Part shown: in pieces, positions 1-64,000 of the stretch
Layout: each line of letters begins with the position of its first letter
How positions within the stretch are numbered: position 1 is the first letter of the stretch
Assembly: GCA_017473265.1 (NCBI GenBank)
Contig: JAFULQ010000008.1
Span: forward strand, 62,001 to 126,000
DNA: 64,000 bases
Reading direction: 5' to 3'
Source of the DNA: Erysipelotrichaceae bacterium
GTDB lineage: Bacteria; Bacillota_I; Bacilli_A; Erysipelotrichales; Erysipelotrichaceae
The notes under the pieces: model-generated
Told to the model about the DNA's origin: nothing
Seen by the model: the letters and a program-made list of their open reading frames with translations, nothing else
Databases searched by the model: none
Translations under genes and position numbers: made by a program

Positions 1-69
1 GATAATTTGCCACATGGAACAATATTTACCTTTACCCTTCCGTTAGAGGAGGCTTCTTATTATGAATAG
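1..69 (+). CDS. kdpD: C-terminal end of a sensor histidine kinase, probably KdpD (partial)
   Basis: The first 22 codons, starting at base 1, read as the very end of a histidine kinase: an HGTIFTFTLPL segment, the last beta strand of the HATPase_c ATP-binding domain, followed by a short tail and TAG at 67-69. The rest lies outside the window. It overlaps the start of the downstream response regulator by 8 bases, the usual kinase/regulator coupling. KdpD is inferred from the KdpE-like partner; the fragment alone only supports a histidine kinase. Confidence 0.7.
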   Translation, partial: DNLPHGTIFTFTLPLEEASYYE

Positions 70-760
70 TTTTCAAATATTGGTTGTTGAAGATGATAAA
101 CCCGTTAGAAATCTAATTACAACTACATTAAAAGCTAATAACTATCGTTATATTACTTCAATAAATGGGGAAAGTGCTATTATGGAAACGGCTTCGCACA
201 ATCCTGATATTATTCTATTGGATTTAGGTTTACCGGACGTTGATGGTGTTGAAGTAATAAAACGTATTAGAAGTTGGTCGAATATTCCTATTATTGTTAT
301 TAGCGCCCGAAACGAGGATAGCGATAAAATTGATGCACTAGATGCTGGTGCTGATGATTATTTGACAAAACCATTTTCTGTTGATGAACTTCTTGCGCGA
401 CTTCGTGTCACTCAAAGACGGTTGGCTTTGATGCAAAATAGCAACATACAAGAATCATGCTATGAAAATGGGCAACTCCGTATTGATTATGCAAAACGTT
501 GTGTCTATTTGGCACAGGAAGAATTACGTTTAACGCCAATCGAATATAAACTCTTATGCTTACTTGCAAAAAATACAGGCAAGGTATTAACGCATAAATA
601 TATTCTGACCAATGTATGGGGCAATAGTCTAGACTCTAATGTTGGTTCTCTGCGTGTATTTATGGCAACATTAAGAAAAAAATTAGAAAAGAATTCTAAT
701 TCTTTACAGTACATCCAAACCCATATTGGTATAGGTTATCGTATGATGCGAGTAGAATAA
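62..760 (+). CDS. kdpE: KdpE-like OmpR-family response regulator
   Basis: 232 aa, OmpR/PhoB family. Receiver domain about residues 5-120, with acidic residues D11/D12, phosphoacceptor D54 in LLDLGLPD, S81 and K103 in LTKPFS; winged-helix DNA-binding domain about 130-230 ending in IGIGYRM. The LDLGLPDVDG and SARNEDSDKI segments resemble KdpE, which with KdpD controls the high-affinity K+ ATPase KdpFABC. A strong ribosome site (AGAGGAGG, 45-52) sits inside the end of the kinase gene, so the two are co-translated. The kdpFABC genes are not in the window, so the target is inferred. Confidence 0.85.
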   Translation: MNSFQILVVEDDKPVRNLITTTLKANNYRYITSINGESAIMETASHNPDIILLDLGLPDVDGVEVIKRIRSWSNIPIIVISARNEDSDKIDALDAGADDYLTKPFSVDELLARLRVTQRRLALMQNSNIQESCYENGQLRIDYAKRCVYLAQEELRLTPIEYKLLCLLAKNTGKVLTHKYILTNVWGNSLDSNVGSLRVFMATLRKKLEKNSNSLQYIQTHIGIGYRMMRVE

Positions 761-814
761 GAAAATACTTAATAATAAATGAAAAGTAGTTTGAATATAC
801 GATTTAGAAAATAG

Positions 815-957
815 AATATAATATCAGATATGACAGTAATAGCTCATAGAGGGATTGATATGAATGGACATACTTTTTAGATGTTTATAATAATTCGATT
901 ATTGCATGGGATATTTCAGAAAAACATGAAGATATCAAACCATATTACACATTCTAA
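815..957 (+). pseudogene. Relic of an IS3-type transposase (integrase core fragment)
   Basis: Two adjoining frames give a decayed piece of an rve/DDE integrase core: a SDMTVIAHRG segment (from 824), then after a frame slip near 857-860 a YEWTYFLDVYNNSIIAWDIS segment (859-918) ending at a TAA at 955. The pattern SDMT..YFLDVYNNSIIAWDIS matches the region around the first catalytic Asp of IS3-family OrfB. No start codon, terminal repeats or remaining catalytic domain are visible. The rest of 761-1030 holds nothing else recognisable except the terminator at its end. Confidence 0.5.
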
Positions 958-984
958 TTTAAATTCATAACTATAATGCATATT

Positions 985-1026
985 ATAAAAATACCCTTCT
1001 TACTGGCTTGTCCAGTAAACAGGGTA
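985..1026 (-). terminator. Rho-independent terminator of the LytTR gene
   Basis: On the minus strand TACCC-tgt-TTACTGG, loop ACAAG, CCAGTAA-gaa-GGGTA is followed by TTTTTAT. The 12 paired positions around an internal loop plus the U-run lie directly after the stop codon of the minus-strand LytTR gene. Confidence 0.8.
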
Positions 1027-1030
1027 CATA

Positions 1031-1423
1031 TCAAACTGATCTTTCTTTTATATATGCCAAAAACTGTGTACGTAGCTGCATAGAACGCTTACTGGATATT
1101 GGAATACGAATATCATTATCCAATAGTAGATACAATTGTGAGAATGCTTTAATGTATTGCATATTCACGATGTAAGATTGATGAGGCATTATGAATATTG
1201 AGGTATCCAATACAGTGTATAATTCCTTGATTTTCTTATGTGTAATATATGTAGTGGTAGTTGTGTGGACAAAGGTAACTCTTTGAAGATAATTATCATA
1301 TTTGGAAAAGTGTTCAAAATAGATAATGTTCGCAAATGGTATTTGAATGCCGTGTTCTAAATATAGTATTTCCATACCATCATTATATGATGGAAAAATA
1401 GTTTCACAACATTTGTAACACAT
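1031..1423 (-). CDS. LytTR-domain DNA-binding protein
   Basis: 130 aa, almost entirely one LytTR DNA-binding domain (about residues 15-127): an N-terminal EILYLEHGIQIPFANIIYFE strand pair, then FIMPHQSYIVNMQYIKAF and IPISSKR near the C-terminus, the pattern of AgrA/LytR output domains. There is no receiver domain, so it is a stand-alone LytTR regulator or the remnant of a longer one. The start is uncertain: the AGG before ATG 1423 touches the start codon, and a Met at residue 17 is an alternative. It ends in TGA, the only TGA stop among the complete genes of this window, and lies beside an IS relic. Confidence 0.65.
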   Translation of the reverse strand: MCYKCCETIFPSYNDGMEILYLEHGIQIPFANIIYFEHFSKYDNYLQRVTFVHTTTTTYITHKKIKELYTVLDTSIFIMPHQSYIVNMQYIKAFSQLYLLLDNDIRIPISSKRSMQLRTQFLAYIKERSV

Positions 1424-1531
1424 CCTGCAAAAAATAGGATAAAGTTGATAAAAAAGTCAAATACTATGGTATATAAGTACAAATCACTCCGTACTTCGAT
1501 TGTGTACAATTATGGTAAGGGTAGTGATAGT

Positions 1532-1807
1532 ATGTTTGGAAGTAATTTAAAAGATGTAAGAAAAGCAAGAAGATTGACACAACAAGAACTTGCGACACTA
1601 GTAGGTGTTTCAAAGACAACAATTTCTGGTTGGGAAACTGGTGCAAATTTGCCAGCATCACAAACCTTAATTTTACTTGCGAAAACGTTACATACATCTA
1701 TTGATTATTTAGTTGGATTATCTACACCAAGTACGATTAATACAGATGGTTTAAGTGAAAGTGATATTCGTAAATTACAAATGTTTGCGGACATTATGAA
1801 AGAATAA
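1532..1807 (+). CDS. XRE-family helix-turn-helix transcriptional regulator
   Basis: 91 aa from ATG 1532, which follows a GGTAAGGG purine stretch; an upstream ATG at 1445 in the same frame adds 29 residues that do not look like part of the fold. A classic Cro/C1 HTH fills residues 5-60 (RRLTQQELATLVGVSKTTIS with WETGANLP), followed by SIDYLVGLS, typical of small phage-like or stress XRE repressors. Upstream, 1477-1507 has three GTAC tetramers about 14 bp apart, possibly an autoregulatory operator. It is transcribed away from the LytTR gene at 1031-1423. Confidence 0.85.
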   Translation: MFGSNLKDVRKARRLTQQELATLVGVSKTTISGWETGANLPASQTLILLAKTLHTSIDYLVGLSTPSTINTDGLSESDIRKLQMFADIMKE

Positions 1808-1811
1808 GTGA

Positions 1812-1840
1812 ACTACATATAGTAATATGTAGTTTTTTTT
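1812..1840 (+). terminator. Terminator of the XRE gene
   Basis: Perfect stem ACTACATAT / ATATGTAGT with an AGTA loop followed by seven or more T, 5 bases after the XRE stop codon. Confidence 0.9.
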
Positions 1841-1851
1841 ATGGAGGAAAT

Positions 1852-2079
1852 ATGCAAAAAGTGTTTTTCATGAGCAATCAAACCATTTTATATTTACCAA
1901 TTGATGAAATTATTTTTATACAATGGAGGAATCGTAAATTGTATGTACATACCAAAGATACCATTTATCCAGTGAGTGGATATTTAAAACAATATACGTA
2001 TTTATTGAAACATCATTTTAAGAAAATTAACAGAAATACTATGATTAATTATAATGTTATAACATATATTGACAAATAA
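1852..2079 (+). CDS. Short LytTR-domain protein
   Basis: 75 aa with a strong ribosome site (GGAGG about 6 bases before ATG). Residues 10-75 resemble a LytTR domain: LPIDEIIFIQWRNRKLYVHT, then KKINRNTMINYNVITYI, matching the helix-strand that in family members reads like FIRINRSTIVN. It stops about 25-30 residues before a full LytTR domain would end, so it is a truncated or minimal member. Its last codons overlap the promoter of the gntR operon. No partner kinase is nearby. Confidence 0.6.
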   Translation: MQKVFFMSNQTILYLPIDEIIFIQWRNRKLYVHTKDTIYPVSGYLKQYTYLLKHHFKKINRNTMINYNVITYIDK

Positions 2080-2096
2080 GACCTTTTCGATATAAT
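2069..2096 (+). promoter_or_regulatory. Strong sigma-A promoter of the gntR-pgi-manA operon
   Basis: TTGACA (2069-2074), 16-bp spacer, TATAAT (2091-2096): both hexamers match consensus exactly. It overlaps the 3-prime end of the small LytTR gene, so repressor binding or readthrough there could tune the operon. Transcription should start near 2103, leaving a leader of only about 15 nt before the gntR start. Confidence 0.85.
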
Positions 2097-2117
2097 ATGC
2101 TCGAAAGGAGAATGTGT

Positions 2118-2825
2118 ATGAAACTGCAATATAGAACAGGTGAAAGACCATTATGGAGTCAGTTGTATGATATTTTATTATCTCGCTTGGACAGTGGAAT
2201 GTATCCAATTGGTAGTATTATTCCAACGGAGAAAGACTTTATGGATGAGTTTGAGATTTCGCGAATCGTTGTTCGTCAAGCAATGGATAAACTATTAATG
2301 GAAGAACGTATTCAACGTATTCGTGGTAAAGGTACGATTGTATTAGAACCAAAAGAAAAATTATCAACATCTTTTGTGTCTAGTTTACATGGTATTAGTG
2401 AAAGTAAAAATTACAAGAATCGCAAAGTAATATCTTTTACTAAAGAAATGGCTCCACAGGAAGTGTATGATTTTTGGCAAATTCCTAATCAATCGTTATG
2501 GTGTTTAATTCGTTGTACATACCTAAAAGATAAGGTAGTGAATCGCTTTATATCGTATTATCATCCAAATGTTCCAATATCAGATGAAGATAATTATCAA
2601 GAATCCATTTATGAATTATTGGCACAAAAAGGTTATGAAATTACTCAAGTTACCGATACAATTACTGCTGGACTTATCAATAAAGAAGATCAAGAATATT
2701 TCCAGAAAGATTTGTGTGCCGTAGTATATCGAACACGCACAAGTTATCACTTAGAGTTGCCAGTTGAATATACATACTCAACATATTTGGCAGATGGTTA
2801 TCAATTAACCATTGAAAATCAATAG
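2118..2825 (+). CDS. GntR/HutC-family transcriptional regulator with UTRA domain
   Basis: 235 aa from ATG 2118, set by AAAGGAG at 2104-2110; an earlier ATG at 2097 directly abuts the -10 box and cannot be used by that promoter. Winged HTH about residues 8-75 (PLWSQLYDILLSRL, IPTEKDFMDEFEISRIVVRQAM, IRGKGTIV); UTRA effector-binding domain about 95-230. HutC-type regulators usually sense a sugar phosphate or related metabolite. It is first in an operon with two sugar-phosphate isomerases, so a hexose-phosphate effector and autoregulation are reasonable inferences. Stop-to-start gap to the next gene is 14 bases. Confidence 0.9.
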   Translation: MKLQYRTGERPLWSQLYDILLSRLDSGMYPIGSIIPTEKDFMDEFEISRIVVRQAMDKLLMEERIQRIRGKGTIVLEPKEKLSTSFVSSLHGISESKNYKNRKVISFTKEMAPQEVYDFWQIPNQSLWCLIRCTYLKDKVVNRFISYYHPNVPISDEDNYQESIYELLAQKGYEITQVTDTITAGLINKEDQEYFQKDLCAVVYRTRTSYHLELPVEYTYSTYLADGYQLTIENQ

Positions 2826-2839
2826 AAAGGGTAAAAGAT

Positions 2840-3613
2840 ATGTTTAACAAAGGAATTGATATTACGCCAACGTATAATCCATTAAGTTATGAATTAGGAG
2901 AAAATACGTTTGGTCCAACACCGGAAGTTCGTCATTTATCAGACATTCGTAGAAGTTTAATGGATCCAAATTGTGAAGGACCTGAAGATTTATATGCAAT
3001 TGTTATGGGCATTGGTAGAAAAGAAGATAAAGCTGCCATGGATGAACGTAATTTATTGTTCGCAAGTTGTAACTATAACTTTGGAACTATGGGAAAGGAA
3101 CCTGTTCGTTCTCAAGGTCATATTCATTCAGTGAGTGCATCTTGTAATGATTCTACATGTGAATTATATGAAATCTGGGAAGGTGAAGCTATTATCTATA
3201 TGCAAGAATATGTGAAAGATAATCCAGGTAGATGTTTCGCGATTCGTGCTAAAAAAGGTGAAGTGGTTATTGTTCCACCAAGTTGGGGACATCAAACAGT
3301 GAATGCTAATATTCATGCGCCAATGGTATTTGGTGCTTGGTGTGTAAAAGATTATGGTTTTGATTATGATGATGTACGTGCACACAAAGGGTTAGCGTAT
3401 TATCCTATGGTGGAAAATGAAGAAGTAAAATGGGTTAAAAATGAAAACTATAATGAATCTACCTTAATCGAACGTTCTCCACGTATCTATACAGAATTTG
3501 GTATTGACCCATCTAAGTCAATTTATGAACAATTTGTAGAAAATCCAGATATGATGTTATTTGTTTCTAGGCCAGAAACGGCTAAAGAAAAATGGTTACA
3601 CTTTGAACCTTAG
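2840..3613 (+). CDS. pgiA: Cupin-type glucose-6-phosphate isomerase
   Basis: 257 aa resembling the metal-dependent cupin phosphoglucose isomerase family first known from archaea, unrelated in fold to the usual bacterial Pgi. It would interconvert glucose-6-phosphate and fructose-6-phosphate in the cytoplasm. Metal ligands are visible: GHIH (H94, H96), a Glu in CELYEIWEGE (E108 or E111) and H151 in PPSWGHQTVN. Two Cys-rich turns (SCNDSTC) are unusual. The RBS AAAGGG precedes the start, and the manA-like gene follows after 9 bases. The family is rare in Firmicutes; specificity could extend to other hexose phosphates. Confidence 0.85.
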   Translation: MFNKGIDITPTYNPLSYELGENTFGPTPEVRHLSDIRRSLMDPNCEGPEDLYAIVMGIGRKEDKAAMDERNLLFASCNYNFGTMGKEPVRSQGHIHSVSASCNDSTCELYEIWEGEAIIYMQEYVKDNPGRCFAIRAKKGEVVIVPPSWGHQTVNANIHAPMVFGAWCVKDYGFDYDDVRAHKGLAYYPMVENEEVKWVKNENYNESTLIERSPRIYTEFGIDPSKSIYEQFVENPDMMLFVSRPETAKEKWLHFEP

Positions 3614-3622
3614 GAGATAAAA

Positions 3623-5359
3623 ATGAAATATAGTAAATTTGAACCAAATTATGTAAAATTCCCAACACTAAAAGTAGAAGGCGCTACTGAAAAAGATGTA
3701 TGGGTAGGTTATGAAGCTATCGTAGAAGAATTAAAACAATATGAAGGGAAAACCATTGTTGTGGATACTTATCCAGGTGTAAGAGATACAGAAATTTTAC
3801 ATGCATTACAACAAGGTTTAAAGCCAAATACGATTGTAACAAGTATTGATTGTTTCTATGAAAAAGATGAATTAACACGTCGTATGCAATCTCATTTAAC
3901 AGATGATAGAGTTTTTGGTGTTATGTACTATGGTAATGTCATTGACTTTATGGATGAAAGTTTAATTAAACGTTACCAAGAATTATTAAAAACAAGAACA
4001 GGTACTACATTAATCTATGGTTTTGGGGCTTCTTTAATTTGTGAAGGTGATGTTGTTGTTTATGCAGACTTAGCTCGTTGGGAAATTCAACAACGTTATC
4101 GTTCTAAAGAAATGGGTAACTATAAGTGCGATAACTTCGATGAAGATACATTACGTAAATACAAGCGTGCTTTCTTTATTGAATGGAGAATTGCAGATAA
4201 ACACAAACGCAATTTAATGGATCGTATTGACTATGTATTAGATACAAACAAAAAAGATGATCCTAAGATGATTACAGGTGATATTTTCAGAAGTGCATTA
4301 CGACAAGCATCTGTTCGTCCATTTAGAACAACTCCATATTTTGACCCAGGTGTATGGGGCGGACAATGGATGAAAGAAGTTTGCCAATTGGATAAAGAGG
4401 AAAAGAACTTCGCATGGAGCTTTGATGGAGTACCTGAAGAAAATAGTTTATTACTAGATGTGTGTGGTAATGTCATTGAAATTCCATCTATCGATGTTGT
4501 ATTCTATCAACCAAGACAATTATTGGGTGAAAAAGTATTTGCTAGATTTGGTGCTGAATTCCCAATTCGTTTTGACTTCTTAGATACAATTGAAGGACAA
4601 AGTTTATCATTACAAGTACATCCAAATCGTGACTATATTCAAAAATTATGTGGTATGCCATATACACAAGATGAAAGTTACTACATCTTAGAAGCGGTAG
4701 AAGGTGCTAGTGTATATTTAGGTATTAAAGAAGGCGTAAATCCTGAGGAAATGATTGAAGCATTACGCGATGGTCAAAAAGGAATTTCATTCCCAGCAGA
4801 AAAATTTGTTAACAATTTCCCTGCTAAAAAACATGACCACTTCTTAATTCCGGCTGGAACAGTACACTGTTCAGCACCAGGTTGTATGGTATTAGAAATT
4901 AGTGCTACACCATATATTTTCACATTCAAATTGTGGGACTGGGATCGTTTAGGAATGGATGGCTTACCTCGTCCAGTACACGTTGAACATGGTAAACACA
5001 ATATTCGCTTTGACCGTACAACAGAATGGGTAAAAGAAAACTTAGTTAACCATTTCATTACATTACATGATGATGAAGTATACAAAGAAGAACATACAGG
5101 TTTACATGAATTAGAGTTCATTGAAACAAGACGTTTCACAACATCTACTGAAGTAACATTATGTACAAAAGAATCTGTTAATGTATTGAACTTAATTGAT
5201 GGACATAGTGCAGTTGTAGAAAGTTTAGATGGTTCATTTGCGCCATATGAAGTACACTATGCTGAAACATTCATTGTGCCAGAATCAGTGAAGAACTATC
5301 GTATTCGTTCATTAGATGGTAATGAAATTAAAGTTATTCAAGCATATGTAAGGGTATAA
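3623..5359 (+). CDS. manA: Class I mannose-6-phosphate isomerase with extra N-terminal domain
   Basis: 578 aa. The C-terminal half (about residue 280 to the end) is a type I phosphomannose isomerase: SLSLQVHPN carries the Gln and His metal ligands, followed by the YILEAVEGA strand and AGTVHCSAPGCMVLEIS. It converts mannose-6-phosphate to fructose-6-phosphate. Residues about 1-240 form a separate domain with IVVDTYPGVRDTEI and TLIYGFGASLICEGDVVVYADLARWEIQQR, which I recognise only as the leader region of long ManA proteins; its function is unknown to me. RBS AGGAG follows the previous stop. It shares fructose-6-phosphate with the preceding isomerase, suggesting a mannose/hexose module under the GntR regulator. 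Confidence 0.85.
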   Translation: MKYSKFEPNYVKFPTLKVEGATEKDVWVGYEAIVEELKQYEGKTIVVDTYPGVRDTEILHALQQGLKPNTIVTSIDCFYEKDELTRRMQSHLTDDRVFGVMYYGNVIDFMDESLIKRYQELLKTRTGTTLIYGFGASLICEGDVVVYADLARWEIQQRYRSKEMGNYKCDNFDEDTLRKYKRAFFIEWRIADKHKRNLMDRIDYVLDTNKKDDPKMITGDIFRSALRQASVRPFRTTPYFDPGVWGGQWMKEVCQLDKEEKNFAWSFDGVPEENSLLLDVCGNVIEIPSIDVVFYQPRQLLGEKVFARFGAEFPIRFDFLDTIEGQSLSLQVHPNRDYIQKLCGMPYTQDESYYILEAVEGASVYLGIKEGVNPEEMIEALRDGQKGISFPAEKFVNNFPAKKHDHFLIPAGTVHCSAPGCMVLEISATPYIFTFKLWDWDRLGMDGLPRPVHVEHGKHNIRFDRTTEWVKENLVNHFITLHDDEVYKEEHTGLHELEFIETRRFTTSTEVTLCTKESVNVLNLIDGHSAVVESLDGSFAPYEVHYAETFIVPESVKNYRIRSLDGNEIKVIQAYVRV

Positions 5360-5377
5360 ATTTTATACCCTTTTTTT
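5352..5377 (+). terminator. Terminator of the gntR-pgiA-manA operon
   Basis: GGGTATAAA / TTTATACCC stem overlapping the manA stop codon, then seven T. A TATAAT at 5389-5394 just downstream is the likely -10 of the next gene, though no good -35 is seen. Confidence 0.9.
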
Positions 5378-5417
5378 ATTTGATATATTATAATGAAACT
5401 TGTTAGGAGGGATACAT

Positions 5418-6077
5418 ATGTTTCAAAATGAGTGGACACCAATTCTAAAACATGAATTTGAACAAGAATATTTTAAAAAATTAGCGACTTTTGTTCATGA
5501 AGAATATGAAACAAAAACCATCTTTCCTCCAAAACCATGGGTATTTAGTAGTTTTGAACATACCAATCTAAAAGATGTGAAAGTGGTTATTCTAGGACAA
5601 GATCCTTATCATCAACCCAATCAAGCACATGGTATGTGTTTCTCCGTACAAAAAGGAGTAAAAATACCACCTTCATTAGTGAATATCTATAAAGAAATCA
5701 ATAGTGATTTAGGCTTGCCAATACCAAGTCATGGTTTCTTAATGCATTGGGCAAAACAAGGGGTATTATTACTTAATACTGTATTAACAGTAGAATATAA
5801 TAAAGCATTTTCTCATAGAGGTATGGGATGGGAAGTGTTTACGGATCATATCTTGCAACAATTGAATACTTTAGATCAACCAATTGTTTTCTTATTATGG
5901 GGAAAACCTGCGCAACAAAAAGCACAATTTTTAAATAATCCGAAACATTTAGTGTTAAAGGCAGCACATCCATCGCCATTAAGTGCGTATAATGGATTCT
6001 TTGGCTGTAAACACTTTTCTAAAACGAATGATTTTTTAGTACAACATGGTTGTACTCCGATTGATTGGAGGGTGTAG
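5418..6077 (+). CDS. ung: Uracil-DNA glycosylase
   Basis: 219 aa from ATG 5418, placed by AGGAGGG at 5405-5411; a TTG at 5400 in the same frame is upstream of that site. Family 1 UDG, which removes uracil from DNA to start base excision repair. Motifs: GQDPYH (60-65, with catalytic D62), the NTVLTV segment lining the pocket and HPSPLS near residue 180 with the catalytic His. Length is normal. The gene is followed by folC after 1 base. Confidence 0.97.
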   Translation: MFQNEWTPILKHEFEQEYFKKLATFVHEEYETKTIFPPKPWVFSSFEHTNLKDVKVVILGQDPYHQPNQAHGMCFSVQKGVKIPPSLVNIYKEINSDLGLPIPSHGFLMHWAKQGVLLLNTVLTVEYNKAFSHRGMGWEVFTDHILQQLNTLDQPIVFLLWGKPAQQKAQFLNNPKHLVLKAAHPSPLSAYNGFFGCKHFSKTNDFLVQHGCTPIDWRV

Positions 6078-6078
6078 T

Positions 6079-7314
6079 ATGTTTCAAAATTCACATGAAG
6101 TTATCGAATATATTACCAAACGAACAAAACGTGATTATGGTTTATCCGAATTTAAACAATATATAGAAAAAACGGGGAATCTACAATATCGATTGAAATG
6201 TATTCATGTAGGAGGAACAAATGGAAAAGGTAGTACTACTAACTATTTACGTTCCATTTTACAGGCCAATGGATATACAGTTGGTACTTTTACTTCACCT
6301 CATTTAGAAAGTCATCATGATCGTATTCGTATTAATGATGTATCTATTTCTGATGAAGATTTGGTACGTTTTGCGAATACCTATTATCAAGATTGGGAAC
6401 AATATGGATTAACCATGTTTGAAATTGATATGTTTATTTCTGTTATGTACTTTTTAGAACATGATGTTGATTTTGTTATCTATGAAGTAGGCTTGGGTGG
6501 AGAATTAGATGCGACCAATATTATCAAACCATTGGTTTCTGTAGTCACAAATATTGGTTATGATCATATGGATTATCTAGGTAATACGTTAGAATTAATT
6601 AGCCAAGCAAAGGCAGGTATTATTAAAGAAAAAACACCATTTATCACAGCTGAACGTAAACAAGCTTGTGTGAATGTTTTTCAACAAACTTGTATGCATA
6701 AACAAGCTCCTTTCATCATGTTAGAAGATGCGTACAATGTACAATATGGTAGTGATATTTTCTTTGACTATAAGAATTTTCATGATGTACATTTAGAAAC
6801 GCCAGCTAAATATCAAGTGTCAAATGCGTCTGTTGCATTAGAAACTTGTTTACAACTTCGTAAATTAGGAGTAGCTATTTCTGATGAAGCGATTTATACA
6901 GGTTTAAGTAGTGCTATGTGGAAAGGTCGTTTTGAAAAAGTTTCTAACAATCCATTAGTGTATATTGATGGTGCACATAATGAACATGGTATGCAAGCAT
7001 TAGTTGATACTCTTAAAAATGTGAATGTGCCAATTACAGTAGTATTCTCAGCTTTAAGAGATAAAGAAACAGATACGATGTTAGAAATGTTATTACAAGT
7101 AACAAATGATGTCATTGTGACTGAATTTGAATTCTATCGTGCAAAATCCGCAACTGCATTAGCAGGCAACTATCCTGTAAAGGTGATTACACCTTGGCAA
7201 GATGCGATTGGGTATGCGCTTGAACACCATCAAGGAATGGTTATGATAACAGGTTCACTATATTTTATTAGTGATGTACGTATGTATTTTAAAGAAAGGG
7301 GATGGATTCAATAA
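6079..7314 (+). CDS. folC: Bifunctional folylpolyglutamate synthase/dihydrofolate synthase
   Basis: 411 aa from ATG 6079, with GGAGGGTG just inside the end of ung. FolC adds glutamate to folates (and to dihydropteroate in bifunctional members), retaining them in the cell. P-loop VGGTNGKGST at about 44-53, TSPHLESHHDRIRIN, EVGLGGELDATNI (Mur-ligase-like catalytic region) and DGAHNEHG in the C-terminal domain are all intact. Its stop overlaps the start of the next gene (TAATG), a folate transporter subunit, giving a folate uptake-and-retention pair. Confidence 0.95.
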   Translation: MFQNSHEVIEYITKRTKRDYGLSEFKQYIEKTGNLQYRLKCIHVGGTNGKGSTTNYLRSILQANGYTVGTFTSPHLESHHDRIRINDVSISDEDLVRFANTYYQDWEQYGLTMFEIDMFISVMYFLEHDVDFVIYEVGLGGELDATNIIKPLVSVVTNIGYDHMDYLGNTLELISQAKAGIIKEKTPFITAERKQACVNVFQQTCMHKQAPFIMLEDAYNVQYGSDIFFDYKNFHDVHLETPAKYQVSNASVALETCLQLRKLGVAISDEAIYTGLSSAMWKGRFEKVSNNPLVYIDGAHNEHGMQALVDTLKNVNVPITVVFSALRDKETDTMLEMLLQVTNDVIVTEFEFYRAKSATALAGNYPVKVITPWQDAIGYALEHHQGMVMITGSLYFISDVRMYFKERGWIQ

Positions 7315-8117
7315 TGGTTCTATTCTCACAAATTGCATGTTTATTAGTCATAGTAGCATTGGGATTGTTTGTGTTTAAAAAATATCCAATCAAACTACAA
7401 TTGCGTGAAATGGTTTTAGCTTCTTTGTTTGTAGTACTAGCTTTAGTGGTATCCTATTTTTCCATTATGATACCGTTATTTGGCTTTCCTAGTTTAAAGT
7501 TAAGTTTATCTCAAATTCCTTTAATGTGTTTAGGGATGTTATTGGGTCCAAGCTATGCTTTTATTGCGGGGGTTATCTATGATTTGTTAGGATTGGTTAT
7601 CAATCCAACATCCTTTCCTTTTCTAGGATTTACTTTAAACAATATTTTGGTTTGTGTGATTCCTGCTTTATGGTATCAACATAAACATTCCAAAAAGAAT
7701 ATCTTAACTATTTCTATGATGGTAGGTATCATAAGTACAATTGTATTTACTATTTATTTATGGACATATACAGATTCTGTGGCTTTTATTGATAAGTATA
7801 TGGAATTAACGGTACAAATGAAGATGGGTATTACAATTGCATTTATTATTTTTATGATTCTTACAATGGTAGTACTTGGATTGTGGATATCTAAGAAACA
7901 AGATGAAGAAATGTTACAGTGGATGTTTTGTTTGCTTATGATTGAAGTATTCATTCATTTATGTTTAACTCCATTGTGGTTAGAAATTATGTATGGAATT
8001 CCATATATGGTCAATTTCTTTATGCGTATTATTAAAACAGTAGTGGTCATCCCTTTATTTAGTATTCTAGGTTTGCCGATTGTTAAATTATCTAAACGTT
8101 TGTATAAAGGGGTGTAA
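7314..8117 (+). CDS. folT: ECF transporter S component, folate-type (FolT)
   Basis: 267 aa, hydrophobic, about six or more membrane helices. The LVVSYFSIMIPLFGFPSLKLSLSQIP region followed by LGPSYAFIAGVIYDLLGLVINP is the S-component pattern of energy-coupling factor vitamin transporters; this subgroup carries a folate label in Firmicutes. It needs the EcfA-A-prime-T module, not in the window, to move substrate. The start ATG overlaps the folC stop (TAATG), and RBS AAAGGGG lies within folC. The C-terminal 100 residues extend beyond a minimal S component with two or three more helices. Confidence 0.85.
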   Translation: MVLFSQIACLLVIVALGLFVFKKYPIKLQLREMVLASLFVVLALVVSYFSIMIPLFGFPSLKLSLSQIPLMCLGMLLGPSYAFIAGVIYDLLGLVINPTSFPFLGFTLNNILVCVIPALWYQHKHSKKNILTISMMVGIISTIVFTIYLWTYTDSVAFIDKYMELTVQMKMGITIAFIIFMILTMVVLGLWISKKQDEEMLQWMFCLLMIEVFIHLCLTPLWLEIMYGIPYMVNFFMRIIKTVVVIPLFSILGLPIVKLSKRLYKGV

Positions 8118-8118
8118 T

Positions 8119-8817
8119 ATGGATACTTTCTATCAATGGATAAAAGAATGTAAACGCATTGTTTTCTTTGGTGGTGCAGGTGTCTCTACTGAAAGTGGAA
8201 TACCTGATTTCCGTAGTGCGAAAGGTATTTATCAAACAACACCTGAAGAGATGGTATCCCATCATTACTTTATGGAACATCCAAAAGAATTCTATGCGTT
8301 CTATAAAGATAAAATGGTATATCCAAATGCGAAACCGAATATTACACATGAAATATTGGCTAAACTAGAACAACAAGGAAAGTTATCTTGTATTATTACG
8401 CAAAATATTGATGGCTTACATCAAAAAGCGGGTAGTCAAAAGGTAATTGAATTGCATGGTTCAGTGTTGCGTAATTATTGTATGAAATGTCATAGATTTT
8501 ATGATGTGGATAAAGTGTTGGATAGTGAAATTCCCTATTGTGAATGTGGTGGTATGATTAAGCCAGATGTGGTTTTGTATGAAGAAAATTTGAAAAAAGA
8601 GGATATAGATAATGCTTTATACGAAATTGAACATGCGGATATGTTAATTGTGGCAGGGACATCATTATCCGTATATCCTGCTGCTGGAATGATTCGTTAT
8701 TTTAGAGGGAAGTATTTAGTGTTAATCAATAAAACAAAAACGGATTTTGATCAGTATGCGGATTTGGTTATCTATGATTCGTTAGGAAATGTCTTCAAAA
8801 ATATAGGGTGTGAATAA
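8119..8817 (+). CDS. cobB: Sir2-family NAD-dependent protein deacylase
   Basis: 232 aa. Sirtuin signatures in order: FFGGAGVSTESGIPDFRS (NAD binding), TQNIDGLHQKAG, the catalytic ELHGS His, a zinc module (CMKC then CECGG) and VAGTSLSVYPAAG. It removes acyl groups from lysines using NAD+. AAAGGGG before ATG 8119 and a 1-base gap to folT make it the last gene of ung-folC-folT-sir2. The normal sirtuin length and motifs support an active enzyme. Confidence 0.95.
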   Translation: MDTFYQWIKECKRIVFFGGAGVSTESGIPDFRSAKGIYQTTPEEMVSHHYFMEHPKEFYAFYKDKMVYPNAKPNITHEILAKLEQQGKLSCIITQNIDGLHQKAGSQKVIELHGSVLRNYCMKCHRFYDVDKVLDSEIPYCECGGMIKPDVVLYEENLKKEDIDNALYEIEHADMLIVAGTSLSVYPAAGMIRYFRGKYLVLINKTKTDFDQYADLVIYDSLGNVFKNIGCE

Positions 8818-8827
8818 CACTCTTTTT
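8805..8827 (+). terminator. Terminator after the sirtuin gene
   Basis: AGGGTGT / ACACTCT stem (one G-U pair) around GAATA, overlapping the stop codon, then TTTTT. Confidence 0.7.
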
Positions 8828-8861
8828 CTATAAAATAGTTTGTGAAAAAAATAATTAGTGA

Positions 8862-8889
8862 TTGACAATTATTTCACAAGTAGTACAAT
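8862..8889 (+). promoter_or_regulatory. gldA promoter with an overlapping Rex-like operator
   Basis: TTGACA (8862-8867), 16-bp spacer, TACAAT (8884-8889). The -35 lies inside TTGACAATTATTTCACAA (8862-8879), which differs from the Rex consensus TTGTGAAnnnnTTCACAA at only two positions of one half-site. A further TTGTGAAA lies at 8840-8847. Rex represses NADH-linked genes when NADH is low, which would suit an NAD-dependent dehydrogenase. Promoter confidence is high; the operator is an inference. Confidence 0.7.
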
Positions 8890-8922
8890 AGATGTGGAAA
8901 TAAATCTAAAGGAGATATAAAT

Positions 8923-10011
8923 ATGACAAAAATTATTGGAAGTCCTACTCGTTATATTCAAGGTAAAGGTGAACTTAAGAATTTAGCGAAACGTGCAAGT
9001 GTGATTGGGGATCATTTATTTATCTTAGTTGATAAAAACATTAAAGATATTGTATTGCCTGCAATTGAAGCTGGTATGGGTGATACAAAATACGATGTGG
9101 TTGAATTTAATGGCGAATGCTGTATGACAGAAATCAATCGTGTTATTGATGTATTAAAAGAAAAAGGTGGAAATGTTGTAATTGGTGTCGGTGGAGGTAA
9201 AACTCACGATACAGCAAAAGCCGTTGGTTACTATACAAATCATCCAGTAGTAATTGTTCCTACTATTGCTTCTACTGATGCACCTTGTTCAGCGTTGTCT
9301 GTAATCTATACAGAAGATGGTGTGTTTGAAAAATACTTATTCTTACCAAGTAATCCTAATATCGTATTAGTGGATACTGAAGTAGTTTCTAAAGCGCCTG
9401 CTAGATTATTAGCTTCTGGTATTGGTGATGCATTAGCAACATATTTCGAAGCTAGAGCTTGTTGGTTAAGTGAAGCAGATAACTGTGTAGGTGGTAAACC
9501 AACAAAAACAGCTATGGCTTTAGCTAAATTGTGTTATGAAACATTATTAGAAGATGGTGTTTCTGCTTACTTAGCAGTTAAGAATAAAGTATGTACTAAA
9601 GCTGTAGAAAACATCATTGAAGCAAATACATACTTAAGTGGTATTGGTTTTGAATCTGGTGGATTAGCTGGTGCTCATGCGGTTCATAATGGTTTAACAG
9701 CAATCGAAGAAACTCATAAATTCTACCATGGTGAAAAAGTAGCGTTCGGTACTTTAGTTCAATTGGTATTAGAAAATGCTCCAATGAACGAAATTAAAGA
9801 TGTTGTGTACTTATGTCAACAAATTGGTTTACCTACAACATTAGCTGAATTAGACGTTACTGAAGTAAAACCAGAAGAAATTATGGAAGTTGCGAAATTA
9901 GTATGTGCTGATGGGGATACAGTTGGTAATATGCCATTTGCAGTAACTCCTGAAGATGTATATGCGGCTATTTTAGCAGCTGATGAAGTTGGTAAATATC
10001 TTAAAAAATAA
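8923..10011 (+). CDS. gldA: Glycerol dehydrogenase
   Basis: 362 aa, iron/zinc-containing alcohol dehydrogenase superfamily, GldA branch. It oxidises glycerol to dihydroxyacetone with NAD+ (or runs in reverse). VIGVGGGKTHDTAKAV is the NAD-binding glycine turn; the metal site is formed by the Asp in SGIGDALATYFEA and the His residues in AGAHAVHNG and KFYHGEKVAFG. RBS AAAGGAG precedes ATG. It is monocistronic: own promoter and terminator. Confidence 0.95.
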   Translation: MTKIIGSPTRYIQGKGELKNLAKRASVIGDHLFILVDKNIKDIVLPAIEAGMGDTKYDVVEFNGECCMTEINRVIDVLKEKGGNVVIGVGGGKTHDTAKAVGYYTNHPVVIVPTIASTDAPCSALSVIYTEDGVFEKYLFLPSNPNIVLVDTEVVSKAPARLLASGIGDALATYFEARACWLSEADNCVGGKPTKTAMALAKLCYETLLEDGVSAYLAVKNKVCTKAVENIIEANTYLSGIGFESGGLAGAHAVHNGLTAIEETHKFYHGEKVAFGTLVQLVLENAPMNEIKDVVYLCQQIGLPTTLAELDVTEVKPEEIMEVAKLVCADGDTVGNMPFAVTPEDVYAAILAADEVGKYLKK

Positions 10012-10020
10012 TTGAAAAAG

Positions 10021-10045
10021 TCACAGTGAAAACTGTGATTTTTTT
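10021..10045 (+). terminator. Terminator of gldA
   Basis: TCACAGT GAAA ACTGTGA, a perfect 7-bp stem with a GNRA-type loop, then seven T. Confidence 0.92.
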
Positions 10046-10094
10046 ATTGTAAAAATAATTGGTAAACATTACATGTGAATAAATACACAAAAAA

Positions 10095-10108
10095 TGTAAA
10101 CGATTTCA
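10095..10108 (+). promoter_or_regulatory. CcpA cre site upstream of the glycogen operon
   Basis: TGTAAACGATTTCA matches the cre consensus TGWAANCGNTNWCA at every fixed position. It is centred about 50 bp before the likely transcription start (TATAAT at 10140-10145, no good -35). An imperfect inverted repeat TTACATGTG..CAC..ATGTAA (about 10069-10099) abuts it and could hold a second regulator. CcpA acts with HPr-Ser-P; ptsH lies just after the glycogen genes. Whether the site activates or represses cannot be told from position alone. Confidence 0.7.
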
Positions 10109-10172
10109 TTTTTACCCTTTTCTAAAAATAAAAAAATAGTATAATAATAATTAGAATGAGAGGAGTAACTCT

Positions 10173-11297
10173 ATGAGACAAAATAACATGTTGGCCATGA
10201 TCCTTGCTGGAGGAAGAGGAACAAGGCTATACGACCTAACAAGTAAAATTGCTAAACCTGCAGTTTATTATGGTGGGAAATATCGTATTATCGACTTCCC
10301 ATTAAGTAACTGTGCTAACTCTGACGTTGATGTAGTTGGTGTATTAACACAATATGAATCAGTATTATTAAATTCATATGTTGCACGTGACCATCGTTGG
10401 GGATTAGACGCTAAAGATAGCGGTGTGTTTGTATTACCTCCACGTGAAAAAGATAGCGGATTTGGATTGTACCGTGGTACAGCTGATGCTATTACTCAAA
10501 ATATCGATTTCATCGATCAATTTAATCCTGAATATGTATTAATCTTATCAGGTGACCATATCTATAAGATGGACTATGCAAAAATGTTAGCTCATCATAA
10601 AGCTAACAACGCTGATTTAACAATCGCTGTATTAGAAGTTCCTATGAAGGAAGCTAGCCGTTTCGGTATCATGAATACAGATGAAACAGATCGTATTGTT
10701 GAATTCGAAGAAAAACCAGCTCAACCTAAGAGCAACTTAGCTTCTATGGGTATCTATATTTTCAACTGGAATTTATTACGTGATTCTTTAATTCGTGATG
10801 AAGCTAATGATGCTAGTGCTCATGACTTTGGTAAGAATATCATTCCTGAATTCTTAGATACAGACAAACGTGTTTACGCTTGGAAGTTTGATGGATATTG
10901 GAAAGATGTTGGAACTATTAGTTCATTATGGGAAGCTAATATGGACTTATTAGATACAGCTAATGGTTTAGATTTATCTGATAATTCTTGGAAGATCTAT
11001 ACAGAAGATGTAGCTACTACTCCACAATTCATTACTGAAGATGCTGAAGTAGAAAATTCTTTAATTAACCAAGGTTGTGTAATCGCTGGTGAAGTTAAAA
11101 ACTCTGTTATTTTCACAGATGTAACAATTGAAAAAGGTGCTGAAGTTAAAGACTCTGTTGTTATGCCTAATGTAGTAATCGAAGAAGGCGCTGAAGTTCG
11201 TCGTGTAATCATTGCTGAAGGTGTAAGAATCGGTAAGGGTGTTAAACTTGGTTCTAAAGATGGCGAAATCGAATTGATTGCGCAAGATAGACTATAG
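10173..11297 (+). CDS. glgC: Glucose-1-phosphate adenylyltransferase, catalytic subunit
   Basis: 374 aa. It makes ADP-glucose from glucose-1-phosphate and ATP, the committed step of bacterial glycogen synthesis. The N-terminal nucleotidyltransferase domain shows [52 protein letters not shown] and the [15 protein letters not shown] segment. The C-terminal left-handed beta-helix (about 275-374) has [11 protein letters not shown] / [11 protein letters not shown] hexapeptide repeats. RBS GAGAGGAG. First gene of glgC-glgD-glgA; the next gene starts 12 bases later. Confidence 0.97.
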
Positions 11298-11309
11298 GAG
11301 GTAGAGAAT

Positions 11310-12425
11310 ATGTTAGATGCTTTAGGAATTGTATCATTTGAAAATGATGGTATTCTAGTTGAAGGTTTAATGAAATATCGTCCTATCCCTGCTATTTCTT
11401 TCCTTGGTAGATATCGCTTAATTGACTTTGTTATGTCTAACATGACAAATTCAGGTGTTTCAAATTTAAAAGTATTTGTTAAAAAACAACCTCGTTCTTT
11501 AATTGAACACTTAGGAACAGGTCGTCATTACAATATCAACTCTAAACGTGGTAAATTACAAATCCTTTATGGTGAGTCTAATGAACTTACAACAGGTATT
11601 TATAACCACGATATCAATGCATATGTACAAAATATGCAATTTATTGAAGACAGTAAAGAAAAATATGTAATCATCGCTCCTGGTTATGTAGTAAATGCTA
11701 TGAACTATGCAGATGTATTAGATGCACATATCGCTAATGGTGCTGATATTACTGTTGTTTACAAACAAGTGGATAATGCAGATAAAGCATACTTAGGATG
11801 CAATGCATTAGCTTTAGATGGTAACCGTGTTGGTGCTATCGCTACAAATATGGGTCAAGAAAAAGTTCGTAATATTTCTTTAGATACTTATGTAATGTCT
11901 AGACAATTATTCATGGACTTAGTTAACCAAGCTGCTGAAATCAGTTCTTTATATACATTCAAAGATGTATTATCTAGCTCTGTTTCTACATTAAGAGTAG
12001 AAGGTTACGAATATAAAGGATATTGCGCATGCATTAACTCTTTAGAACGTTACTATGAAGCAAATATGGAATTAACAGATTACAAAGTTGCGAAAGAATT
12101 ATTCAATCGTGAATGGCCTATCCATACAAGAACAAATGACTCTGCTCCTACTTACTATGGTAAAGATGCAGAAGTTGAAAATAGTGTAATCGCTAATGGT
12201 TGCCGTATTGAAGGTGAAGTTGAAAACTGTATTATTGGTCGTGGTGTTACAATTTCTAAGGGTTGTAAGATTAAAGATTCAATCATTTTACCTGAAACAT
12301 TTGTTGGTGAAGATACAGTGATTAAACATGCTGTAGTTGATAAGAAAGTTATCATTCAAAACGTTAAACAAATCGTTGGTGATGATGAACGTTTAGTTTA
12401 CATTAAACGTAGAGATCGCATCTAA
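11310..12425 (+). CDS. glgD: Glucose-1-phosphate adenylyltransferase, regulatory-type subunit GlgD
   Basis: 371 aa, paralogue of GlgC. The fold is kept (PIPAISFLGRYRLIDFVMSNM, IIAPGYVVNAMNYADVL, C-terminal hexapeptide helix ENSVIANGCRI / ENCIIGRGVTI) but the N-terminal GGRGTRL pyrophosphorylase loop and the GDHIYKMD motif are degraded, as in Firmicutes GlgD, which forms a heteromer with GlgC and raises its activity. RBS GGAGGTAGAG between the genes, so co-translated. Confidence 0.95.
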   Translation: MLDALGIVSFENDGILVEGLMKYRPIPAISFLGRYRLIDFVMSNMTNSGVSNLKVFVKKQPRSLIEHLGTGRHYNINSKRGKLQILYGESNELTTGIYNHDINAYVQNMQFIEDSKEKYVIIAPGYVVNAMNYADVLDAHIANGADITVVYKQVDNADKAYLGCNALALDGNRVGAIATNMGQEKVRNISLDTYVMSRQLFMDLVNQAAEISSLYTFKDVLSSSVSTLRVEGYEYKGYCACINSLERYYEANMELTDYKVAKELFNREWPIHTRTNDSAPTYYGKDAEVENSVIANGCRIEGEVENCIIGRGVTISKGCKIKDSIILPETFVGEDTVIKHAVVDKKVIIQNVKQIVGDDERLVYIKRRDRI

Positions 12426-12437
12426 GAGGTGTTTTAG

Positions 12438-13874
12438 ATGAGTTCAGTATTATTTGTTGCTTCTGAAGGCTTGCCATTTATTAAAAGTGGTGGATTAGCA
12501 GACGTTATTGGTTCTTTACCAAAAGAATTGGTTCGTAAGGGTGATGATGCTCGCGTTATTATGCCTTTATATTTAAAGATTGTGAACCAACACAAAGAAA
12601 ACTTAGAAAAATTATGCACATTTGATGTACATTCTGGTAATTTACATACAGTTGCTACAATTTATACAACAGTAAGAGAAGGTGTTACATACTATTTCGT
12701 TGAACATCAAGGTTACTTTGAACGTGGTGGATTGTATGGTTATGATGATGATGGAGAACGTTTCGCATTCTTTACAAAAGCTGTATTAGAAATGTTAAAT
12801 CAAATTGATTATTTCCCAGATATCGTTCACTGTCATGATTGGCATACAGGTATGTTAGCATTAATGTGTAAAGATCATTATGCTAATGATGAACGTTACC
12901 AAAATATGAAGCATGTTATGACAATTCATAACTTAGCATTCCAAGGTAACTTCTCAGCTGACTTATTGTACAACTGCTTAGGTATGGATATGAAGTACTA
13001 TTTCGATGGTACAGTTCGTTTCCATAATGGTATTAGTTACTTAAAAGCTGGTATCTTATTCTCTGATAAGGTAACTACTGTTTCTGATACATATGCTCAT
13101 GAAATTTTAACTAAAGAATTTGGTGAAAACATGGAAGGTGTATTAGAAAGTCGTGCTTGGGATTTAAGTGGTATCGTTAATGGTATTGACTGTGATTTAT
13201 GGAATCCTAAGACAGATTCTTTATTAGCTAAAAACTATGATGTAAAGAGCTTTGTTGGTGGTAAAAAAGCTAACAAACGTGCTTTACAAGAAGCTATGGG
13301 CTTACGTGTTGCGGATGACGTATTATTAATTGGTATGGTATCTCGTTTAACATGGCAAAAAGGTGTTTATTTATTAGTTGAAAAAATGTATGAATTGATG
13401 GGTCAAGATGTTCAACTTGTTATCTTAGGTACAGGTGAAACTAACATCGAAAACGAATTCAAACAAATTGAATATCGTTTCCCTCGCCGTGCAGTTTACT
13501 ATTGTGGATATAATGAAGAATTGGCTCACCAAATCTATGCTGGTTGTGATGCATTCTTAATGCCTTCATTATTTGAACCATGTGGTTTATCACAATTAAT
13601 CTCTATGCGTTATGGTACATTACCAATCGTAAGAGAAACTGGTGGATTAAAAGATACAGTTATTCCTTATAACCAATACACTAAAGAAGGTACTGGTTTC
13701 ACATTCGCTAATTTCAATGCGGATGAAATGATGAACATGATCAAATATTGTATCTATGTTTATTACATGCAAAAAGAAGACTGGAAGACATTGGTTGCGA
13801 ATGCAATGAAAGCTGATGTTTCTTGGGAAGCTAGTTGCCGTAAATACTTTGAATTATACGATAGTATGTTCTAA
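12438..13874 (+). CDS. glgA: Glycogen synthase (ADP-glucose)
   Basis: 478 aa, GT5 glycosyltransferase, GT-B fold. It transfers glucose from ADP-glucose to the growing alpha-1,4-glucan. KSGGLADVIGSLPKEL near the N-terminus binds ADP-glucose; HCHDWHTGMLALM, MTIHNLAFQG and the C-terminal PSLFEPCGLSQLISMRYGTLPIVRETGGL (written here only as the family signature region, about 370-400) are intact. RBS AAGAGGTG. No branching enzyme (glgB) or phosphorylase (glgP) is in this operon, so they must lie elsewhere if present. Confidence 0.97.
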   Translation: MSSVLFVASEGLPFIKSGGLADVIGSLPKELVRKGDDARVIMPLYLKIVNQHKENLEKLCTFDVHSGNLHTVATIYTTVREGVTYYFVEHQGYFERGGLYGYDDDGERFAFFTKAVLEMLNQIDYFPDIVHCHDWHTGMLALMCKDHYANDERYQNMKHVMTIHNLAFQGNFSADLLYNCLGMDMKYYFDGTVRFHNGISYLKAGILFSDKVTTVSDTYAHEILTKEFGENMEGVLESRAWDLSGIVNGIDCDLWNPKTDSLLAKNYDVKSFVGGKKANKRALQEAMGLRVADDVLLIGMVSRLTWQKGVYLLVEKMYELMGQDVQLVILGTGETNIENEFKQIEYRFPRRAVYYCGYNEELAHQIYAGCDAFLMPSLFEPCGLSQLISMRYGTLPIVRETGGLKDTVIPYNQYTKEGTGFTFANFNADEMMNMIKYCIYVYYMQKEDWKTLVANAMKADVSWEASCRKYFELYDSMF

Positions 13875-13886
13875 GAAAAACAAATC

Positions 13887-13922
13887 AGGAGAAGATAATA
13901 TAAAGTTATTTTCTCCTTTTTT
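13887..13922 (+). terminator. Terminator of the glgCDA operon
   Basis: AGGAGAA-GATAA ... TTATT-TTCTCCT hairpin followed by TTTTTT. Confidence 0.85.
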
Positions 13923-13945
13923 AAGAAAATAAAGGGGGGTAAAAT

Positions 13946-14212
13946 ATGAAAGAAATTACAGTTAGAGTTACAGATCCAGTAGGATTACATGCCCGTCCTG
14001 CTACAATCGCTGTAAGTGCTGCTACTAAAGTTGGTTGTGATGTTACAATTGAATATAAAAATAGAGAAATTGATATGAAGTCTATTATGGCCGTTATGTC
14101 TTTAGGGATTCCTTCACAAGCAGATATTGTTATTAAATGTGAAGGTAAAGATGAAGAAGAAGCTATTCAAAAAATTGAAGAAACATTACGTACAAATAAA
14201 GTAATTGCATAA
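13946..14212 (+). CDS. ptsH: Phosphocarrier protein HPr
   Basis: 88 aa. HPr passes phosphate from enzyme I to the sugar-specific PTS components and, when phosphorylated on Ser46, is the CcpA co-repressor. Both sites are present: H15 in GLHARPA and S46 in KSIMAVMSLGI, so HPr kinase control is expected. RBS AAAGGGGGG. It is not followed by ptsI here but has its own terminator; its place beside the cre-preceded glycogen genes fits a carbon-control link. Confidence 0.97.
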   Translation: MKEITVRVTDPVGLHARPATIAVSAATKVGCDVTIEYKNREIDMKSIMAVMSLGIPSQADIVIKCEGKDEEEAIQKIEETLRTNKVIA

Positions 14213-14217
14213 TAACT

Positions 14218-14239
14218 AGGTGGAGAAATCCACCTTTTT
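14218..14239 (+). terminator. Terminator of ptsH
   Basis: AGGTGGA GAAA TCCACCT, perfect stem, then TTTTT. Confidence 0.92.
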
Positions 14240-14267
14240 CTATGATAAAATTTTAACGGTGATAAAT

Positions 14268-14699
14268 ATGTATAAAAAATACAGAGTGATTGATACTGGC
14301 TATGAGATGACTGGCACCATGGGAAGAGGCGAAACGTTTCGTTTTGATTATGAAGTGATTTTGTATGTGAAAAATAATTTTGTTGAAATGGTAGCGATGA
14401 ATAAATATATTTCTCATCAAGATATTGAACGGTACTATCATATGAGTGTAGAAGAGTATTTGGAACATGAGATGGTCGCGTATCGTTGCAATCAAGAAGA
14501 TATTGAATTTCGTTCATTAGAACCATTGAATAAGGATGGATATATTATTTGTAGAGAAATAACAGATTTTAGAGATTTGTCTTTGATAAAGCGAAAATGG
14601 GTATATAACAAAGCAATAGATGAGACACAAACAAAAGTTCTTTTTGAAAAATATATGAGTGCATATTATCCGAATGTAGGATATGAAGAAGTGAAATAA
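14268..14699 (+). CDS. Conserved hypothetical protein, unknown function
   Basis: 143 aa from ATG 14268 (GGTGAT before it); an upstream in-frame start at 14220 would lie inside the ptsH terminator and is rejected. No family recognised. The sequence is soluble-looking, rich in Tyr and acidic residues (FDYEVILYVKNNFVEMVAMN, EEYLEHEMVAYRCNQEDIEF), with no signal peptide or membrane helix. Predicted alternating strands then helices suggest a small alpha/beta domain. It shares a bidirectional terminator with the convergent PHP phosphatase gene. Confidence 0.7.
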   Translation: MYKKYRVIDTGYEMTGTMGRGETFRFDYEVILYVKNNFVEMVAMNKYISHQDIERYYHMSVEEYLEHEMVAYRCNQEDIEFRSLEPLNKDGYIICREITDFRDLSLIKRKWVYNKAIDETQTKVLFEKYMSAYYPNVGYEEVK

Positions 14700-14724
14700 A
14701 GGGGATTGTTATTCAATCCCCTTT
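14698..14724. terminator. Bidirectional terminator between convergent genes
   Basis: Perfect 11-bp stem AAAGGGGATTG / CAATCCCCTTT around TTATT. The stop codons of both convergent genes lie at or inside it. The U-runs are short on each strand, but the flanking T/A tracts serve both directions. Confidence 0.85.
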
Positions 14725-15452
14725 ATATATTGCTTATGTGAATCTAGAATGTATTCTTCGATTAAGTGTTCATGATAGTTAATGACTAAATCTGTATCGA
14801 AATTGATTTCTTTTAATAATTTTTCAGCATATTCATGATTGCCTACATCAAATGAATAGTGAGCATCAGACCCCATGATAATTGGTACACGATATTGTTG
14901 GCAATATTGTAATACTGGTACGATTACATCTTTTGCATTGGATCTAAATGCACCTGGTTTTAAACTTGAGTTATTTAATTCAATTGCGACATGATATTTT
15001 TTTGCTTGTTTTACTACTGGTTCTGGATCAAAATCGTATCTAGCATCATCTGGATGTCCTAGAACTTTTAGATTTGGATTTTTTAATGCTTCTAAATAAG
15101 CGTTTGTATTTTCTTCTCTTGTTCCTGGGGCTAAACAAATCGTGTGTAAAGATGCGATTGCATAATCTAAACCAGGTAATACAAATTCTGGCATATTATC
15201 TACATTGCCTTCAGAGTCCATAATATTCAATTCAATACCTGCTAAGAAATTAACTCCATATACTTCTTTTGGGAAGTTTTTAATATTTGAGAAATGTAAC
15301 CAAGTTGCAGAACCTTCTAATTCAGGTGCGTGATCACTTAGTCCATAATATTTTAATCCTTTTTCTTTTGCGATTTGTAAGTTTTCTTGTAATGTACTAT
15401 ATGCATGTCCACTAGAGATGGAATGTGTGTGAATGTCAATTAAGTCTTTCAT
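14709..15452 (-). CDS. PHP-domain phosphatase (YcdX/HisK-like)
   Basis: 247 aa from the ATG at 15452, placed by AAAGAGG 7-8 bases upstream; a longer reading frame to 15524 would run through the promoter. Polymerase/histidinol phosphatase fold: IDIHTHSISSGHAYST (metal-binding HxH), GLSDHAPE, AGIELNIM, SLHTI, LGHPDD and MGSDAHYS are the metal-ligand motifs of the YcdX subgroup. Such enzymes hydrolyse phosphomonoesters; the substrate cannot be read from sequence. It is divergent from the cysS T-box. Confidence 0.9.
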   Translation of the reverse strand: MKDLIDIHTHSISSGHAYSTLQENLQIAKEKGLKYYGLSDHAPELEGSATWLHFSNIKNFPKEVYGVNFLAGIELNIMDSEGNVDNMPEFVLPGLDYAIASLHTICLAPGTREENTNAYLEALKNPNLKVLGHPDDARYDFDPEPVVKQAKKYHVAIELNNSSLKPGAFRSNAKDVIVPVLQYCQQYRVPIIMGSDAHYSFDVGNHEYAEKLLKEINFDTDLVINYHEHLIEEYILDSHKQYIKGIE

Positions 15453-15474
15453 AAGATACCTCTTTCTTTGTTGT

Positions 15475-15480
15475 ATTATA
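15475..15480 (-). promoter_or_regulatory. Extended -10 promoter of the PHP phosphatase gene
   Basis: Minus-strand TGATATAAT (extended -10) with TTTTTC 17 bp upstream in place of a good -35. It lies back-to-back with the cysS leader promoter, about 15 bp between the two elements. Confidence 0.55.
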
Positions 15481-15495
15481 TCATAGGTATATTCA

Positions 15496-15524
15496 TTGAA
15501 AAAAGTAGAAGAATTTGTTATCAT
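15496..15524 (+). promoter_or_regulatory. Promoter of the cysS T-box transcript
   Basis: TTGAAA (15496-15501), 17-bp spacer, TATCAT (15519-15524). Transcription would start near 15531, immediately before the T-box stem I. Confidence 0.7.
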
Positions 15525-15530
15525 ATATGA

Positions 15531-15739
15531 AACTGATGAAAAGGAAAGAGTTTAAGCAAACTTGTAAGAGAAGACTAGTTGGTGGAAATGTCGCTTGTGT
15601 TGTTTAAAGGAATGCACCTTGGAGGGCTAATACGATATGTAGTATTAGACGTTGATGGCGTTAACATGTAAAGTGGAACATATTAATGTTCAAATAGAGT
15701 GGAACCGCGTTGATACGTCTCTTGTTAGAGGCGTTTTTT
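15531..15739 (+). promoter_or_regulatory. T-box riboswitch, cysteine specifier, upstream of cysS
   Basis: A T-box leader: the hallmark T-box AGAGTGGAACCGCG lies at 15696-15709, a stem I region with an AAGAGAAG element is followed by a specifier region GGAATGCACC with TGC (Cys) at 15613-15615, and a perfect stem CTAATAC / GTATTAG at 15627-15648. The terminator ACGTCTC TTGTTA GAGGCGT plus T-run is at 15715-15739. Uncharged tRNA-Cys pairing with the specifier and the T-box bulge would favour the antiterminator and switch on cysS. Confidence 0.92.
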
Positions 15740-15753
15740 ATTTAGGAGGACTT

Positions 15754-17088
15754 ATGAAACTATATAATTCGAAAACATTACAAATTGAAGAAATGCAAAC
15801 AGTGAATCCAAATGAAGTGAATATGTATGTATGTGGACCTACAGTATACAATCACATTCATATTGGGAATGCTCGTCCAATTGTTGTCTTTGATACTTTG
15901 CGTAGAGTATTAGAAACAGATGGCTATAAAGTAAAATATGTTTCTAACTATACAGATGTAGATGACAAGATTATTAAAAAAGCGATTGAAGAAGGTGTGG
16001 ATGAAAGAGTAATTGCTGGTAGATACATGGATGCCTATAACAAGGTGCGTGAATCTTTACACACAATTCCATTATCTGCAGCACCTCAAGTTACGGAAAC
16101 TATGGATGATATCATTGATTTTATCAGTGATTTAGAAGCGAAAGGTCATGCGTATGCAGTAGATGGTGATGTATTCTTTAGTGTTGAAAGTGTAAAACAA
16201 TATGGTAATTTATCGCATCAAAGTGTAGATGATTTACAAGTTGGTGCGCGTATTGATGAAAATACAAAGAAGAGAAATCCATTAGACTTTGCATTGTGGA
16301 AACAAACAGATGTAGGTATTCAATGGGATTCACCATGGGGTAAAGGTCGTCCAGGATGGCATACAGAATGTGTAGTAATGATTGGTAAAGAATTCAATGG
16401 TCAATTAATTGATATTCATGGTGGAGGAAAGGATTTAAAATTCCCACACCACGAAAATGAAGTTGCTCAATCTTATGCAGTAAATGATCATGGTCTAGCA
16501 AACTATTGGATGCACAATGGTATGTTAAATCTTGATGGTGGAAAAATGAGTAAATCATTAGGTAATACGGTATGGGCAAAAGATATTATTGCGGAAAAAG
16601 GTAGTAATGTCATTCGTTGGTTATTATTAAGTGTACGTTATCGTGATACTTTAAATTATTCTGATGAAACAATGAAGGCTGCTGAAACAGAATTACAAAA
16701 GATTTATACTCCTTGGAAACAAGCAATTATTAAAGCAGCTATGGCAAATGCGGAATTAGGTACTGAAGTAGATAGTGAACATTTTGAAAAGTTCATGGAA
16801 GCTATGCGTGATGATATGAATACTCCAAATGCTTATGCAGAAATCTTCGAAGTAACGAAATTATTAAATCAATCTTTACGTGTTCGTGAAATTGATTGGG
16901 CATTAGTTGGTAAATGGGTAGCTACATTAGATAAGATGTTGGATGTATTAGGTATTGTCTTTGATAAGATTGTTGTGACAGAAGAAGACAAAGAAGTGTA
17001 TAACAAGTGGAATGAAGCGAAAAAAGCAAAAGATTTTGAAGAAGCTGATAAATATCGCTTGCAATTAATGGAAAAAGGTTTACTATAA
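15754..17088 (+). CDS. cysS: Cysteinyl-tRNA synthetase
   Basis: 444 aa from ATG 15754, set by TAGGAGGA after the T-box terminator; a longer frame from 15652 runs through the T-box and is not coding. Class I synthetase: CGPTVYNHIHIGNARP holds the first zinc Cys and the HIGH-type motif (HIGN, 36-39), TDVDDKI, the zinc/active-site WHTECVVM and HGGGKDLKFPHHENE, and KMSKS at 264-268. A C-terminal DALR-like helical domain follows. Own terminator at 17099. Confidence 0.97.
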   Translation: MKLYNSKTLQIEEMQTVNPNEVNMYVCGPTVYNHIHIGNARPIVVFDTLRRVLETDGYKVKYVSNYTDVDDKIIKKAIEEGVDERVIAGRYMDAYNKVRESLHTIPLSAAPQVTETMDDIIDFISDLEAKGHAYAVDGDVFFSVESVKQYGNLSHQSVDDLQVGARIDENTKKRNPLDFALWKQTDVGIQWDSPWGKGRPGWHTECVVMIGKEFNGQLIDIHGGGKDLKFPHHENEVAQSYAVNDHGLANYWMHNGMLNLDGGKMSKSLGNTVWAKDIIAEKGSNVIRWLLLSVRYRDTLNYSDETMKAAETELQKIYTPWKQAIIKAAMANAELGTEVDSEHFEKFMEAMRDDMNTPNAYAEIFEVTKLLNQSLRVREIDWALVGKWVATLDKMLDVLGIVFDKIVVTEEDKEVYNKWNEAKKAKDFEEADKYRLQLMEKGLL

Positions 17089-17098
17089 TAGAGAAGTG

Positions 17099-17127
17099 AA
17101 GAACACATATTCGTGTTCTTTTCTTTT
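17099..17127 (+). terminator. Terminator of cysS
   Basis: AAGAACAC ATATTC GTGTTCTT followed by TTCTTTT. Confidence 0.85.
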
Positions 17128-17168
17128 CCACAAAAATTGTGTATAAATTATGTAGAAGGAGTGAAAAT

Positions 17169-17552
17169 ATGGATGTAAAAGAAATGAGTTCTTTATCATT
17201 AGCGTTTGTTGGTGATGCCCATTTTGGATTAACAGTTAAAGAATATTTAGTTAATAAAAGTGATGCGAAGCCTCAACAATTACAAAAGATTTCCACTCAT
17301 TATGTTTCTGCGAAAGCGCAAGCGAGTTTTATTTCTTATTTTATTGAAAATGAAATTTTGACAGAAAAAGAAATGGATATTTATAAGCGTGGTCGTAATG
17401 CAAAAACAAATAATGTTCCTAAAAATACGGATGTACAAACCTATCATATGTCAACTGGATTTGAGGCGTTGTGGGGGTATTTGTATTTGAGTAAGAATGA
17501 GGAACGTTTAGGACAATTATGGGACATAATTAAGACGATAGTAGGTGAATAA
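17169..17552 (+). CDS. mrnC: Mini-ribonuclease III
   Basis: 127 aa from ATG 17169 (AGAAGGAG upstream). An RNase III catalytic domain without the dsRNA-binding domain, which in Bacillus matures 23S rRNA. LSLAFVGDAHFGL carries the catalytic Asp (D16), YKRGRNAK and STGFEALWGYLYLSK the second acidic cluster (Glu in FEA). The place between cysS and rlmB is the standard Firmicutes order. It is 1 base from rlmB. Confidence 0.95.
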   Translation: MDVKEMSSLSLAFVGDAHFGLTVKEYLVNKSDAKPQQLQKISTHYVSAKAQASFISYFIENEILTEKEMDIYKRGRNAKTNNVPKNTDVQTYHMSTGFEALWGYLYLSKNEERLGQLWDIIKTIVGE

Positions 17553-17553
17553 T

Positions 17554-18279
17554 ATGGCACAATATGTATATGGAAAAAATGTTGTGATGCAAATGTTGAA
17601 GAATCAAAGTGAGATTCAAACATTGTATCTAGTAAGTGGAACTAAGAATCCTGAAATTGAAAAAGAAGCGCAAAAGAATGGTGTTAAGATTTCTTTTGTA
17701 CCAAAAGTAAAAATGGATGCGATGGCTAAAAATGGGAAACACCAAGGTGTGGTTGCTCAAATTAAGGAATATAAAACATATTCTATGGAAGAAATTTTGG
17801 CCGCAATTCCTAGTGGTAAACAACCATTATTAGTTATGCTAGATGGTTTAGAAGATCCACATAATTTGGGAGCTATTTTAAGAACTTGTGATTGTGTTGG
17901 GGTTGATGGTGTAATTATTGGTAAACACCGCTCAGTTTCTTTAACACCGACGGTTGCGAAGGTTTCTACTGGAGCGATTGATACGGTTAAAGTTGCGCAA
18001 GTAACGAATTTAACACAAACATTAAAGGACTTAAAGCAACTAGGTTATTGGGTAGTTGGTGCGGATGGATATCAAGCTACTGATTATCGTAAAGTGGATT
18101 ACAATATGCCAGTTGTATTGGTTATTGGTTCAGAAGGATTTGGTATTAGTCGCTTAGTACAAAAGGAATGTGACTATTGTGTAAGTATTCCAATGGTTGG
18201 TGAAGTGAGTTCGTTAAATGCTTCAATTGCGACGGCTGTCTTGCTTTACCAAATTTATTCACAACGTTTTCCTGCTTAA
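17554..18279 (+). CDS. rlmB: 23S rRNA 2-O-ribose methyltransferase, RlmB/TrmH family
   Basis: 241 aa from ATG 17554. N-terminal substrate-binding L30e-like domain (1-75) and a C-terminal SPOUT knot: LDGLEDPHNLGAILRTCDCVGVDGVI, VIGSEGFGISRLV and SIPMVGEVSSLNASIATAVLL are the three knot motifs that bind S-adenosylmethionine. It would methylate a G in the 23S peptidyl-transferase loop (G2251 in E. coli numbering). Translation is probably coupled to mrnC. Confidence 0.95.
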   Translation: MAQYVYGKNVVMQMLKNQSEIQTLYLVSGTKNPEIEKEAQKNGVKISFVPKVKMDAMAKNGKHQGVVAQIKEYKTYSMEEILAAIPSGKQPLLVMLDGLEDPHNLGAILRTCDCVGVDGVIIGKHRSVSLTPTVAKVSTGAIDTVKVAQVTNLTQTLKDLKQLGYWVVGADGYQATDYRKVDYNMPVVLVIGSEGFGISRLVQKECDYCVSIPMVGEVSSLNASIATAVLLYQIYSQRFPA

Positions 18280-18294
18280 GTAGGAGGAAACAAA

Positions 18295-18900
18295 ATGATA
18301 AAAGAATGCACAGATGAAGAATTAGTATATATGATACATGCGAATAGTGATATAGCGTTAACGATGTTGTTGGATAGGGTTTGTGAGGCTGTATTATCAA
18401 CGATAGAGGGTATTATTAAAAGACTTGGGTGTTATGAGGTGGAAGATGCAAAACAGGCTGTGAGGCTTGGTTGTTTGTCTGCGGTGGACACCTTTCGACC
18501 GGATAAAGATTCTTCCTTTCGCTACTTTGCGAAAATGTGTGCGGAAAGAGAAGTGCGTTCGATGGTTAGAAAAGAGAGGAGTAAAGGGTTATCCTCTCAT
18601 TATAGAAGTGTTTCATTAGACCAAGTACAAGTTCGTGAAAGTGAAGGTATTTATTTAGTAGATACAATTGAAAATCATTATCCGGAATACAATCCAACTT
18701 GGTGTATTGAAAAAAGCAATGCGGAATATATGCTTAATGAATATATGCAGATGCTAAATGAAGTGGAAAGAAAAATCTGCTATTTACGACTTGAAGGATA
18801 TAGCTATAAAGAAATAGCTAAATTACTAGATATGAGTTGTAAAAGTGTAGATAATACAGTGCAAAGGGTACGAAGAAAACTACAGCGTAGGTTTGACTAA
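18295..18900 (+). CDS. sigH: RNA polymerase sigma factor, SigH-like
   Basis: 201 aa sigma-70 family protein. Region 2 is about residues 20-95 (SAVDTFRPDKDSSFRYFAKMCAEREVRSMVRK matches the 2.3-2.4 stretch); region 4 about 140-200 with YSYKEIAKLLDMSCKSVDNT as HTH. RBS TAGGAGGAAA. The place between rlmB and rpmG-secE-nusG is that of Bacillus sigH, although yacP (NYN domain), usually between rlmB and sigH, is absent. SigH controls the transition state and early sporulation or competence; that role here is inferred only from position and family. Confidence 0.85.
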   Translation: MIKECTDEELVYMIHANSDIALTMLLDRVCEAVLSTIEGIIKRLGCYEVEDAKQAVRLGCLSAVDTFRPDKDSSFRYFAKMCAEREVRSMVRKERSKGLSSHYRSVSLDQVQVRESEGIYLVDTIENHYPEYNPTWCIEKSNAEYMLNEYMQMLNEVERKICYLRLEGYSYKEIAKLLDMSCKSVDNTVQRVRRKLQRRFD

Positions 18901-18948
18901 CGATTACCTTTGTGATAAAGTTATAACGCATAAAAAGGAGTTGTTCGT

Positions 18949-19098
18949 ATGAATGATAAAGTTATTTTAACTTGTACTGAGTGTTTAAGTCGAAATTATA
19001 CGACAACACGTAACAAAAAGACGCATACTGAACGTTTAGAATTAAACAAGTATTGTAAAAAATGTGGAAAGAAAACAGTCCATAAAGAAACAAAATAG
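18949..19098 (+). CDS. rpmG: 50S ribosomal protein L33
   Basis: 49 aa. Zinc-ribbon form with CTEC near the N-terminus and CKKC near the C-terminus, so of the C+ type expected in zinc-replete growth. RBS AAAAAGGAG. Lies directly upstream of secE and nusG as in Bacillus. Confidence 0.95.
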
Positions 19099-19107
19099 GA
19101 GGCTTAT

Positions 19108-19293
19108 ATGTTAAAGTGGTTTAGTATTGAAGGTATCATGACGGAAGTAAAAAGAATCCGTTGGCCAAAGAAAGAAGATTTAGTTAGCAAAACATTAAGA
19201 GTATTATTTTTCTGTGCTCTATTCGCTGCATTCTTTATGTTATGTGAAGTTGGAGTTGCTGGAATCTTAAAATTAATCGGTATAGGAGCTTAG
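19108..19293 (+). CDS. secE: Preprotein translocase subunit SecE
   Basis: 61 aa with one C-terminal membrane helix (about 32-57) and the conserved amphipathic EVKRIRWPKKEDLVSKT before it, the part that clamps SecY. It is the short, single-helix Gram-positive form. RBS AGGAGG. Confidence 0.95.
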   Translation: MLKWFSIEGIMTEVKRIRWPKKEDLVSKTLRVLFFCALFAAFFMLCEVGVAGILKLIGIGA

Positions 19294-19297
19294 TACT

Positions 19298-19849
19298 ATG
19301 GATGAAATTAAAAAAGAGTGGTATGTTGTAAATACATATGCTGGACATGAAAATCGTGTAAAAGATAACTTAGAACGCCGCGCAGAATCTATGGGATTAC
19401 AAGATAATTTATTACGTATCTTAGTAGCGGAAGAACAAGAAATCGAATACACAAAAACAGGTAAAAAAGTGGAAAAAGTAAGAAACTTATTCCCAGGTTA
19501 TTTATTTGTTGAAATGATTATGACAGATGATGCTTGGTATGTAGTTCGTAATACTCCAGGTGTTACAGGATTCATCGGATCAAGTGGTGGAGGAGCAAAA
19601 CCTTTCCCAGTAGCCGCTGATGAAATCGAAAGTATTTTACAACGTATGGGTATGAGTGAACGTAAACTAGTTGTGAACTTCCAAGTTGGAGATCGCGTTA
19701 AGATTTTACGTGGACCATTCAAAGATATCGAAGGTACAATCGATGCAATGAATGATGATGCTCAATCAGCAACAGTATTAACTATTTTATTTGGTCGTGA
19801 AACACCAACTGAAATTGGTTATGGCGATTTAGAAAAAGTTGATGAATAA
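19298..19849 (+). CDS. nusG: Transcription termination/antitermination factor NusG
   Basis: 183 aa. NGN domain (about 1-115; EWYVVNTYAGHENRVKDNLERR, LFPGYLFVEM, VRNTPGVTGFIGS) and a C-terminal KOW domain (about 125-180; FQVGDRVKILRGPFKDIEGTID). Binds RNA polymerase clamp and modulates pausing. Usual length, 4 bases after secE. The unit ends at the bidirectional terminator after it, not continuing into rplK as in Bacillus. Confidence 0.97.
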   Translation: MDEIKKEWYVVNTYAGHENRVKDNLERRAESMGLQDNLLRILVAEEQEIEYTKTGKKVEKVRNLFPGYLFVEMIMTDDAWYVVRNTPGVTGFIGSSGGGAKPFPVAADEIESILQRMGMSERKLVVNFQVGDRVKILRGPFKDIEGTIDAMNDDAQSATVLTILFGRETPTEIGYGDLEKVDE

Positions 19850-19853
19850 CAAA

Positions 19854-19882
19854 AAAGGAACTAAATGGTTCCTTTTCTTTTT
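19854..19882. terminator. Bidirectional terminator between nusG and the DUF1836 gene
   Basis: AAAGGAAC TAAATG GTTCCTTT, with TTTTCTTTTT on the plus strand and an A-tract (U-run on minus) on the other side. Convergent genes end at its two edges. Confidence 0.88.
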
Positions 19883-20376
19883 GCGTCTAATGTTAATTCA
19901 ATATACATTTTATGAGCAAATGAAATAATGGCATTTCTCAATAATTGTTTTTCTAAAGTATTTGTTGTACCAATTTGTTCCATTTGGCTATTGATACCAA
20001 AGATGTATTTAATAACATTTTCATATTCTAATAAGAAATAATTATACGCAACTTCATTTGGATATGCTTTGGTTTGTAATTCGAATAATAGTTTCAAATC
20101 TTCCATAGATAAAACCGTTTTACCAAAAGTAATTAAAATCAAACGCATAATTTGATCACGAGAATATTGTTTCTTCACACACTTTGGTAATAAACCTTGT
20201 TTTACATAGTTAGATACCATAGAAGATGTAATGCTAATATTCGGGTAATCTTCTAATAAACTATTGATATATTTAGTCACTTGTTCTAAATATAAACCCA
20301 CATCAGGTATTTCGTTATATTTTGGTAAATTTAAATTAATAATTGTTTCTTTTTCTTTATTCAATGTATTTGCCAT
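19861..20376 (-). CDS. DUF1836 putative DNA-binding protein
   Basis: 171 aa. Matches the DUF1836 family: a MerR/HTH-like segment ITSSMVSNYVKQGLLPKCVKKQYSRDQI (about 48-76, quoted in part by position) followed by a helical domain with KTVLSMEDLKLLFEL. Such proteins are thought to be transcriptional regulators in Firmicutes; targets are unknown. It is the first of the genes that separate nusG from rplK and the only one in that block on the minus strand. A good promoter precedes it. Confidence 0.8.
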   Translation of the reverse strand: MANTLNKEKETIINLNLPKYNEIPDVGLYLEQVTKYINSLLEDYPNISITSSMVSNYVKQGLLPKCVKKQYSRDQIMRLILITFGKTVLSMEDLKLLFELQTKAYPNEVAYNYFLLEYENVIKYIFGINSQMEQIGTTNTLEKQLLRNAIISFAHKMYIELTLDAKRKGTI

Positions 20377-20399
20377 ATACGTATCCTACTTCCAAAAAA

Positions 20400-20428
20400 A
20401 TTATAACCAAGTTTCAACTTCCATTCAA
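20400..20428 (-). promoter_or_regulatory. Promoter of the DUF1836 gene
   Basis: Minus strand TTGAAT (20428-20423), 17-bp spacer, TATAAT (20405-20400). Confidence 0.75.
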
Positions 20429-20511
20429 GGGGTTATTGGAAAACTCTTGACAAAGAAAGATTTACCATATAGATTATAATCAACTAGAGTTATAAAAATA
20501 ATGGAGGCCAT

Positions 20512-21342
20512 ATGAAAATTGTAACAGATACATCAACTTTATTTTCGCCAAGCGAAGGAAAAGAATTAGGAATTACGGTATTACCACTAAATGTAGGTAT
20601 TAAAGGTAAAACATATAAAGAATTTGTGGATATGCATGCGCCAGAATTCATTCGTTTAATTAAAGAAGGTAATGTACCAACATCAAGTCAACCATCTGTT
20701 GGTGAAACACTAGAAGTGTTTGAAAATACAGATGAAGATATTGTTGTTATTTCTATGGCTGATGGATTAAGTGGTACTTATCAAAGTAATGTAGGTGTTA
20801 AAAATAGTTTGGATAAGAATGATCATATTCATATTATTAATACAAAAACTCTTTGTGGTCCTCATCGTTATATGGTAAAAAAAGCAATCCAAATGAAAAA
20901 GGATGGTTGTACAACTCTAGAAATGGTTGCGGAAATGGAACGTTTGGCAAATTCTCATAAATCATTCTTAATTCCAAGTGATTTTGATTTCTTAAGTAGA
21001 GGTGGCCGTTTAACACCATTGGCTGCTAAGATTGCGGGTTTAATCAAAATTGTACCAGTTATGACACAAACAAAAGATGGAAAAAAACTAGAATCTGCTG
21101 GTATTAAACGTACAATGAAAAAAGCTGTAGAAGAAGCGATTTCTCAATTTAAAGCTATGGGTGTTAATGAAAAGCATTTAATTACGGTATCTCATGCGTG
21201 TGTTGAAGAAGAAGCTAAAAAAGTAGTAAAACAAATAAAAGAAGCATTTGTAAATACAGAAATTGAATTGATACATTTATCTTGTGCGTTTGTAACACAA
21301 GGTGGTCCTGGTTGTATTGCAATTCAAGTAATTGAAAAATAA
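20512..21342 (+). CDS. DegV family fatty-acid-binding protein
   Basis: 276 aa, DegV/FakB fold. Segments VTDTSTLFSPSEGKELGITVLPLNV, TSSQPSVGE, SMADGLSGTYQS (Ser/Thr phosphate or carboxylate pocket) and FLSRGGRLTPLAAKIAGLIKI are diagnostic. FakB-type proteins present fatty acids to the kinase FakA; no fakA is visible nearby. A TTGACA at 20447 and TATAAT at 20475 lie upstream but 22 bp apart, so the exact promoter is unclear (TAGATT at 20470 gives a 17-bp spacing). Own terminator. Confidence 0.9.
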   Translation: MKIVTDTSTLFSPSEGKELGITVLPLNVGIKGKTYKEFVDMHAPEFIRLIKEGNVPTSSQPSVGETLEVFENTDEDIVVISMADGLSGTYQSNVGVKNSLDKNDHIHIINTKTLCGPHRYMVKKAIQMKKDGCTTLEMVAEMERLANSHKSFLIPSDFDFLSRGGRLTPLAAKIAGLIKIVPVMTQTKDGKKLESAGIKRTMKKAVEEAISQFKAMGVNEKHLITVSHACVEEEAKKVVKQIKEAFVNTEIELIHLSCAFVTQGGPGCIAIQVIEK

Positions 21343-21366
21343 TCCTGTGAAAAACAGGATTTTTTT
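21342..21366 (+). terminator. Terminator of the first degV gene
   Basis: ATCCTGT / ACAGGAT stem overlapping the stop codon, then TTTTTTT. Confidence 0.9.
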
Positions 21367-21438
21367 ATATATTATCTATAGGTTTTTTAAAAACTTGTAG
21401 TATAATTATGAAAAACGTACAAATAAAGAGGTGTTAGT

Positions 21439-22284
21439 ATGAATTATAGAATTGTTGTGGATTCTTCAGCAAATCGTTTAACAGATGGACATTTAATTTC
21501 TGTTCCATTAAAAATTGTAACTGATGAAAGACAATATGTAGATAATGAAACATTACCATTAGATGAAATGTTAGAGTATCTCAGTAATTATAAAGGAAAA
21601 TCAGGGACTTCTTGTCCAAATACAGCAGAATATGTAGAAGCTTTTGGTGATGCAGATTGGGTATTTGCGATTACGATTACTTCTAATTTATCTGGTAGTT
21701 ATAATGCGGCTAGAATTGCTTGTGAAGAATATGAAGAAACGTATCCTGGTAAACGTGCGTATGTATTTGATTCATTAAGTGCAGGCCCTGAATTGGTTTT
21801 ATTGGTAGAAAAGATTGAAGAGTATATAGCACAAGGAATGGATTTTGATCAAGCCGTTTCTGCTATAGAAACATATAAAGAAGATACACATTTAATCTTT
21901 GCATTAGAATCGTTAACGAATTTAGCGAATAATGGTCGTGTATCTAAAGTAGTTGCGGCTGGTGCGAATTTATTGGGTATTCGTATCATTGGTAAAGCGG
22001 TTGTGGGAAGATTGGATCCTACTCATAAAGTAAGAGGTCAAAAGAAAGCTGTTAAAACTTCTTATGCAATTATGAAAGAAACTGGATATAGCGGTGGTAA
22101 AGTGATTATTGATTCTTGTTATGGTTTAGAAACAAGTGAACAATTAGCGGCTTTAATTCGTGAAGAATATCCAGAAGCAAGTATCCGTTATGGTAAGTGT
22201 GGAGCATTATGTAGTTTCTATGCTGAAAAGGGTGGATTAATGATTGCTTTTGAAGCACATGGCGTGAATGACAAAGTAAGATAA
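21439..22284 (+). CDS. DegV family protein, second copy
   Basis: 281 aa DegV paralogue: RIVVDSSANRL, SCPNTAEYVEAF, ITITSNLSGSYNAAR, ESLTNLANNGRVSKV. It is clearly divergent from the neighbouring DegV, so not a recent duplication; the two probably bind different acyl chains, as FakB1 and FakB2 do. A TATAAT (21401-21406) precedes it, RBS AGAGGTG, and a terminator follows, so the two are separately transcribed. Confidence 0.9.
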   Translation: MNYRIVVDSSANRLTDGHLISVPLKIVTDERQYVDNETLPLDEMLEYLSNYKGKSGTSCPNTAEYVEAFGDADWVFAITITSNLSGSYNAARIACEEYEETYPGKRAYVFDSLSAGPELVLLVEKIEEYIAQGMDFDQAVSAIETYKEDTHLIFALESLTNLANNGRVSKVVAAGANLLGIRIIGKAVVGRLDPTHKVRGQKKAVKTSYAIMKETGYSGGKVIIDSCYGLETSEQLAALIREEYPEASIRYGKCGALCSFYAEKGGLMIAFEAHGVNDKVR

Positions 22285-22285
22285 G

Positions 22286-22307
22286 AGTGGCGTATGCCAC
22301 TTTTTTT
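22286..22307 (+). terminator. Terminator of the second degV gene
   Basis: AGTGGC GTAT GCCACT then TTTTTTT; a TATAAT at about 22312 begins the next transcript. Confidence 0.9.
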
Positions 22308-22339
22308 ATGTATAATTTATTTGTCTAGGAGGATGGTGT

Positions 22340-22822
22340 ATGGAGACAAAAGAAGCTCTTGCGAAAATTTTAGTGCAAGAAAAAGAAGTTGAATTAGAGC
22401 ATTTTCATCAAGGGGACATTAAAAAATTGGCTTTGTATTTAATGCAAAAAGCAGATGAAAGTACAACGCCACTAACGGTTCGTATTACAAAAGGGAAACA
22501 AATTATGTTTCACTATGTTGCGAATGATAATAGTTTAGATAAGGATAACTGGGTAAGAAGAAAAATCAATAGTGTAATGAATTTTCATCACTCATCTTTG
22601 TGGTTGCATTACAAAACAAATGGTGATGCAAATCAATTAATGTTGAAATACGGGTTATCAATGGAAGATTATACAGTTTCAGGTGGTGCAGTTCCAATTA
22701 TTGTTAAGGGAGTTGGCGTGATTGGTGCAATCGCTATTAGTGGTTATTCTGGTTTGTGGGATGACCATGATATGGGAATTGAATCCTTAAAGTGGTTAAA
22801 AGGAGAACAACATGAAGAATAA
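22340..22822 (+). CDS. UPF0303 / GlcG-HbpS-like domain protein
   Basis: 160 aa, resembles the UPF0303 family (heme-degrading/GlcG-like fold): TVRITKGKQIMFHYVANDNS, NFHHSSLWLHYK and the glycine-rich VSGGAVPIIVKGVGVIGAIAISG at about 112-134. Biochemical role unresolved; relatives bind small ligands or heme. RBS AGGAGG; its end overlaps the MFS gene by 11 bases, so they are co-translated. Confidence 0.75.
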   Translation: METKEALAKILVQEKEVELEHFHQGDIKKLALYLMQKADESTTPLTVRITKGKQIMFHYVANDNSLDKDNWVRRKINSVMNFHHSSLWLHYKTNGDANQLMLKYGLSMEDYTVSGGAVPIIVKGVGVIGAIAISGYSGLWDDHDMGIESLKWLKGEQHEE

Positions 22823-23987
22823 AAAGAATATGTTTTATATGATGGTGATATTTGCTTTTTCATATATCGCCTTTACCTTTCCGTATGTATTGATGATGCC
22901 ATATTTGCAATCTCTTGGTTATTCTGGTAGTGAACAAGGTGTAATTATTGCATGTGGTTCTTTGGCCGGTATGGTTGGCCAAATGATTTTTGGTTATTTA
23001 TGTGACAAATATAAAACAGTTAAAAAGTTTGTTTATTTAGGTCAATGTTTATTAGTAGTATTTACATGGGTGTTCTACTATATTGGTGGTCATTCATTCT
23101 TCTTACACTTAGCACTTGGTACCTTAACACAAGGTGTATGGCTAATTATGTGTGGATTGATGGATAGCTGGGCATTGGAAGTGGATGAAACATGTTCACA
23201 AAACTATGGTAGTATTCGTGCTTTTGGGGCAATTGGCTGGGTAATTGGTGGTCCAATTGTTTCATGGGTTGCGTCTAATTATGGATATAAATATATGGGA
23301 TTTGCTTTAATGGCATTTACATTATTGATGTTTGCGGTTTCTTATTGGGCTCCTGATGCTCAAAAATCTGAAGCTGCTCAAAAGAAAGAGTTAAAATTCT
23401 CTGATGTTGTGACATTAGTAAAGAATCCTAGATATGTAATTGTAGTTGCTATTTTCTTATGTGCATTCTTAGTTATGAACTTTGAAAATTTCTTGGCTGT
23501 ACAAAAGATTGGTGTATTAGCTGGTGATGGTAGTGCTACGTATACAAGTTTAAAATCTAGTTTCCAAGCGGCGTTTGAATTGCCATTCTTCTTTATGGGT
23601 GGTATGTTATTGAAGAAGTTTGGATATACAAAGTTATTATATGTTGCATTGATTGCGTATTTATTCCGTGTTACAGGTACAATGCTTTCATTGAATGCGA
23701 TGCAAATTGTATATGTATCTGCAATGCAATTATTAACATTCCCATTATTGACGATTACAAGTAAAGCAATGGTTGATAATGAGATTCCAGATTATTTGCG
23801 TTCAACTGGTCAACAAGTTGCTTTCTCAGTATATAATGCTGGTTCAGCATTAATTGCACCATTAATTGGTGGGGCAATGTTTGATGCATTGGGTGCTAAT
23901 AAAGCGTTAATGGTGGTATTAGCGTTTGCGGTAGTTCCAGTTGTATTATTAACTATTTATAATAAAATGAAGAAAGTAGAGGGATAG
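22812..23987 (+). CDS. MFS transporter (sugar/nucleoside symporter-like)
   Basis: 391 aa, about 12 membrane helices. The first half has the loop FGYLCDKYKTVKK (MFS A-like motif between helices 2 and 3) and RAFGAIGWVIGGPIVSW, a pattern of the MFS_1-like/oligosaccharide or nucleoside:H+ symporter group. Substrate not determinable. RBS AAAAGGAG lies inside the preceding gene, and an RlmA-like methyltransferase follows after 1 base, giving a four-gene unit ending at 25448. Confidence 0.88.
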   Translation: MKNKKNMFYMMVIFAFSYIAFTFPYVLMMPYLQSLGYSGSEQGVIIACGSLAGMVGQMIFGYLCDKYKTVKKFVYLGQCLLVVFTWVFYYIGGHSFFLHLALGTLTQGVWLIMCGLMDSWALEVDETCSQNYGSIRAFGAIGWVIGGPIVSWVASNYGYKYMGFALMAFTLLMFAVSYWAPDAQKSEAAQKKELKFSDVVTLVKNPRYVIVVAIFLCAFLVMNFENFLAVQKIGVLAGDGSATYTSLKSSFQAAFELPFFFMGGMLLKKFGYTKLLYVALIAYLFRVTGTMLSLNAMQIVYVSAMQLLTFPLLTITSKAMVDNEIPDYLRSTGQQVAFSVYNAGSALIAPLIGGAMFDALGANKALMVVLAFAVVPVVLLTIYNKMKKVEG

Positions 23988-23988
23988 T

Positions 23989-24795
23989 ATGTTTCTTTGT
24001 CCTAAGTGCAAAAAGGTATTAACTAAAAAAGATCGTAGTTATGTGTGTGTTGATAATCATCAATATGATATAGCGAAAGAGGGTTATGTAAATTTAATTC
24101 TTGCGAATCAAAAAAATTCTAAAGAGCCAGGTGATCCTAAAGAATCGCTAGTTTCTCGTAGAACCTTTTTGTATGCTGGATATTATGAAGCGTTGAGTGA
24201 TGCTTTAAATGCTGTAGTAAAGCAATACGTTGGTTCTGGTAGCTTTTTAGATGCTGGTTGTGGTGTTGGGTATTATTTAGAAAGAATGATGCTAGCGCAT
24301 CCTAATTTGGATTATTACGCAGTGGATATTGCCAAAGAAGGCGTTAAGATGTGTGCGAAACGCAATAAACAAGCAAACTGTGCAGTCGCAAGTGTTTTCC
24401 ATTTACCACTTGCAGATCATAGTTTAGATGGTTTAATGAGTGTATTCTGTCCATATAGTGCAGAAGAATTTTCAAGAATTGTAAAAGAAAATGGATATGT
24501 CATTTCCGTAACACCAGGCAAACGTCATTTATATGAAATGAAAGAAATTGTATATGCTAATCCATATGAAAATGATGAAGCTGGTTATACATTACCTGAT
24601 TTTGATTGCGTTGAACAAAGAAAAGTTACTACGAAAATTTGTTTAAAGAGTAAAACGGATATTGAAGCTTTATGGACAATGACTCCATATGTTCATAAAA
24701 CAAGCAAAGATGATACCCAAAAGCTATACAATTATGATACATTAGAGACTACAATAGATTTCTTAATTGGGATTTATCAAAAGAAAAGAGGATAG
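23989..24795 (+). CDS. rlmA: 23S rRNA (guanine) methyltransferase, RlmA-like
   Basis: 268 aa. An N-terminal zinc ribbon (FLCPKCKKVLT, then CVDNHQYDIAKEGYVNLI) and SAM-dependent methyltransferase core (FLDAGCGVGYYLERM, motif I about 85-98) define the RlmA(I)/TlrB family, which methylates N1 of a guanine in hairpin 35 of 23S rRNA (745 or 748). TlrB members contribute to tylosin resistance; sequence alone does not separate the two. Confidence 0.88.
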   Translation: MFLCPKCKKVLTKKDRSYVCVDNHQYDIAKEGYVNLILANQKNSKEPGDPKESLVSRRTFLYAGYYEALSDALNAVVKQYVGSGSFLDAGCGVGYYLERMMLAHPNLDYYAVDIAKEGVKMCAKRNKQANCAVASVFHLPLADHSLDGLMSVFCPYSAEEFSRIVKENGYVISVTPGKRHLYEMKEIVYANPYENDEAGYTLPDFDCVEQRKVTTKICLKSKTDIEALWTMTPYVHKTSKDDTQKLYNYDTLETTIDFLIGIYQKKRG

Positions 24796-24797
24796 CC

Positions 24798-25448
24798 ATG
24801 AAAAAGATTTTATTATGTTTAATGTTGGTGTTGCTTGTAGGGTGTACAGGTACTACGGATGCCCAAAAATTTAAAAAAGAATATGAAGCATTAAATGGTC
24901 AAAGCAATGATGCGGGTGTATTACATAAGACGATAGAAATATCTGAAAACAATCCAATGATTTATGCTACAGATGAAGAAGTAATTACAATGCTAGAATC
25001 AGGTACAGGAATTATTTATTTTGGTTTCCCAGATTGTCCATGGTGTAGAGCTGCTTTACCCGTTTTATTAGAAGCAGCAGAAGAAGAGTTGATGACAAAG
25101 ATTTATTATTTAAACAATAAAGAACAAAGAGATACTCGAGAAGCTTTAGAAACTGGCGGAAGTGTTGTGACTAAAGATGGAACTTCAGAATATTATCGAA
25201 TTGTGAATGCCTTAGGTGAACATGCAAGTGTATATGAAGGTATGGGAGATGATAGTATTAAACGTCTATATTATCCTACTGTTGTCTTTGTTCATGAAGG
25301 TGAAATTGTTGGTGTTCAAGTATCATTAGCATCTGAAGAGGGAGTCGATCCTCGTAAAGATTTAACTAGTGAACAATGGAATGATTTAAAAACGATTTAT
25401 AAAGAATATATGAGAAAAGTTAAAGGATCATGTGATAGTTCTTGTTAG
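24798..25448 (+). CDS. Thioredoxin-like lipoprotein with CPWC active site
   Basis: 216 aa. Signal peptide with lipobox LVGC (Cys16 is the predicted lipidation site), so anchored outside the membrane. A thioredoxin fold about residues 55-200: YFGFPDCPWCRAALPVL has a CPWC redox pair, and YYPTVVFVHEGEIVGVQV carries the cis-Pro strand. It resembles bacteriocin transport accessory (Bta/PedC-type) proteins, which are disulfide oxidoreductases. A C-terminal SCDSSC adds another Cys pair. An ABC exporter follows but with its own promoter, so the link is weak. Confidence 0.8.
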   Translation: MKKILLCLMLVLLVGCTGTTDAQKFKKEYEALNGQSNDAGVLHKTIEISENNPMIYATDEEVITMLESGTGIIYFGFPDCPWCRAALPVLLEAAEEELMTKIYYLNNKEQRDTREALETGGSVVTKDGTSEYYRIVNALGEHASVYEGMGDDSIKRLYYPTVVFVHEGEIVGVQVSLASEEGVDPRKDLTSEQWNDLKTIYKEYMRKVKGSCDSSC

Positions 25449-25470
25449 AGCTATCACATTTCTTTTTTTA
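25431..25470 (+). terminator. Terminator overlapping the lipoprotein stop codon
   Basis: TGTGATAG / CTATCACA with a 12-nt loop containing the stop codon, then TTTCTTTTTTT. Confidence 0.85.
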
Positions 25471-25514
25471 TTAAAGAAGTGTATAATGTTACATGTGTAT
25501 TGTAGGTGATAAAG

Positions 25515-27239
25515 ATGATTAGAAAATTTATTAGTTATTATAAACCGCATTGGAAGTTATTTAGTATTGATATGTTTTGTTCATTACTAGTAGCTATATG
25601 TGATTTATTTTATCCAATTATTGCGAAAAATATTATTAATGATTATGTGCCAAATCAAAACATTCGTTTATTGGTGGTTTGGTCTATTGCATTGGTTGTT
25701 ATTTATATTTTAAAAGCTATTTTAAACTTTATTATTCAATATTGGGGACATATTGTGGGTGTACGCTTACAAGCAGATATGCGCCAAGATTTATTTAATA
25801 AGCTACAAAGATTACCATTTAGTTATTTTGATTCAACCAAAACAGGTACAGTTATGTCTCGTTTAGTGAATGACTTAATGGAAGTATCTGAATTAGCTCA
25901 CCATGGTCCAGAAAATGTCTTTATTTCGGGAATTATGTTAATTGGTTCATTTATCATGTTAGCGAATATCAATTTACAATTAACCATTATTGTTTTCTTA
26001 GTTGTGCCACTAATTGTTATTTTTGCCTCATTGATGCGTAACAATATGACACGTACATTTAAAAAGACTAGAGAAAAAGTAGCGGAAGTTAATGCGAATG
26101 TAGAAGCAAGTATTGCTGGTATTCGTGTTACTCGCGCTTATACATGTAATACACATGAAATTCAAAAATTCAAAAAAGTAAATGCGGATTATCAAGCAGC
26201 TCGTGCAGAATCTTATAAAGTAATGGGACAATTCCACAGTGGTATGAACTTAATGATGGATATCTTATATGTTATCGTTTTATGTGCTGGTGGTGTCTTC
26301 TTCTTTAATGGAAAAATTGATGTTGGTGAATTTACAATGTTCTTGTTATATATCAATAACTTCTTAAAACCAATTCGTAACTTAATTGCGATTTATGAAC
26401 AAATTCAAAATGGTATGACAGGATTTACGCGTTTTGATGAAATTATGAATATGGAAGAAGAGCCTGAAAAAGAAAATGCAATTGAAGTTGGTGAATTAAA
26501 AGGGAATATTACTTTTGATCATGTAAGTTTCCAATATACTTCAAATGATGATGAAGATCATCGTGTAATTAAAGATTTGTCTTTGCATATTGAACAGGGA
26601 AAAACAGTAGCCTTAGTTGGACCGAGTGGTGGAGGAAAGACAACCATTTGTCATTTGATTCCTCGATTCTATGAAGTAGATGAAGGAAGTATTTCAATTG
26701 ATGGTATAGATATTACCGATATGACTCGTTTGTCTTTACGTAAAAATATTGGTATGGTAGCGCAAGATGTTTTCTTGTTTAATGGCACTATTCGCGAAAA
26801 TATTGCCTATGGTAGATTAGATGCGACAGACGAAGAAATTATGGAAGCAGCTAAAAAAGCAAATATTCATGATTATATTATGACACTAGATGAAGGCTAT
26901 GAAACAAACGTTGGTGAACGTGGTGTTAAATTAAGCGGCGGTCAAAAACAAAGAATTTCGATTGCGAGAGTCTTCTTGAAGAATCCTGCAATTCTAATTC
27001 TAGATGAAGCAACTAGTGCTTTAGATAATGCGACAGAAATGTTGATTCAACAATCCTTGGAAAAATTAAGTGAAGGTAGAACGAGTGTAGTGGTTGCACA
27101 TAGATTATCTACAATTAAAAATGCGGATGAAATTATTGTTTTAACAAAGGATGGTATTGAAGAAAGAGGTACACATGAAGAACTATTGGCAAATAATGGC
27201 ATGTATGCGTCTTTATATCAATATCAATTTAGGGAATAG
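25515..27239 (+). CDS. ABC-type multidrug/lipid exporter (fused permease-ATPase)
   Basis: 574 aa from ATG 25515 (AGGTGAT upstream). Six-helix ABC transmembrane domain (about 1-310) then an ATPase: Walker A GPSGGGKTT, Q-loop VAQDVFLFNGTIRENIAYG, signature LSGGQKQRIS, Walker B ILILDEATSALD and the switch His in VVAHRLSTI. Half-transporter of the MsbA/LmrA/BmrA type, active as a homodimer since no partner half-gene is adjacent. Substrate unknown. TATAAT at 25482-25487 precedes it. Confidence 0.93.
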   Translation: MIRKFISYYKPHWKLFSIDMFCSLLVAICDLFYPIIAKNIINDYVPNQNIRLLVVWSIALVVIYILKAILNFIIQYWGHIVGVRLQADMRQDLFNKLQRLPFSYFDSTKTGTVMSRLVNDLMEVSELAHHGPENVFISGIMLIGSFIMLANINLQLTIIVFLVVPLIVIFASLMRNNMTRTFKKTREKVAEVNANVEASIAGIRVTRAYTCNTHEIQKFKKVNADYQAARAESYKVMGQFHSGMNLMMDILYVIVLCAGGVFFFNGKIDVGEFTMFLLYINNFLKPIRNLIAIYEQIQNGMTGFTRFDEIMNMEEEPEKENAIEVGELKGNITFDHVSFQYTSNDDEDHRVIKDLSLHIEQGKTVALVGPSGGGKTTICHLIPRFYEVDEGSISIDGIDITDMTRLSLRKNIGMVAQDVFLFNGTIRENIAYGRLDATDEEIMEAAKKANIHDYIMTLDEGYETNVGERGVKLSGGQKQRISIARVFLKNPAILILDEATSALDNATEMLIQQSLEKLSEGRTSVVVAHRLSTIKNADEIIVLTKDGIEERGTHEELLANNGMYASLYQYQFRE

Positions 27240-27241
27240 TT

Positions 27242-28042
27242 ATGATTAGAGCAGCGATATTTGATGTAGATAAAACCTTGTTATCGCATAAGGGTAGATG
27301 TATTCCACAAAGTGCGGTATATGCAATTGAAGATTTAAGAAAAGAAGATACTTTAATCATACTAGCAACCGGAAGACCGATTTATGCTTTGGATGAAGTA
27401 AAAGAAGCTGGTGTTCAATATGACTATGTAGTTGGTTGTAATGGACATTGTGTATATGTAAAAGACGAATTATTGGATGCGTCCTATTTTACCTTTGAAC
27501 AAGTAGAGAAATTAACAGAATTTTGTGTAAAACATGATTATGTATTGTTGTGGAAATATAGCGATAAAAACTATGTGTATCATGGTGTGGAAAAAATGAT
27601 TGAAATCCATGAGCGATTACAAATTAATGAGCCTTTTATCAATTGTGAAACTCGTGATAAGCATCATAGTGAATTGCCTTTTGGAGCGGTAGTATATGCT
27701 CCACAAAAAGAAGTGGATCGCTATGTTGAAGAATATGATGATTCATTGGTATTCTTTGCCTGGACAGATGATTGTTTCGATGTTTCACTAAAAGCTGTGA
27801 GCAAACTAACGGGATTAGAACAATTGTTGAAAAAGATTGATTTACAAATGGATGAGTGCATTGCTTTTGGTGATGGAGCAAATGATTTAGAAATGCTACA
27901 AAATGCGGGAATTGGAGTAGCAATGAAAGAATGTCATCCATCCTTGTTAGATGTATGTGATTATCATACAGATGATTGCTTAGAAGATGGTATTGCGAAG
28001 GGGTTATTATATTATCGGTTGATTGATGAAATTCGGAGGTAG
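27242..28042 (+). CDS. HAD-IIB (Cof-type) phosphatase, first of a tandem pair
   Basis: 266 aa. HAD superfamily with a type IIB cap: motif I FDVDKTLLSHK (nucleophile D8, general acid D10), motif II ILATGRP, motif IV AFGDGANDLEML. The residue after the second Asp is Lys (K11) where the family almost always has Gly (DxDGT), and its neighbour has Gly; this may change turn geometry or activity. Cof proteins act on sugar phosphates or flavin/thiamin intermediates. It begins 2 bases after the ABC exporter. Confidence 0.88.
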   Translation: MIRAAIFDVDKTLLSHKGRCIPQSAVYAIEDLRKEDTLIILATGRPIYALDEVKEAGVQYDYVVGCNGHCVYVKDELLDASYFTFEQVEKLTEFCVKHDYVLLWKYSDKNYVYHGVEKMIEIHERLQINEPFINCETRDKHHSELPFGAVVYAPQKEVDRYVEEYDDSLVFFAWTDDCFDVSLKAVSKLTGLEQLLKKIDLQMDECIAFGDGANDLEMLQNAGIGVAMKECHPSLLDVCDYHTDDCLEDGIAKGLLYYRLIDEIRR

Positions 28043-28044
28043 TT

Positions 28045-28830
28045 ATGATTCGTTTGGCAGTATTTGATGTAGATGGAACTTTGTATTCTCATAAAACGCA
28101 TAGTGTTCCACAAAGTGCAGTAGATGCTGTAAAGAAATTGCGTGAACAAGGTATTCAAATTGCGATAGCAAGCGGAAGACCGGTGTTTGCATTACAAAAT
28201 GTAATTGAAGCTGGAATTGAATTTGATTATGTAGTTGGCTGTAATGGTCATTGTGTATATCGCAGTACAAATGAACTATTAGGTGGAACAAGTTTCACTA
28301 AAGAAATGGTACAAGAATTTACGGATTTTTGTGTAGCGCATGATTACCCTTTAAATTGGAAATTCCCTTATGCCAACTATGTTTATAATCATATAGAAGC
28401 TTTTGAAGAAATTAGAGCAACTTTAAAAATCGAAGAAATGTATGAATGCTATCAAAGAAATCGTCATGAAGTGGAATTGCCTTTTGGTGGAGTTGCCTTT
28501 TTTACCCAAGAAGTGGCTGATGCTTATGCAAGAAAACATCCAGAGATCGTTTTTATTAAATTTGATCCAGATCAATATGACGTATCTCTTGCAAAAGCGA
28601 ATAAAGGCTCAGGTTTGGAAATCTTGTTAAAAGAAATTGATTTAACGTTTGATGAATGTATTGCTTTTGGCGATGGGGCTAATGATTACGAAATGCTTAG
28701 TAAGGCTGGTATTTCTGTAGCGATGAAAGAATGTCATCCATCTTTGTTGGATATTTGTGATTATCATACAGATGATTGTTTAGAAGATGGTATTTATAAT
28801 GCATTAAAATATTATCAATTAATCGATTAA
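28045..28830 (+). CDS. HAD-IIB (Cof-type) phosphatase, second of a tandem pair
   Basis: 261 aa, 2 bases after its paralogue (RBS GGAGG inside the latter's end). Canonical FDVDGTLYSHK, IASGRP, AFGDGANDYEML. Both proteins end with nearly the same MKECHPSLLD..CDYHTDDCLEDGI segment, so they arose by tandem duplication. Middle (cap) sequences differ, which suggests substrate change. Confidence 0.9.
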   Translation: MIRLAVFDVDGTLYSHKTHSVPQSAVDAVKKLREQGIQIAIASGRPVFALQNVIEAGIEFDYVVGCNGHCVYRSTNELLGGTSFTKEMVQEFTDFCVAHDYPLNWKFPYANYVYNHIEAFEEIRATLKIEEMYECYQRNRHEVELPFGGVAFFTQEVADAYARKHPEIVFIKFDPDQYDVSLAKANKGSGLEILLKEIDLTFDECIAFGDGANDYEMLSKAGISVAMKECHPSLLDICDYHTDDCLEDGIYNALKYYQLID

Positions 28831-28831
28831 G

Positions 28832-28862
28832 AAAGAAACGTTGTGTTTCTTTTTTCTTTTTA
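28832..28862 (+). terminator. Terminator after the HAD pair
   Basis: AAAGAAAC GTTGT GTTTCTTT then TTTCTTTTT. Confidence 0.85.
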
Positions 28863-28911
28863 ATGATACAATAAAACTAACAAATAACATAAAAATAAAG
28901 GAGGAATGATT

Positions 28912-29844
28912 ATGTTACATGAAGTGAGTTTTTTATCATACAATAAGCGAGATTATGTGCAAGGTTGGATTTATGTGCCTGCATGTCAACCAAAGGGTAT
29001 TGTTCAATTAGTGCATGGTTTTGGAGAACATTCTAGAAGATATTTGCATATGATTTGTGCATTTATGGAAGCTGGATATATTGTAGCTGCTGATGATCAT
29101 GTGGGACACGGAAAAACAGCTGTAGTCAATAATACTTGGGGCAACTGGGGTCATGAAGGTTGCCAAACAATGGTTGAAGATGAACACACATTAAAAGGTG
29201 TAGTACAAGAAAAATATCCAAATTTACCATATTTTATGTTTGGTCATAGTATGGGTTCTATTATTGCTAGACAATTTATTGCGAAGTATGGTGAAGAATT
29301 AGCTGGTGTTATCATTTGTGGTACAGTTGGTCCTGATGCCGTTCCTTGTAAAGCGGGTATTGAAATGTTAAGACCATTAGTTGAAGCCGGAAAAGGTGAT
29401 GAAGCAGATCCTGCAGCATTGGGTAATTTATTAGGTGGATTGTTTGCTAGAATTAAAGAAGTGAAACTTGGTAATGAATGGATTTGTCATGATCCATATG
29501 TACAATTAGACCATGCGCAAGATCCATTTGATGCTTTCACAAAACCAACTTGTAATGAAGCGTTATTACAATTCATCGAAATGATTGAAGATGTAAAAGG
29601 TGTAGAATGGGCAAGTAAAGTTCCTGTGGCATTGCCAATTTATAATATTGCTGGTGATGAAGATCCATGTGGTTCTTATGGTGAAGGTGTGAAGTTAGTT
29701 TCTAGTTGGTTAGAAGAAACTGGACATAATGTTAAGACAAAATTATATGAAGGATATCGTCATGAAATTCATAATTATGCGGACTTAAAGTGTGAAGTTG
29801 AAGCAGGAATTGTGGCATTTTTAGATGGTGTTTTAGAAGTATAA
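28912..29844 (+). CDS. Alpha/beta hydrolase, monoacylglycerol-lipase/lysophospholipase-like
   Basis: 310 aa from ATG 28912 (AAGGAGG 8 bases upstream; ATG 28906 is too close to it). Hydrolase_4 type: QLVHGFGEHSRRY oxyanion region, nucleophile elbow FGHSMGSIIAR, acid Asp in NIAGDEDPCG and final His in GYRHEIHN. It is expected to hydrolyse acyl esters of glycerol or lysophospholipids in the cytoplasm; no signal peptide. Last gene of the block inserted before rplK. Confidence 0.9.
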   Translation: MLHEVSFLSYNKRDYVQGWIYVPACQPKGIVQLVHGFGEHSRRYLHMICAFMEAGYIVAADDHVGHGKTAVVNNTWGNWGHEGCQTMVEDEHTLKGVVQEKYPNLPYFMFGHSMGSIIARQFIAKYGEELAGVIICGTVGPDAVPCKAGIEMLRPLVEAGKGDEADPAALGNLLGGLFARIKEVKLGNEWICHDPYVQLDHAQDPFDAFTKPTCNEALLQFIEMIEDVKGVEWASKVPVALPIYNIAGDEDPCGSYGEGVKLVSSWLEETGHNVKTKLYEGYRHEIHNYADLKCEVEAGIVAFLDGVLEV

Positions 29845-29883
29845 AAAATATTAAAAAAACCTTTAAAAATCGATAGAAAATTG

Positions 29884-29912
29884 TTGACAATCATACTATA
29901 AAAACGTATACT
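29884..29912 (+). promoter_or_regulatory. Promoter of the rplK-rplA operon
   Basis: TTGACA (29884-29889), exact 17-bp spacer, TATACT (29907-29912), preceded by A/T-tracts that could act as an UP element. The TTGTTGACA and TATACTAA contexts are shared with the rpsL promoter. Confidence 0.9.
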
Positions 29913-29915
29913 AAA

Positions 29916-29944
29916 CGTGCTACGCGAATCGTAGTGCGTTTTTT
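29916..29944 (+). promoter_or_regulatory. Attenuator-like hairpin at the 5-prime end of the rplKA leader
   Basis: CGTGCTACG, loop CGAAT, CGTAGTGCG (9 pairs, two G-U) followed by TTTTTT, starting at or before the expected transcription start. It looks like an intrinsic terminator but sits within the first 25 nt of RNA. A second weaker stem TGTGG / CCACA (29947-29981) lies between it and the rplK start and may be part of an L1/L11 autoregulatory site. Function inferred. Confidence 0.55.
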
Positions 29945-30011
29945 AGTGTGGGAGGGAGTATTACACGCCTGTAGAACCACAACTATAAAGAACCAACATA
30001 GGAGGGAAATT

Positions 30012-30434
30012 ATGGCAAAAAAAGGTAAGAAAATTACTAAGGTTTGTAAGTTACAGTTCAATGCTGGACAAGCAAAACCAGGACCAGCGTTAGCTTCTGC
30101 TGGTATCAACATGCCTCAATTCTGTACAGCATTCAACGATGCTACTAAAGACAGAATGGGCGATATCGTTCCTGTAATCATTACAGCATACGAAGACAAA
30201 TCATTCGAATTTGTATTAAAAACAACTCCTGCAAGTGTTATGTTAAAGAAAGCTGCTGGTATCAAAACAGCTGCATCTAACTCAAAACAAACAGCAGGTA
30301 AAATCACTAAAGCACAATTACGTGAAATTGCAGAATACAAGATGCCTGACTTGAATGCAAATGATATCGAAGGTGCTATGAACATTATTGCGGGTACAGC
30401 TCGTAATATGGGTATTGAGATCGTAGGGGAGTAG
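30012..30434 (+). CDS. rplK: 50S ribosomal protein L11
   Basis: 140 aa. [29 protein letters not shown] region binds the GTPase-associated centre of 23S rRNA; C-terminal [25 protein letters not shown] contacts rRNA helices 43/44. Target of thiopeptides and needed for RelA stimulation. RBS TAGGAGGG. Confidence 0.98.
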
Positions 30435-30440
30435 TAGTAT

Positions 30441-31124
30441 ATGGCAAAACATGGTAAGAAATATGTAGAAGCTGCGAAACTTGTTGATCGCAGTGTAAAT
30501 TATGAATTAAATGAAGCAATCGCTTTAGTTAGAAAAACAAGCTATGCTAAATTTGATGCTTCAGTTGAAGTTTGTTTCCGTTTAAATGTAGACCCACGTC
30601 ATGCTGACCAACAAATCCGTGGTGCTATGGTATTACCAAACGGTACAGGTCGTTCACAAAGAGTATTAGTTATCACTCAAGGCGCAAAAGAAGCTGAAGC
30701 TAAGGCAGCTGGTGCTGATTTTGTAGGTGGTAAAGAAGTATTAGAAGATATCAAAAAAGGTTGGTTTGAATTTGATATCATCGTTGCAACTCCAGATATG
30801 ATGGGTGAATTAGGAAAATTAGGTCGTATCTTAGGTCCTAAAGGTTTAATGCCAAACCCAAAAACTGGTACAGTAACAATGGATGTTGCTAAAGCTGTAA
30901 ACGAAATCAAGAAAGGTAAAGTTGAATACCGTGTTGATAAAGAAGGAAATATCAACTGCTTAATCGGTAAATTATCTTTCACTGATGAAGCATTAGCAGA
31001 AAACTTCAAAGCTCTATATGATGTAATCTTAAGAGCTCGTCCAGCAGCTGTTAAAGGCGCTTACATGAAGAACGTTGTATTAACAAGTACAATGGGTCCT
31101 GGTGTAAGAGTTGCTCACGACTAG
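30441..31124 (+). CDS. rplA: 50S ribosomal protein L1
   Basis: 227 aa. L1 stalk protein; [18 protein letters not shown] and the [14 protein letters not shown] segments are intact. L1 commonly represses its own operon by binding the leader. It follows rplK by 6 bases. Confidence 0.98.
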
Positions 31125-31127
31125 TTG

Positions 31128-31155
31128 TTGACAATTTATAAAATCTAGTTATTAT
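31128..31155 (+). promoter_or_regulatory. Promoter of rplJ-rplL
   Basis: TTGACA (31128-31133) begins 3 bases after the rplA stop; 16-bp spacer, TATTAT (31150-31155). Confidence 0.8.
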
Positions 31156-31159
31156 TAAA

Positions 31160-31278
31160 GATGTTATCAATATACCATAGACAGTAACGGCGTATGTGCT
31201 TAATCATGTTACCGAGGTAGATATAGTTTTAACAAAAACTTTTCAACTCGTGTCTATTGTATGGTCACGAGTTTTTTT
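31160..31278 (+). promoter_or_regulatory. L10 leader with attenuator upstream of rplJ
   Basis: A roughly 160-nt untranslated leader between rplA and rplJ. It contains a GTAACGGC ... GTTACCGAGG region typical of L10(L12)4 binding sites, and then a terminator AACTCGTG / CACGAGTT (31245-31273) with a T-run to 31278. In Firmicutes excess L10-L12 complex binds such a leader and lets the terminator form. Position and layout support this; the L10-binding fold was not computed. Confidence 0.75.
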
Positions 31279-31320
31279 AGGTATATTGTTGAACATATAG
31301 ATCAACAGGAGGTGTAAAAA

Positions 31321-31812
31321 ATGAACCAAGCGGTACTTGAGCAAAAGAAACAGTTAGTTGAAGAAATTGCTAATAAAATGCAAAACTCTGCTTCTACTGT
31401 TGTTTGTGAATATCGTGGCTTGACAGTAAGTGAAGTTACTGAATTGCGTCGTGCATTACGTGCTGAAGGTGTTGAATTCATCGTTTATAAGAATTCAATG
31501 GTTCAACGTGCTGCTGAACAATTAGGTCACAATGACTTATTGTCTAGTTTAACAGGACCAAATGCTATTGCTTTCTCAAGCGATGCAGTTGCTCCATCTC
31601 GTGTTTTAGCAAATTTCGCTAAGAAACATGAAAAATTAGTATTAAAAGCTGGTGTAGTTGAAGGTAAAGTTGTAGGAAACGACACTATCCAAGAATTAGC
31701 ATCATTACCAAATAAAGAAGGTATGATCTCAATGTTCTTAGGATGCTTACAAGCGCCAGTACGTTCATTCGCATGTGCATTAAAAGCAGTTGCGGATGCT
31801 AAAGCTGAATAA
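31321..31812 (+). CDS. rplJ: 50S ribosomal protein L10
   Basis: 163 aa. Base of the L7/L12 stalk: VCEYRGLTVSEVTELRRALRA and the long C-terminal helix that carries L12 dimers. RBS AGGAGGTG. Preceded by its own leader. Confidence 0.97.
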   Translation: MNQAVLEQKKQLVEEIANKMQNSASTVVCEYRGLTVSEVTELRRALRAEGVEFIVYKNSMVQRAAEQLGHNDLLSSLTGPNAIAFSSDAVAPSRVLANFAKKHEKLVLKAGVVEGKVVGNDTIQELASLPNKEGMISMFLGCLQAPVRSFACALKAVADAKAE

Positions 31813-31841
31813 TTAAGTAAAAATTACGGAGGAAAATTAAA

Positions 31842-32210
31842 ATGGCAAAAATTACATGTGAAGAAATCTTAGCTTTCTTAGAAGAAGCTACAATCTTAGA
31901 AATCAATGAAGTTGTAAAAGCTATCGAAGAAAAATTCGGTGTTACAGCTGCTGCTCCTGTTGCAGTTGCTGCTGCTGCTGAAGTTGTTGACGCTGGTCCA
32001 ACTGAAGTAAGCGTAATCTTAAAAGACTTCGGTGCATCAAAAGTTGGTGTTATCAAAGTTGTTCGTGAAATCACAGGTTTAGGATTAGTTGATGCTAAGA
32101 ACTTAGTAGACAAAGTTCCATCAACAATCAAAGAAAACATCAAACCAGAAGAAGCTGAAGAAATCAAAGAAAAATTAACAGCAGCTGGTGCTCTTGTTGA
32201 AATCAAGTAA
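31842..32210 (+). CDS. rplL: 50S ribosomal protein L7/L12
   Basis: 122 aa. N-terminal dimerisation helix, alanine-rich hinge (VAVAAAAEV, about 44-52) and the C-terminal factor-binding domain ([27 protein letters not shown]). RBS GGAGG. Confidence 0.98.
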
Positions 32211-32232
32211 TTGATTAAAAGTATGTTATAGC

Positions 32233-32256
32233 AAGCCGATTTGACCATCGGCTTTT
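32233..32256 (+). terminator. Terminator after rplL
   Basis: AAGCCGAT TTGACC ATCGGCTT followed by a short TTTT inside an outer AGCAA/TTGCT stem. The weak U-run may allow partial readthrough into the methyltransferase gene. Confidence 0.7.
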
Positions 32257-32280
32257 GCTGTCTAAAAAAGGATGATGTAA

Positions 32281-32874
32281 ATGAGTCATTATTTCATCAA
32301 TGATAAGAATTTAGCAGAAAACCGAAAGGAAATTTCTTTTCGGTTTTTAGCACGTTCTTTCACATTTATTAGTGATGATGGAGTATTTAGTAAAGATGAA
32401 TTAGATGGTGGTACTCGTATTTTGCTTGAAACGATTTTAGAAAATACGTTACAAACAAAAGTGTTGGATATGGGGTGTGGATATGGTCCGGTTGGAGTAT
32501 TGTTAAAAACATTTCAACCGCATATTGAAGTTACTATGTTGGATGTAAATGAGCGAGCTGTCAATTTATCGAAGTTGAATGTGCAACGTCATAACATGGA
32601 TCATCGAGTGTTGTGTTCAGATGTGTATTCAGCTGTTGAAAATGAAATGTTTGATGAGATTATTACCAATCCTCCTATACGTGCTGGAAAGGTAGTAATT
32701 TATAAAATTTTTAGAGAAGCCTATATGCATTTAAATGAGGGTGGCCGCTTGTGGGTGGTTATTCGTAAGAATCATGGTGCGAAGAGTGCAATCAATGAAA
32801 TCCAATCAATTTTTGGAAACTGTGAGGTTTTACATAAAGAAAAAGGATTTTATGTGCTAATGGCGCAAAAATAG
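32281..32874 (+). CDS. Class I methyltransferase, RsmC-like (YbxB position)
   Basis: 197 aa. SAM-binding motif VLDMGCGYGPVGVLLK (about 61-76) and the catalytic NPPIRAG (about 137-143) define the RsmC/RlmG group that methylates N2 of guanines in rRNA. It has only the catalytic domain and occupies the same place as ybxB between rplL and rpoB in Bacillus. The start ATG follows GGATGATG spacing. Confidence 0.9.
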   Translation: MSHYFINDKNLAENRKEISFRFLARSFTFISDDGVFSKDELDGGTRILLETILENTLQTKVLDMGCGYGPVGVLLKTFQPHIEVTMLDVNERAVNLSKLNVQRHNMDHRVLCSDVYSAVENEMFDEIITNPPIRAGKVVIYKIFREAYMHLNEGGRLWVVIRKNHGAKSAINEIQSIFGNCEVLHKEKGFYVLMAQK

Positions 32875-32875
32875 A

Positions 32876-32904
32876 TTGACATATTGCCAGAAGATTGTTA
32901 ACAT
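32876..32904 (+). promoter_or_regulatory. Promoter of rpoBC
   Basis: TTGACA (32876-32881), 17-bp spacer, TAACAT (32899-32904). It begins next to the stop codon of the preceding gene. The leader contains a hairpin ATGGGGGAAT / ATTTCCCAT (32933-32969) just before the rpoB ribosome site. Confidence 0.7.
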
Positions 32905-32986
32905 ATTAAATTGCATAAATATAGAATTTAAAATGGGGGAATTGCTCCTTTTATTGCGTGATTTCCCATAAGAAAGGATGGCGTAC

Positions 32987-35900
32987 ATGACGAAAAAGAC
33001 GTATAAAGTAGTTAATTTAGGTAAAAAAGCACAACGCCGCGACTATTCAAAAGTAAGCGGTACTTTGCCATTGCCAAACCTAGTAGAAATCCAAACTGAT
33101 TCTTACGAATGGTTTAAAAATGAAGGGGTTCGTGAAGTATTTAACGAAATCTATCCTATTACAAACTATGCTGGAAATATCAGTTTAAAATTTGTGGATT
33201 ACGAATTTGGAACGCCAAAATATGATATTGATGAATGCAAAGTTAGAGAAGCAAACTATGCAGCTCCATTAAAAACAAAAATGGAATTGCAAATCGTTGA
33301 TAACTCTACTGGTGAAGTATTAAACAAAGTGGAAGAAGTTTTCTTAGGCGAATTCCCTTTAATGACTCCAACAGGAACATTCATTATTAATGGTGCAGAA
33401 CGTGTTATTGTTTCACAAATCGTTCGTTCACCAGGGGCTTACTATAAGGTAGAGCAAGAAGATAAAACAGGTAAAGAGTTATATCTTAGCGAATTAATTC
33501 CTAGCCGTGGTACATGGTTAGAATTTATGTCAGATAGCAAAAAAGCAGCTATCGGACGCTTTATTAACATGTCTGTTGACCGTAAACGTAAGATCTTATC
33601 TACAATCTTATTCAAGGGAATTGGTATGAGCTTGAATTTAAAGAATGGGGAAGATGCGTTTAATACGGAAAATATGAAAACATTCTTACAAGCTTTGAAT
33701 TTACGTGTTTATGATGTTGAAGTTGAGAATGAACAAAGAGAATTCTTAAATCAATATGCTTTATTATATACATCTGTATTCGGTAACTATGAAGAAATCG
33801 TTAATACATTAGTAAGTGATAAAGTTAAAACAACAAATCAAGCATTGTTAGAATTATATGAAAATCAACGTGCGGACGAAGTTCCAACGATTGATGGTTC
33901 TATTAACTTAATGAACGCGAAGTTCTTTGATGCTAGAAGATACGACTTAACAAAAGCTGGTCGTTATAAACTAGGTAAGAAATTAGCAGCGTTCTCTCGT
34001 TTAGAAAACAATGTATTAGCATGTGACATCTTAGATGTTCATGGTGATGTAGTATATCCAAAGGGTACACACATTGGTAAAAAAGAAGCTGCTGTATTAG
34101 AAAGAGAATTGAAGAAAGGTACACATATCAATGTATTACCATTCAATCACAATTTCTCTCATCCTGATGTTGTTGCATTAGATGCTAGTTGGACAAATGC
34201 TTTAGTTGGACGTATTGTTGCTGAAAGCTTCTCAGTTGAAGATGTTGATTTCGATTTAGGTACAGTATTAACTAAAGAAGATGCTGCATTCTTAAATGGA
34301 AAAGTGGAAACAGTTAGCGTATTTGGTGGTATTGCTGCTAAAGAAGTTAAGTTAACAGCTGAAAATGTTGCTTCTGTATTAGATTATGGACAACGTTTAT
34401 TCTGTTTAGGTCGTTTAGTAGATGGGGAAGGTCATGATGTTGTTAAAGAAGATTATGATTTATATGTAGCTAGATATGTACCAGATGAAACGGTTTATGA
34501 ATTAACAACAACTGAAGAAAATGAATTATACAAACGTGTTCAAAATGGTGAAGCATTAACTGTTTATTTGGTTGGTGCTGCTGTTCAAGAAGTTTATGCT
34601 CATACAGCTGAAAGTGATCATGTTGTTAAGGTTATTGGTATTGACCCAATTACTGCTAAAAAGACAATTATCATTTCTGATATGTATGCTCAATACTCTT
34701 ATATGTTAAATATGATGGATGGCATCGGAGTTGAAGATGACATTGACCAATTAGGTAACCGTCGTATTCGTACAGTAGGAGAATTGATTCAAAACCAATT
34801 CCGTATTGGTTTAAGTCGTATGGAACGTGTAGTAAAAGAAAGAATGTCTATTTCTGATATTGCTACATTGACTCCAAAGAATTTAACAAATATCCGTCCT
34901 TTAACAGCGGCTATTAAAGAATTCTTTGCTAGTTCCCAATTATCTCAATTTATGGACCAACAAAACCCATTAGCAGAATTAACAAACAAACGTCGTATTT
35001 CTGCTTTAGGTCCAGGTGGATTGACTAGAGAACGTGCTGGCTTCGAAGTTCGTGACGTTCACTCTACTCACTATGGTCGTATTTGTCCAATTGAAACACC
35101 TGAAGGACCAAACATCGGATTGATTAATAACTTAACAACTTATGCTCGTGTTAATGAATATGGATTCATCCAAACACCTTATCGTTTATTAGGTGAAGAT
35201 TATACAGTAACAGAAGATGTTGTGTATTTATCTGCTGATGAAGAAATGAAATATGTTATTGCGCAAGCTAACGAAGTTAAAGATGGTAAATTAGTAAATG
35301 AAGAAGTTGTTTGTCGTTACAACACAGAAACAATTATGGCTAAACGTGATCAAGTTGAATTAGTCGACGTATCACCAAAACAAATCGTATCTGTTGCGAC
35401 AGCTTGTATCCCATTCTTAGAAAACGACGATGCTTCTCGTGCGTTAATGGGTGCGAACATGCAACGTCAAGCAGTACCTCTAATTAATCCTGTAAGTCCA
35501 TATGTTGGTACAGGTATTGAGCACCGTGTTGCTACTGACTCTGGTAGTGCAATTGTTGCTCAAGAAAATGGTGTGGTTACATATGTTGATTCTAACCGTA
35601 TTGTTGTAAACGGTGATGAAGGTGAACATGTTTATAAACTACAAAAATTCCGTCGTTCTAATGCAGGTACATGTATTAACCAAAGACCTGTAGTAGTAGC
35701 TGGCGAAAGAGTAGATCGTGGAGATATCTTAGCGGATGGTCCATCAATGCAAAATGGTGAATTGGCTTTAGGTCAAAACGTAACAATTGCATTCATGACA
35801 TGGAATGGATATAACTACGAAGATGCGATCATCATGTCTGAACGTTTAGTAAGAGAAGATGTTTATACATCTATCCATATTGAATGTTATGATATCGAAG

Positions 35901-37114
35901 TTCGTGAAACAAAATTAGGACCTGAAGAAATTACTCGTGATATTCCAAACGTTTCTGAAGCTGCATGCCGTAACTTAGATGCTAGAGGTATCGTTATGGT
36001 TGGGGCTGAAGTTAAGGAAGGAGATATCTTAGTTGGTAAGGTTACTCCTAAAGGACAAAGCGAAATTTCTCCAGAAGAAAAATTGTTATTAGCTATCTTT
36101 GGTGAAAAATCTAGAGAAGTTAGAGATAACTCTTTAAAGGTAGAACATGGTGCTGCTGGTATCGTACAATCTGTACGTATCTTCAAACGTAGCGAAGGTC
36201 ATGAATTACCTCCAGGAGTAAATGAAGTTGTTAAAGTATATATCGTTCAAAAACGTAAAATCTCTGAAGGGGATAAGATGGCTGGACGCCATGGTAATAA
36301 AGGGGTAATTTCTAAGATTCTTCCTGTAGAAGATATGCCATATTTACCAGATGGTACACCAGTAGATATCATGTTAAACCCATTCGGGGTTCCATCTCGT
36401 ATGAACATTGGACAAGTACTTGAAATCCACTTAGGATTTGCAGCTAAGAAATTAGGTGTTAAGTTCGCTACTCCAGTATTCGATGGTATTAACAACGAAG
36501 AATTACAAGATATCTTAAGAGAAGCAAACAGTACAAAAGATGGTAAGACAGTATTGTACGATGGACGTACTGGTGAACCATTCGACCAACGTATTGCGGT
36601 TGGTGTAATGTACATGATTAAACTTGCGCACATGGTTGACGATAAGTTACATGCTCGTAGTACAGGACCTTACTCTTTAGTTACTCAACAACCATTGGGT
36701 GGTAAAGCTCAACGTGGTGGTCAAAGATTTGGGGAAATGGAAGTATGGGCTCTTGAAGCTTATGGTGCAGCACATACATTACAAGAAATCTTGACTGTAA
36801 AATCAGATGATATTACTGGTAGAACAAAAACTTATGAAGCAATCATTAAAGGTAAAGATATTCCAGAACCAGGAATTCCTGAATCATTCCGCGTATTGAA
36901 ACATGAATTACAAGCATTAGCTATTGATGTGAAGATGTTGGATGAAAATGGTCGTGAAGTAAGTTTAGAAAAGAGTGCGGAAGATGAAGCCGTTGCTCCA
37001 ATTATTAAAGAAGAAATCGAAGTTGAAGACGAAGATGTTACATCTATCGTTGAAGATGACGAAATCGTTGAAGCTGCAGTTGCTGGGTTTGATGACCTAG
37101 ACATGCAGTACTAA
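32987..37114 (+). CDS. rpoB: RNA polymerase beta subunit
   Basis: 1375 aa from ATG 32987 (AGAAAGGA 9 bases upstream; ATG 32978 sits directly on that site). All main regions are present: [62 protein letters not shown] and [24 protein letters not shown]. Two oddities: it is about 180 residues longer than the Bacillus protein, mainly in an enlarged stretch near 317-583; and residue 667, equivalent to E. coli His526, is Asn ([13 protein letters not shown]). The tail is acidic. RpoC follows after 17 bases. Confidence 0.97.
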
Positions 37115-37131
37115 GAAGGAGGTAAGAAATT

Positions 37132-40125
37132 ATGAATACAGCAAATTTTGCCTCAATTAAAGTGGGATTAGCTTCTCCTGATCGTATTAAAGAATGGTCT
37201 TATGGTGAAGTAAAGAAACCTGAAACAATTAACTATCGTTCTCAAAAACCTGAACGCGATGGTTTATTCTGTGAACGCATTTTCGGTCCAAGTAAGGACT
37301 GGGAATGCTATTGCGGAAAATATAAGAAAGTTCGTTACAAAGGTGTTGTTTGTGACCGTTGTGGTGTTGAAATCACTAAGTCAAGTGTACGTCGTGAACG
37401 TATGGGGCATATCGAATTAGCAGCTCCTGTTGCTCATATTTGGTATTTAAGAGGAACACCTTCTCGTATGGCTTTATTATTAAATGTGCCACCTAAAGCA
37501 TTAGAAGAAGTTGTATACTTTGTAAGCTGGATTGTTACTGATCCTCAAGATACAAAATTAGAATACAAACAAATTCTTTCTGAAAAAGAATATCGTGATT
37601 CTATCGCTTTATATGGTGCTGGTAGCTTTGTTGCGAAAACAGGTGCTGAAGCTGTTAAAACTTTATTAGAACAAGTAAACTTAGATCAAGAATTAACATT
37701 AGTTAAAGCTGAACTAGAAAATGCACAAGGTGATAAACGTAAGAAATTAATCAAACGTTTAGAAACAATTGAAGCATTTGTTGAATCTGATAACCAACCT
37801 GAATGGATGATTTTAACAGTATTACCAGTTATTCCACCAGATTTACGTCCAATGTTACAATTGGATGGTGGACGTTTCGCTACAAGTGATTTAAATGACT
37901 TGTATCGTCGTGTTATTACACGTAACAATCGTTTAAAGAAATTATTAGAATTAGGTACACCTGCAATTATCGTTCAAAACGAAAAACGTATGTTACAAGA
38001 AGCAGTTGATGCTTTAATTGATAACGGTCGTAGAAGTAAGCCTATTACTGGTGCTGGTGGACGTTCTTTAAAATCTCTTTCTCACAGTTTGAAAGGTAAA
38101 CAAGGACGTTTCCGTCAAAACTTATTAGGTAAACGTGTAGACTTCTCTGGACGTTCAGTAATTGCGGTAGGACCAGATTTGAAGATGTATCAATGTGGAT
38201 TACCACGTGAAATGGCAATTCAATTATTCAAACCATTTGTAATTAATGAAATTGTTCATCGTGGTATTGCTGGAAATCCAAAAACAGCTGAAAAATTGAT
38301 TGATCGTCAAGATCCACGTGTTTGGGAAATGGTTGAATATGTAATTCAAGACCACCCAGTATTATTGAACCGTGCTCCTACGCTTCACCGTTTAGGTATT
38401 CAAGCATTCATGCCTAAATTAGTTGAAGGTCGTGCGATTCGTTTGCACCCATTAGTAACTCCTGCGTTCAACGCGGACTTCGATGGTGACCAAATGGCTG
38501 TACACGTACCTTTAAGTGAAGAAGCATGTTGCGAAGCGAAGATTTTAATGCTTGGTTCTAACAACATCTTAGGTCCTAAAGATGGTAAACCTATCGTTAC
38601 TCCATCTCAAGACATGGTTTTAGGTAACTATTACTTGACAATGGAAGAAACAGCAGAAGAATTCTATGCACAAGCAGAAATGTATCGTGCATTAGATGAT
38701 GAAGATTCAGCTAAAGTTTATACAAGATATGCAGAATCTGAAGGACGTATTTATAAAGATATCAATGAAGTATTGATGGCATATGAAACTAAGCAAACTC
38801 ACTTGCATTCTCGTATTGCTGTAAGAGCTTCTTCAATTAACAAAACAAGTTTCACTGAAGAACAACATGGTCAATACTTAATTACAACTGTAGGGAAAAT
38901 CATTTTCAATGATATGTTCCCACAAGATTTCCCATATATTAATGAAGTAACTAAGAAAGGTGATTGTTTCATTCAAACTCCTGATAAATACTTCACACCA
39001 ATGGGAAGTGATATTAAAGCGTTCATTAAATCATTACCTATTTCAAGTGCAGTAACTAAATCAAACTTAGGTGATATCATCGGTGCGATTTACAAACGTT
39101 ATAGCAATGACCAAGGTGATGTATATAAAATCTTTGATAAGATTAAAGATAATGGATTTAAGTATTCAACAGCTTCTGGTATGACAGTTTCATTGGATGA
39201 TATCAAAGTATCTCCAAATAAAGCGAAATACGTAGAAGAAGGTAAAGAAAAAGCCGCTGTATTAATGAAATTATACAAACGTGGTAAATTAACTGGACCT
39301 GAATGGGAAAAACACTTAAATGAATTATGGGGTGGAATCAAAGATAAACTTGGTGATGAGTTGATGGCTGCATTACCTCGTAAAAACCCTATTAACATGA
39401 TGGCGACTTCTGGTGCCCGTGGTAATAAATCACACTTTACTCAGTTAGCTGGTATGCGTGGTTTAATGGGTAAACCTACTCAGTCTAAATCAACTAAAGA
39501 ATATCAATCATCAATTATCGAAGTTCCTATTTACTCTAACTTCCGTGAAGGATTAGACGTAAGTGAATTCTTCATCTCTACTCACGGTGTGCGTAAAGGG
39601 TTAACAGATACAGCGTTAAAGACTGCTGAATCTGGATACTTAACTCGTCGTTTAGTAGACGTTGCTCAAGATGTAATCGTTACTGAAGAAGATTGTGGAA
39701 CAGATAAAGGTTACTTGGTTGAAAATATCGTTGACCGTAAAACAGGTACTATTGTTGAAAAACTATATGACCGTTTGGTTGGACGTTATATTAAAGAGGA
39801 TATCTATGATCCTCAAACTGGTGAATTAATCATCGAAGCTGATGAATATATCACAGAACAATTAGCTCAACGCATTGTTGATACAGGTGTTGATCATGTA
39901 TATATCCGTAATACATTCGTATGTGATTCTACATATGGTGTATGTAAGAAATGTTATGGTAAAAACATGGCTACAGGTAAAGTGGTAGAAGTTGGTGAAG
40001 CTATTGGTATTATGGCTGCTCAATCTATCGGTGAACCTGGTACACAGTTAACAATGAGAACATTCCATACTGGTGGTGTTGCTGGTGGTGGAGATATCAC
40101 TCAAGGGTTACCTCGTGTAGAATAA
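37132..40125 (+). CDS. rpoC: RNA polymerase beta-prime subunit, N-terminal part up to an in-frame TAA
   Basis: 997 aa. Contains the zinc ribbon ([20 protein letters not shown]), the active-site NADFDGD (447-453, with Asp 449, 451, 453), the bridge helix and the first trigger-loop helix [12 protein letters not shown] (catalytic His979). It stops at TAA 40123-40125, codon 998, just after ITQGLPRVE. The same frame then continues as LFEARCPKHPALLAKISG, the expected next residues, for 287 more codons. No insertion or frame change is present: a single GAA-to-TAA base difference explains it. As written the product lacks the second trigger helix and the C-terminal clamp and jaw, and should not be functional alone. 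Confidence 0.9.
40123..40125 (+). other. In-frame TAA interrupting rpoC
   Basis: The codon expected from homologues in PRVE-x-LFEAR is Glu, Asp or Ala; here it is TAA in a GTA GAA TAA TTA TTC context. The frame is open on both sides. Sequence error, sub-population variant, nonsense suppression or true split cannot be separated from this sequence alone. Confidence 0.9.
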
Positions 40126-40218
40126 TTATTCGAAGCACGTTGTCCAAAACATCCTGCTTTATTAGCTAAGATTAGCGGTGAAATCACTGCTGTTGAAGAA
40201 ATTGAAAACCATGGTGGT

Positions 40219-40989
40219 ATGCGTATTGTTATCAGCAATGATACAGAAAGCATCGAACACAAAGCTGATCCTACTCAAGTGATTCGTGCTTGGATTAAAC
40301 CTGGTCATCAAATCGAAGCAGGTGACAAGTTAACTGAAGGTTCTGTAAATCCAAAAGAATTATTAGAAGTAGCAAATGTACAAGCTGTTCAAAACTATAT
40401 CTTAAAAGAAGTTAAGAAAGTTTATGAATCTCAAGGTATTAGCATTTCTGATAAACACTTGGAAGTTATGATTCGCCAAATGTTACGTAAAGTAGTTGTT
40501 CTTGAAAGTAACGATACAGGATTAAGCGTTGGTAAACAAATCAGCTTAATTAAGATTACTGAAAAGAATAATGAAGTATTACTTGATGGTGGAATTCCAG
40601 CTAAGTTTGGACCTACATTATTAGGTATTTCTAAATCTTCTGTTGAAACAGATTCATTCTTATCTGCAGCAAGTTTCCAAGAAACTACTAAAGTATTAAC
40701 TGAAGCTAGTATCAAAGGAAAAGAAGATACATTACTTGGATTAAAAGAAAATGTAATCATTGGTAAATTAATCCCTGCTGGTACAGGTTCTAAAGCAGAA
40801 CGTGAATCAACAACATTAATCAATGAAATGGCTGCTGAAATGAAACGCAAAAAGTTAGAACGTTATCAACAAGATAATGAACAAAATGAAAAAGATGAAT
40901 TATCATCAATCATTTCTAGTGTAGTTTCTAAAGAAGAAGCTATTATGTCTGAAGTAATTGAAGACATCGAAGAAGATATTGAAGAATAG
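40219..40989 (+). CDS. rpoC: RNA polymerase beta-prime subunit, C-terminal part
   Basis: The rpoC frame is open from 40126 to TAG 40987-40989; the first ATG is at 40219, with no convincing ribosome site and no GTG/TTG start before it. From 40126 the residues LFEARCPKHPALLAKISGEIT continue beta-prime; then LEVMIRQMLRK, the KSSVETDSFLSAASFQETTKVL lid of the C-terminal domain and LKENVIIGKLIPAGTG are all normal. A protein starting at Met40219 would lack the second trigger helix. The conserved sequence shows no decay, so selection on this part is recent or continuing. Best regarded as the rest of one gene 37132-40989. Confidence 0.85.
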   Translation: MRIVISNDTESIEHKADPTQVIRAWIKPGHQIEAGDKLTEGSVNPKELLEVANVQAVQNYILKEVKKVYESQGISISDKHLEVMIRQMLRKVVVLESNDTGLSVGKQISLIKITEKNNEVLLDGGIPAKFGPTLLGISKSSVETDSFLSAASFQETTKVLTEASIKGKEDTLLGLKENVIIGKLIPAGTGSKAERESTTLINEMAAEMKRKKLERYQQDNEQNEKDELSSIISSVVSKEEAIMSEVIEDIEEDIEE

Positions 40990-40995
40990 TAACTA

Positions 40996-41027
40996 AGAGA
41001 CAATCGCAAGGTTGTCTCTTTTCTTTT
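40996..41027 (+). terminator. Terminator of rpoBC
   Basis: AGAGACAA / TTGTCTCT around an 8-nt loop, then TTTCTTTTT. Confidence 0.9.
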
Positions 41028-41070
41028 TGTGTAAATACGTGTAAACTAATCTACGAATGAGGGAAGAAAA

Positions 41071-42621
41071 ATGAGTATTTGTGTAGTAGAAAAGTTAAGT
41101 CACGGCTTTGGAGGTCGAATTATATTTGAAGATGTCTCTTTCAGATTAAATAAAGGAGAACACATTGGACTAGTTGGTGCCAATGGTGAAGGAAAAAGTA
41201 CCTTCATGAAGATTTTGACACGTAATTTAATCCCAGATGAAGGGAAAATTACTTGGTCAAATAAAGTAAAAGTTGGATACTTAGATCAACATACAGTATT
41301 AGAAAAAGGGAAAAGTATTCGTGATGTATTAAAAACAGCATATGATGATTTGTTTGTGATTGAGCAAGAAATCAATGATGCCTATATGAAAATGTGTGAT
41401 TGTTCTGAAGAAGAAATGAATCAATTATTAGAAATGATTGGTGAATCACAAGATTACTTAGAACATCATGATTTCTATTTAATTGATGCGAAAGTTGAAG
41501 AAGTTGCTAGAGCATTAGGCTTAACAGATTTAGGATTAGATAGTGATGTTGATGAATTAAGTGGTGGCCAAAGAACGAAAATTCTATTGGCTAAGTTATT
41601 ATTAGAAAAACCAGACATTCTATTATTAGATGAACCAACCAACTATTTAGATGAACAGCACATTGATTGGTTAAAGAAATATTTATTAGATTATGAAAAT
41701 GCGTTTATTTTAATTAGTCATGATATTCCATTCTTAAATGAAGTGGTTAACGTTATTTATCATGTGGATGCACCTAAATTAACTCGTTATACAGGTAACT
41801 ATGATGAATTTAAACGTGTATATGAAATTAACCAAAGACAATTAGAAGCAGCTTATAATCGCCAAGTAAAAGAAATTGAACGCTTAGAAGATTTTGTGGC
41901 TAGAAATAAAGCAAGAGTTGCGACACGTGGTATGGCTAATTCAAGAGCTAAGAAATTAGAAAAGATGGAGCGTATTGAATTAAAAGCTGAAAAACCAAAA
42001 CCAGTATTTAATTTCCAAATGGGTAAAACAACAAGTAAAGTGATCTTTGATGCACAAGGTTTAGTTATTGGATATGATGAACCGCTAAGCAAACCAATGA
42101 AATTAGAACTAGAACGTGGTAAGAAAATTGCTTTAACTGGAGCTAATGGTTTAGGTAAATCTACATTATTAAAAAGCTTATTAGGTATTATTCCAGAAAT
42201 TGAAGGTAAAGTAGATTTAGGGGAAAATTTACAAATTGGTTATTTTGAACAAGAAGTAAAAGAATCAGATAAAAACTGTATTGATGAGTTATGGGATGAA
42301 TATCCAAGTATGTTACAAGTAGAAGTACGAGCTGCTTTAGCTAAATGTGGATTAACAAACCAACAAATTGAATCAAAAGTAAAAGTTTTATCTGGTGGAG
42401 AACAAGCAAAATTACGTTTATGTAAATTGATTCAAAAACCTTGTAATGTCTTAATTCTAGATGAACCAACAAACCATTTAGATCAAGATGCGAAAGATGA
42501 ATTAAAACGTGCATTAAAAGAATATCCAGGAACTATTTTATTAGTATGTCATGAACGTGATTTCTATGAAGATATTGTAGAAGAAGTTTGGGATATGTCT
42601 CAATATAGTTTAAAGAAATAG
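41071..42621 (+). CDS. ABC-F family ATPase
   Basis: 516 aa, two ATPase domains and no membrane part: Walker A GANGEGKST and GANGLGKST, signatures LSGGQRTK and LSGGEQAKL, Walker B LLLDEPTNYLD and LILDEPTNHLD, with an interdomain linker (about 245-310) rich in Arg/Lys (ARNKARVATRGMANSRAKKLEKM). ABC-F proteins bind the ribosomal E site; housekeeping members (YbiT/Uup/EttA groups) tune translation, others protect against antibiotics. The linker is not the long type of most resistance members, so a housekeeping role is more likely. The position right after rpoBC is unusual. Confidence 0.9.
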   Translation: MSICVVEKLSHGFGGRIIFEDVSFRLNKGEHIGLVGANGEGKSTFMKILTRNLIPDEGKITWSNKVKVGYLDQHTVLEKGKSIRDVLKTAYDDLFVIEQEINDAYMKMCDCSEEEMNQLLEMIGESQDYLEHHDFYLIDAKVEEVARALGLTDLGLDSDVDELSGGQRTKILLAKLLLEKPDILLLDEPTNYLDEQHIDWLKKYLLDYENAFILISHDIPFLNEVVNVIYHVDAPKLTRYTGNYDEFKRVYEINQRQLEAAYNRQVKEIERLEDFVARNKARVATRGMANSRAKKLEKMERIELKAEKPKPVFNFQMGKTTSKVIFDAQGLVIGYDEPLSKPMKLELERGKKIALTGANGLGKSTLLKSLLGIIPEIEGKVDLGENLQIGYFEQEVKESDKNCIDELWDEYPSMLQVEVRAALAKCGLTNQQIESKVKVLSGGEQAKLRLCKLIQKPCNVLILDEPTNHLDQDAKDELKRALKEYPGTILLVCHERDFYEDIVEEVWDMSQYSLKK

Positions 42622-42631
42622 AGGTGAGAAC

Positions 42632-42973
42632 TTGAGAAAGTTAAGTATTTCATTAATTATTAATGGTGTATCATTATATTTAATATCAAATCTATTTGAT
42701 GGAATAACGATTCAAACATCTGCTTTAGTAGCGATGACATTGATATTTTGTGTATTGAATACCATTGTTAAACCAATTTTGGAATTATTTGCATTGCCAT
42801 TTACGATTATGACATTAGGATTGTTTTCGTTAGTGGTTAATGGTGTAGTATTAAATTTAGCATTTGCATTTGTGAAAGGTGCATCATGCGATTCGCTAAT
42901 TACTTGCATTGGAGCAAGTATTGTTTTATCAATTTTAAATACGGGATTACAAGCTATATTTGGAGAAGATTAG
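42632..42973 (+). CDS. YvlD/phage-holin-like four-helix membrane protein
   Basis: 113 aa, TTG start at 42632 with GAGGTGAG upstream. Four hydrophobic helices, including VAMTLIFCVLNTIVKPILELFALPFTIMTLGLFSLVVNGVVL (by position about 33-74), the PF04020-type arrangement seen in Bacillus YvlD. Its function is unknown; relatives have been linked to envelope stress. The stop overlaps closely with the next start (1 base gap). Confidence 0.8.
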   Translation: MRKLSISLIINGVSLYLISNLFDGITIQTSALVAMTLIFCVLNTIVKPILELFALPFTIMTLGLFSLVVNGVVLNLAFAFVKGASCDSLITCIGASIVLSILNTGLQAIFGED

Positions 42974-42974
42974 T

Positions 42975-44291
42975 ATGAAGAAAGTATTTATATTGTTATT
43001 TTGTTTGTGTTTATTGTGTGGATGTAATACAAATACATCTAAAAATGTAAAACCAGCAGGTTCGGATTTAAAAATTATGGTAGCTACTGATATGCACTTT
43101 TTAGCAAGCGAATGTCATGATGGTGGTGAAACATCACAAGCGATTTACAATGTTCGTGATGGGAAAATGGTTGAATATGGAAAAGAAATTATCATGGCAT
43201 TTGTGGATGCGTGTATTGAAGAAAATGCTGATGCGGTTTTATTGACGGGTGATTTAACATACAATGGAGAACGTGCATCACATGAAGAGTTGGCGATGCT
43301 TTTACAACCATTGTCTGAAGCGAATATTGATGTTTTGATTATGCCTGGGAATCATGATATTCGTAATCCAAATGCGTATTCATTTGAAGGTGATGAAGCT
43401 TTTTATGTAAATACAGTTGAAGCTGAAGATTTTGAAACGATTTATGAAAATTATGGATTTAAGGATGCTTATAAAAGAGATGAGCATTCATTGAGTTATT
43501 TATATAAATTAAGCGAAGATATTTGGTTTATGGTGCTTGATGTAAATGGATATGAATGGAATTCGATGTTTGGTTTAAATAGTGAAGGGAAAATCAAACA
43601 AGAGACATTGAAGTGGGCTGAAGAATGTTTTAAATTAGCAAGCAGAAAAGGTGCTACAATTCTAACCGCAACTCACCACTCGCTTTTAAAAAATGAGTAT
43701 CTTCATTCGGAAGATTATCGAATCACATATAATGCCAATCAGTTTATGCAGTTGATGGCAAAATATGGTTCTTTAGTTAATTTCAGTGGACATATTCATG
43801 CACAATCGATTGTCAAAAATGAAGTAGATACTGTATCTTTATTTGATATCACAACCGAATCATTGGTTGTGGCAGAAAATAACTATGGCGTCGTTACTAT
43901 TTCGGATTCGAATCTAGTATATGAAGCAAAAAGCTTAGATGTCGATGGATGGGCTAAAAAACAAGGAATTACTGATGAAAATTTATTGAATTTTCACCAA
44001 TATGCTTGGCAACATTATTATGATGTGTCTTATAACTTGTTTTTAGGCAATTATGACAATTTAGAAGTAAATCAAAAAGTAAAAGAAGATATTGCTAGTT
44101 TGTTTGCATATTTGAATCCCTATTATTTTAGTGGTCGTATGGATGAGGTTGCTAGTCAAATTACAGAGCATCCAGGCTATGTAGCATTACAAAAAAATAG
44201 TGATGTTTTTTCCACAAATTACCTTGAATCTATGCTTGCTGAGAGGGATTGTTTACAACGAAAAATAGAGATCACAGATATAAGAAAATAG
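42975..44291 (+). CDS. Calcineurin-like phosphoesterase lipoprotein
   Basis: 438 aa from ATG 42975 (GGAGAAGA upstream). Signal peptide with lipobox LLCGC gives a lipid-anchored extracellular enzyme. Metallophosphoesterase motifs: ATDMHF (Asp/His), LLTGDLTYNG, MPGNHDIRNP, TATHHSLL and FSGHIHAQ. The first motif is DMH in place of the usual DxH, same spacing. About 150 C-terminal residues after the domain are helical and of unknown role. Likely acts on extracellular phosphoesters or nucleotides. Confidence 0.88.
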   Translation: MKKVFILLFCLCLLCGCNTNTSKNVKPAGSDLKIMVATDMHFLASECHDGGETSQAIYNVRDGKMVEYGKEIIMAFVDACIEENADAVLLTGDLTYNGERASHEELAMLLQPLSEANIDVLIMPGNHDIRNPNAYSFEGDEAFYVNTVEAEDFETIYENYGFKDAYKRDEHSLSYLYKLSEDIWFMVLDVNGYEWNSMFGLNSEGKIKQETLKWAEECFKLASRKGATILTATHHSLLKNEYLHSEDYRITYNANQFMQLMAKYGSLVNFSGHIHAQSIVKNEVDTVSLFDITTESLVVAENNYGVVTISDSNLVYEAKSLDVDGWAKKQGITDENLLNFHQYAWQHYYDVSYNLFLGNYDNLEVNQKVKEDIASLFAYLNPYYFSGRMDEVASQITEHPGYVALQKNSDVFSTNYLESMLAERDCLQRKIEITDIRK

Positions 44292-44327
44292 TTGTAAAAA
44301 AATTATTAAAAATATTAAAAATTTTTG

Positions 44328-44357
44328 TTGACAGTGTGAAGTTGATAATAGTATACT
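44328..44357 (+). promoter_or_regulatory. Promoter of the rpsL-rpsG-fusA operon
   Basis: TTGACA (44328-44333), 18-bp spacer, TATACT (44352-44357), with long A/T-tracts upstream (44295-44326) that may be an UP element. Confidence 0.85.
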
Positions 44358-44462
44358 AATCATGCTATGCGGAATATGGCTCTAGAAATAGAGCCAATTC
44401 GTTGGAGAAGAAAAGACACACCTGAAACCGTGTGTCATAAAATCGAAAGGAGGAAATGTTGC
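44358..44462 (+). promoter_or_regulatory. Structured 5-prime leader of the str operon
   Basis: Contains, in order, GCTATG-CGGAA-TATGGC (partly G-U), a perfect GGCTCTA GAAA TAGAGCC hairpin (44378-44395) and GACACAC / GTGTGTC (44415-44436), then AAAGGAGG. No long U-run, so not a simple attenuator. The start of this leader resembles that of the rplK leader. S7 or S12 autogenous control is possible but not demonstrated. Confidence 0.55.
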
Positions 44463-44882
44463 ATGCCAACAATTAATCAGTTAGTACGTAAGGGACGTGA
44501 AAATAAAGTTTGGAAATCTAAATCACCAGCTTTAAATAGAGGATATAACTCATTAAAACGTCGTCCAACAAATTTAAGTGCACCTCAAAAACGTGGGGTT
44601 TGTACTCGTGTAGGTACAATGACACCTAAGAAACCTAACTCAGCGTTACGTAAATACGCTCGTGTACGTTTAAGTAATAACATGGAAGTTACTGCTTATA
44701 TCCCAGGTATCGGTCATAACTTACAAGAACACAGTGTTGTGTTAATCCGTGGAGGACGTGTTAAGGACTTACCAGGGGTTCGTTATCACATTATTCGTGG
44801 TACATTGGACTGTGCTGGAGTTGCTAACCGTAACCAAAGCCGTTCTTTATATGGTGCTAAGAGACCTAAAAAAGGTAAATAA
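44463..44882 (+). CDS. rpsL: 30S ribosomal protein S12
   Basis: 139 aa from ATG 44463, set by GGAGG 8-9 bases upstream; a longer frame from 44367 lies in the leader. Decoding-centre protein. The streptomycin-related lysines are wild type: [15 protein letters not shown] and [12 protein letters not shown]. Confidence 0.98.
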
Positions 44883-44911
44883 ACCGTTGATTGTGAAAGG
44901 AGGAATTAAAA

Positions 44912-45382
44912 ATGCCTAGAAAAGGACATATTGCAAAAAGAGATGTATTACAAGATCCAATTTATAACTCAAAATTGGTTACTCGTTTAATCAACAAAAT
45001 CATGATCGACGGAAAAAGAGGAGTCGCTCAAACGATTTTGTATAACGCTTTTGAAATCGTAGAAGAAAAAACTGGTAAACCAGCGATGGAAGTATTCGAA
45101 ACAGCATTAGATAACATCATGCCTGTTCTTGAATTAAAAGTTCGTCGTGTAGGTGGAGCTAACTATCAAGTACCAGTTGAAGTTTCTCAAGAAAGACGTT
45201 TAACATTAGGTTTACGTTGGATGGTGAACTATGCTCGCCTTCGTAACGAAAAAACTATGGAAATGCGTTTAGCTAATGAAATTATCGATGCTAGCAATGG
45301 TGTTGGTGGTTCTGTTAAGAAACGCGAAGATACTCACAAAATGGCTGATGCTAACAAAGCATTTGCACATTACCGTTGGTAG
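44912..45382 (+). CDS. rpsG: 30S ribosomal protein S7
   Basis: 156 aa. [20 protein letters not shown] start, [17 protein letters not shown] and the C-terminal [15 protein letters not shown] are typical. S7 organises the 3-prime major domain of 16S rRNA and is the usual feedback repressor of str operons. RBS AAAGGAGG. Confidence 0.98.
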
Positions 45383-45394
45383 GAGGTTGCTTAC

Positions 45395-47470
45395 ATGGCA
45401 CGTGAATATTCACTTAAGAATACAAGAAATATCGGTATCATGGCGCATATCGATGCTGGTAAGACAACTACTACAGAACGTATTTTGTACTTCACTGGTG
45501 TAAACCACAAAATTGGTGAAACACACGATGGTGCTAGTACAATGGACTGGATGGCGCAAGAAAAAGAACGTGGTATTACTATTACTTCTGCTGCTACAAC
45601 AGCTACTTGGAAAGGTAACCGCGTAAACATTATCGATACACCGGGTCACGTAGACTTCACAGTTGAAGTTGAACGTTCATTACGTGTATTAGATGGTGCT
45701 GTTACAGTATTGGATGCTAAGGCTGGGGTTGAACCTCAAACTGAAACTGTTTGGAGACAAGCTACAACTTATGGAGTTCCACGTGTTGTATTCATTAACA
45801 AAATGGATGCTACTGGTGCTGACTTCTATATGGCTACTGAAACTATCTACAAACGTTTAGGTGCTAAAGCTGCTCCAATTCAATTACCTATCGGTGTTGA
45901 AAACTATTTCGACGGTTTAATCGACTTAGTTGAAAGAAAAGCTTATTCTTTCGCTAAAGATTTAAAATCTAAAGATGAAGAAATCGCTATTCCTGCTGAT
46001 ATGGAGGAAAAAGTTGAACTTTATCGTATGCAATTATTAGAAATGGTTGCTGATTTCGATGAAGACTTAATGATGATGATTCTTGAAGGTGAAGAACCAA
46101 CAGTTGAACAAATTAAGGCTGCAATCCGTAAGGCAACAATTACTGGTGAATTCTTCCCAGTAATGTGTGGTGCTGCATACAAAAACAAAGGTGTAATCTA
46201 CATGTTAGATGCTGTAATCGATTACTTACCTTCTCCATTAGATGTACCTGCTATTAAAGGTGTATTACCAAGTGGTGAAGAAGCTACTCGTGAATCAAGC
46301 GATGAAGCTCCATTTGCTGCTTTAGCATTCAAAGTTATGACTGACCCATATGTAGGTCGTTTAACTTACTTCCGTGTATATTCTGGTATTGCTAAGGCTG
46401 GTTCTTATGTATTAAATGCTACTAAAGACGAAAAAGAACGTTTAGGTCGTATTATGCAAATGCATGCTAACCACCGTCAAGATATCGATGAAGTAAACGC
46501 TGGTGATATCGCTGCTGCTGTTGGTTTAAAATATACAACAACAGGTGACTCATTATGTGATGAAAAACATCCAATTATTCTTGAACAAATGGTATTCCCA
46601 GAACCAGTTATCGAATTATCTTTAGAACCAAAATCTAAAGGTGACCAAGATAAGATGGGCTTAGCATTAAGTAAATTAGCTGAAGAAGACCCAACATTTA
46701 GAACTTATATAAATAAAGAAACAGGACAAACAATCATCGCTGGTATGGGTGAATTACACTTAGACGTAATCGTTGACCGTTTGAAACGTGAATTTAAAGT
46801 AGAAGCTAATGTAGGTGCTCCTGAAGTTGCATACCGTGAAACAATCCGTCAAGCTGCTGATTGTGAAGGTAAATTCGTTCGTCAATCTGGTGGACGTGGT
46901 CAATACGGTCATGTATGGATCAAGTTTGAACCAAATGAAGAAGGTAAAGGATTTGAATTCGTTGATGCAGTTGTTGGTGGAACAGTTCCAAGAGAATACA
47001 TTAAACCAGTTCAAGAAGGTTTAGTTGCTGCATTAGAAAACGGTATTTTAGCTGGTTATCCAGTAATCGACGTTAAAGCAACATTATTCGATGGTTCTTA
47101 CCATGAAGTTGACTCTAACGAAATGGCGTTCAAGGTTGCTGCTTCTATGGCTCTTAAAGAAGCTGCTAAGAAGTGTAAAGCAGTATTACTTGAACCAATT
47201 ATGGACGTTGAAGTTACAGCTCCTGCTGAATATTTAGGTTCTGTAATGGGTGACGTTTCAGGTAGACGTGGACAAATTTCTGACCAAGAAGAACGTCACA
47301 ACGCAATCGTTGTACGTGCTATGGTACCATTATCAGAAATGTTCGGTTACGCTACAGACTTGCGTTCATTTACTCAAGGTCGCGGAAACTACATGATGCA
47401 ATTCCATCATTATGCAGAAGTGCCTAAGAGTATCGCAGAAAAAGTCATCAAGAAGAATTCAAACGACTAA
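45395..47470 (+). CDS. fusA: Elongation factor G
   Basis: 691 aa, five-domain translocation GTPase. G1 [15 protein letters not shown], the G2/switch 1 [13 protein letters not shown]3 DTPGHVDFT and G4 [10 protein letters not shown] are intact, and domain IV carries [13 protein letters not shown]. Normal length, 12 bases after rpsG. Confidence 0.98.
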
Positions 47471-47478
47471 TTAAGTTG

Positions 47479-47507
47479 TTGCAATCTGATTGAGTTTAGA
47501 CTAAAAT
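47479..47507 (+). promoter_or_regulatory. Internal promoter of tuf
   Basis: TTGCAA (47479-47484), 17-bp spacer, TAAAAT (47502-47507) in the 84-bp gap between fusA and tuf. It would boost EF-Tu above the str operon. Confidence 0.6.
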
Positions 47508-47554
47508 AAAAATGGCTATGAAAAAATTAACTTATATAGGAGGAATTTAAGACA

Positions 47555-48739
47555 ATGGCAAAAGAAAAATTTGACAGATCCAAAACACACGTTAATATTG
47601 GTACTATTGGTCACGTTGACCACGGTAAAACAACATTAACAGCTGCTATCACTAAAGTATTAGCTAAAAAAGGTCAAGCAGCTGCTATGGATTACGGTTC
47701 AATCGATGGTGCTCCAGAAGAAAGAGAACGTGGAATCACTATCAACACAGCTCACGTAGAATATCAAACAGCTACACGTCACTATGCTCACGTAGACTGC
47801 CCAGGTCATGCCGACTACATCAAAAACATGATTACAGGTGCTGCTCAAATGGACGGTGCTATCTTAGTAGTTGCTGCTACTGATGGACCAATGCCACAAA
47901 CACGTGAACATATCTTATTAGGACGCCAAGTAGGTATTCCTAAGATGGTAGTATTCTTGAACAAATGCGACATGGTTGATGATGAAGAATTAATCGACTT
48001 AGTTGAAATGGAAGTTCGTGAATTATTATCTGAATACGGATTCGATGGTGACAACACACCAGTTATCCGTGGTTCTGCATTCTATGCAGGTGAAGGCGAT
48101 CCAAAATGGGAAGCTAAAATTGATGAATTAATGGATGCAGTAGATGAATGGATCCCTGCTCCAGTTCGTGAAGTTGATAAACCATTCTTAATGGCTGTAG
48201 AAGACGTTATGACAATTTCTGGTCGTGGTACAGTTGCTACTGGACGTGTTGAACGTGGTACATTAAAATTAGGTGAAACAGTTGAAATCGTTGGTATCAG
48301 AGAAACTCGTACAACAGTTGTTACTGGATTAGAAATGTTCCGTAAACAATTAGAATTCGCTGAAGCTGGAGATAACATCGGTGCATTATTACGTGGTGTT
48401 AACCGTGATGAAATCCAACGTGGACAATGTTTAGCAAAAGTTGGAAGCGTTAAGCCTCACACAACTTTCAAAGCTCAAGTTTACGTATTATCAAAAGAAG
48501 AAGGTGGACGTCATACTCCTTTCGTATCTAACTACCGTCCTCAATTCTACTTACGTACAACAGACGTAACTGGTGTTATTAACTTACCAGAAGGTGTTGA
48601 AATGGTTATGCCAGGTGACAACATCGAAATGACAGTTAAATTAATCCACCCAATCGCTGTAGAACAAGGTACACAATTCTCTATCCGTGAAGGTGGCCGT
48701 ACAGTTGGTGCTGGTAACATCACAGAAATCATTGAATAA
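47555..48739 (+). CDS. tuf: Elongation factor Tu
   Basis: 394 aa. G1 [11 protein letters not shown], switch [17 protein letters not shown]3 DCPGHADY, G4 NKCDMVDD, and domains II/III complete. RBS AGGAGG. Codon use is strongly biased, as in highly expressed genes. Confidence 0.99.
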
Positions 48740-48759
48740 TATTTCTTAAATGTTAATTT

Positions 48760-48790
48760 AAAGCTACTCTTATGAGTAGCTTTTTTCTTT
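48760..48790 (+). terminator. Terminator of tuf
   Basis: AAAGCTACTC TTAT GAGTAGCTTT, 10-bp perfect stem, then TTTTTTCTTTT. Confidence 0.93.
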
Positions 48791-48842
48791 TCCTTGAGAT
48801 TTATGATTACCCATTATATAATTTCTATGGTATTTGTTACAA

Positions 48843-48948
48843 TTACTATTGAATGGAGAAAACGGTATCAATAGTAAAATGGTTGAAGTTAAGATATAAA
48901 ATTGATATGATAACTATCGGCTCTTTTTAACGATAAAAGAGTAGTTGG
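48843..48948 (+). other. Non-coding stretch with two inverted repeats before the HAD gene
   Basis: No gene is seen from 48791 to 48982. Within it TTACTATTGA and its exact complement TCAATAGTAA (48843-48877) flank a 15-nt loop, and AACTA..CTCTTTT / AAAAGAG-TAGTT (48912-48946) makes a second stem. A GGTATAAAAT box (48947-48956) follows. These could be a structured RNA, an operator pair, or remnants; no known riboswitch is recognised. Confidence 0.45.
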
Positions 48949-48982
48949 TATAAAATAGAAAAGATGTAGTGGAGGTGATTTC

Positions 48983-49615
48983 ATGACAATAAAAGTAGTT
49001 TTATTTGATTTAGACAATACACTAATTGATCGTCAAAAAATGTTTAGACAAATGTTGATGAATAAAATTGGTGAATATCATAATGGAAATGTAGAAGAAA
49101 TTGTTGATGAAATTATTGATTGGGACAATAAAGGAAATCAAAATCGATTAGAAGTATTTAAAAAATACGTTGATAAATATCAACCGAATGTTAGTGCAGA
49201 TGAATTGAATGCTTATTGGGATGATAATAGTGGTAAATTTGTTTGCATTTATGAAGATGCTCATGAAACACTTTCCTATTTAAAAGATAAATATCGTTTA
49301 GGAATTGTTAGTAATGGTAATTCTGTGAGTCAAAGAAGAAAAGTGAATCAATTACCATTTTTAGATTTATTTGAATTTACCATTATTTCTGGTGAATTTG
49401 GTATTAATAAACCAGATGTAAGAATTTTTGATCACGTGGCTAAAGAAATGGGAGTTAAAAACAATGAATGTGCATTTGTTGGAGATAATTTCCGTTGTGA
49501 CATTGAAGGTGCTACAAACGCAGGAATGTTACCAATATGGAGATGTTCAAAAGAACAATTTGATAATCGATATATTTGTATTGAAGAATTAAGTGAACTT
49601 AAAAAATATTTGTAA
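48983..49615 (+). CDS. HAD-superfamily hydrolase (subfamily IA-like)
   Basis: 210 aa. LFDLDNTLIDRQ (nucleophile and acid Asp, with Asn where Gly is commonest, as in many HAD-IA proteins), IVSNGNS (motif II), INKPDVRIF (Lys) and FVGDNFRCDIEGATNAG (motif IV). Helical cap between residues 18 and 90. Substrate unknown; nucleotidase or phosphoglycolate-like activity is possible. RBS GGAGGTGA. It begins 15 bases before the FemAB gene, probably co-transcribed. Confidence 0.88.
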   Translation: MTIKVVLFDLDNTLIDRQKMFRQMLMNKIGEYHNGNVEEIVDEIIDWDNKGNQNRLEVFKKYVDKYQPNVSADELNAYWDDNSGKFVCIYEDAHETLSYLKDKYRLGIVSNGNSVSQRRKVNQLPFLDLFEFTIISGEFGINKPDVRIFDHVAKEMGVKNNECAFVGDNFRCDIEGATNAGMLPIWRCSKEQFDNRYICIEELSELKKYL

Positions 49616-49629
49616 GAAGAGGTTTAAGT

Positions 49630-50928
49630 ATGGCAATAAGAGAATTAACAAAATTAGAGTTTGATGCATTTGCGTCTAAACATGAACAAGCGAATTTCCA
49701 CCAAACTACCAATTGGGGTGAATTAAAAAAGTTAACTGGATGGGTTCCTCATTTATTAGGATATTATAAAGAAGATGCTTTAGTAGCCGGTGGATTGTTT
49801 CTTTCTAAAAGTACACCATTAGGAAAAGATGTATTTTACTCTCCTAGAGGTTTCTTGATTGATTATCAAAACCGTGAATTGGTTGAAGAGTTTGTAGCGG
49901 AACTAAAGAAATATTTACGTGCAAACAATTGTATGTATTTAAAAATAGATCCATATGTAATTTGTCAACAACGTGATTTAGATGGAAAAGTTGTTGAAGG
50001 TGGCATTGATAATCGTCCAGTTGTTGAACATTTAAAATCATTAGGATTTGAGCATGGTGGATATAATCTTCATTATGAAACATTACAACCTAGATGGATG
50101 TTCACAACACCTACATTAGGTAAAACAGAAGAAGATTTATTTAAACAAATGGAACCTAAAACAAGACAATTATTAAGAAAAAATATGCGTTTAGGTTTGA
50201 AATGTCGTGAAATTGAATATGATGAAATTGCGAAATTCCAACAAATTATGGCAAAAACTGGTGACCGTAGAGAATTCTTTACTAGACCAGTGGAATACTA
50301 TCAACAAATGTGGAATTGTATGCATGATGATGGTATGTTCAAAATCTTATTTGTAGAATTAAATACAACAGAATTGCATGATGCTTATGCAAAAGAATTA
50401 GCACAATTTGAAAAAGAATATCAAGAACGTATTGATAAGCGTGCTAAAACTAAAAATGTAAATGAAGCGAAGTTCCAAGCAAAACAACAAGAAACGCAAA
50501 ATCAGATTGATCGTTGTAAGAATAAATTGGTTGAATGTGATAAATTAAAAGAACAATATGGAGAAGTTATTACTATGGGTGGTATTTGTTTCTTAATCTA
50601 TGGTAATGAAGTATTATCTTTAAATGGTGGTACATTCGAAGAATTTATGAACTTCCAATCTGCGTATACATTACACTATGAAATGGTAAAATATGCAGCT
50701 GATCATGGATATCAAAGATATAACTTCTATGGTATTACTGGTGATTTTGAAAATAAAGATTCTCAATATGGATTGTATGTATTCAAAAGAGGATTTGGTG
50801 GCGAAGTTGGTGAATTGATTGGGGAATTTGACTTAGTAGTTAGTCCATTCACTTATAAGATGTTCAACTTAGCTTATGCAGTATACCAAAAGATGAAAAA
50901 GATTAAACATAAATTATTAGGAAACTAA
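49630..50928 (+). CDS. FemAB/MurM-type peptidoglycan aminoacyltransferase
   Basis: 432 aa. Two GNAT-like domains: TTNWGELKKLTGWVPHLLGYY and VFYSPRGFLIDY in the first, MGGICFLIYGNEVLSLNGGTFEEF and YNFYGITGDFENKDSQYGLYVFKRGFGGE (about 372-398) in the second. A Lys/Glu-rich antiparallel coiled coil at about 245-315 is the tRNA-contacting arm of FemX/FemA/MurM. These enzymes add amino acids from aminoacyl-tRNA to the peptidoglycan stem lysine to form cross-bridges. Which residue is added cannot be told. Confidence 0.92.
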   Translation: MAIRELTKLEFDAFASKHEQANFHQTTNWGELKKLTGWVPHLLGYYKEDALVAGGLFLSKSTPLGKDVFYSPRGFLIDYQNRELVEEFVAELKKYLRANNCMYLKIDPYVICQQRDLDGKVVEGGIDNRPVVEHLKSLGFEHGGYNLHYETLQPRWMFTTPTLGKTEEDLFKQMEPKTRQLLRKNMRLGLKCREIEYDEIAKFQQIMAKTGDRREFFTRPVEYYQQMWNCMHDDGMFKILFVELNTTELHDAYAKELAQFEKEYQERIDKRAKTKNVNEAKFQAKQQETQNQIDRCKNKLVECDKLKEQYGEVITMGGICFLIYGNEVLSLNGGTFEEFMNFQSAYTLHYEMVKYAADHGYQRYNFYGITGDFENKDSQYGLYVFKRGFGGEVGELIGEFDLVVSPFTYKMFNLAYAVYQKMKKIKHKLLGN

Positions 50929-50949
50929 GAAGCGAAAGCTTCTTTTTTT
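50929..50949 (+). terminator. Terminator after the first FemAB gene
   Basis: GAAGC GAAA GCTTC then seven T. Confidence 0.85.
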
Positions 50950-50993
50950 CATATTTATCCAATATTTGTTAATACTAGTACTAGGTGATGAAG

Positions 50994-52154
50994 ATGAAAA
51001 TCGAAACAGTTTCAGAGTTGGAATATAAACAGTTGGAAAAGGAAAATGTTTATGGTAATTTTCAGCAAACAGTAGCATGGGCGAAGGTAAAAGCTAGTAC
51101 AGGGTGGAAATCACATTACTTTGCGTGTAGAGATGTTGATAATACCTATACTTGGCTTGTTTTAGAAAAAACATATTTGAAAGTATTTAAAGTTTTCTAT
51201 AGTCAAAAGGGTTTAGCTATAGATTATGAAAAAGAAGATGTAGTTAGAGAAGTGTATTCCTACATGAAAAAATGGATAAGAGAACAAAAAGGAACTATGT
51301 TAATTATTGATCCTAATATTACTATAGAACCAAATGTATTTAAACAAATAGGGATTGTACCAATATCACAAATAGTTCCTAATGCAAAAGATGTTGGTGT
51401 AAATTGTTGTTATGTGAAAGAATTGAATAGTAATTATGAAGATGCATATAAGGGGTTTAGTAAACGAAATAAAGGGTCTATTAAAAAGAGTAAACGATAT
51501 GTATGGGAAGTTAAGATTTTAGAAAGAAATGAAATAGAACGATTTTATGAAATACTACAACATACAGCTGACAGAAGTCTGTTTGCAATACGTTCTATAG
51601 AATATTTTAGAAAAATATATGATGTTTTTAAAGAAAAGGTACTATTTATGGTATTAATAATAGATGTAGAGAAGAGCATTGAACAGTTAAAAATGAGTAT
51701 AAAGAATCATACAGAAAAACTGAGTTATATAAAAAGTGAGAATAAGAGAATTGAGATAATTAACCAGATAAAACAGTGTGAGAAAGAAATAGAACGTTTG
51801 AGTGCGATGGATTGTTATGTGGATGTTTGTTCGGCAATGTATATATTAGATAAGCCTAAAGAGCTTGTACACGTTTTTGGAGGAAATATAAAAGAATATA
51901 TGGATTTCGAAGGACAATTCTATTTGCATGATTATATGATGCGATATGCGGCAAATGAGGGGTATACAACATATAATTTCTATGGATGTGAAAATAATGG
52001 GGTATTTTTAGAAAAAATTGCATATATGAAAGAAGGATTTTGTGGAAAGTATGTAAAAACCATAGGAGACTATTTGTTGGTGAATTTTAAATGGAAAACT
52101 AAATGGTTCTATAGATGTCGTTCTATTTATCTATGGATTAATAAATATATATAG
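50994..52154 (+). CDS. Divergent FemAB-type aminoacyltransferase
   Basis: 386 aa from ATG 50994 (AGGTGATG upstream). Same architecture as its neighbour: NFQQTVAWAKVKASTGWKSHYF, FYSQKGLAIDY, a shorter coiled coil about 225-275, and YNFYGCENNGVFLEKIAYMKEGFCGKY near the end. Identity to the upstream copy is limited. Codon use differs from neighbours: many ATA isoleucines (for example 51334-51372) and AT-rich third positions, a sign of different ancestry or lower expression. It probably adds a second residue to the cross-bridge, as FemB follows FemA. Confidence 0.88.
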   Translation: MKIETVSELEYKQLEKENVYGNFQQTVAWAKVKASTGWKSHYFACRDVDNTYTWLVLEKTYLKVFKVFYSQKGLAIDYEKEDVVREVYSYMKKWIREQKGTMLIIDPNITIEPNVFKQIGIVPISQIVPNAKDVGVNCCYVKELNSNYEDAYKGFSKRNKGSIKKSKRYVWEVKILERNEIERFYEILQHTADRSLFAIRSIEYFRKIYDVFKEKVLFMVLIIDVEKSIEQLKMSIKNHTEKLSYIKSENKRIEIINQIKQCEKEIERLSAMDCYVDVCSAMYILDKPKELVHVFGGNIKEYMDFEGQFYLHDYMMRYAANEGYTTYNFYGCENNGVFLEKIAYMKEGFCGKYVKTIGDYLLVNFKWKTKWFYRCRSIYLWINKYI

Positions 52155-52162
52155 TATAAGAA

Positions 52163-52187
52163 AAGCCTTTATTTATAAGGTTTTTTT
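52163..52187 (+). terminator. Terminator after the second FemAB gene
   Basis: AA-G-CCTT / AAGG-TT stem with a short AT loop, then TTTTTTT. The stem is weak. Confidence 0.6.
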
Positions 52188-52258
52188 ATTATGTAAAATG
52201 GGAAATAAGCATATGAAAAAAAGTTATAAAAAAATATTAAAAAAAGTTAAAAAAGTGC

Positions 52259-52287
52259 TTGCATTACTAGTGGCTTTTTGATATATT
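52259..52287 (+). promoter_or_regulatory. Promoter of the S10-spc operon
   Basis: TTGCAT (52259-52264), 17-bp spacer, TATATT (52282-52287). The upstream 52215-52255 is almost only A and T in short A-tracts, a probable UP element. Confidence 0.75.
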
Positions 52288-52293
52288 ATTTTA

Positions 52294-52397
52294 GCGACCG
52301 TATGGACGTGCGAGGTTGCTGACCCACCGACAACCGTTGTCATGGCAGTGGCAGTCAGGTAATTCGCATCGAGCGGTGTCTATCATGGATGTAGACA
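52294..52397 (+). promoter_or_regulatory. Structured leader RNA of the S10 operon
   Basis: Markedly GC-richer than its surroundings. Nested pairings can be traced: ACCG 52297-52300 with CGGT 52374-52377; TGCGA 52309-52313 with TCGCA 52364-52368; TGAC-CCAC 52320-52327 with GTGG-ca-GTCA 52348-52357; apical GACAA CCG TTGTC 52329-52341; then TGTCTA / TAGACA 52377-52397 just before the RBS (it shares a base with the outer helix, so the two may compete). A likely autogenous control site for L4 or another S10-operon protein. Confidence 0.7.
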
Positions 52398-52419
52398 AGT
52401 GTAAAAAAGGAGGATTTCC

Positions 52420-52737
52420 ATGGCAAAAGCAAAGAACAGTGTACGCATTCGTTTGAAAGCGTATGAGCACAGAAGCTTAGATGCAGCTAGCGAAAAAATC
52501 GTTAAAGCAGCTCAAGATCACGGTGCTAAGAAAGTAGTTGGACCTGTACCACTTCCAACTGAAAGAGAAGTAATTACTATTTTACGTGCGGTACATAAGT
52601 ATAAAGATTCTCGTGAACAATTCGAGATCAGAACTCATAAGAGATTAATCGAGATCGTTAGCCCTACAGCAGAAACAATCGACGCATTAAGTCGTTTGGA
52701 ATTGCCAAGCGGTGTTGACATCGAGATTAAGTTATAG
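52420..52737 (+). CDS. rpsJ: 30S ribosomal protein S10
   Basis: 105 aa. [21 protein letters not shown] and [11 protein letters not shown] are typical; it is also NusE, the antitermination partner of NusB. RBS AAAGGAGG. First gene of the S10 operon. Confidence 0.98.
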
Positions 52738-52754
52738 GCAATGGAGGTGACATC

Positions 52755-53447
52755 ATGAAAGGTATTTTAGGACGTAAACTTGGCATGACTCAAGTCTTCA
52801 CAACAGATGGTGAATTAATTCCTGTAACAGTTGTTGAAGCAACACCAAACATTGTGTTACAAAAGAAAACTATTGAAAAAGATGGCTATGAAGCTGTTCA
52901 ATTAGGTTTCGAAGATGTTAAAGAATCAAGAGCAACAAAACCTGCTGTTGGTCATGCTAAAAAAGCAGAAACTGCTCCAAAACGTTTCATTCGTGAAATT
53001 CGTGGAGCTGAAATGATGAACTTAGAAGTAGGTTCAGAAGTTAAGGTTGATTTATTTGCGGCTGGAGACATGGTTGATGTTTCTGGTGTTTCTAAAGGTA
53101 AAGGGTACATGGGTACAATTTACAGAAACAATGCAACAATGGGACCTAAGAGCCATGGGGGATCTAAAAACATTAGACACATTGGTTCATTAGCTACAGG
53201 TGGTATTACATCTAGAGCTGGTAAGATTACTAAGGGAACAGCTATGGCTGGTCATGAAGGTGCGTTAAACGTTACTACTCAAAACTTAGAAATCGTTAAA
53301 GTGGATGTTGAAGGTAACTACTTATTAATTAAAGGTAATGTACCTGGTCCAAAGAAAGGCTTAGTTGTTGTTAAAACAACAGTTAAACCTGTTAAAGCTG
53401 TATCAGCTAAAGAGCTGGTAAGCTTAGAAGCGAAAGAGGAGGAATAG
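52755..53447 (+). CDS. rplC: 50S ribosomal protein L3
   Basis: 230 aa. Begins [31 protein letters not shown] and the long extension towards the peptidyl-transferase centre are intact. An Ala/Glu-rich tail adds about 15 residues beyond the core. Confidence 0.98.
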
Positions 53448-53450
53448 TAC

Positions 53451-54080
53451 ATGCCTACAGTAAAAGTGATTAATAAAGCTGGTGCTGAAGTAAAAGAAAT
53501 TACTTTATGTGATGCTGTATTCGGTATCGAACCAAATCAACAAGCTATGTTTGATGCATTAGTAATGCAACAAGCTTCATTACGTCAAGGTACACATGAT
53601 ACTAAAGGACGTACAGAAGTTAGCGGTGGTGGTAAAAAACCATTCCGTCAAAAAGGTACTGGTAGAGCTCGTCAAGGTTCTACACGTGCTCCACAATGGA
53701 GAGGTGGGGGAACAGTATTTGGTCCTACACCAAGAAAATATGGTTATACAATCAACCGTAAAGTTCGTCGTTTAGCTTTAAGATCATTATTATCTCAAAA
53801 AGTTATCGACAGTGCATTCAAAGCTATGGATGATATGAGTTTTGCAGCTCCAAAAACAAAAGATTTTGTTGCTATGATGGAAGCTTGCAAATTAGATTCA
53901 AAAACATTATTCGTTGTTGATGCTGCTGAAAATTGGGACAATGCATTCTTGTCTTGCCGCAATATTCCTAATGCATTAATGACAACTGTTGAAGGAATGA
54001 ACGCTCTTGACTTAGCGAACGCTGATGTAGTAGTTGCTACTGAAGCTGCTATCAAGACAATTGAGGAGGTATTAGCGTAA
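53451..54080 (+). CDS. rplD: 50S ribosomal protein L4
   Basis: 209 aa. KKPFRQKGTGRARQGSTRAPQW is the exit-tunnel loop region (macrolide contact). In many bacteria L4 is also the S10-operon repressor. The start is 3 bases after the rplC stop; its last base overlaps the rplW start. Confidence 0.98.
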   Translation: MPTVKVINKAGAEVKEITLCDAVFGIEPNQQAMFDALVMQQASLRQGTHDTKGRTEVSGGGKKPFRQKGTGRARQGSTRAPQWRGGGTVFGPTPRKYGYTINRKVRRLALRSLLSQKVIDSAFKAMDDMSFAAPKTKDFVAMMEACKLDSKTLFVVDAAENWDNAFLSCRNIPNALMTTVEGMNALDLANADVVVATEAAIKTIEEVLA

Positions 54081-54364
54081 TGTCAAAAGCTAGAGATATT
54101 ATTGTTAAACCAATTATCACTGAAAAGACAATGGCTCTTCAAAGTGTTAATAACTGTGTAACTTTCGAAGTTGCAAAGGGTGCTAATAAAACTGAAATCC
54201 GTCAAGCAATTGAAGAAATCTTCAATGTAAAAGTTGAACGTGTTAACGTAGTAAACACTCCAAAGAAAACTAAGAGAATGGGTCGCTACGTTGGAACAGT
54301 TGGCGGAAAGAAAAAAGCTATCGTTAAGTTAGCTGAAGGTCATACAATTAATTTGTTTGACTAA
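54080..54364 (+). CDS. rplW: 50S ribosomal protein L23
   Basis: 94 aa. DIIVKPIITEKTM start and KVERVNVVNTPKKTKRMGRYVG. Docking site for trigger factor and SRP at the tunnel exit. Overlaps rplD by one base (TAATG). Confidence 0.97.
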   Translation: MSKARDIIVKPIITEKTMALQSVNNCVTFEVAKGANKTEIRQAIEEIFNVKVERVNVVNTPKKTKRMGRYVGTVGGKKKAIVKLAEGHTINLFD

Positions 54365-54375
54365 TTAAATATTGA

Positions 54376-54405
54376 TATCGGGAGAAACTACGCGATTCCC
54401 GGATA
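54376..54405 (+). other. Hairpin between rplW and rplB
   Basis: TATC-GGGA / TCCC-G-GATA (one bulge) in the 65-bp gap before rplB, the longest gap in this operon. No U-run, so it could be an RNA processing or protein-binding site. Confidence 0.4.
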
Positions 54406-54429
54406 AAATGCGTATGGAGGAAATTTAAA

Positions 54430-55263
54430 ATGGCGATTAAGAAATATAAGCCAACGACAAATGGTCGTCGTGGCATGACGTCATTAGCGTTCGATGAAAT
54501 TACAACAAACAAACCTGAACGCTCATTGACTGAATCATTAAAGAAACACGCTGGTCGCAACAACTTAGGTAGAATTACAACTCGTCACCAAGGTGGAGGA
54601 CACAAGCGTTTATATCGTATCATCGATTTCAAGAGAAATAAGGATGATATCCCTGCTAAAGTAGCAACTATTGAGTACGATCCAAACAGAAGTGCTAACA
54701 TTGCGTTATTACACTATGTAGATGGTGAAAAACGTTATATCTTAGCTCCTAAAGGATTAAAAGTTGGACAAATCGTTGTATCTGGTACAAAAACTGACGT
54801 TAAAGTTGGTAACTGTATGGAATTAGGTAACATGCCTGAAGGTACATTTGTTCACAACGTTGAATTAAAACCTGGTAAAGGTGGACAATTAGCTCGTTCT
54901 GCTGGTGTAAGTGCACAAATCCTTGGTAATGAAGGAAGATATTGCATCTTACGTTTAGCTAGTGGCGAAGTTAGAAAAATCTTATCTGTTTGCCGCGCTA
55001 CAGTTGGTACAGTAGGAAATGAAGACCACAGCTTAGTAAATGTTGGTAAAGCTGGTCGTTCTCGTTGGATGGGAGTTCGCCCAACAGTTCGTGGTTCTGT
55101 AATGAACCCAGTTGATCACCCTCACGGTGGTGGTGAAGGTAGAACACCTATCGGACGTAAATCTCCAATGACACCTTGGGGTAAAAAAGCTATGGGTGTT
55201 AAAACTCGTAAAAATAAAAATGCGTCTAATAAGTATATTGTTCGTAGACGTAATGGAAAGTAA
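54430..55263 (+). CDS. rplB: 50S ribosomal protein L2
   Basis: 277 aa. The [21 protein letters not shown] catalytic-site loop (by position about 223-243) with the invariant His is complete. One of the oldest 23S rRNA binders, required for subunit joining. Confidence 0.98.
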
Positions 55264-55277
55264 TAGGAGGATGAAAC

Positions 55278-55553
55278 ATGAGTCGTAGTATTAAAAAAGG
55301 ACCATTCTGCGATGCTAGCTTAATGAAAAAAGTTGAAGCATTAAATGCAGCTGGGAAAAAAGAAGTGATCAAGACTTGGTCTCGTCGTTCTACAATTTTC
55401 CCACAATTCTTAGAACACACATTCGCTGTTCATAACGGAAAAGAACATGTTCCTGTATATGTAACAGAAGATATGGTTGGTCACAAATTAGGTGAATTCG
55501 TGCCAACAAGAAAATTCGGCGGTCATGCTGAAGATAAAAAAGCTGGAAGATAG
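55278..55553 (+). CDS. rpsS: 30S ribosomal protein S19
   Basis: 91 aa. [19 protein letters not shown] and [22 protein letters not shown] are family-typical. RBS TAGGAGG. Confidence 0.98.
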
Positions 55554-55564
55554 GAGGAGACATT

Positions 55565-55900
55565 ATGGAAGCAAAAGCATATGTTAGAAATGTTCGCATA
55601 GCTCCTCGTAAAGTTCGCTTAGTATTGGACTTAATTCGTGGAAAAGATGCTAAAGAAGCTGCAGCAATCCTTAAGTTTACACCTAAGGGTGCTTCTCCAG
55701 TTGTTGCAAAAGTATTAAAATCAGCAGTTGCAAATGCAACTAACAATCACAATATGGACGAATCAAAATTATACATCAAAGCATGTTTCGCTGATGATGG
55801 TGTAACATTGAAACGTTGGATGCCAAGAGCTAAAGGTTCTGCATCACAAATCTTAAAAAGATCAAGCCACATTACAGTAGTGGTTGCGGAAAGAGAATAG
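55565..55900 (+). CDS. rplV: 50S ribosomal protein L22
   Basis: 111 aa. [23 protein letters not shown] and the beta-hairpin [15 protein letters not shown] that lines the exit tunnel (macrolide site). Confidence 0.97.
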
Positions 55901-55912
55901 GGGGATACATAC

Positions 55913-56680
55913 ATGGGTCAAAAAGTTAGTCCAGTAGGAATGCGTGTCGGCGTTATCCGTGACTGGGAATCTAGATGGTATGCGGAAAAAGACTACGCTG
56001 ACTATTTGTTAGAAGACGTTAAAATTCGTGAATATATCTTCGCGGAATTAAAGAATGCTGCTGTTTCTCGTGTAGAAATCGAACGTTCTAAAAACCGTGT
56101 TGAAATTATGATCCGTACTGCTCGTCCGGGTGTAATCATCGGTACAAACGGTGAAAAAATTGAAGAGTTAAAGAAAGCTTTAACTAAATTAACAGGTAAC
56201 AAAACTGTTCATGTTAAAGTTTTAGAAGTAGCAAATCCTGAATTAGATGCTTATTTAGTAGCTAAAGGAATTGCTGAACAATTAGAACAACGTGCATCAT
56301 TCAGAACTGCTCAAAAGAAAGCAATTCAAAGAACAATGAGAGCTGGTGCTAAAGGTATCAAAACTATGGTATCTGGTCGTTTAGGTGGTACAGATATCGC
56401 TCGTAGCGAAGGTTACAGCGAAGGTATCGTTCCTCTACACACATTACGTGCTGATATCGACTATGCATTAGCTGAAGCACATACAACTTATGGTCGCTTA
56501 GGTGTTAAAGTATGGATCTGCCGTGGTGAAGTATTACGCGGTGAAATGGTTAAAGAACCTGAAGCTCCAAAGTTTGCTGGCAAAGATGGTAAGCGTCGCC
56601 CTAACAACCGTCGTAACGATCGTCGTAACGCTCCAAAGGTTGAGGCTAGCGCTCCTGTAGTTGCTAAGGAGGGTGAATAG
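55913..56680 (+). CDS. rpsC: 30S ribosomal protein S3
   Basis: 255 aa. KH domain with [18 protein letters not shown] (GxxG loop) and a C-terminal domain at the mRNA entry site. The last 40 residues are a low-complexity Arg/Asn then Ala/Val tail ([17 protein letters not shown]), longer than in Bacillus. Confidence 0.98.
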
Positions 56681-56683
56681 TTT

Positions 56684-57100
56684 ATGTTAATGCCAAAGAG
56701 AACTAAATATAGAAGACCTCATCGCTTAAGCTATGAAGGCAAAACAAAAGCTGGAAGATCTGTTGCTTTCGGTGAATATGGATTAGTTGCTGAAACTGGT
56801 GCATATATCAGTAACCGTCAAATTGAAGCAGCGCGTGTTGCTATGACTCGTTACATGAAACGTGGTGGACAAGTATGGATTAAAATTTTCCCTCACTTGG
56901 CTATTACGAAAAAACCATTAGAAGTTCGTATGGGATCTGGTAAAGGTGCTCCTGAAGGATGGGTAGCAGTAGTTAAACCTGGTCGCGTAATGTTTGAAAT
57001 CGCTGGTGTTCCTGAAGAAATCGCTCGTGAAGCATTCCGTTTAGCTTCACACAAATTACCAGTGAAAACTAAATTTGTTCGTAAAGGTGAGGAGGAATAG
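56684..57100 (+). CDS. rplP: 50S ribosomal protein L16
   Basis: 138 aa from ATG 56684 ([14 protein letters not shown], the usual start form). [22 protein letters not shown] and [19 protein letters not shown] are conserved. Close to the A-site tRNA. Confidence 0.97.
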
Positions 57101-57103
57101 TAC

Positions 57104-57304
57104 ATGACAATTAAAGATATTCGTGAAAAAACTAATGCTGAATTGGAACATGAAATTGAAACTTTAAAAGAAGAACTATTCAACTTACGTTTCCAACAAG
57201 CGACAGGTAACTTAGAAAACCCTGCTCGCATTAAGCAAGTGCGTAAAACAATCGCACGTATCAAAACAGTAATTACTGAGCGTGAGCTTGGTAATGCAGA
57301 ATAA
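57104..57304 (+). CDS. rpmC: 50S ribosomal protein L29
   Basis: 66 aa, two long helices; [23 protein letters not shown] is the signature. Confidence 0.97.
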
Positions 57305-57318
57305 GGAGGATCATACTG

Positions 57319-57579
57319 ATGGAAAGATCACGCCGTAAAGTTTACCGTGGAGTTGTTACTTCAGACAAGATGGACAAGACAATCACAGTTGAAGTAAATA
57401 CATCAAAAAGACATCCATTATATGGTAAACGCGTAAAATATTCAAAGAAATATAAAGCTCATGACGAATTTAATGAAGCTAAATTAGGAGATACAGTAGA
57501 AATTATGGAAACTCGTCCATTATCTGCTACTAAACGTTTCCGCTTAATTAAAGTCGTAGAAAAAGCTGTAGTACTTTAG
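57319..57579 (+). CDS. rpsQ: 30S ribosomal protein S17
   Basis: 86 aa OB-fold. [19 protein letters not shown] and [20 protein letters not shown] typical. Confidence 0.97.
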
Positions 57580-57592
57580 GAGGTAACTTTAG

Positions 57593-57961
57593 ATGATTCA
57601 AAATGAAACAAGATTAAAAGTTGCAGATAACTCAGGTGCTAAAGAATTACTTGTAATCCGTTGTCTTGGCGGTTCAAGAAGAAGATCTGCTAGTATCGGT
57701 GATGTTGTGGTTTGCTCAGTTAAATCAGCAGCTCCAAATGGTACTGTTAAAAAGGGTCAAGTTGTTAAATGTGTAATTGTACGTACAAAATATGGTATTC
57801 GTCGTGCTAACGGTTCTTATATCAAATTTGACGACAATGCAGCAGTTATCATTAAAGATGATAAATCTCCGGTTGGAACACGTATTTTTGGACCGGTTGC
57901 AAGAGAACTTCGTGATAATGACTACATGAAAATCGTGTCATTAGCTCCAGAAGTGTTATAG
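57593..57961 (+). CDS. rplN: 50S ribosomal protein L14
   Basis: 122 aa. [19 protein letters not shown] start and the [26 protein letters not shown] end are family-typical (latter at 97-122). Start of the spc part of the operon; no separate promoter seen. Confidence 0.98.
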
Positions 57962-57973
57962 GAGGGTGCTTTT

Positions 57974-58282
57974 ATGAAAATCAAAAAAGGTGATCAAGTA
58001 AAAGTCATCACTGGTAAATATAAAGGTACAATCGGTGAAGTATTACAAGTTTTCCCTAAAGAAGACAAAGTAATCGTTGAAGGCGTTAATATTGCTAAAA
58101 AACACCTTAAACCAAGTCAACAAAACCCAGATGGTGGCATCGTAGAAAAATTATTACCAATTCACGTTTCTAACGTAATGGCTTACGATTCTAAAAAGAA
58201 AGTAGCTAGTAGAATTGGATATGCTGAAGAAAAAGGCAAAAAAGTTCGTGTCTACAAAAAGACAGGTAACACAGTGAAATAG
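57974..58282 (+). CDS. rplX: 50S ribosomal protein L24
   Basis: 102 aa. KOW motif [20 protein letters not shown] at the N-terminus. Assembly initiator at the tunnel exit. Confidence 0.97.
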
Positions 58283-58293
58283 GGAGGTAAACG

Positions 58294-58833
58294 ATGAATC
58301 GATTAAATGCAAAGTACAACAATGAAATCGTTGCAAATTTAATGAAACGTTTCAACTACACTTCTGTAATGGAATGTCCTAAAGTTGTTAAGATCGTTGT
58401 TAACATGGGTATCGGTGATGCGATTGCTAACCCAAAAGCTTTAGATGAAGCTGTAGCTGAATTAACATTAATCACAGGTCAAAAACCTGTAATTACAAAA
58501 GCTAAAAAATCAATTGCTAACTTCAAATTACGTGAAGGTATGCCAATTGGTTGTAAAGTAACATTACGTGGTGAACGTATGTATGACTTCATGGATAAGT
58601 TATTCAACATTTCTTTACCACGTGTACGTGACTTCCGTGGTGTTAGCAAGACTGCTTTCGATGGTCGTGGTAACTACACATTAGGAGTTAAAGAACAAAT
58701 CATTTATCCTGAAATCAGCTATGATAAGGTAAATATTGTTCGTGGTATGGATGTTGTGTTCGTAACAACAGCTAATACAAATGAAGAAGCATACGCATTA
58801 TTAGAAGAATTAGGTATGCCGTTTACAAAGTAG
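58294..58833 (+). CDS. rplE: 50S ribosomal protein L5
   Basis: 179 aa. [19 protein letters not shown] and [21 protein letters not shown] (quoted by signature) bind 5S r[13 protein letters not shown] is the P-site tRNA loop. Confidence 0.98.
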
Positions 58834-58845
58834 GAGGACGTTACA

Positions 58846-59031
58846 ATGGCAAAGACAGCAATGAAATTAAAAGCTAAGCGTACACCAAAGTACTCTACAA
58901 GAGCTTATACACGTTGTGAACGTTGCGGACGTCCACACTCAGTTTTAAGAAAATATAAATTATGCCGTATTTGTTTCAGAGAATTGGCTTACAAAGGTCA
59001 AATTCCTGGAGTTAAAAAGGCTAGCTGGTAA
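58846..59031 (+). CDS. rpsN: 30S ribosomal protein S14, zinc-binding type
   Basis: 61 aa, the short type Z form, with a complete zinc site CERCGRPH ... CRICFRELA. Confidence 0.97.
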
Positions 59032-59048
59032 TAAGGAGGATATATCAA

Positions 59049-59444
59049 ATGATGGTTACAGATCCAATCGCGGATATGCTTACTAGAATTCGTAATGCAG
59101 TTCAAGCTCATCACGAAACAGTGGATATTCCTGCAAGTAAAGAAAAAGTTGAAATCGCTAAGATTTTAAAAAATGAAGGTTTCATTACTGAATATGAAGT
59201 AAATGGTGATTTAAAGAAAACTATCACAATTACTTTAAAATATACAAAAGGAAACCAAAAAGTAATCAGTGGTGTTAAGAGAATTTCTAAACCTGGTTTA
59301 CGTATTTACGCTCAAGCAGACAAATTGCCTCGCGTATTAAACGGATTAGGTATTGCTATTATCTCTACATCTCATGGATTATTAACTGATAAAGAAGCGA
59401 AAGCTAAACACGTTGGCGGCGAAGTTGTTGCTTACGTATGGTAA
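59049..59444 (+). CDS. rpsH: 30S ribosomal protein S8
   Basis: 131 aa (or 130 from the second ATG at 59052). [16 protein letters not shown] and [27 protein letters not shown] typical. S8 is the classical spc-operon repressor in enterobacteria; a similar mRNA site near rplE was not searched in detail. Confidence 0.97.
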
Positions 59445-59465
59445 TTTAAAGAGAGGTAAAGTTAA

Positions 59466-60008
59466 ATGTCACGTATCGGTAATAAAGCGATTACCATTCC
59501 TGCTGGCGTAGAAGTAACAATCGCTGCAGGCAATGAGGTGACTGTAAAAGGTCCTAAGGGAACACTTACACGTCAGTTTAATTCAAATTTAAGCATTTCT
59601 ATTGAAGGAAATGTATTAACAGTGGCTCGTCCAAATGAAGAAAAGCACACTAAACAATTACATGGAACAACTCGTGCATTAATCTTCAACATGATTGAAG
59701 GTGTATCTAAGGGTTATGAAAAAACATTACAATTAGTTGGTATCGGGTTCCGTGCAGCTGTTGGTGCTAACAAGTTAACATTAAACGTTGGTTACTCTCA
59801 TCCTGTTGTAATCGAATTCGACAAGGATTTAGAAGTAACATGTCCTAGTGTAACAGAAATCGTTGTTAAAGGTATTGATAAGCAACGTGTTGGTGAATTA
59901 TCTGCAAATATTCGTGCAGTTCGTAAACCTGAACCTTACAAAGGAAAAGGTATTTGTTACAAAGGTGAAAAAATCCGTCGTAAAGAAGGAAAAACTTCAG
60001 CTAAATAG
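59466..60008 (+). CDS. rplF: 50S ribosomal protein L6
   Basis: 180 aa. [18 protein letters not shown] start; two tandem folds; C-terminal [26 protein letters not shown] is diagnostic (by position 155-180). Confidence 0.98.
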
Positions 60009-60029
60009 TGGGAAAGGAGAAAATAAATT

Positions 60030-60386
60030 ATGTATAAGAAACCATCTAAAAACATTGATAGAGTACGTCGTCACATTCGTGTACGTACAAAAATTAGCGG
60101 TACTCCAGAATGCCCACGCTTGAATGTATTCCGTTCTAATGCACACATTCACGCTCAAATCATTGATGACGTTAATGGTACAACATTAGTTGCTGCAAGT
60201 TCAGTTGATATGAAACTTGCTAATGGCGGTAATATTGAAGCTGCTAAGGCTGTTGGTGCTGAAATCGCTAAACGTGCTGAAAAAGCTAATATTAAAAAAG
60301 TAGTATTCGACCGTGGTGGATATGTATATCACGGACGTGTTCAAGCGCTTGCTGAAGCAGCAAGAGAAGCTGGACTAGATTTCTAG
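60030..60386 (+). CDS. rplR: 50S ribosomal protein L18
   Basis: 118 aa. [20 protein letters not shown] and [25 protein letters not shown]; 5S rRNA binder. Confidence 0.98.
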
Positions 60387-60397
60387 GAGGCGCTAAA

Positions 60398-60970
60398 ATG
60401 GAAGGTAATAAACCAAATATGGAAAATAAACCAAACATGGATCGCAAACCAAATATGGATCGTAAACCTAGAAGAAACGATCGTAACGTGGAAAAAGAAT
60501 TCGAAGAAAGAGTTGTTCGTATTAACCGCGTTACTAAAGTTGTAAAAGGTGGACGTCGTTTCCGTTTTGCGGCTCTAGTAGTTATTGGTGATAAAAAAGG
60601 TAGAGTTGGATTTGGAACAGGTAAAGCAAACGAAGTTCCAGATGCAATCAAAAAAGCAGTTGAAGCTGCTCGTAACAACTTAGTTAAAGTTGACTTAGTT
60701 GGTACAACAATCCCTCATGAAATTATTGGGGAATATGGTGCAGGTAAAGTAGTATTACGTCCTGCTTCAGAAGGTACAGGAGTTATCGCTGGTGGTGCTG
60801 TACGTGCTGTTCTTGAATTAGCTGGTGTTGGAGATATCTTAACAAAATGTTTAGGTTCTCGTACTCCAATTAACATGGTTCGTGCTACAGTTGACGGCTT
60901 AACTCAATTAAAAACTTTAAATAAAGTTGCTAAACTTCGTGGTAAAAAACCAGAAGAAATTCGCGGGTAA
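60398..60970 (+). CDS. rpsE: 30S ribosomal protein S5 with repeat-bearing N-terminus
   Basis: 190 aa. Core from about residue 28 is normal: [21 protein letters not shown] (spectinomycin loop) and [20 protein letters not shown]. The first 25 residues are a low-complexity run of KPNM(E/D)x units, encoded by three 18-bp repeats. L30 (rpmD) should follow in Bacillus-type operons but L15 starts 17 bases after this stop. Confidence 0.97.
60410..60463 (+). repeat. Three tandem 18-bp repeats inside rpsE
   Basis: Units at 60410-60427, 60428-60445 and 60446-60463, form AAACCAAAyATGGAnnrn, plus a partial fourth (AAACC). Reading frame is kept: [24 protein letters not shown]. Suited to slippage, so copy number may vary between strains. 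Confidence 0.85.
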
Positions 60971-60987
60971 TCAAGGAGGAAAGTCAC

Positions 60988-61428
60988 ATGAAATTACATG
61001 AATTGAAATATACCGAAGGTGCTCGTAGAAGTACAAAACGTCTTGGACGTGGTAATGGGAGCGGCTTAGGTAAAACATCTGGTAAAGGGCATAAAGGACA
61101 AAACGCTCGTAGTGGTGGTGGAGTTCGTTTAGGTTTCGAAGGTGGTCAAACACCATTAGCTAGACGTTTACCAAAACGTGGATTTACAAACTTCACTCGT
61201 AAAGAGTATGCAATCGTTAACGTTGAATTATTAAACAAATTCGAAAATGGCGTTGTTGTTACTCCTGAGTTATTAGTTGAAATGGGTATGGTTAAGAAAG
61301 TTCTTAACGGTATCAAAATTCTAGGTGAAGGAGAATTAGAAAAAGCTTTAACTGTTAAAGCTCACAAATTCTCTAAATCAGCTGTAGAAGTGATTGAAAA
61401 AGCGGGCGGAAAAGTTGAGGTGATCTAA
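60988..61428 (+). CDS. rplO: 50S ribosomal protein L15
   Basis: 146 aa. [22 protein letters not shown] and [18 protein letters not shown] typical. One base separates it from secY. Confidence 0.98.
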
Positions 61429-61429
61429 T

Positions 61430-62716
61430 ATGATCAAAAACTTGATTTCGATGTTCAAAAACAAAGAAATTAGAAACAAGATTCTTTTCACGCTTGCAAT
61501 GTTATTCATATTCCGTTTTGGTTCTGGTATTCCAGTTCCAGGAATTGATACTAATGCTTTAATGCAAGGTATCTCAGATAACAGTTTAATTGGTATGATG
61601 AACTTACTAGGTGGGGGAGCTATGGAGAAATTCTCAGTTTTCTCACTTGGTGTAGGACCATACATTACTGCAAGCATTATTATCCAGTTGTTAGCAATGG
61701 ATGTTATTCCTGCTTTAACTGAAATGGCTAAAAATGGTCAACAAGGTAGAATGCAAATGGATAAGATTACTCGTTATTTAGCGATTGTATTAGCTTTTGT
61801 TCAAGCTTATACATTAACTTATTCATTCGATGTTAGTTATGGTATCGTAGCTAATCCTTCTGTATCAACTTATTTATTTGTAGCAACAATTCTTGCTGCA
61901 GGTACTTCATTCTTGGTATGGTTAGGTGATAGAATTTCACAATTTGGTATAGGTAATGGTGTCTCTATGATTATCTTCTCTGGAATTGTGGCTAACTTAC
62001 CATGGCAATTTATCTCTGCATTTAAAACTTTAGTTGATACAACAAGTGGAGCTGCAGCATTTAGTGGTGTTGTAGAGTTTGCAATCTTTGTTGTTATGTA
62101 TATCGCTATTATTGTATTAGTAATTTTCATGAACGAAGCTGTTCGTAAAATTCCTATTCAATATACATCTAGTGGTGTACGTCAAGGTAAGTCAGTTAAC
62201 TACTTACCATTAAAAATCAATTCTGCAAGTGTTATGCCAGTAATTTTTGCATCATCTGTAATGGTTGCTCCTGTAACAATTATGAGTTTCTTTGAAACTA
62301 ATAAAGTTACTGAAACAATTACAAATGTGCTAAATTTCTCTAAACCTTTAGGTTTAACTATCTATGTAGTACTTGTAGTGTTGTTTACATTCTTCTATAC
62401 TAATCTTCAAGTGGATCCAAAACGTATTGCGGATAACTTGAATAAGCAAGGTACATATATTCTTGGTATTCGTCCAGGAAGCGAAACAGTTACCTATGTA
62501 AGCAAAGTATTAAATCGTATTACAGTATTAGGTGCTATGTTCTTAGCTGTAATTGCTGCATTACCTTATCTTTTACCAATGTTTACTAATATTCCATCTA
62601 GCATTTCTATGGGTGGAACTGGTATAATAATTGTAGTAGGTGTTGCGCTTGAAACTGTTAAGGATTTAGAAAGCCAATTATCTCAGAAAGCATATCGTGG
62701 TTTTGTAAAAAGATAG
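61430..62716 (+). CDS. secY: Preprotein translocase subunit SecY
   Basis: 428 aa, 10 membrane helices. FRFGSGIPVPGIDTNAL plug region, SLGVGPYITASIIIQLL, and the cytoplasmic loop EAVRKIPIQYTSSG and DPKRIADNLNKQGTYILGIRPG. Forms the channel with SecE (19108-19293). Works with the adjacent adk and map genes only by operon tradition. Confidence 0.98.
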   Translation: MIKNLISMFKNKEIRNKILFTLAMLFIFRFGSGIPVPGIDTNALMQGISDNSLIGMMNLLGGGAMEKFSVFSLGVGPYITASIIIQLLAMDVIPALTEMAKNGQQGRMQMDKITRYLAIVLAFVQAYTLTYSFDVSYGIVANPSVSTYLFVATILAAGTSFLVWLGDRISQFGIGNGVSMIIFSGIVANLPWQFISAFKTLVDTTSGAAAFSGVVEFAIFVVMYIAIIVLVIFMNEAVRKIPIQYTSSGVRQGKSVNYLPLKINSASVMPVIFASSVMVAPVTIMSFFETNKVTETITNVLNFSKPLGLTIYVVLVVLFTFFYTNLQVDPKRIADNLNKQGTYILGIRPGSETVTYVSKVLNRITVLGAMFLAVIAALPYLLPMFTNIPSSISMGGTGIIIVVGVALETVKDLESQLSQKAYRGFVKR

Positions 62717-62727
62717 GAGATGTTATA

Positions 62728-63381
62728 ATGAATATTCTGATTATGGGTCCTGCTGGTGCAGGCAAAGGAACGATGTCTGACAAAATTGTGGAGGAATTCA
62801 ATATCCCTCATATTTCGTCGGGGGACATGTTCCGTGCAGAAATTTCAGGAAAAACGGAACTTGGTCTAACCGCGCAAGCTTATATTAATCAAGGTCTTTT
62901 AGTTCCAGACGAGGTTACCATTGAGATGGTTAAACGTCGTCTGACTAAAGATGACTGTAAAAAGGGTTATCTATTAGATGGTTTCCCACGCACATTAGCG
63001 CAAGCGGAAGCTTTGGAAAAGATGACTCGTGAAGTTGGAATTCCACTTCAAGCAATTATTTGTTTAGAAGTTGAGTTTGATGAACTTGCAAAACGTATCA
63101 CTGGACGTCGTATTTGTAAGCATTGCAATGAAATCTACAATGTGTATTTCAAACCTTCAAGCACTGAAGGTATTTGTGATGTTTGCGGTAATGAATTGTT
63201 CCAACGCAGTGATGATACTGTAGAACGTTTAAAGGTTCGCTTACAGGAATATGAAAATCAAACAGTTCCTGTATTAGAGTATTTCAAGAATGCTGGTTTA
63301 GCTAAGAAAATTAATGCTGGACAACCTATTGATGAAGTATGGAAAGAAGTCAAAAAGGCGTTGGAGGAAATTAATGATTAG
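62728..63381 (+). CDS. adk: Adenylate kinase
   Basis: 217 aa, long form with a zinc-binding LID. P-loop GPAGAGKGT (7-15), [28 protein letters not shown] and [15 protein letters not shown] (two CxxC pairs at about 131-153). RBS AGGAGATG. Its last 8 bases overlap the map start. Confidence 0.98.
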
Positions 63382-64000
63382 TACAAAGTCAGCTCGTGAA
63401 CTTGAACTAATGAAAGAAGCTGGGCGTATTGTGGCTTTAGCGCATCAAGCGATTAAAGAGGCAATTAAACCTGGTGTTACTACAAAACAATTGGACAAGA
63501 TTGCTTATGATGTAATTACATCAAATGGAGCAAGACCGTCTTTTAAGGGATACAATGGTTTCCCTGCAAGTATTTGTGCTTCTATCAATGATGTTTTAGT
63601 ACACGGTATTCCTGATAATACAAAATTAAAAGATGGCGATATTATTTCCATTGATATCGGTGCTTGTTATAAAGGCTATCATGGTGATAGTGCTTGGACG
63701 CATGCTGTTGGTGAAGTTGATGAAAAGACACTTCATTTAATGGATGTTACAAGAGAATCTTTATTTGAAGGATTAAAACAAGCTAAGCCAGGGAATCATT
63801 TAGGAGACATTTCGCATGCTATTGGTGAGTATGTTCACGCGCATGGTTATAGTATTCCTATGGATTATACTGGCCATGGAGTTGGTTCTCAATTACATGA
63901 AGATCCAATTGTTCCAAATTACGGACCTGCTGGTCGTGGTGTTCTTCTTAAAGAAGGAATGACACTTGCGATTGAACCAATGGTGCATATGGGAAAACCT
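63374..64000 (+). CDS. map: Methionine aminopeptidase, type I (truncated by window end)
   Basis: 209 codons to the window edge, of about 250 expected. Start ATG 63374 overlaps the end of adk; RBS GGAGG. Metal ligands visible: Asp in [17 protein letters not shown] (two), His in [14 protein letters not shown], Glu in AIEPM; the last Glu lies beyond the edge. Removes the initiator Met from nascent proteins. Confidence 0.97.

Follow-up and report, generated by a model that had tools for sequence, protein, structure and literature searches.

Organization of the rplK and rpsL transcription units

The window analyzed here is a 64,000-nt stretch of a 1.8-Mb draft genome from the family Erysipelotrichaceae (G000), and it carries two ribosomal protein transcription units on the plus strand. 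The first opens with the rplK promoter (29884..29912; TTGACA, 17-nt spacer, TATACT), followed by a predicted +1 at GC that begins a 5'-terminal hairpin, GCTACG-CGAAT-CGTAGT (29919..29935), which is kept in relatives with other letters. A GCG and a T run after this hairpin extend to 29944, and a uL1-type leader, GTGTGGGAGGG...GAACCACAAC (29947..29983), precedes the Shine-Dalgarno sequence (~30000-30006) and rplK itself (uL11, 30012..30434). The second unit opens with the rpsL promoter (44328..44357; TTGACA, 18-nt spacer, TATACT) and continues with a leader spanning 44364-44453. This leader consists of the predicted +1 GC and 5' arm of a basal helix P1, GCTATGCGGAAT (44364..44375, partner at 44397-44405), a P2 hairpin, TGGCTCTA-gaaa-TAGAGCCA (44377..44396), and a P3 core hairpin, GACACAC-CTGAAACC-GTGTGTC (44415..44436), upstream of rpsL (uS12, 44463..44882), rpsG and fusA.

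Other structured elements were also seen. An L10 leader (RF00557) lies before rplJ at 31157-31286, as expected, and its promoter is without a GC start; a T-box leader (RF00230) occupies 15527-15725. A ZMP/ZTP riboswitch match just below the gathering score (36.7 of 39 bits) was found on the minus strand of locus L069 (114-192).

The initial annotation proposed a sequence common to the rplK and rpsL promoters that runs past the -10 element into the first nucleotides of RNA. The sequence TATACTAAnCrTGCTAyGCG is indeed present at 29907 for rplK and at 44352 for rpsL, with the same -10 (TATACT) and, at spacings of 17 and 18 nt, the same -35 region, TTGTTGACA. Allowing up to 3 mismatches, the joint 20-mer is matched twice in the window against 0.01 expected, an optimistic figure, as the pattern was derived from these same sequences; with up to 2 mismatches, it is matched genome-wide only at these two genes. 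Past the -10, 11 of 14 bases are identical, a level reached by 1.2% of between-genome rplK/rpsL pairs in the family (32/2728), so that the match is unusual, not extreme. The resemblance itself is genuine, save for what had been said of the rpsL fold and of the S10 promoter.

A predicted GC start common to rRNA, tRNA and ribosomal protein promoters

Promoters were sampled by pattern search, with +1 read from spacing as 7 nt after the -10. In the family, GC stands exactly after six nucleotides (N6) in 37 of 46 rplK and 49 of 60 rpsL promoters, and most of the remaining ones have it within 1-2 nt. Across 58 family genomes, the pattern TTGACA-N16/18-TAnnnT-N6-GC gave 532 matches compared to 144 for a reversed control pattern, and shifting GC to N10 gave 186 versus 159. 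Of the 76 distinct TTGACA promoters in this genome, 12 carry GC at N6, compared to about 2 at other offsets.

The N6-GC set of this genome includes both tandem promoters of presumed rrn operons at contig ends, recognized from leader sequence and position, as 16S is absent from this assembly. It also includes five tRNA transcription units (tRNA-His, tRNA-Arg, tRNA-Asn, tRNA-Ile/Ala and a six-tRNA cluster), together with rplK, rpsL, rpsD, a leuS T-box and one short unidentified reading frame. In relatives, rRNA promoters have GC or GT at N6, followed by a hairpin. Across the family, the GC start marks rRNA, tRNA and several ribosomal protein promoters.

The rplJ, rpoB and S10 promoters of the window had been described as free of the shared feature. 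This is correct for rplJ and rpoB, both of which lack an N6-GC start, and wrong for the S10-operon promoter (52259..52295, plus strand; TTGCAT-N17-TATATT-ATTTTA-GC), which has the same N6-GC start, the element that is actually shared.

GTP initiation and stringent control have been linked in Firmicutes (PMC9304144), and the N6-GC promoters of the family are consistent with this type, as G, mostly within GC, stands at the predicted +1 of most rplK, rpsL, rRNA and tRNA promoters. The earlier suggestion of start-nucleotide sensing or stringent control is plausible in this form, by way of the GC start, but not as a property private to rplK and rpsL, since rRNA and tRNA promoters have it in common.

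The 5' hairpin and uL1-type leader of rplK

A stem-loop of the uL1 type, with arms GTGGGAG and ACCAC, lies 5' of rplK, and 43 distinct leaders from relatives share its consensus helix; this leader has no Rfam match. Where no extra 5' segment precedes the L1 site, the rplK RNA is predicted to begin right at the foot of the L1-type stem, with GCATGCGTGGGAG or GCACGTGGGAG. Where such a segment is present, a hairpin of 4-8 pairs starts from +1 to +3 in all 27 leaders, within about 3 nt of the predicted start, and its letters are largely unrelated from one leader to the next. Hairpin arms from the same genome pair better than arms swapped between genomes (-7.9 versus -4.0 kcal/mol, p about 1e-4). 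The rplK hairpin of this genome is no stronger than that of shuffled sequence; the case for it rests on relatives. The particular hairpin of this genome recurs, as predicted structures that resemble it, in G019 (L035; GCTAC-GCGAAA-GTAGC) and in another genus (G030:C69:11380-11448; GCTAC-GCGA-GTAGC).

A conserved rpsL leader in Bacilli

Both initial sequences had been proposed to fold as TGCTAyG, a loop and a partner strand. This holds for rplK, where GCUACG pairs with CGUAGU around the loop CGAAU, but the start of rpsL forms no such hairpin by itself and pairs instead with a strand beyond a second hairpin. In the family, P1 closes around P2, which is a hairpin of varying letters in all 60 leaders. 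Because a 36-sequence MAFFT alignment misaligned P2, leaving the resulting model (R1) with only 4 pairs, P1 covariation was tested by arm swapping: matched arms scored -4.6 and swapped arms -2.9 (p about 1e-4). Nucleotides +2 to +7 of rpsL are paired well above the level of shuffled leaders, and the P1 of this genome is weak and irregular. Thus the 5' ends of rplK and rpsL, although alike in letters, have separate structural roles.

The P3 core is conserved across Bacilli, with the consensus A-U-G-R-M-M-C-R-C-C-Y-G-G-A-N-N-U-G-U-G-K about 14-80 nt 5' of the rpsL start and a near-invariant short form, AUGR..CRCCYGG...GUG (named loci L125-L204). It was found in sampled Bacillaceae, Paenibacillaceae, Staphylococcaceae, Enterococcus, Aerococcus, Erysipelotrichaceae, Izimaplasma and Peloplasma, and is missing from sampled streptococci and Clostridia. 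Counted over six pairs in 68 distinct sequences, 83% of cells are paired, and changes on both sides number 44 compared to 24 in shuffled and at most 7 in slid controls; the covariation is 0.26 versus 0.135 shuffled and at most 0.09 slid. Model R1 occurs in exactly one copy per genome in 110 of 392 genomes of a phylum sample, immediately 5' of rpsL in readable loci, with rpsG and fusA mostly next.

Two other readings of this region were discarded. Second weak R1 matches 3' of rpsL in some loci are merely Shine-Dalgarno or AT-rich sequence from which the core is absent. A short upstream reading frame within the core (in Bacillus, AUG AAC CAC CUG ...) was rejected, as many relatives have AAG or a different triplet in place of its AUG and its codon changes are non-synonymous.

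A conserved, covarying structure directly 5' of a ribosomal protein gene argues for an autoregulatory leader acting on rpsL-rpsG-fusA, which we consider probable, with S12 or S7 as the candidate ligand. No Rfam family matches it, and therefore it is filed as a candidate instead of a member of a named family. A sequence search of the P3 model against 16S-containing loci from six relatives found no 16S mimicry (best E 0.88). Accepted ribosomal protein leaders can lack obvious rRNA mimicry.

Predicted pairing of the 5' ends of rplK, rpsL and rRNA-like transcripts

Pairing close to the predicted start extends to rRNA. A hairpin begins between +1 and +4 at all 14 distinct rRNA-like starts, and stems of at least 5 pairs begin at +1 or +2 ~2-3 times as often as at offsets +3 to +12; a rise at offsets +13/+14 is probably owed to tRNA stems. 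In this family, rRNA transcripts are predicted to open with very short, sequence-variable hairpins at +1 (L237-L239, upstream of 16S), such as GCAC-UUCG-GUGC at the rRNA start in G087. The rplM (L13) promoter (L116, G000:C2:135280-136600) is followed by a 5'-terminal hairpin, GGCA-CTTTA-TGCC, that begins ~1 nt downstream of where the GC start usually lies. Three GC-start tRNA transcription units of this genome have no 5' hairpin from the predicted +1.

In B. subtilis, BsRppH requires a 5' end with at least 2 nucleotides unpaired, with a preference for G at position 2, and Bacillus mRNA is stabilized by hairpins near the 5' end (PMC3997798). Given these preferences, a C at +2 together with early pairing would guard the RNA against attack from the 5' end. 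The genome encodes two RNase J homologues. Paired GC 5' ends would probably shield the rplK and rpsL RNAs from attack by RppH and RNase J.

The hairpins could instead serve transcription, through promoter escape, R-loop prevention or pausing. Since hairpins from +1 to +4 also stand on rRNA transcripts, which are processed anyway and for which a benefit in stability is not obvious, a transcriptional role is a real alternative, albeit the less likely one. Sequence does not separate the two roles, and the rRNA precursor may need 5' protection as well.

Conservation of the shared letters in relatives

The similarity past the -10 had been taken to suggest a common signal, an idea that was to fall if relatives did not conserve +1 to +20, and as far as the letters go they do not. 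What relatives keep is each leader's own structure. A slightly relaxed joint motif stands at both genes in 2 of 146 family genomes, only this genome and its near-identical sister G097, and three further genomes, among them the congener G019 (at rplK), have single near-matches. Within the genus, G019 starts rplK with AGATATGCTACGCGAAAGTAGC and rpsL with TAATTCGCTTATGCGGAAT, and G069 starts them with TGATATGCTGCACATAGAGTGCAG and GAATAGGCTTATGCGGAAT; therefore, the start letters of the two genes drift independently.

Within-genome similarity of rplK and rpsL over +1..+13 nevertheless exceeds shuffled pairing in the family (6.06 versus 4.95 of 13, p<0.001), and does so when shuffling is stratified by leader type (6.06 versus 5.52 of 13, p=0.002), partly because one clade starts both genes with GCATGCG. 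When related genomes were collapsed into 5 clusters, there was no significant similarity (p=0.17), at low power. A weak constraint on rplK and rpsL beyond the GC start is thus neither shown nor excluded.

These results bear on the possibility that TGCTAyGCG (+1 to +9) is a true common cis signal, read as DNA or RNA by RNA polymerase or by a protein that binds 5' ends, and coordinates both operons. The 11/14 identity in this genome, the family-wide excess over shuffled pairing and the GCATGCG clade speak for such a signal, but the different letters of the congeners, the two genomes with the joint motif, the loss of similarity on collapsing relatives (at low power) and the fact that its own helix accounts for each stretch make it improbable. 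There is accordingly no support for a signal carried by the specific sequence of +1 to +20, or for a single protein binding both 5' ends, since each stretch is part of a different RNA structure. The remaining TGCTAyGCG identity, specific to this genome and its sister, is a matter of chance or shared ancestry.

It is equally doubtful that the rplK hairpin and T run form a promoter-proximal attenuator, with an intrinsic terminator at ~+26: the hairpin is listed first among terminator-like sites of the window and U-rich tails follow it in several relatives, but it lies 5' of the entire L1 leader and no antiterminator partner was found. Termination was set aside as the principal explanation since many relatives that keep the hairpin (G010, G025, G065, G107, G082) do not have the U run.

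Discussion

Our preferred reading, to which we give a probability of about 0.74, is that rplK and rpsL share a start-site class and an immediate but structurally different pairing of the 5' end, and not a private signal. The strong sigma-A-type promoters of both genes would start at a predicted GC, as in rRNA, tRNA, S10 and rpsD promoters, and GTP initiation would place them under GTP-dependent stringent control by inference from B. subtilis. The rplK RNA would begin with a free-standing 5' hairpin followed by the uL1-type leader, and the rpsL RNA would have its 5' end paired in basal helix P1 of a separate P1-P2-P3 leader, which probably autoregulates rpsL-rpsG-fusA. The two RNA starts look alike because of the common G-C start and prompt folding into hairpins.

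An apparent private motif thereby becomes a general statement, that rRNA, tRNA and ribosomal protein promoters of the family share a GC start. More tentatively, rRNA, rplK and rpsL may share a 5' design that couples GTP-sensed initiation to decay resistance, alongside a previously undescribed rpsL leader in Bacilli whose near-invariant P3 would control the str operon. That the str operon of most Bacilli examined carries a conserved leader RNA is a testable general statement, and with the P3 core defined, a search for the ligand, S12 or S7, is straightforward. Control of the str operon by S7 has been described as unstudied in bacteria other than E. coli and one cyanobacterium (PMC10931766).

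Several known systems resemble parts of this arrangement. As in the GTP-initiated stringent promoters of Firmicutes, such as those of B. subtilis rRNA (Krasny and Gourse 2004, reviewed in PMC9304144), a predicted +1 G is found at rRNA, tRNA and ribosomal protein promoters, whereas here the dinucleotide GC is enriched and a hairpin often follows immediately. Pairing 1-3 nt from the predicted +1 matches 5'-terminal stem-loop stabilizers, namely 5'-terminal pairing in E. coli and the hairpins of Bacilli (PMC3997798); unlike those, the hairpins here also stand on rRNA starts, and they are putative stabilizers. The irregular GTGGGAG...ACCAC stem-loop, seen in this family, resembles the uL1 leader 5' of rplK (PMC10931766, PMC6431027), which as described differs from the present one in that, in ~60% of the leaders examined here, a 5'-terminal hairpin whose sequence is free to vary separates +1 from the L1 site.

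The rpsL leader of Bacilli is apparently uncatalogued, a provisional judgment, as older literature was only partly compared and an earlier description is possible. New leaders listed by Eckert and Weinberg include none for S12 or S7 (PMC7247131). The Pelagibacter rpsL motif (PMC2704228) likewise sits 5' of rpsL, but its P1 stem leads into a three-stem junction and it is confined to Pelagibacter and marine metagenomes. Naville and Gautheret (2010) described diverse rpsL attenuators, including terminator forms, with no globally conserved sequence or structure (PMC2965389, which cites Merino and Yanofsky). The leader described here is like these in being a structured leader of rpsL-rpsG-fusA, and unlike them it has no obvious terminator, ends near the Shine-Dalgarno sequence and carries a common P3 core across Bacilli.
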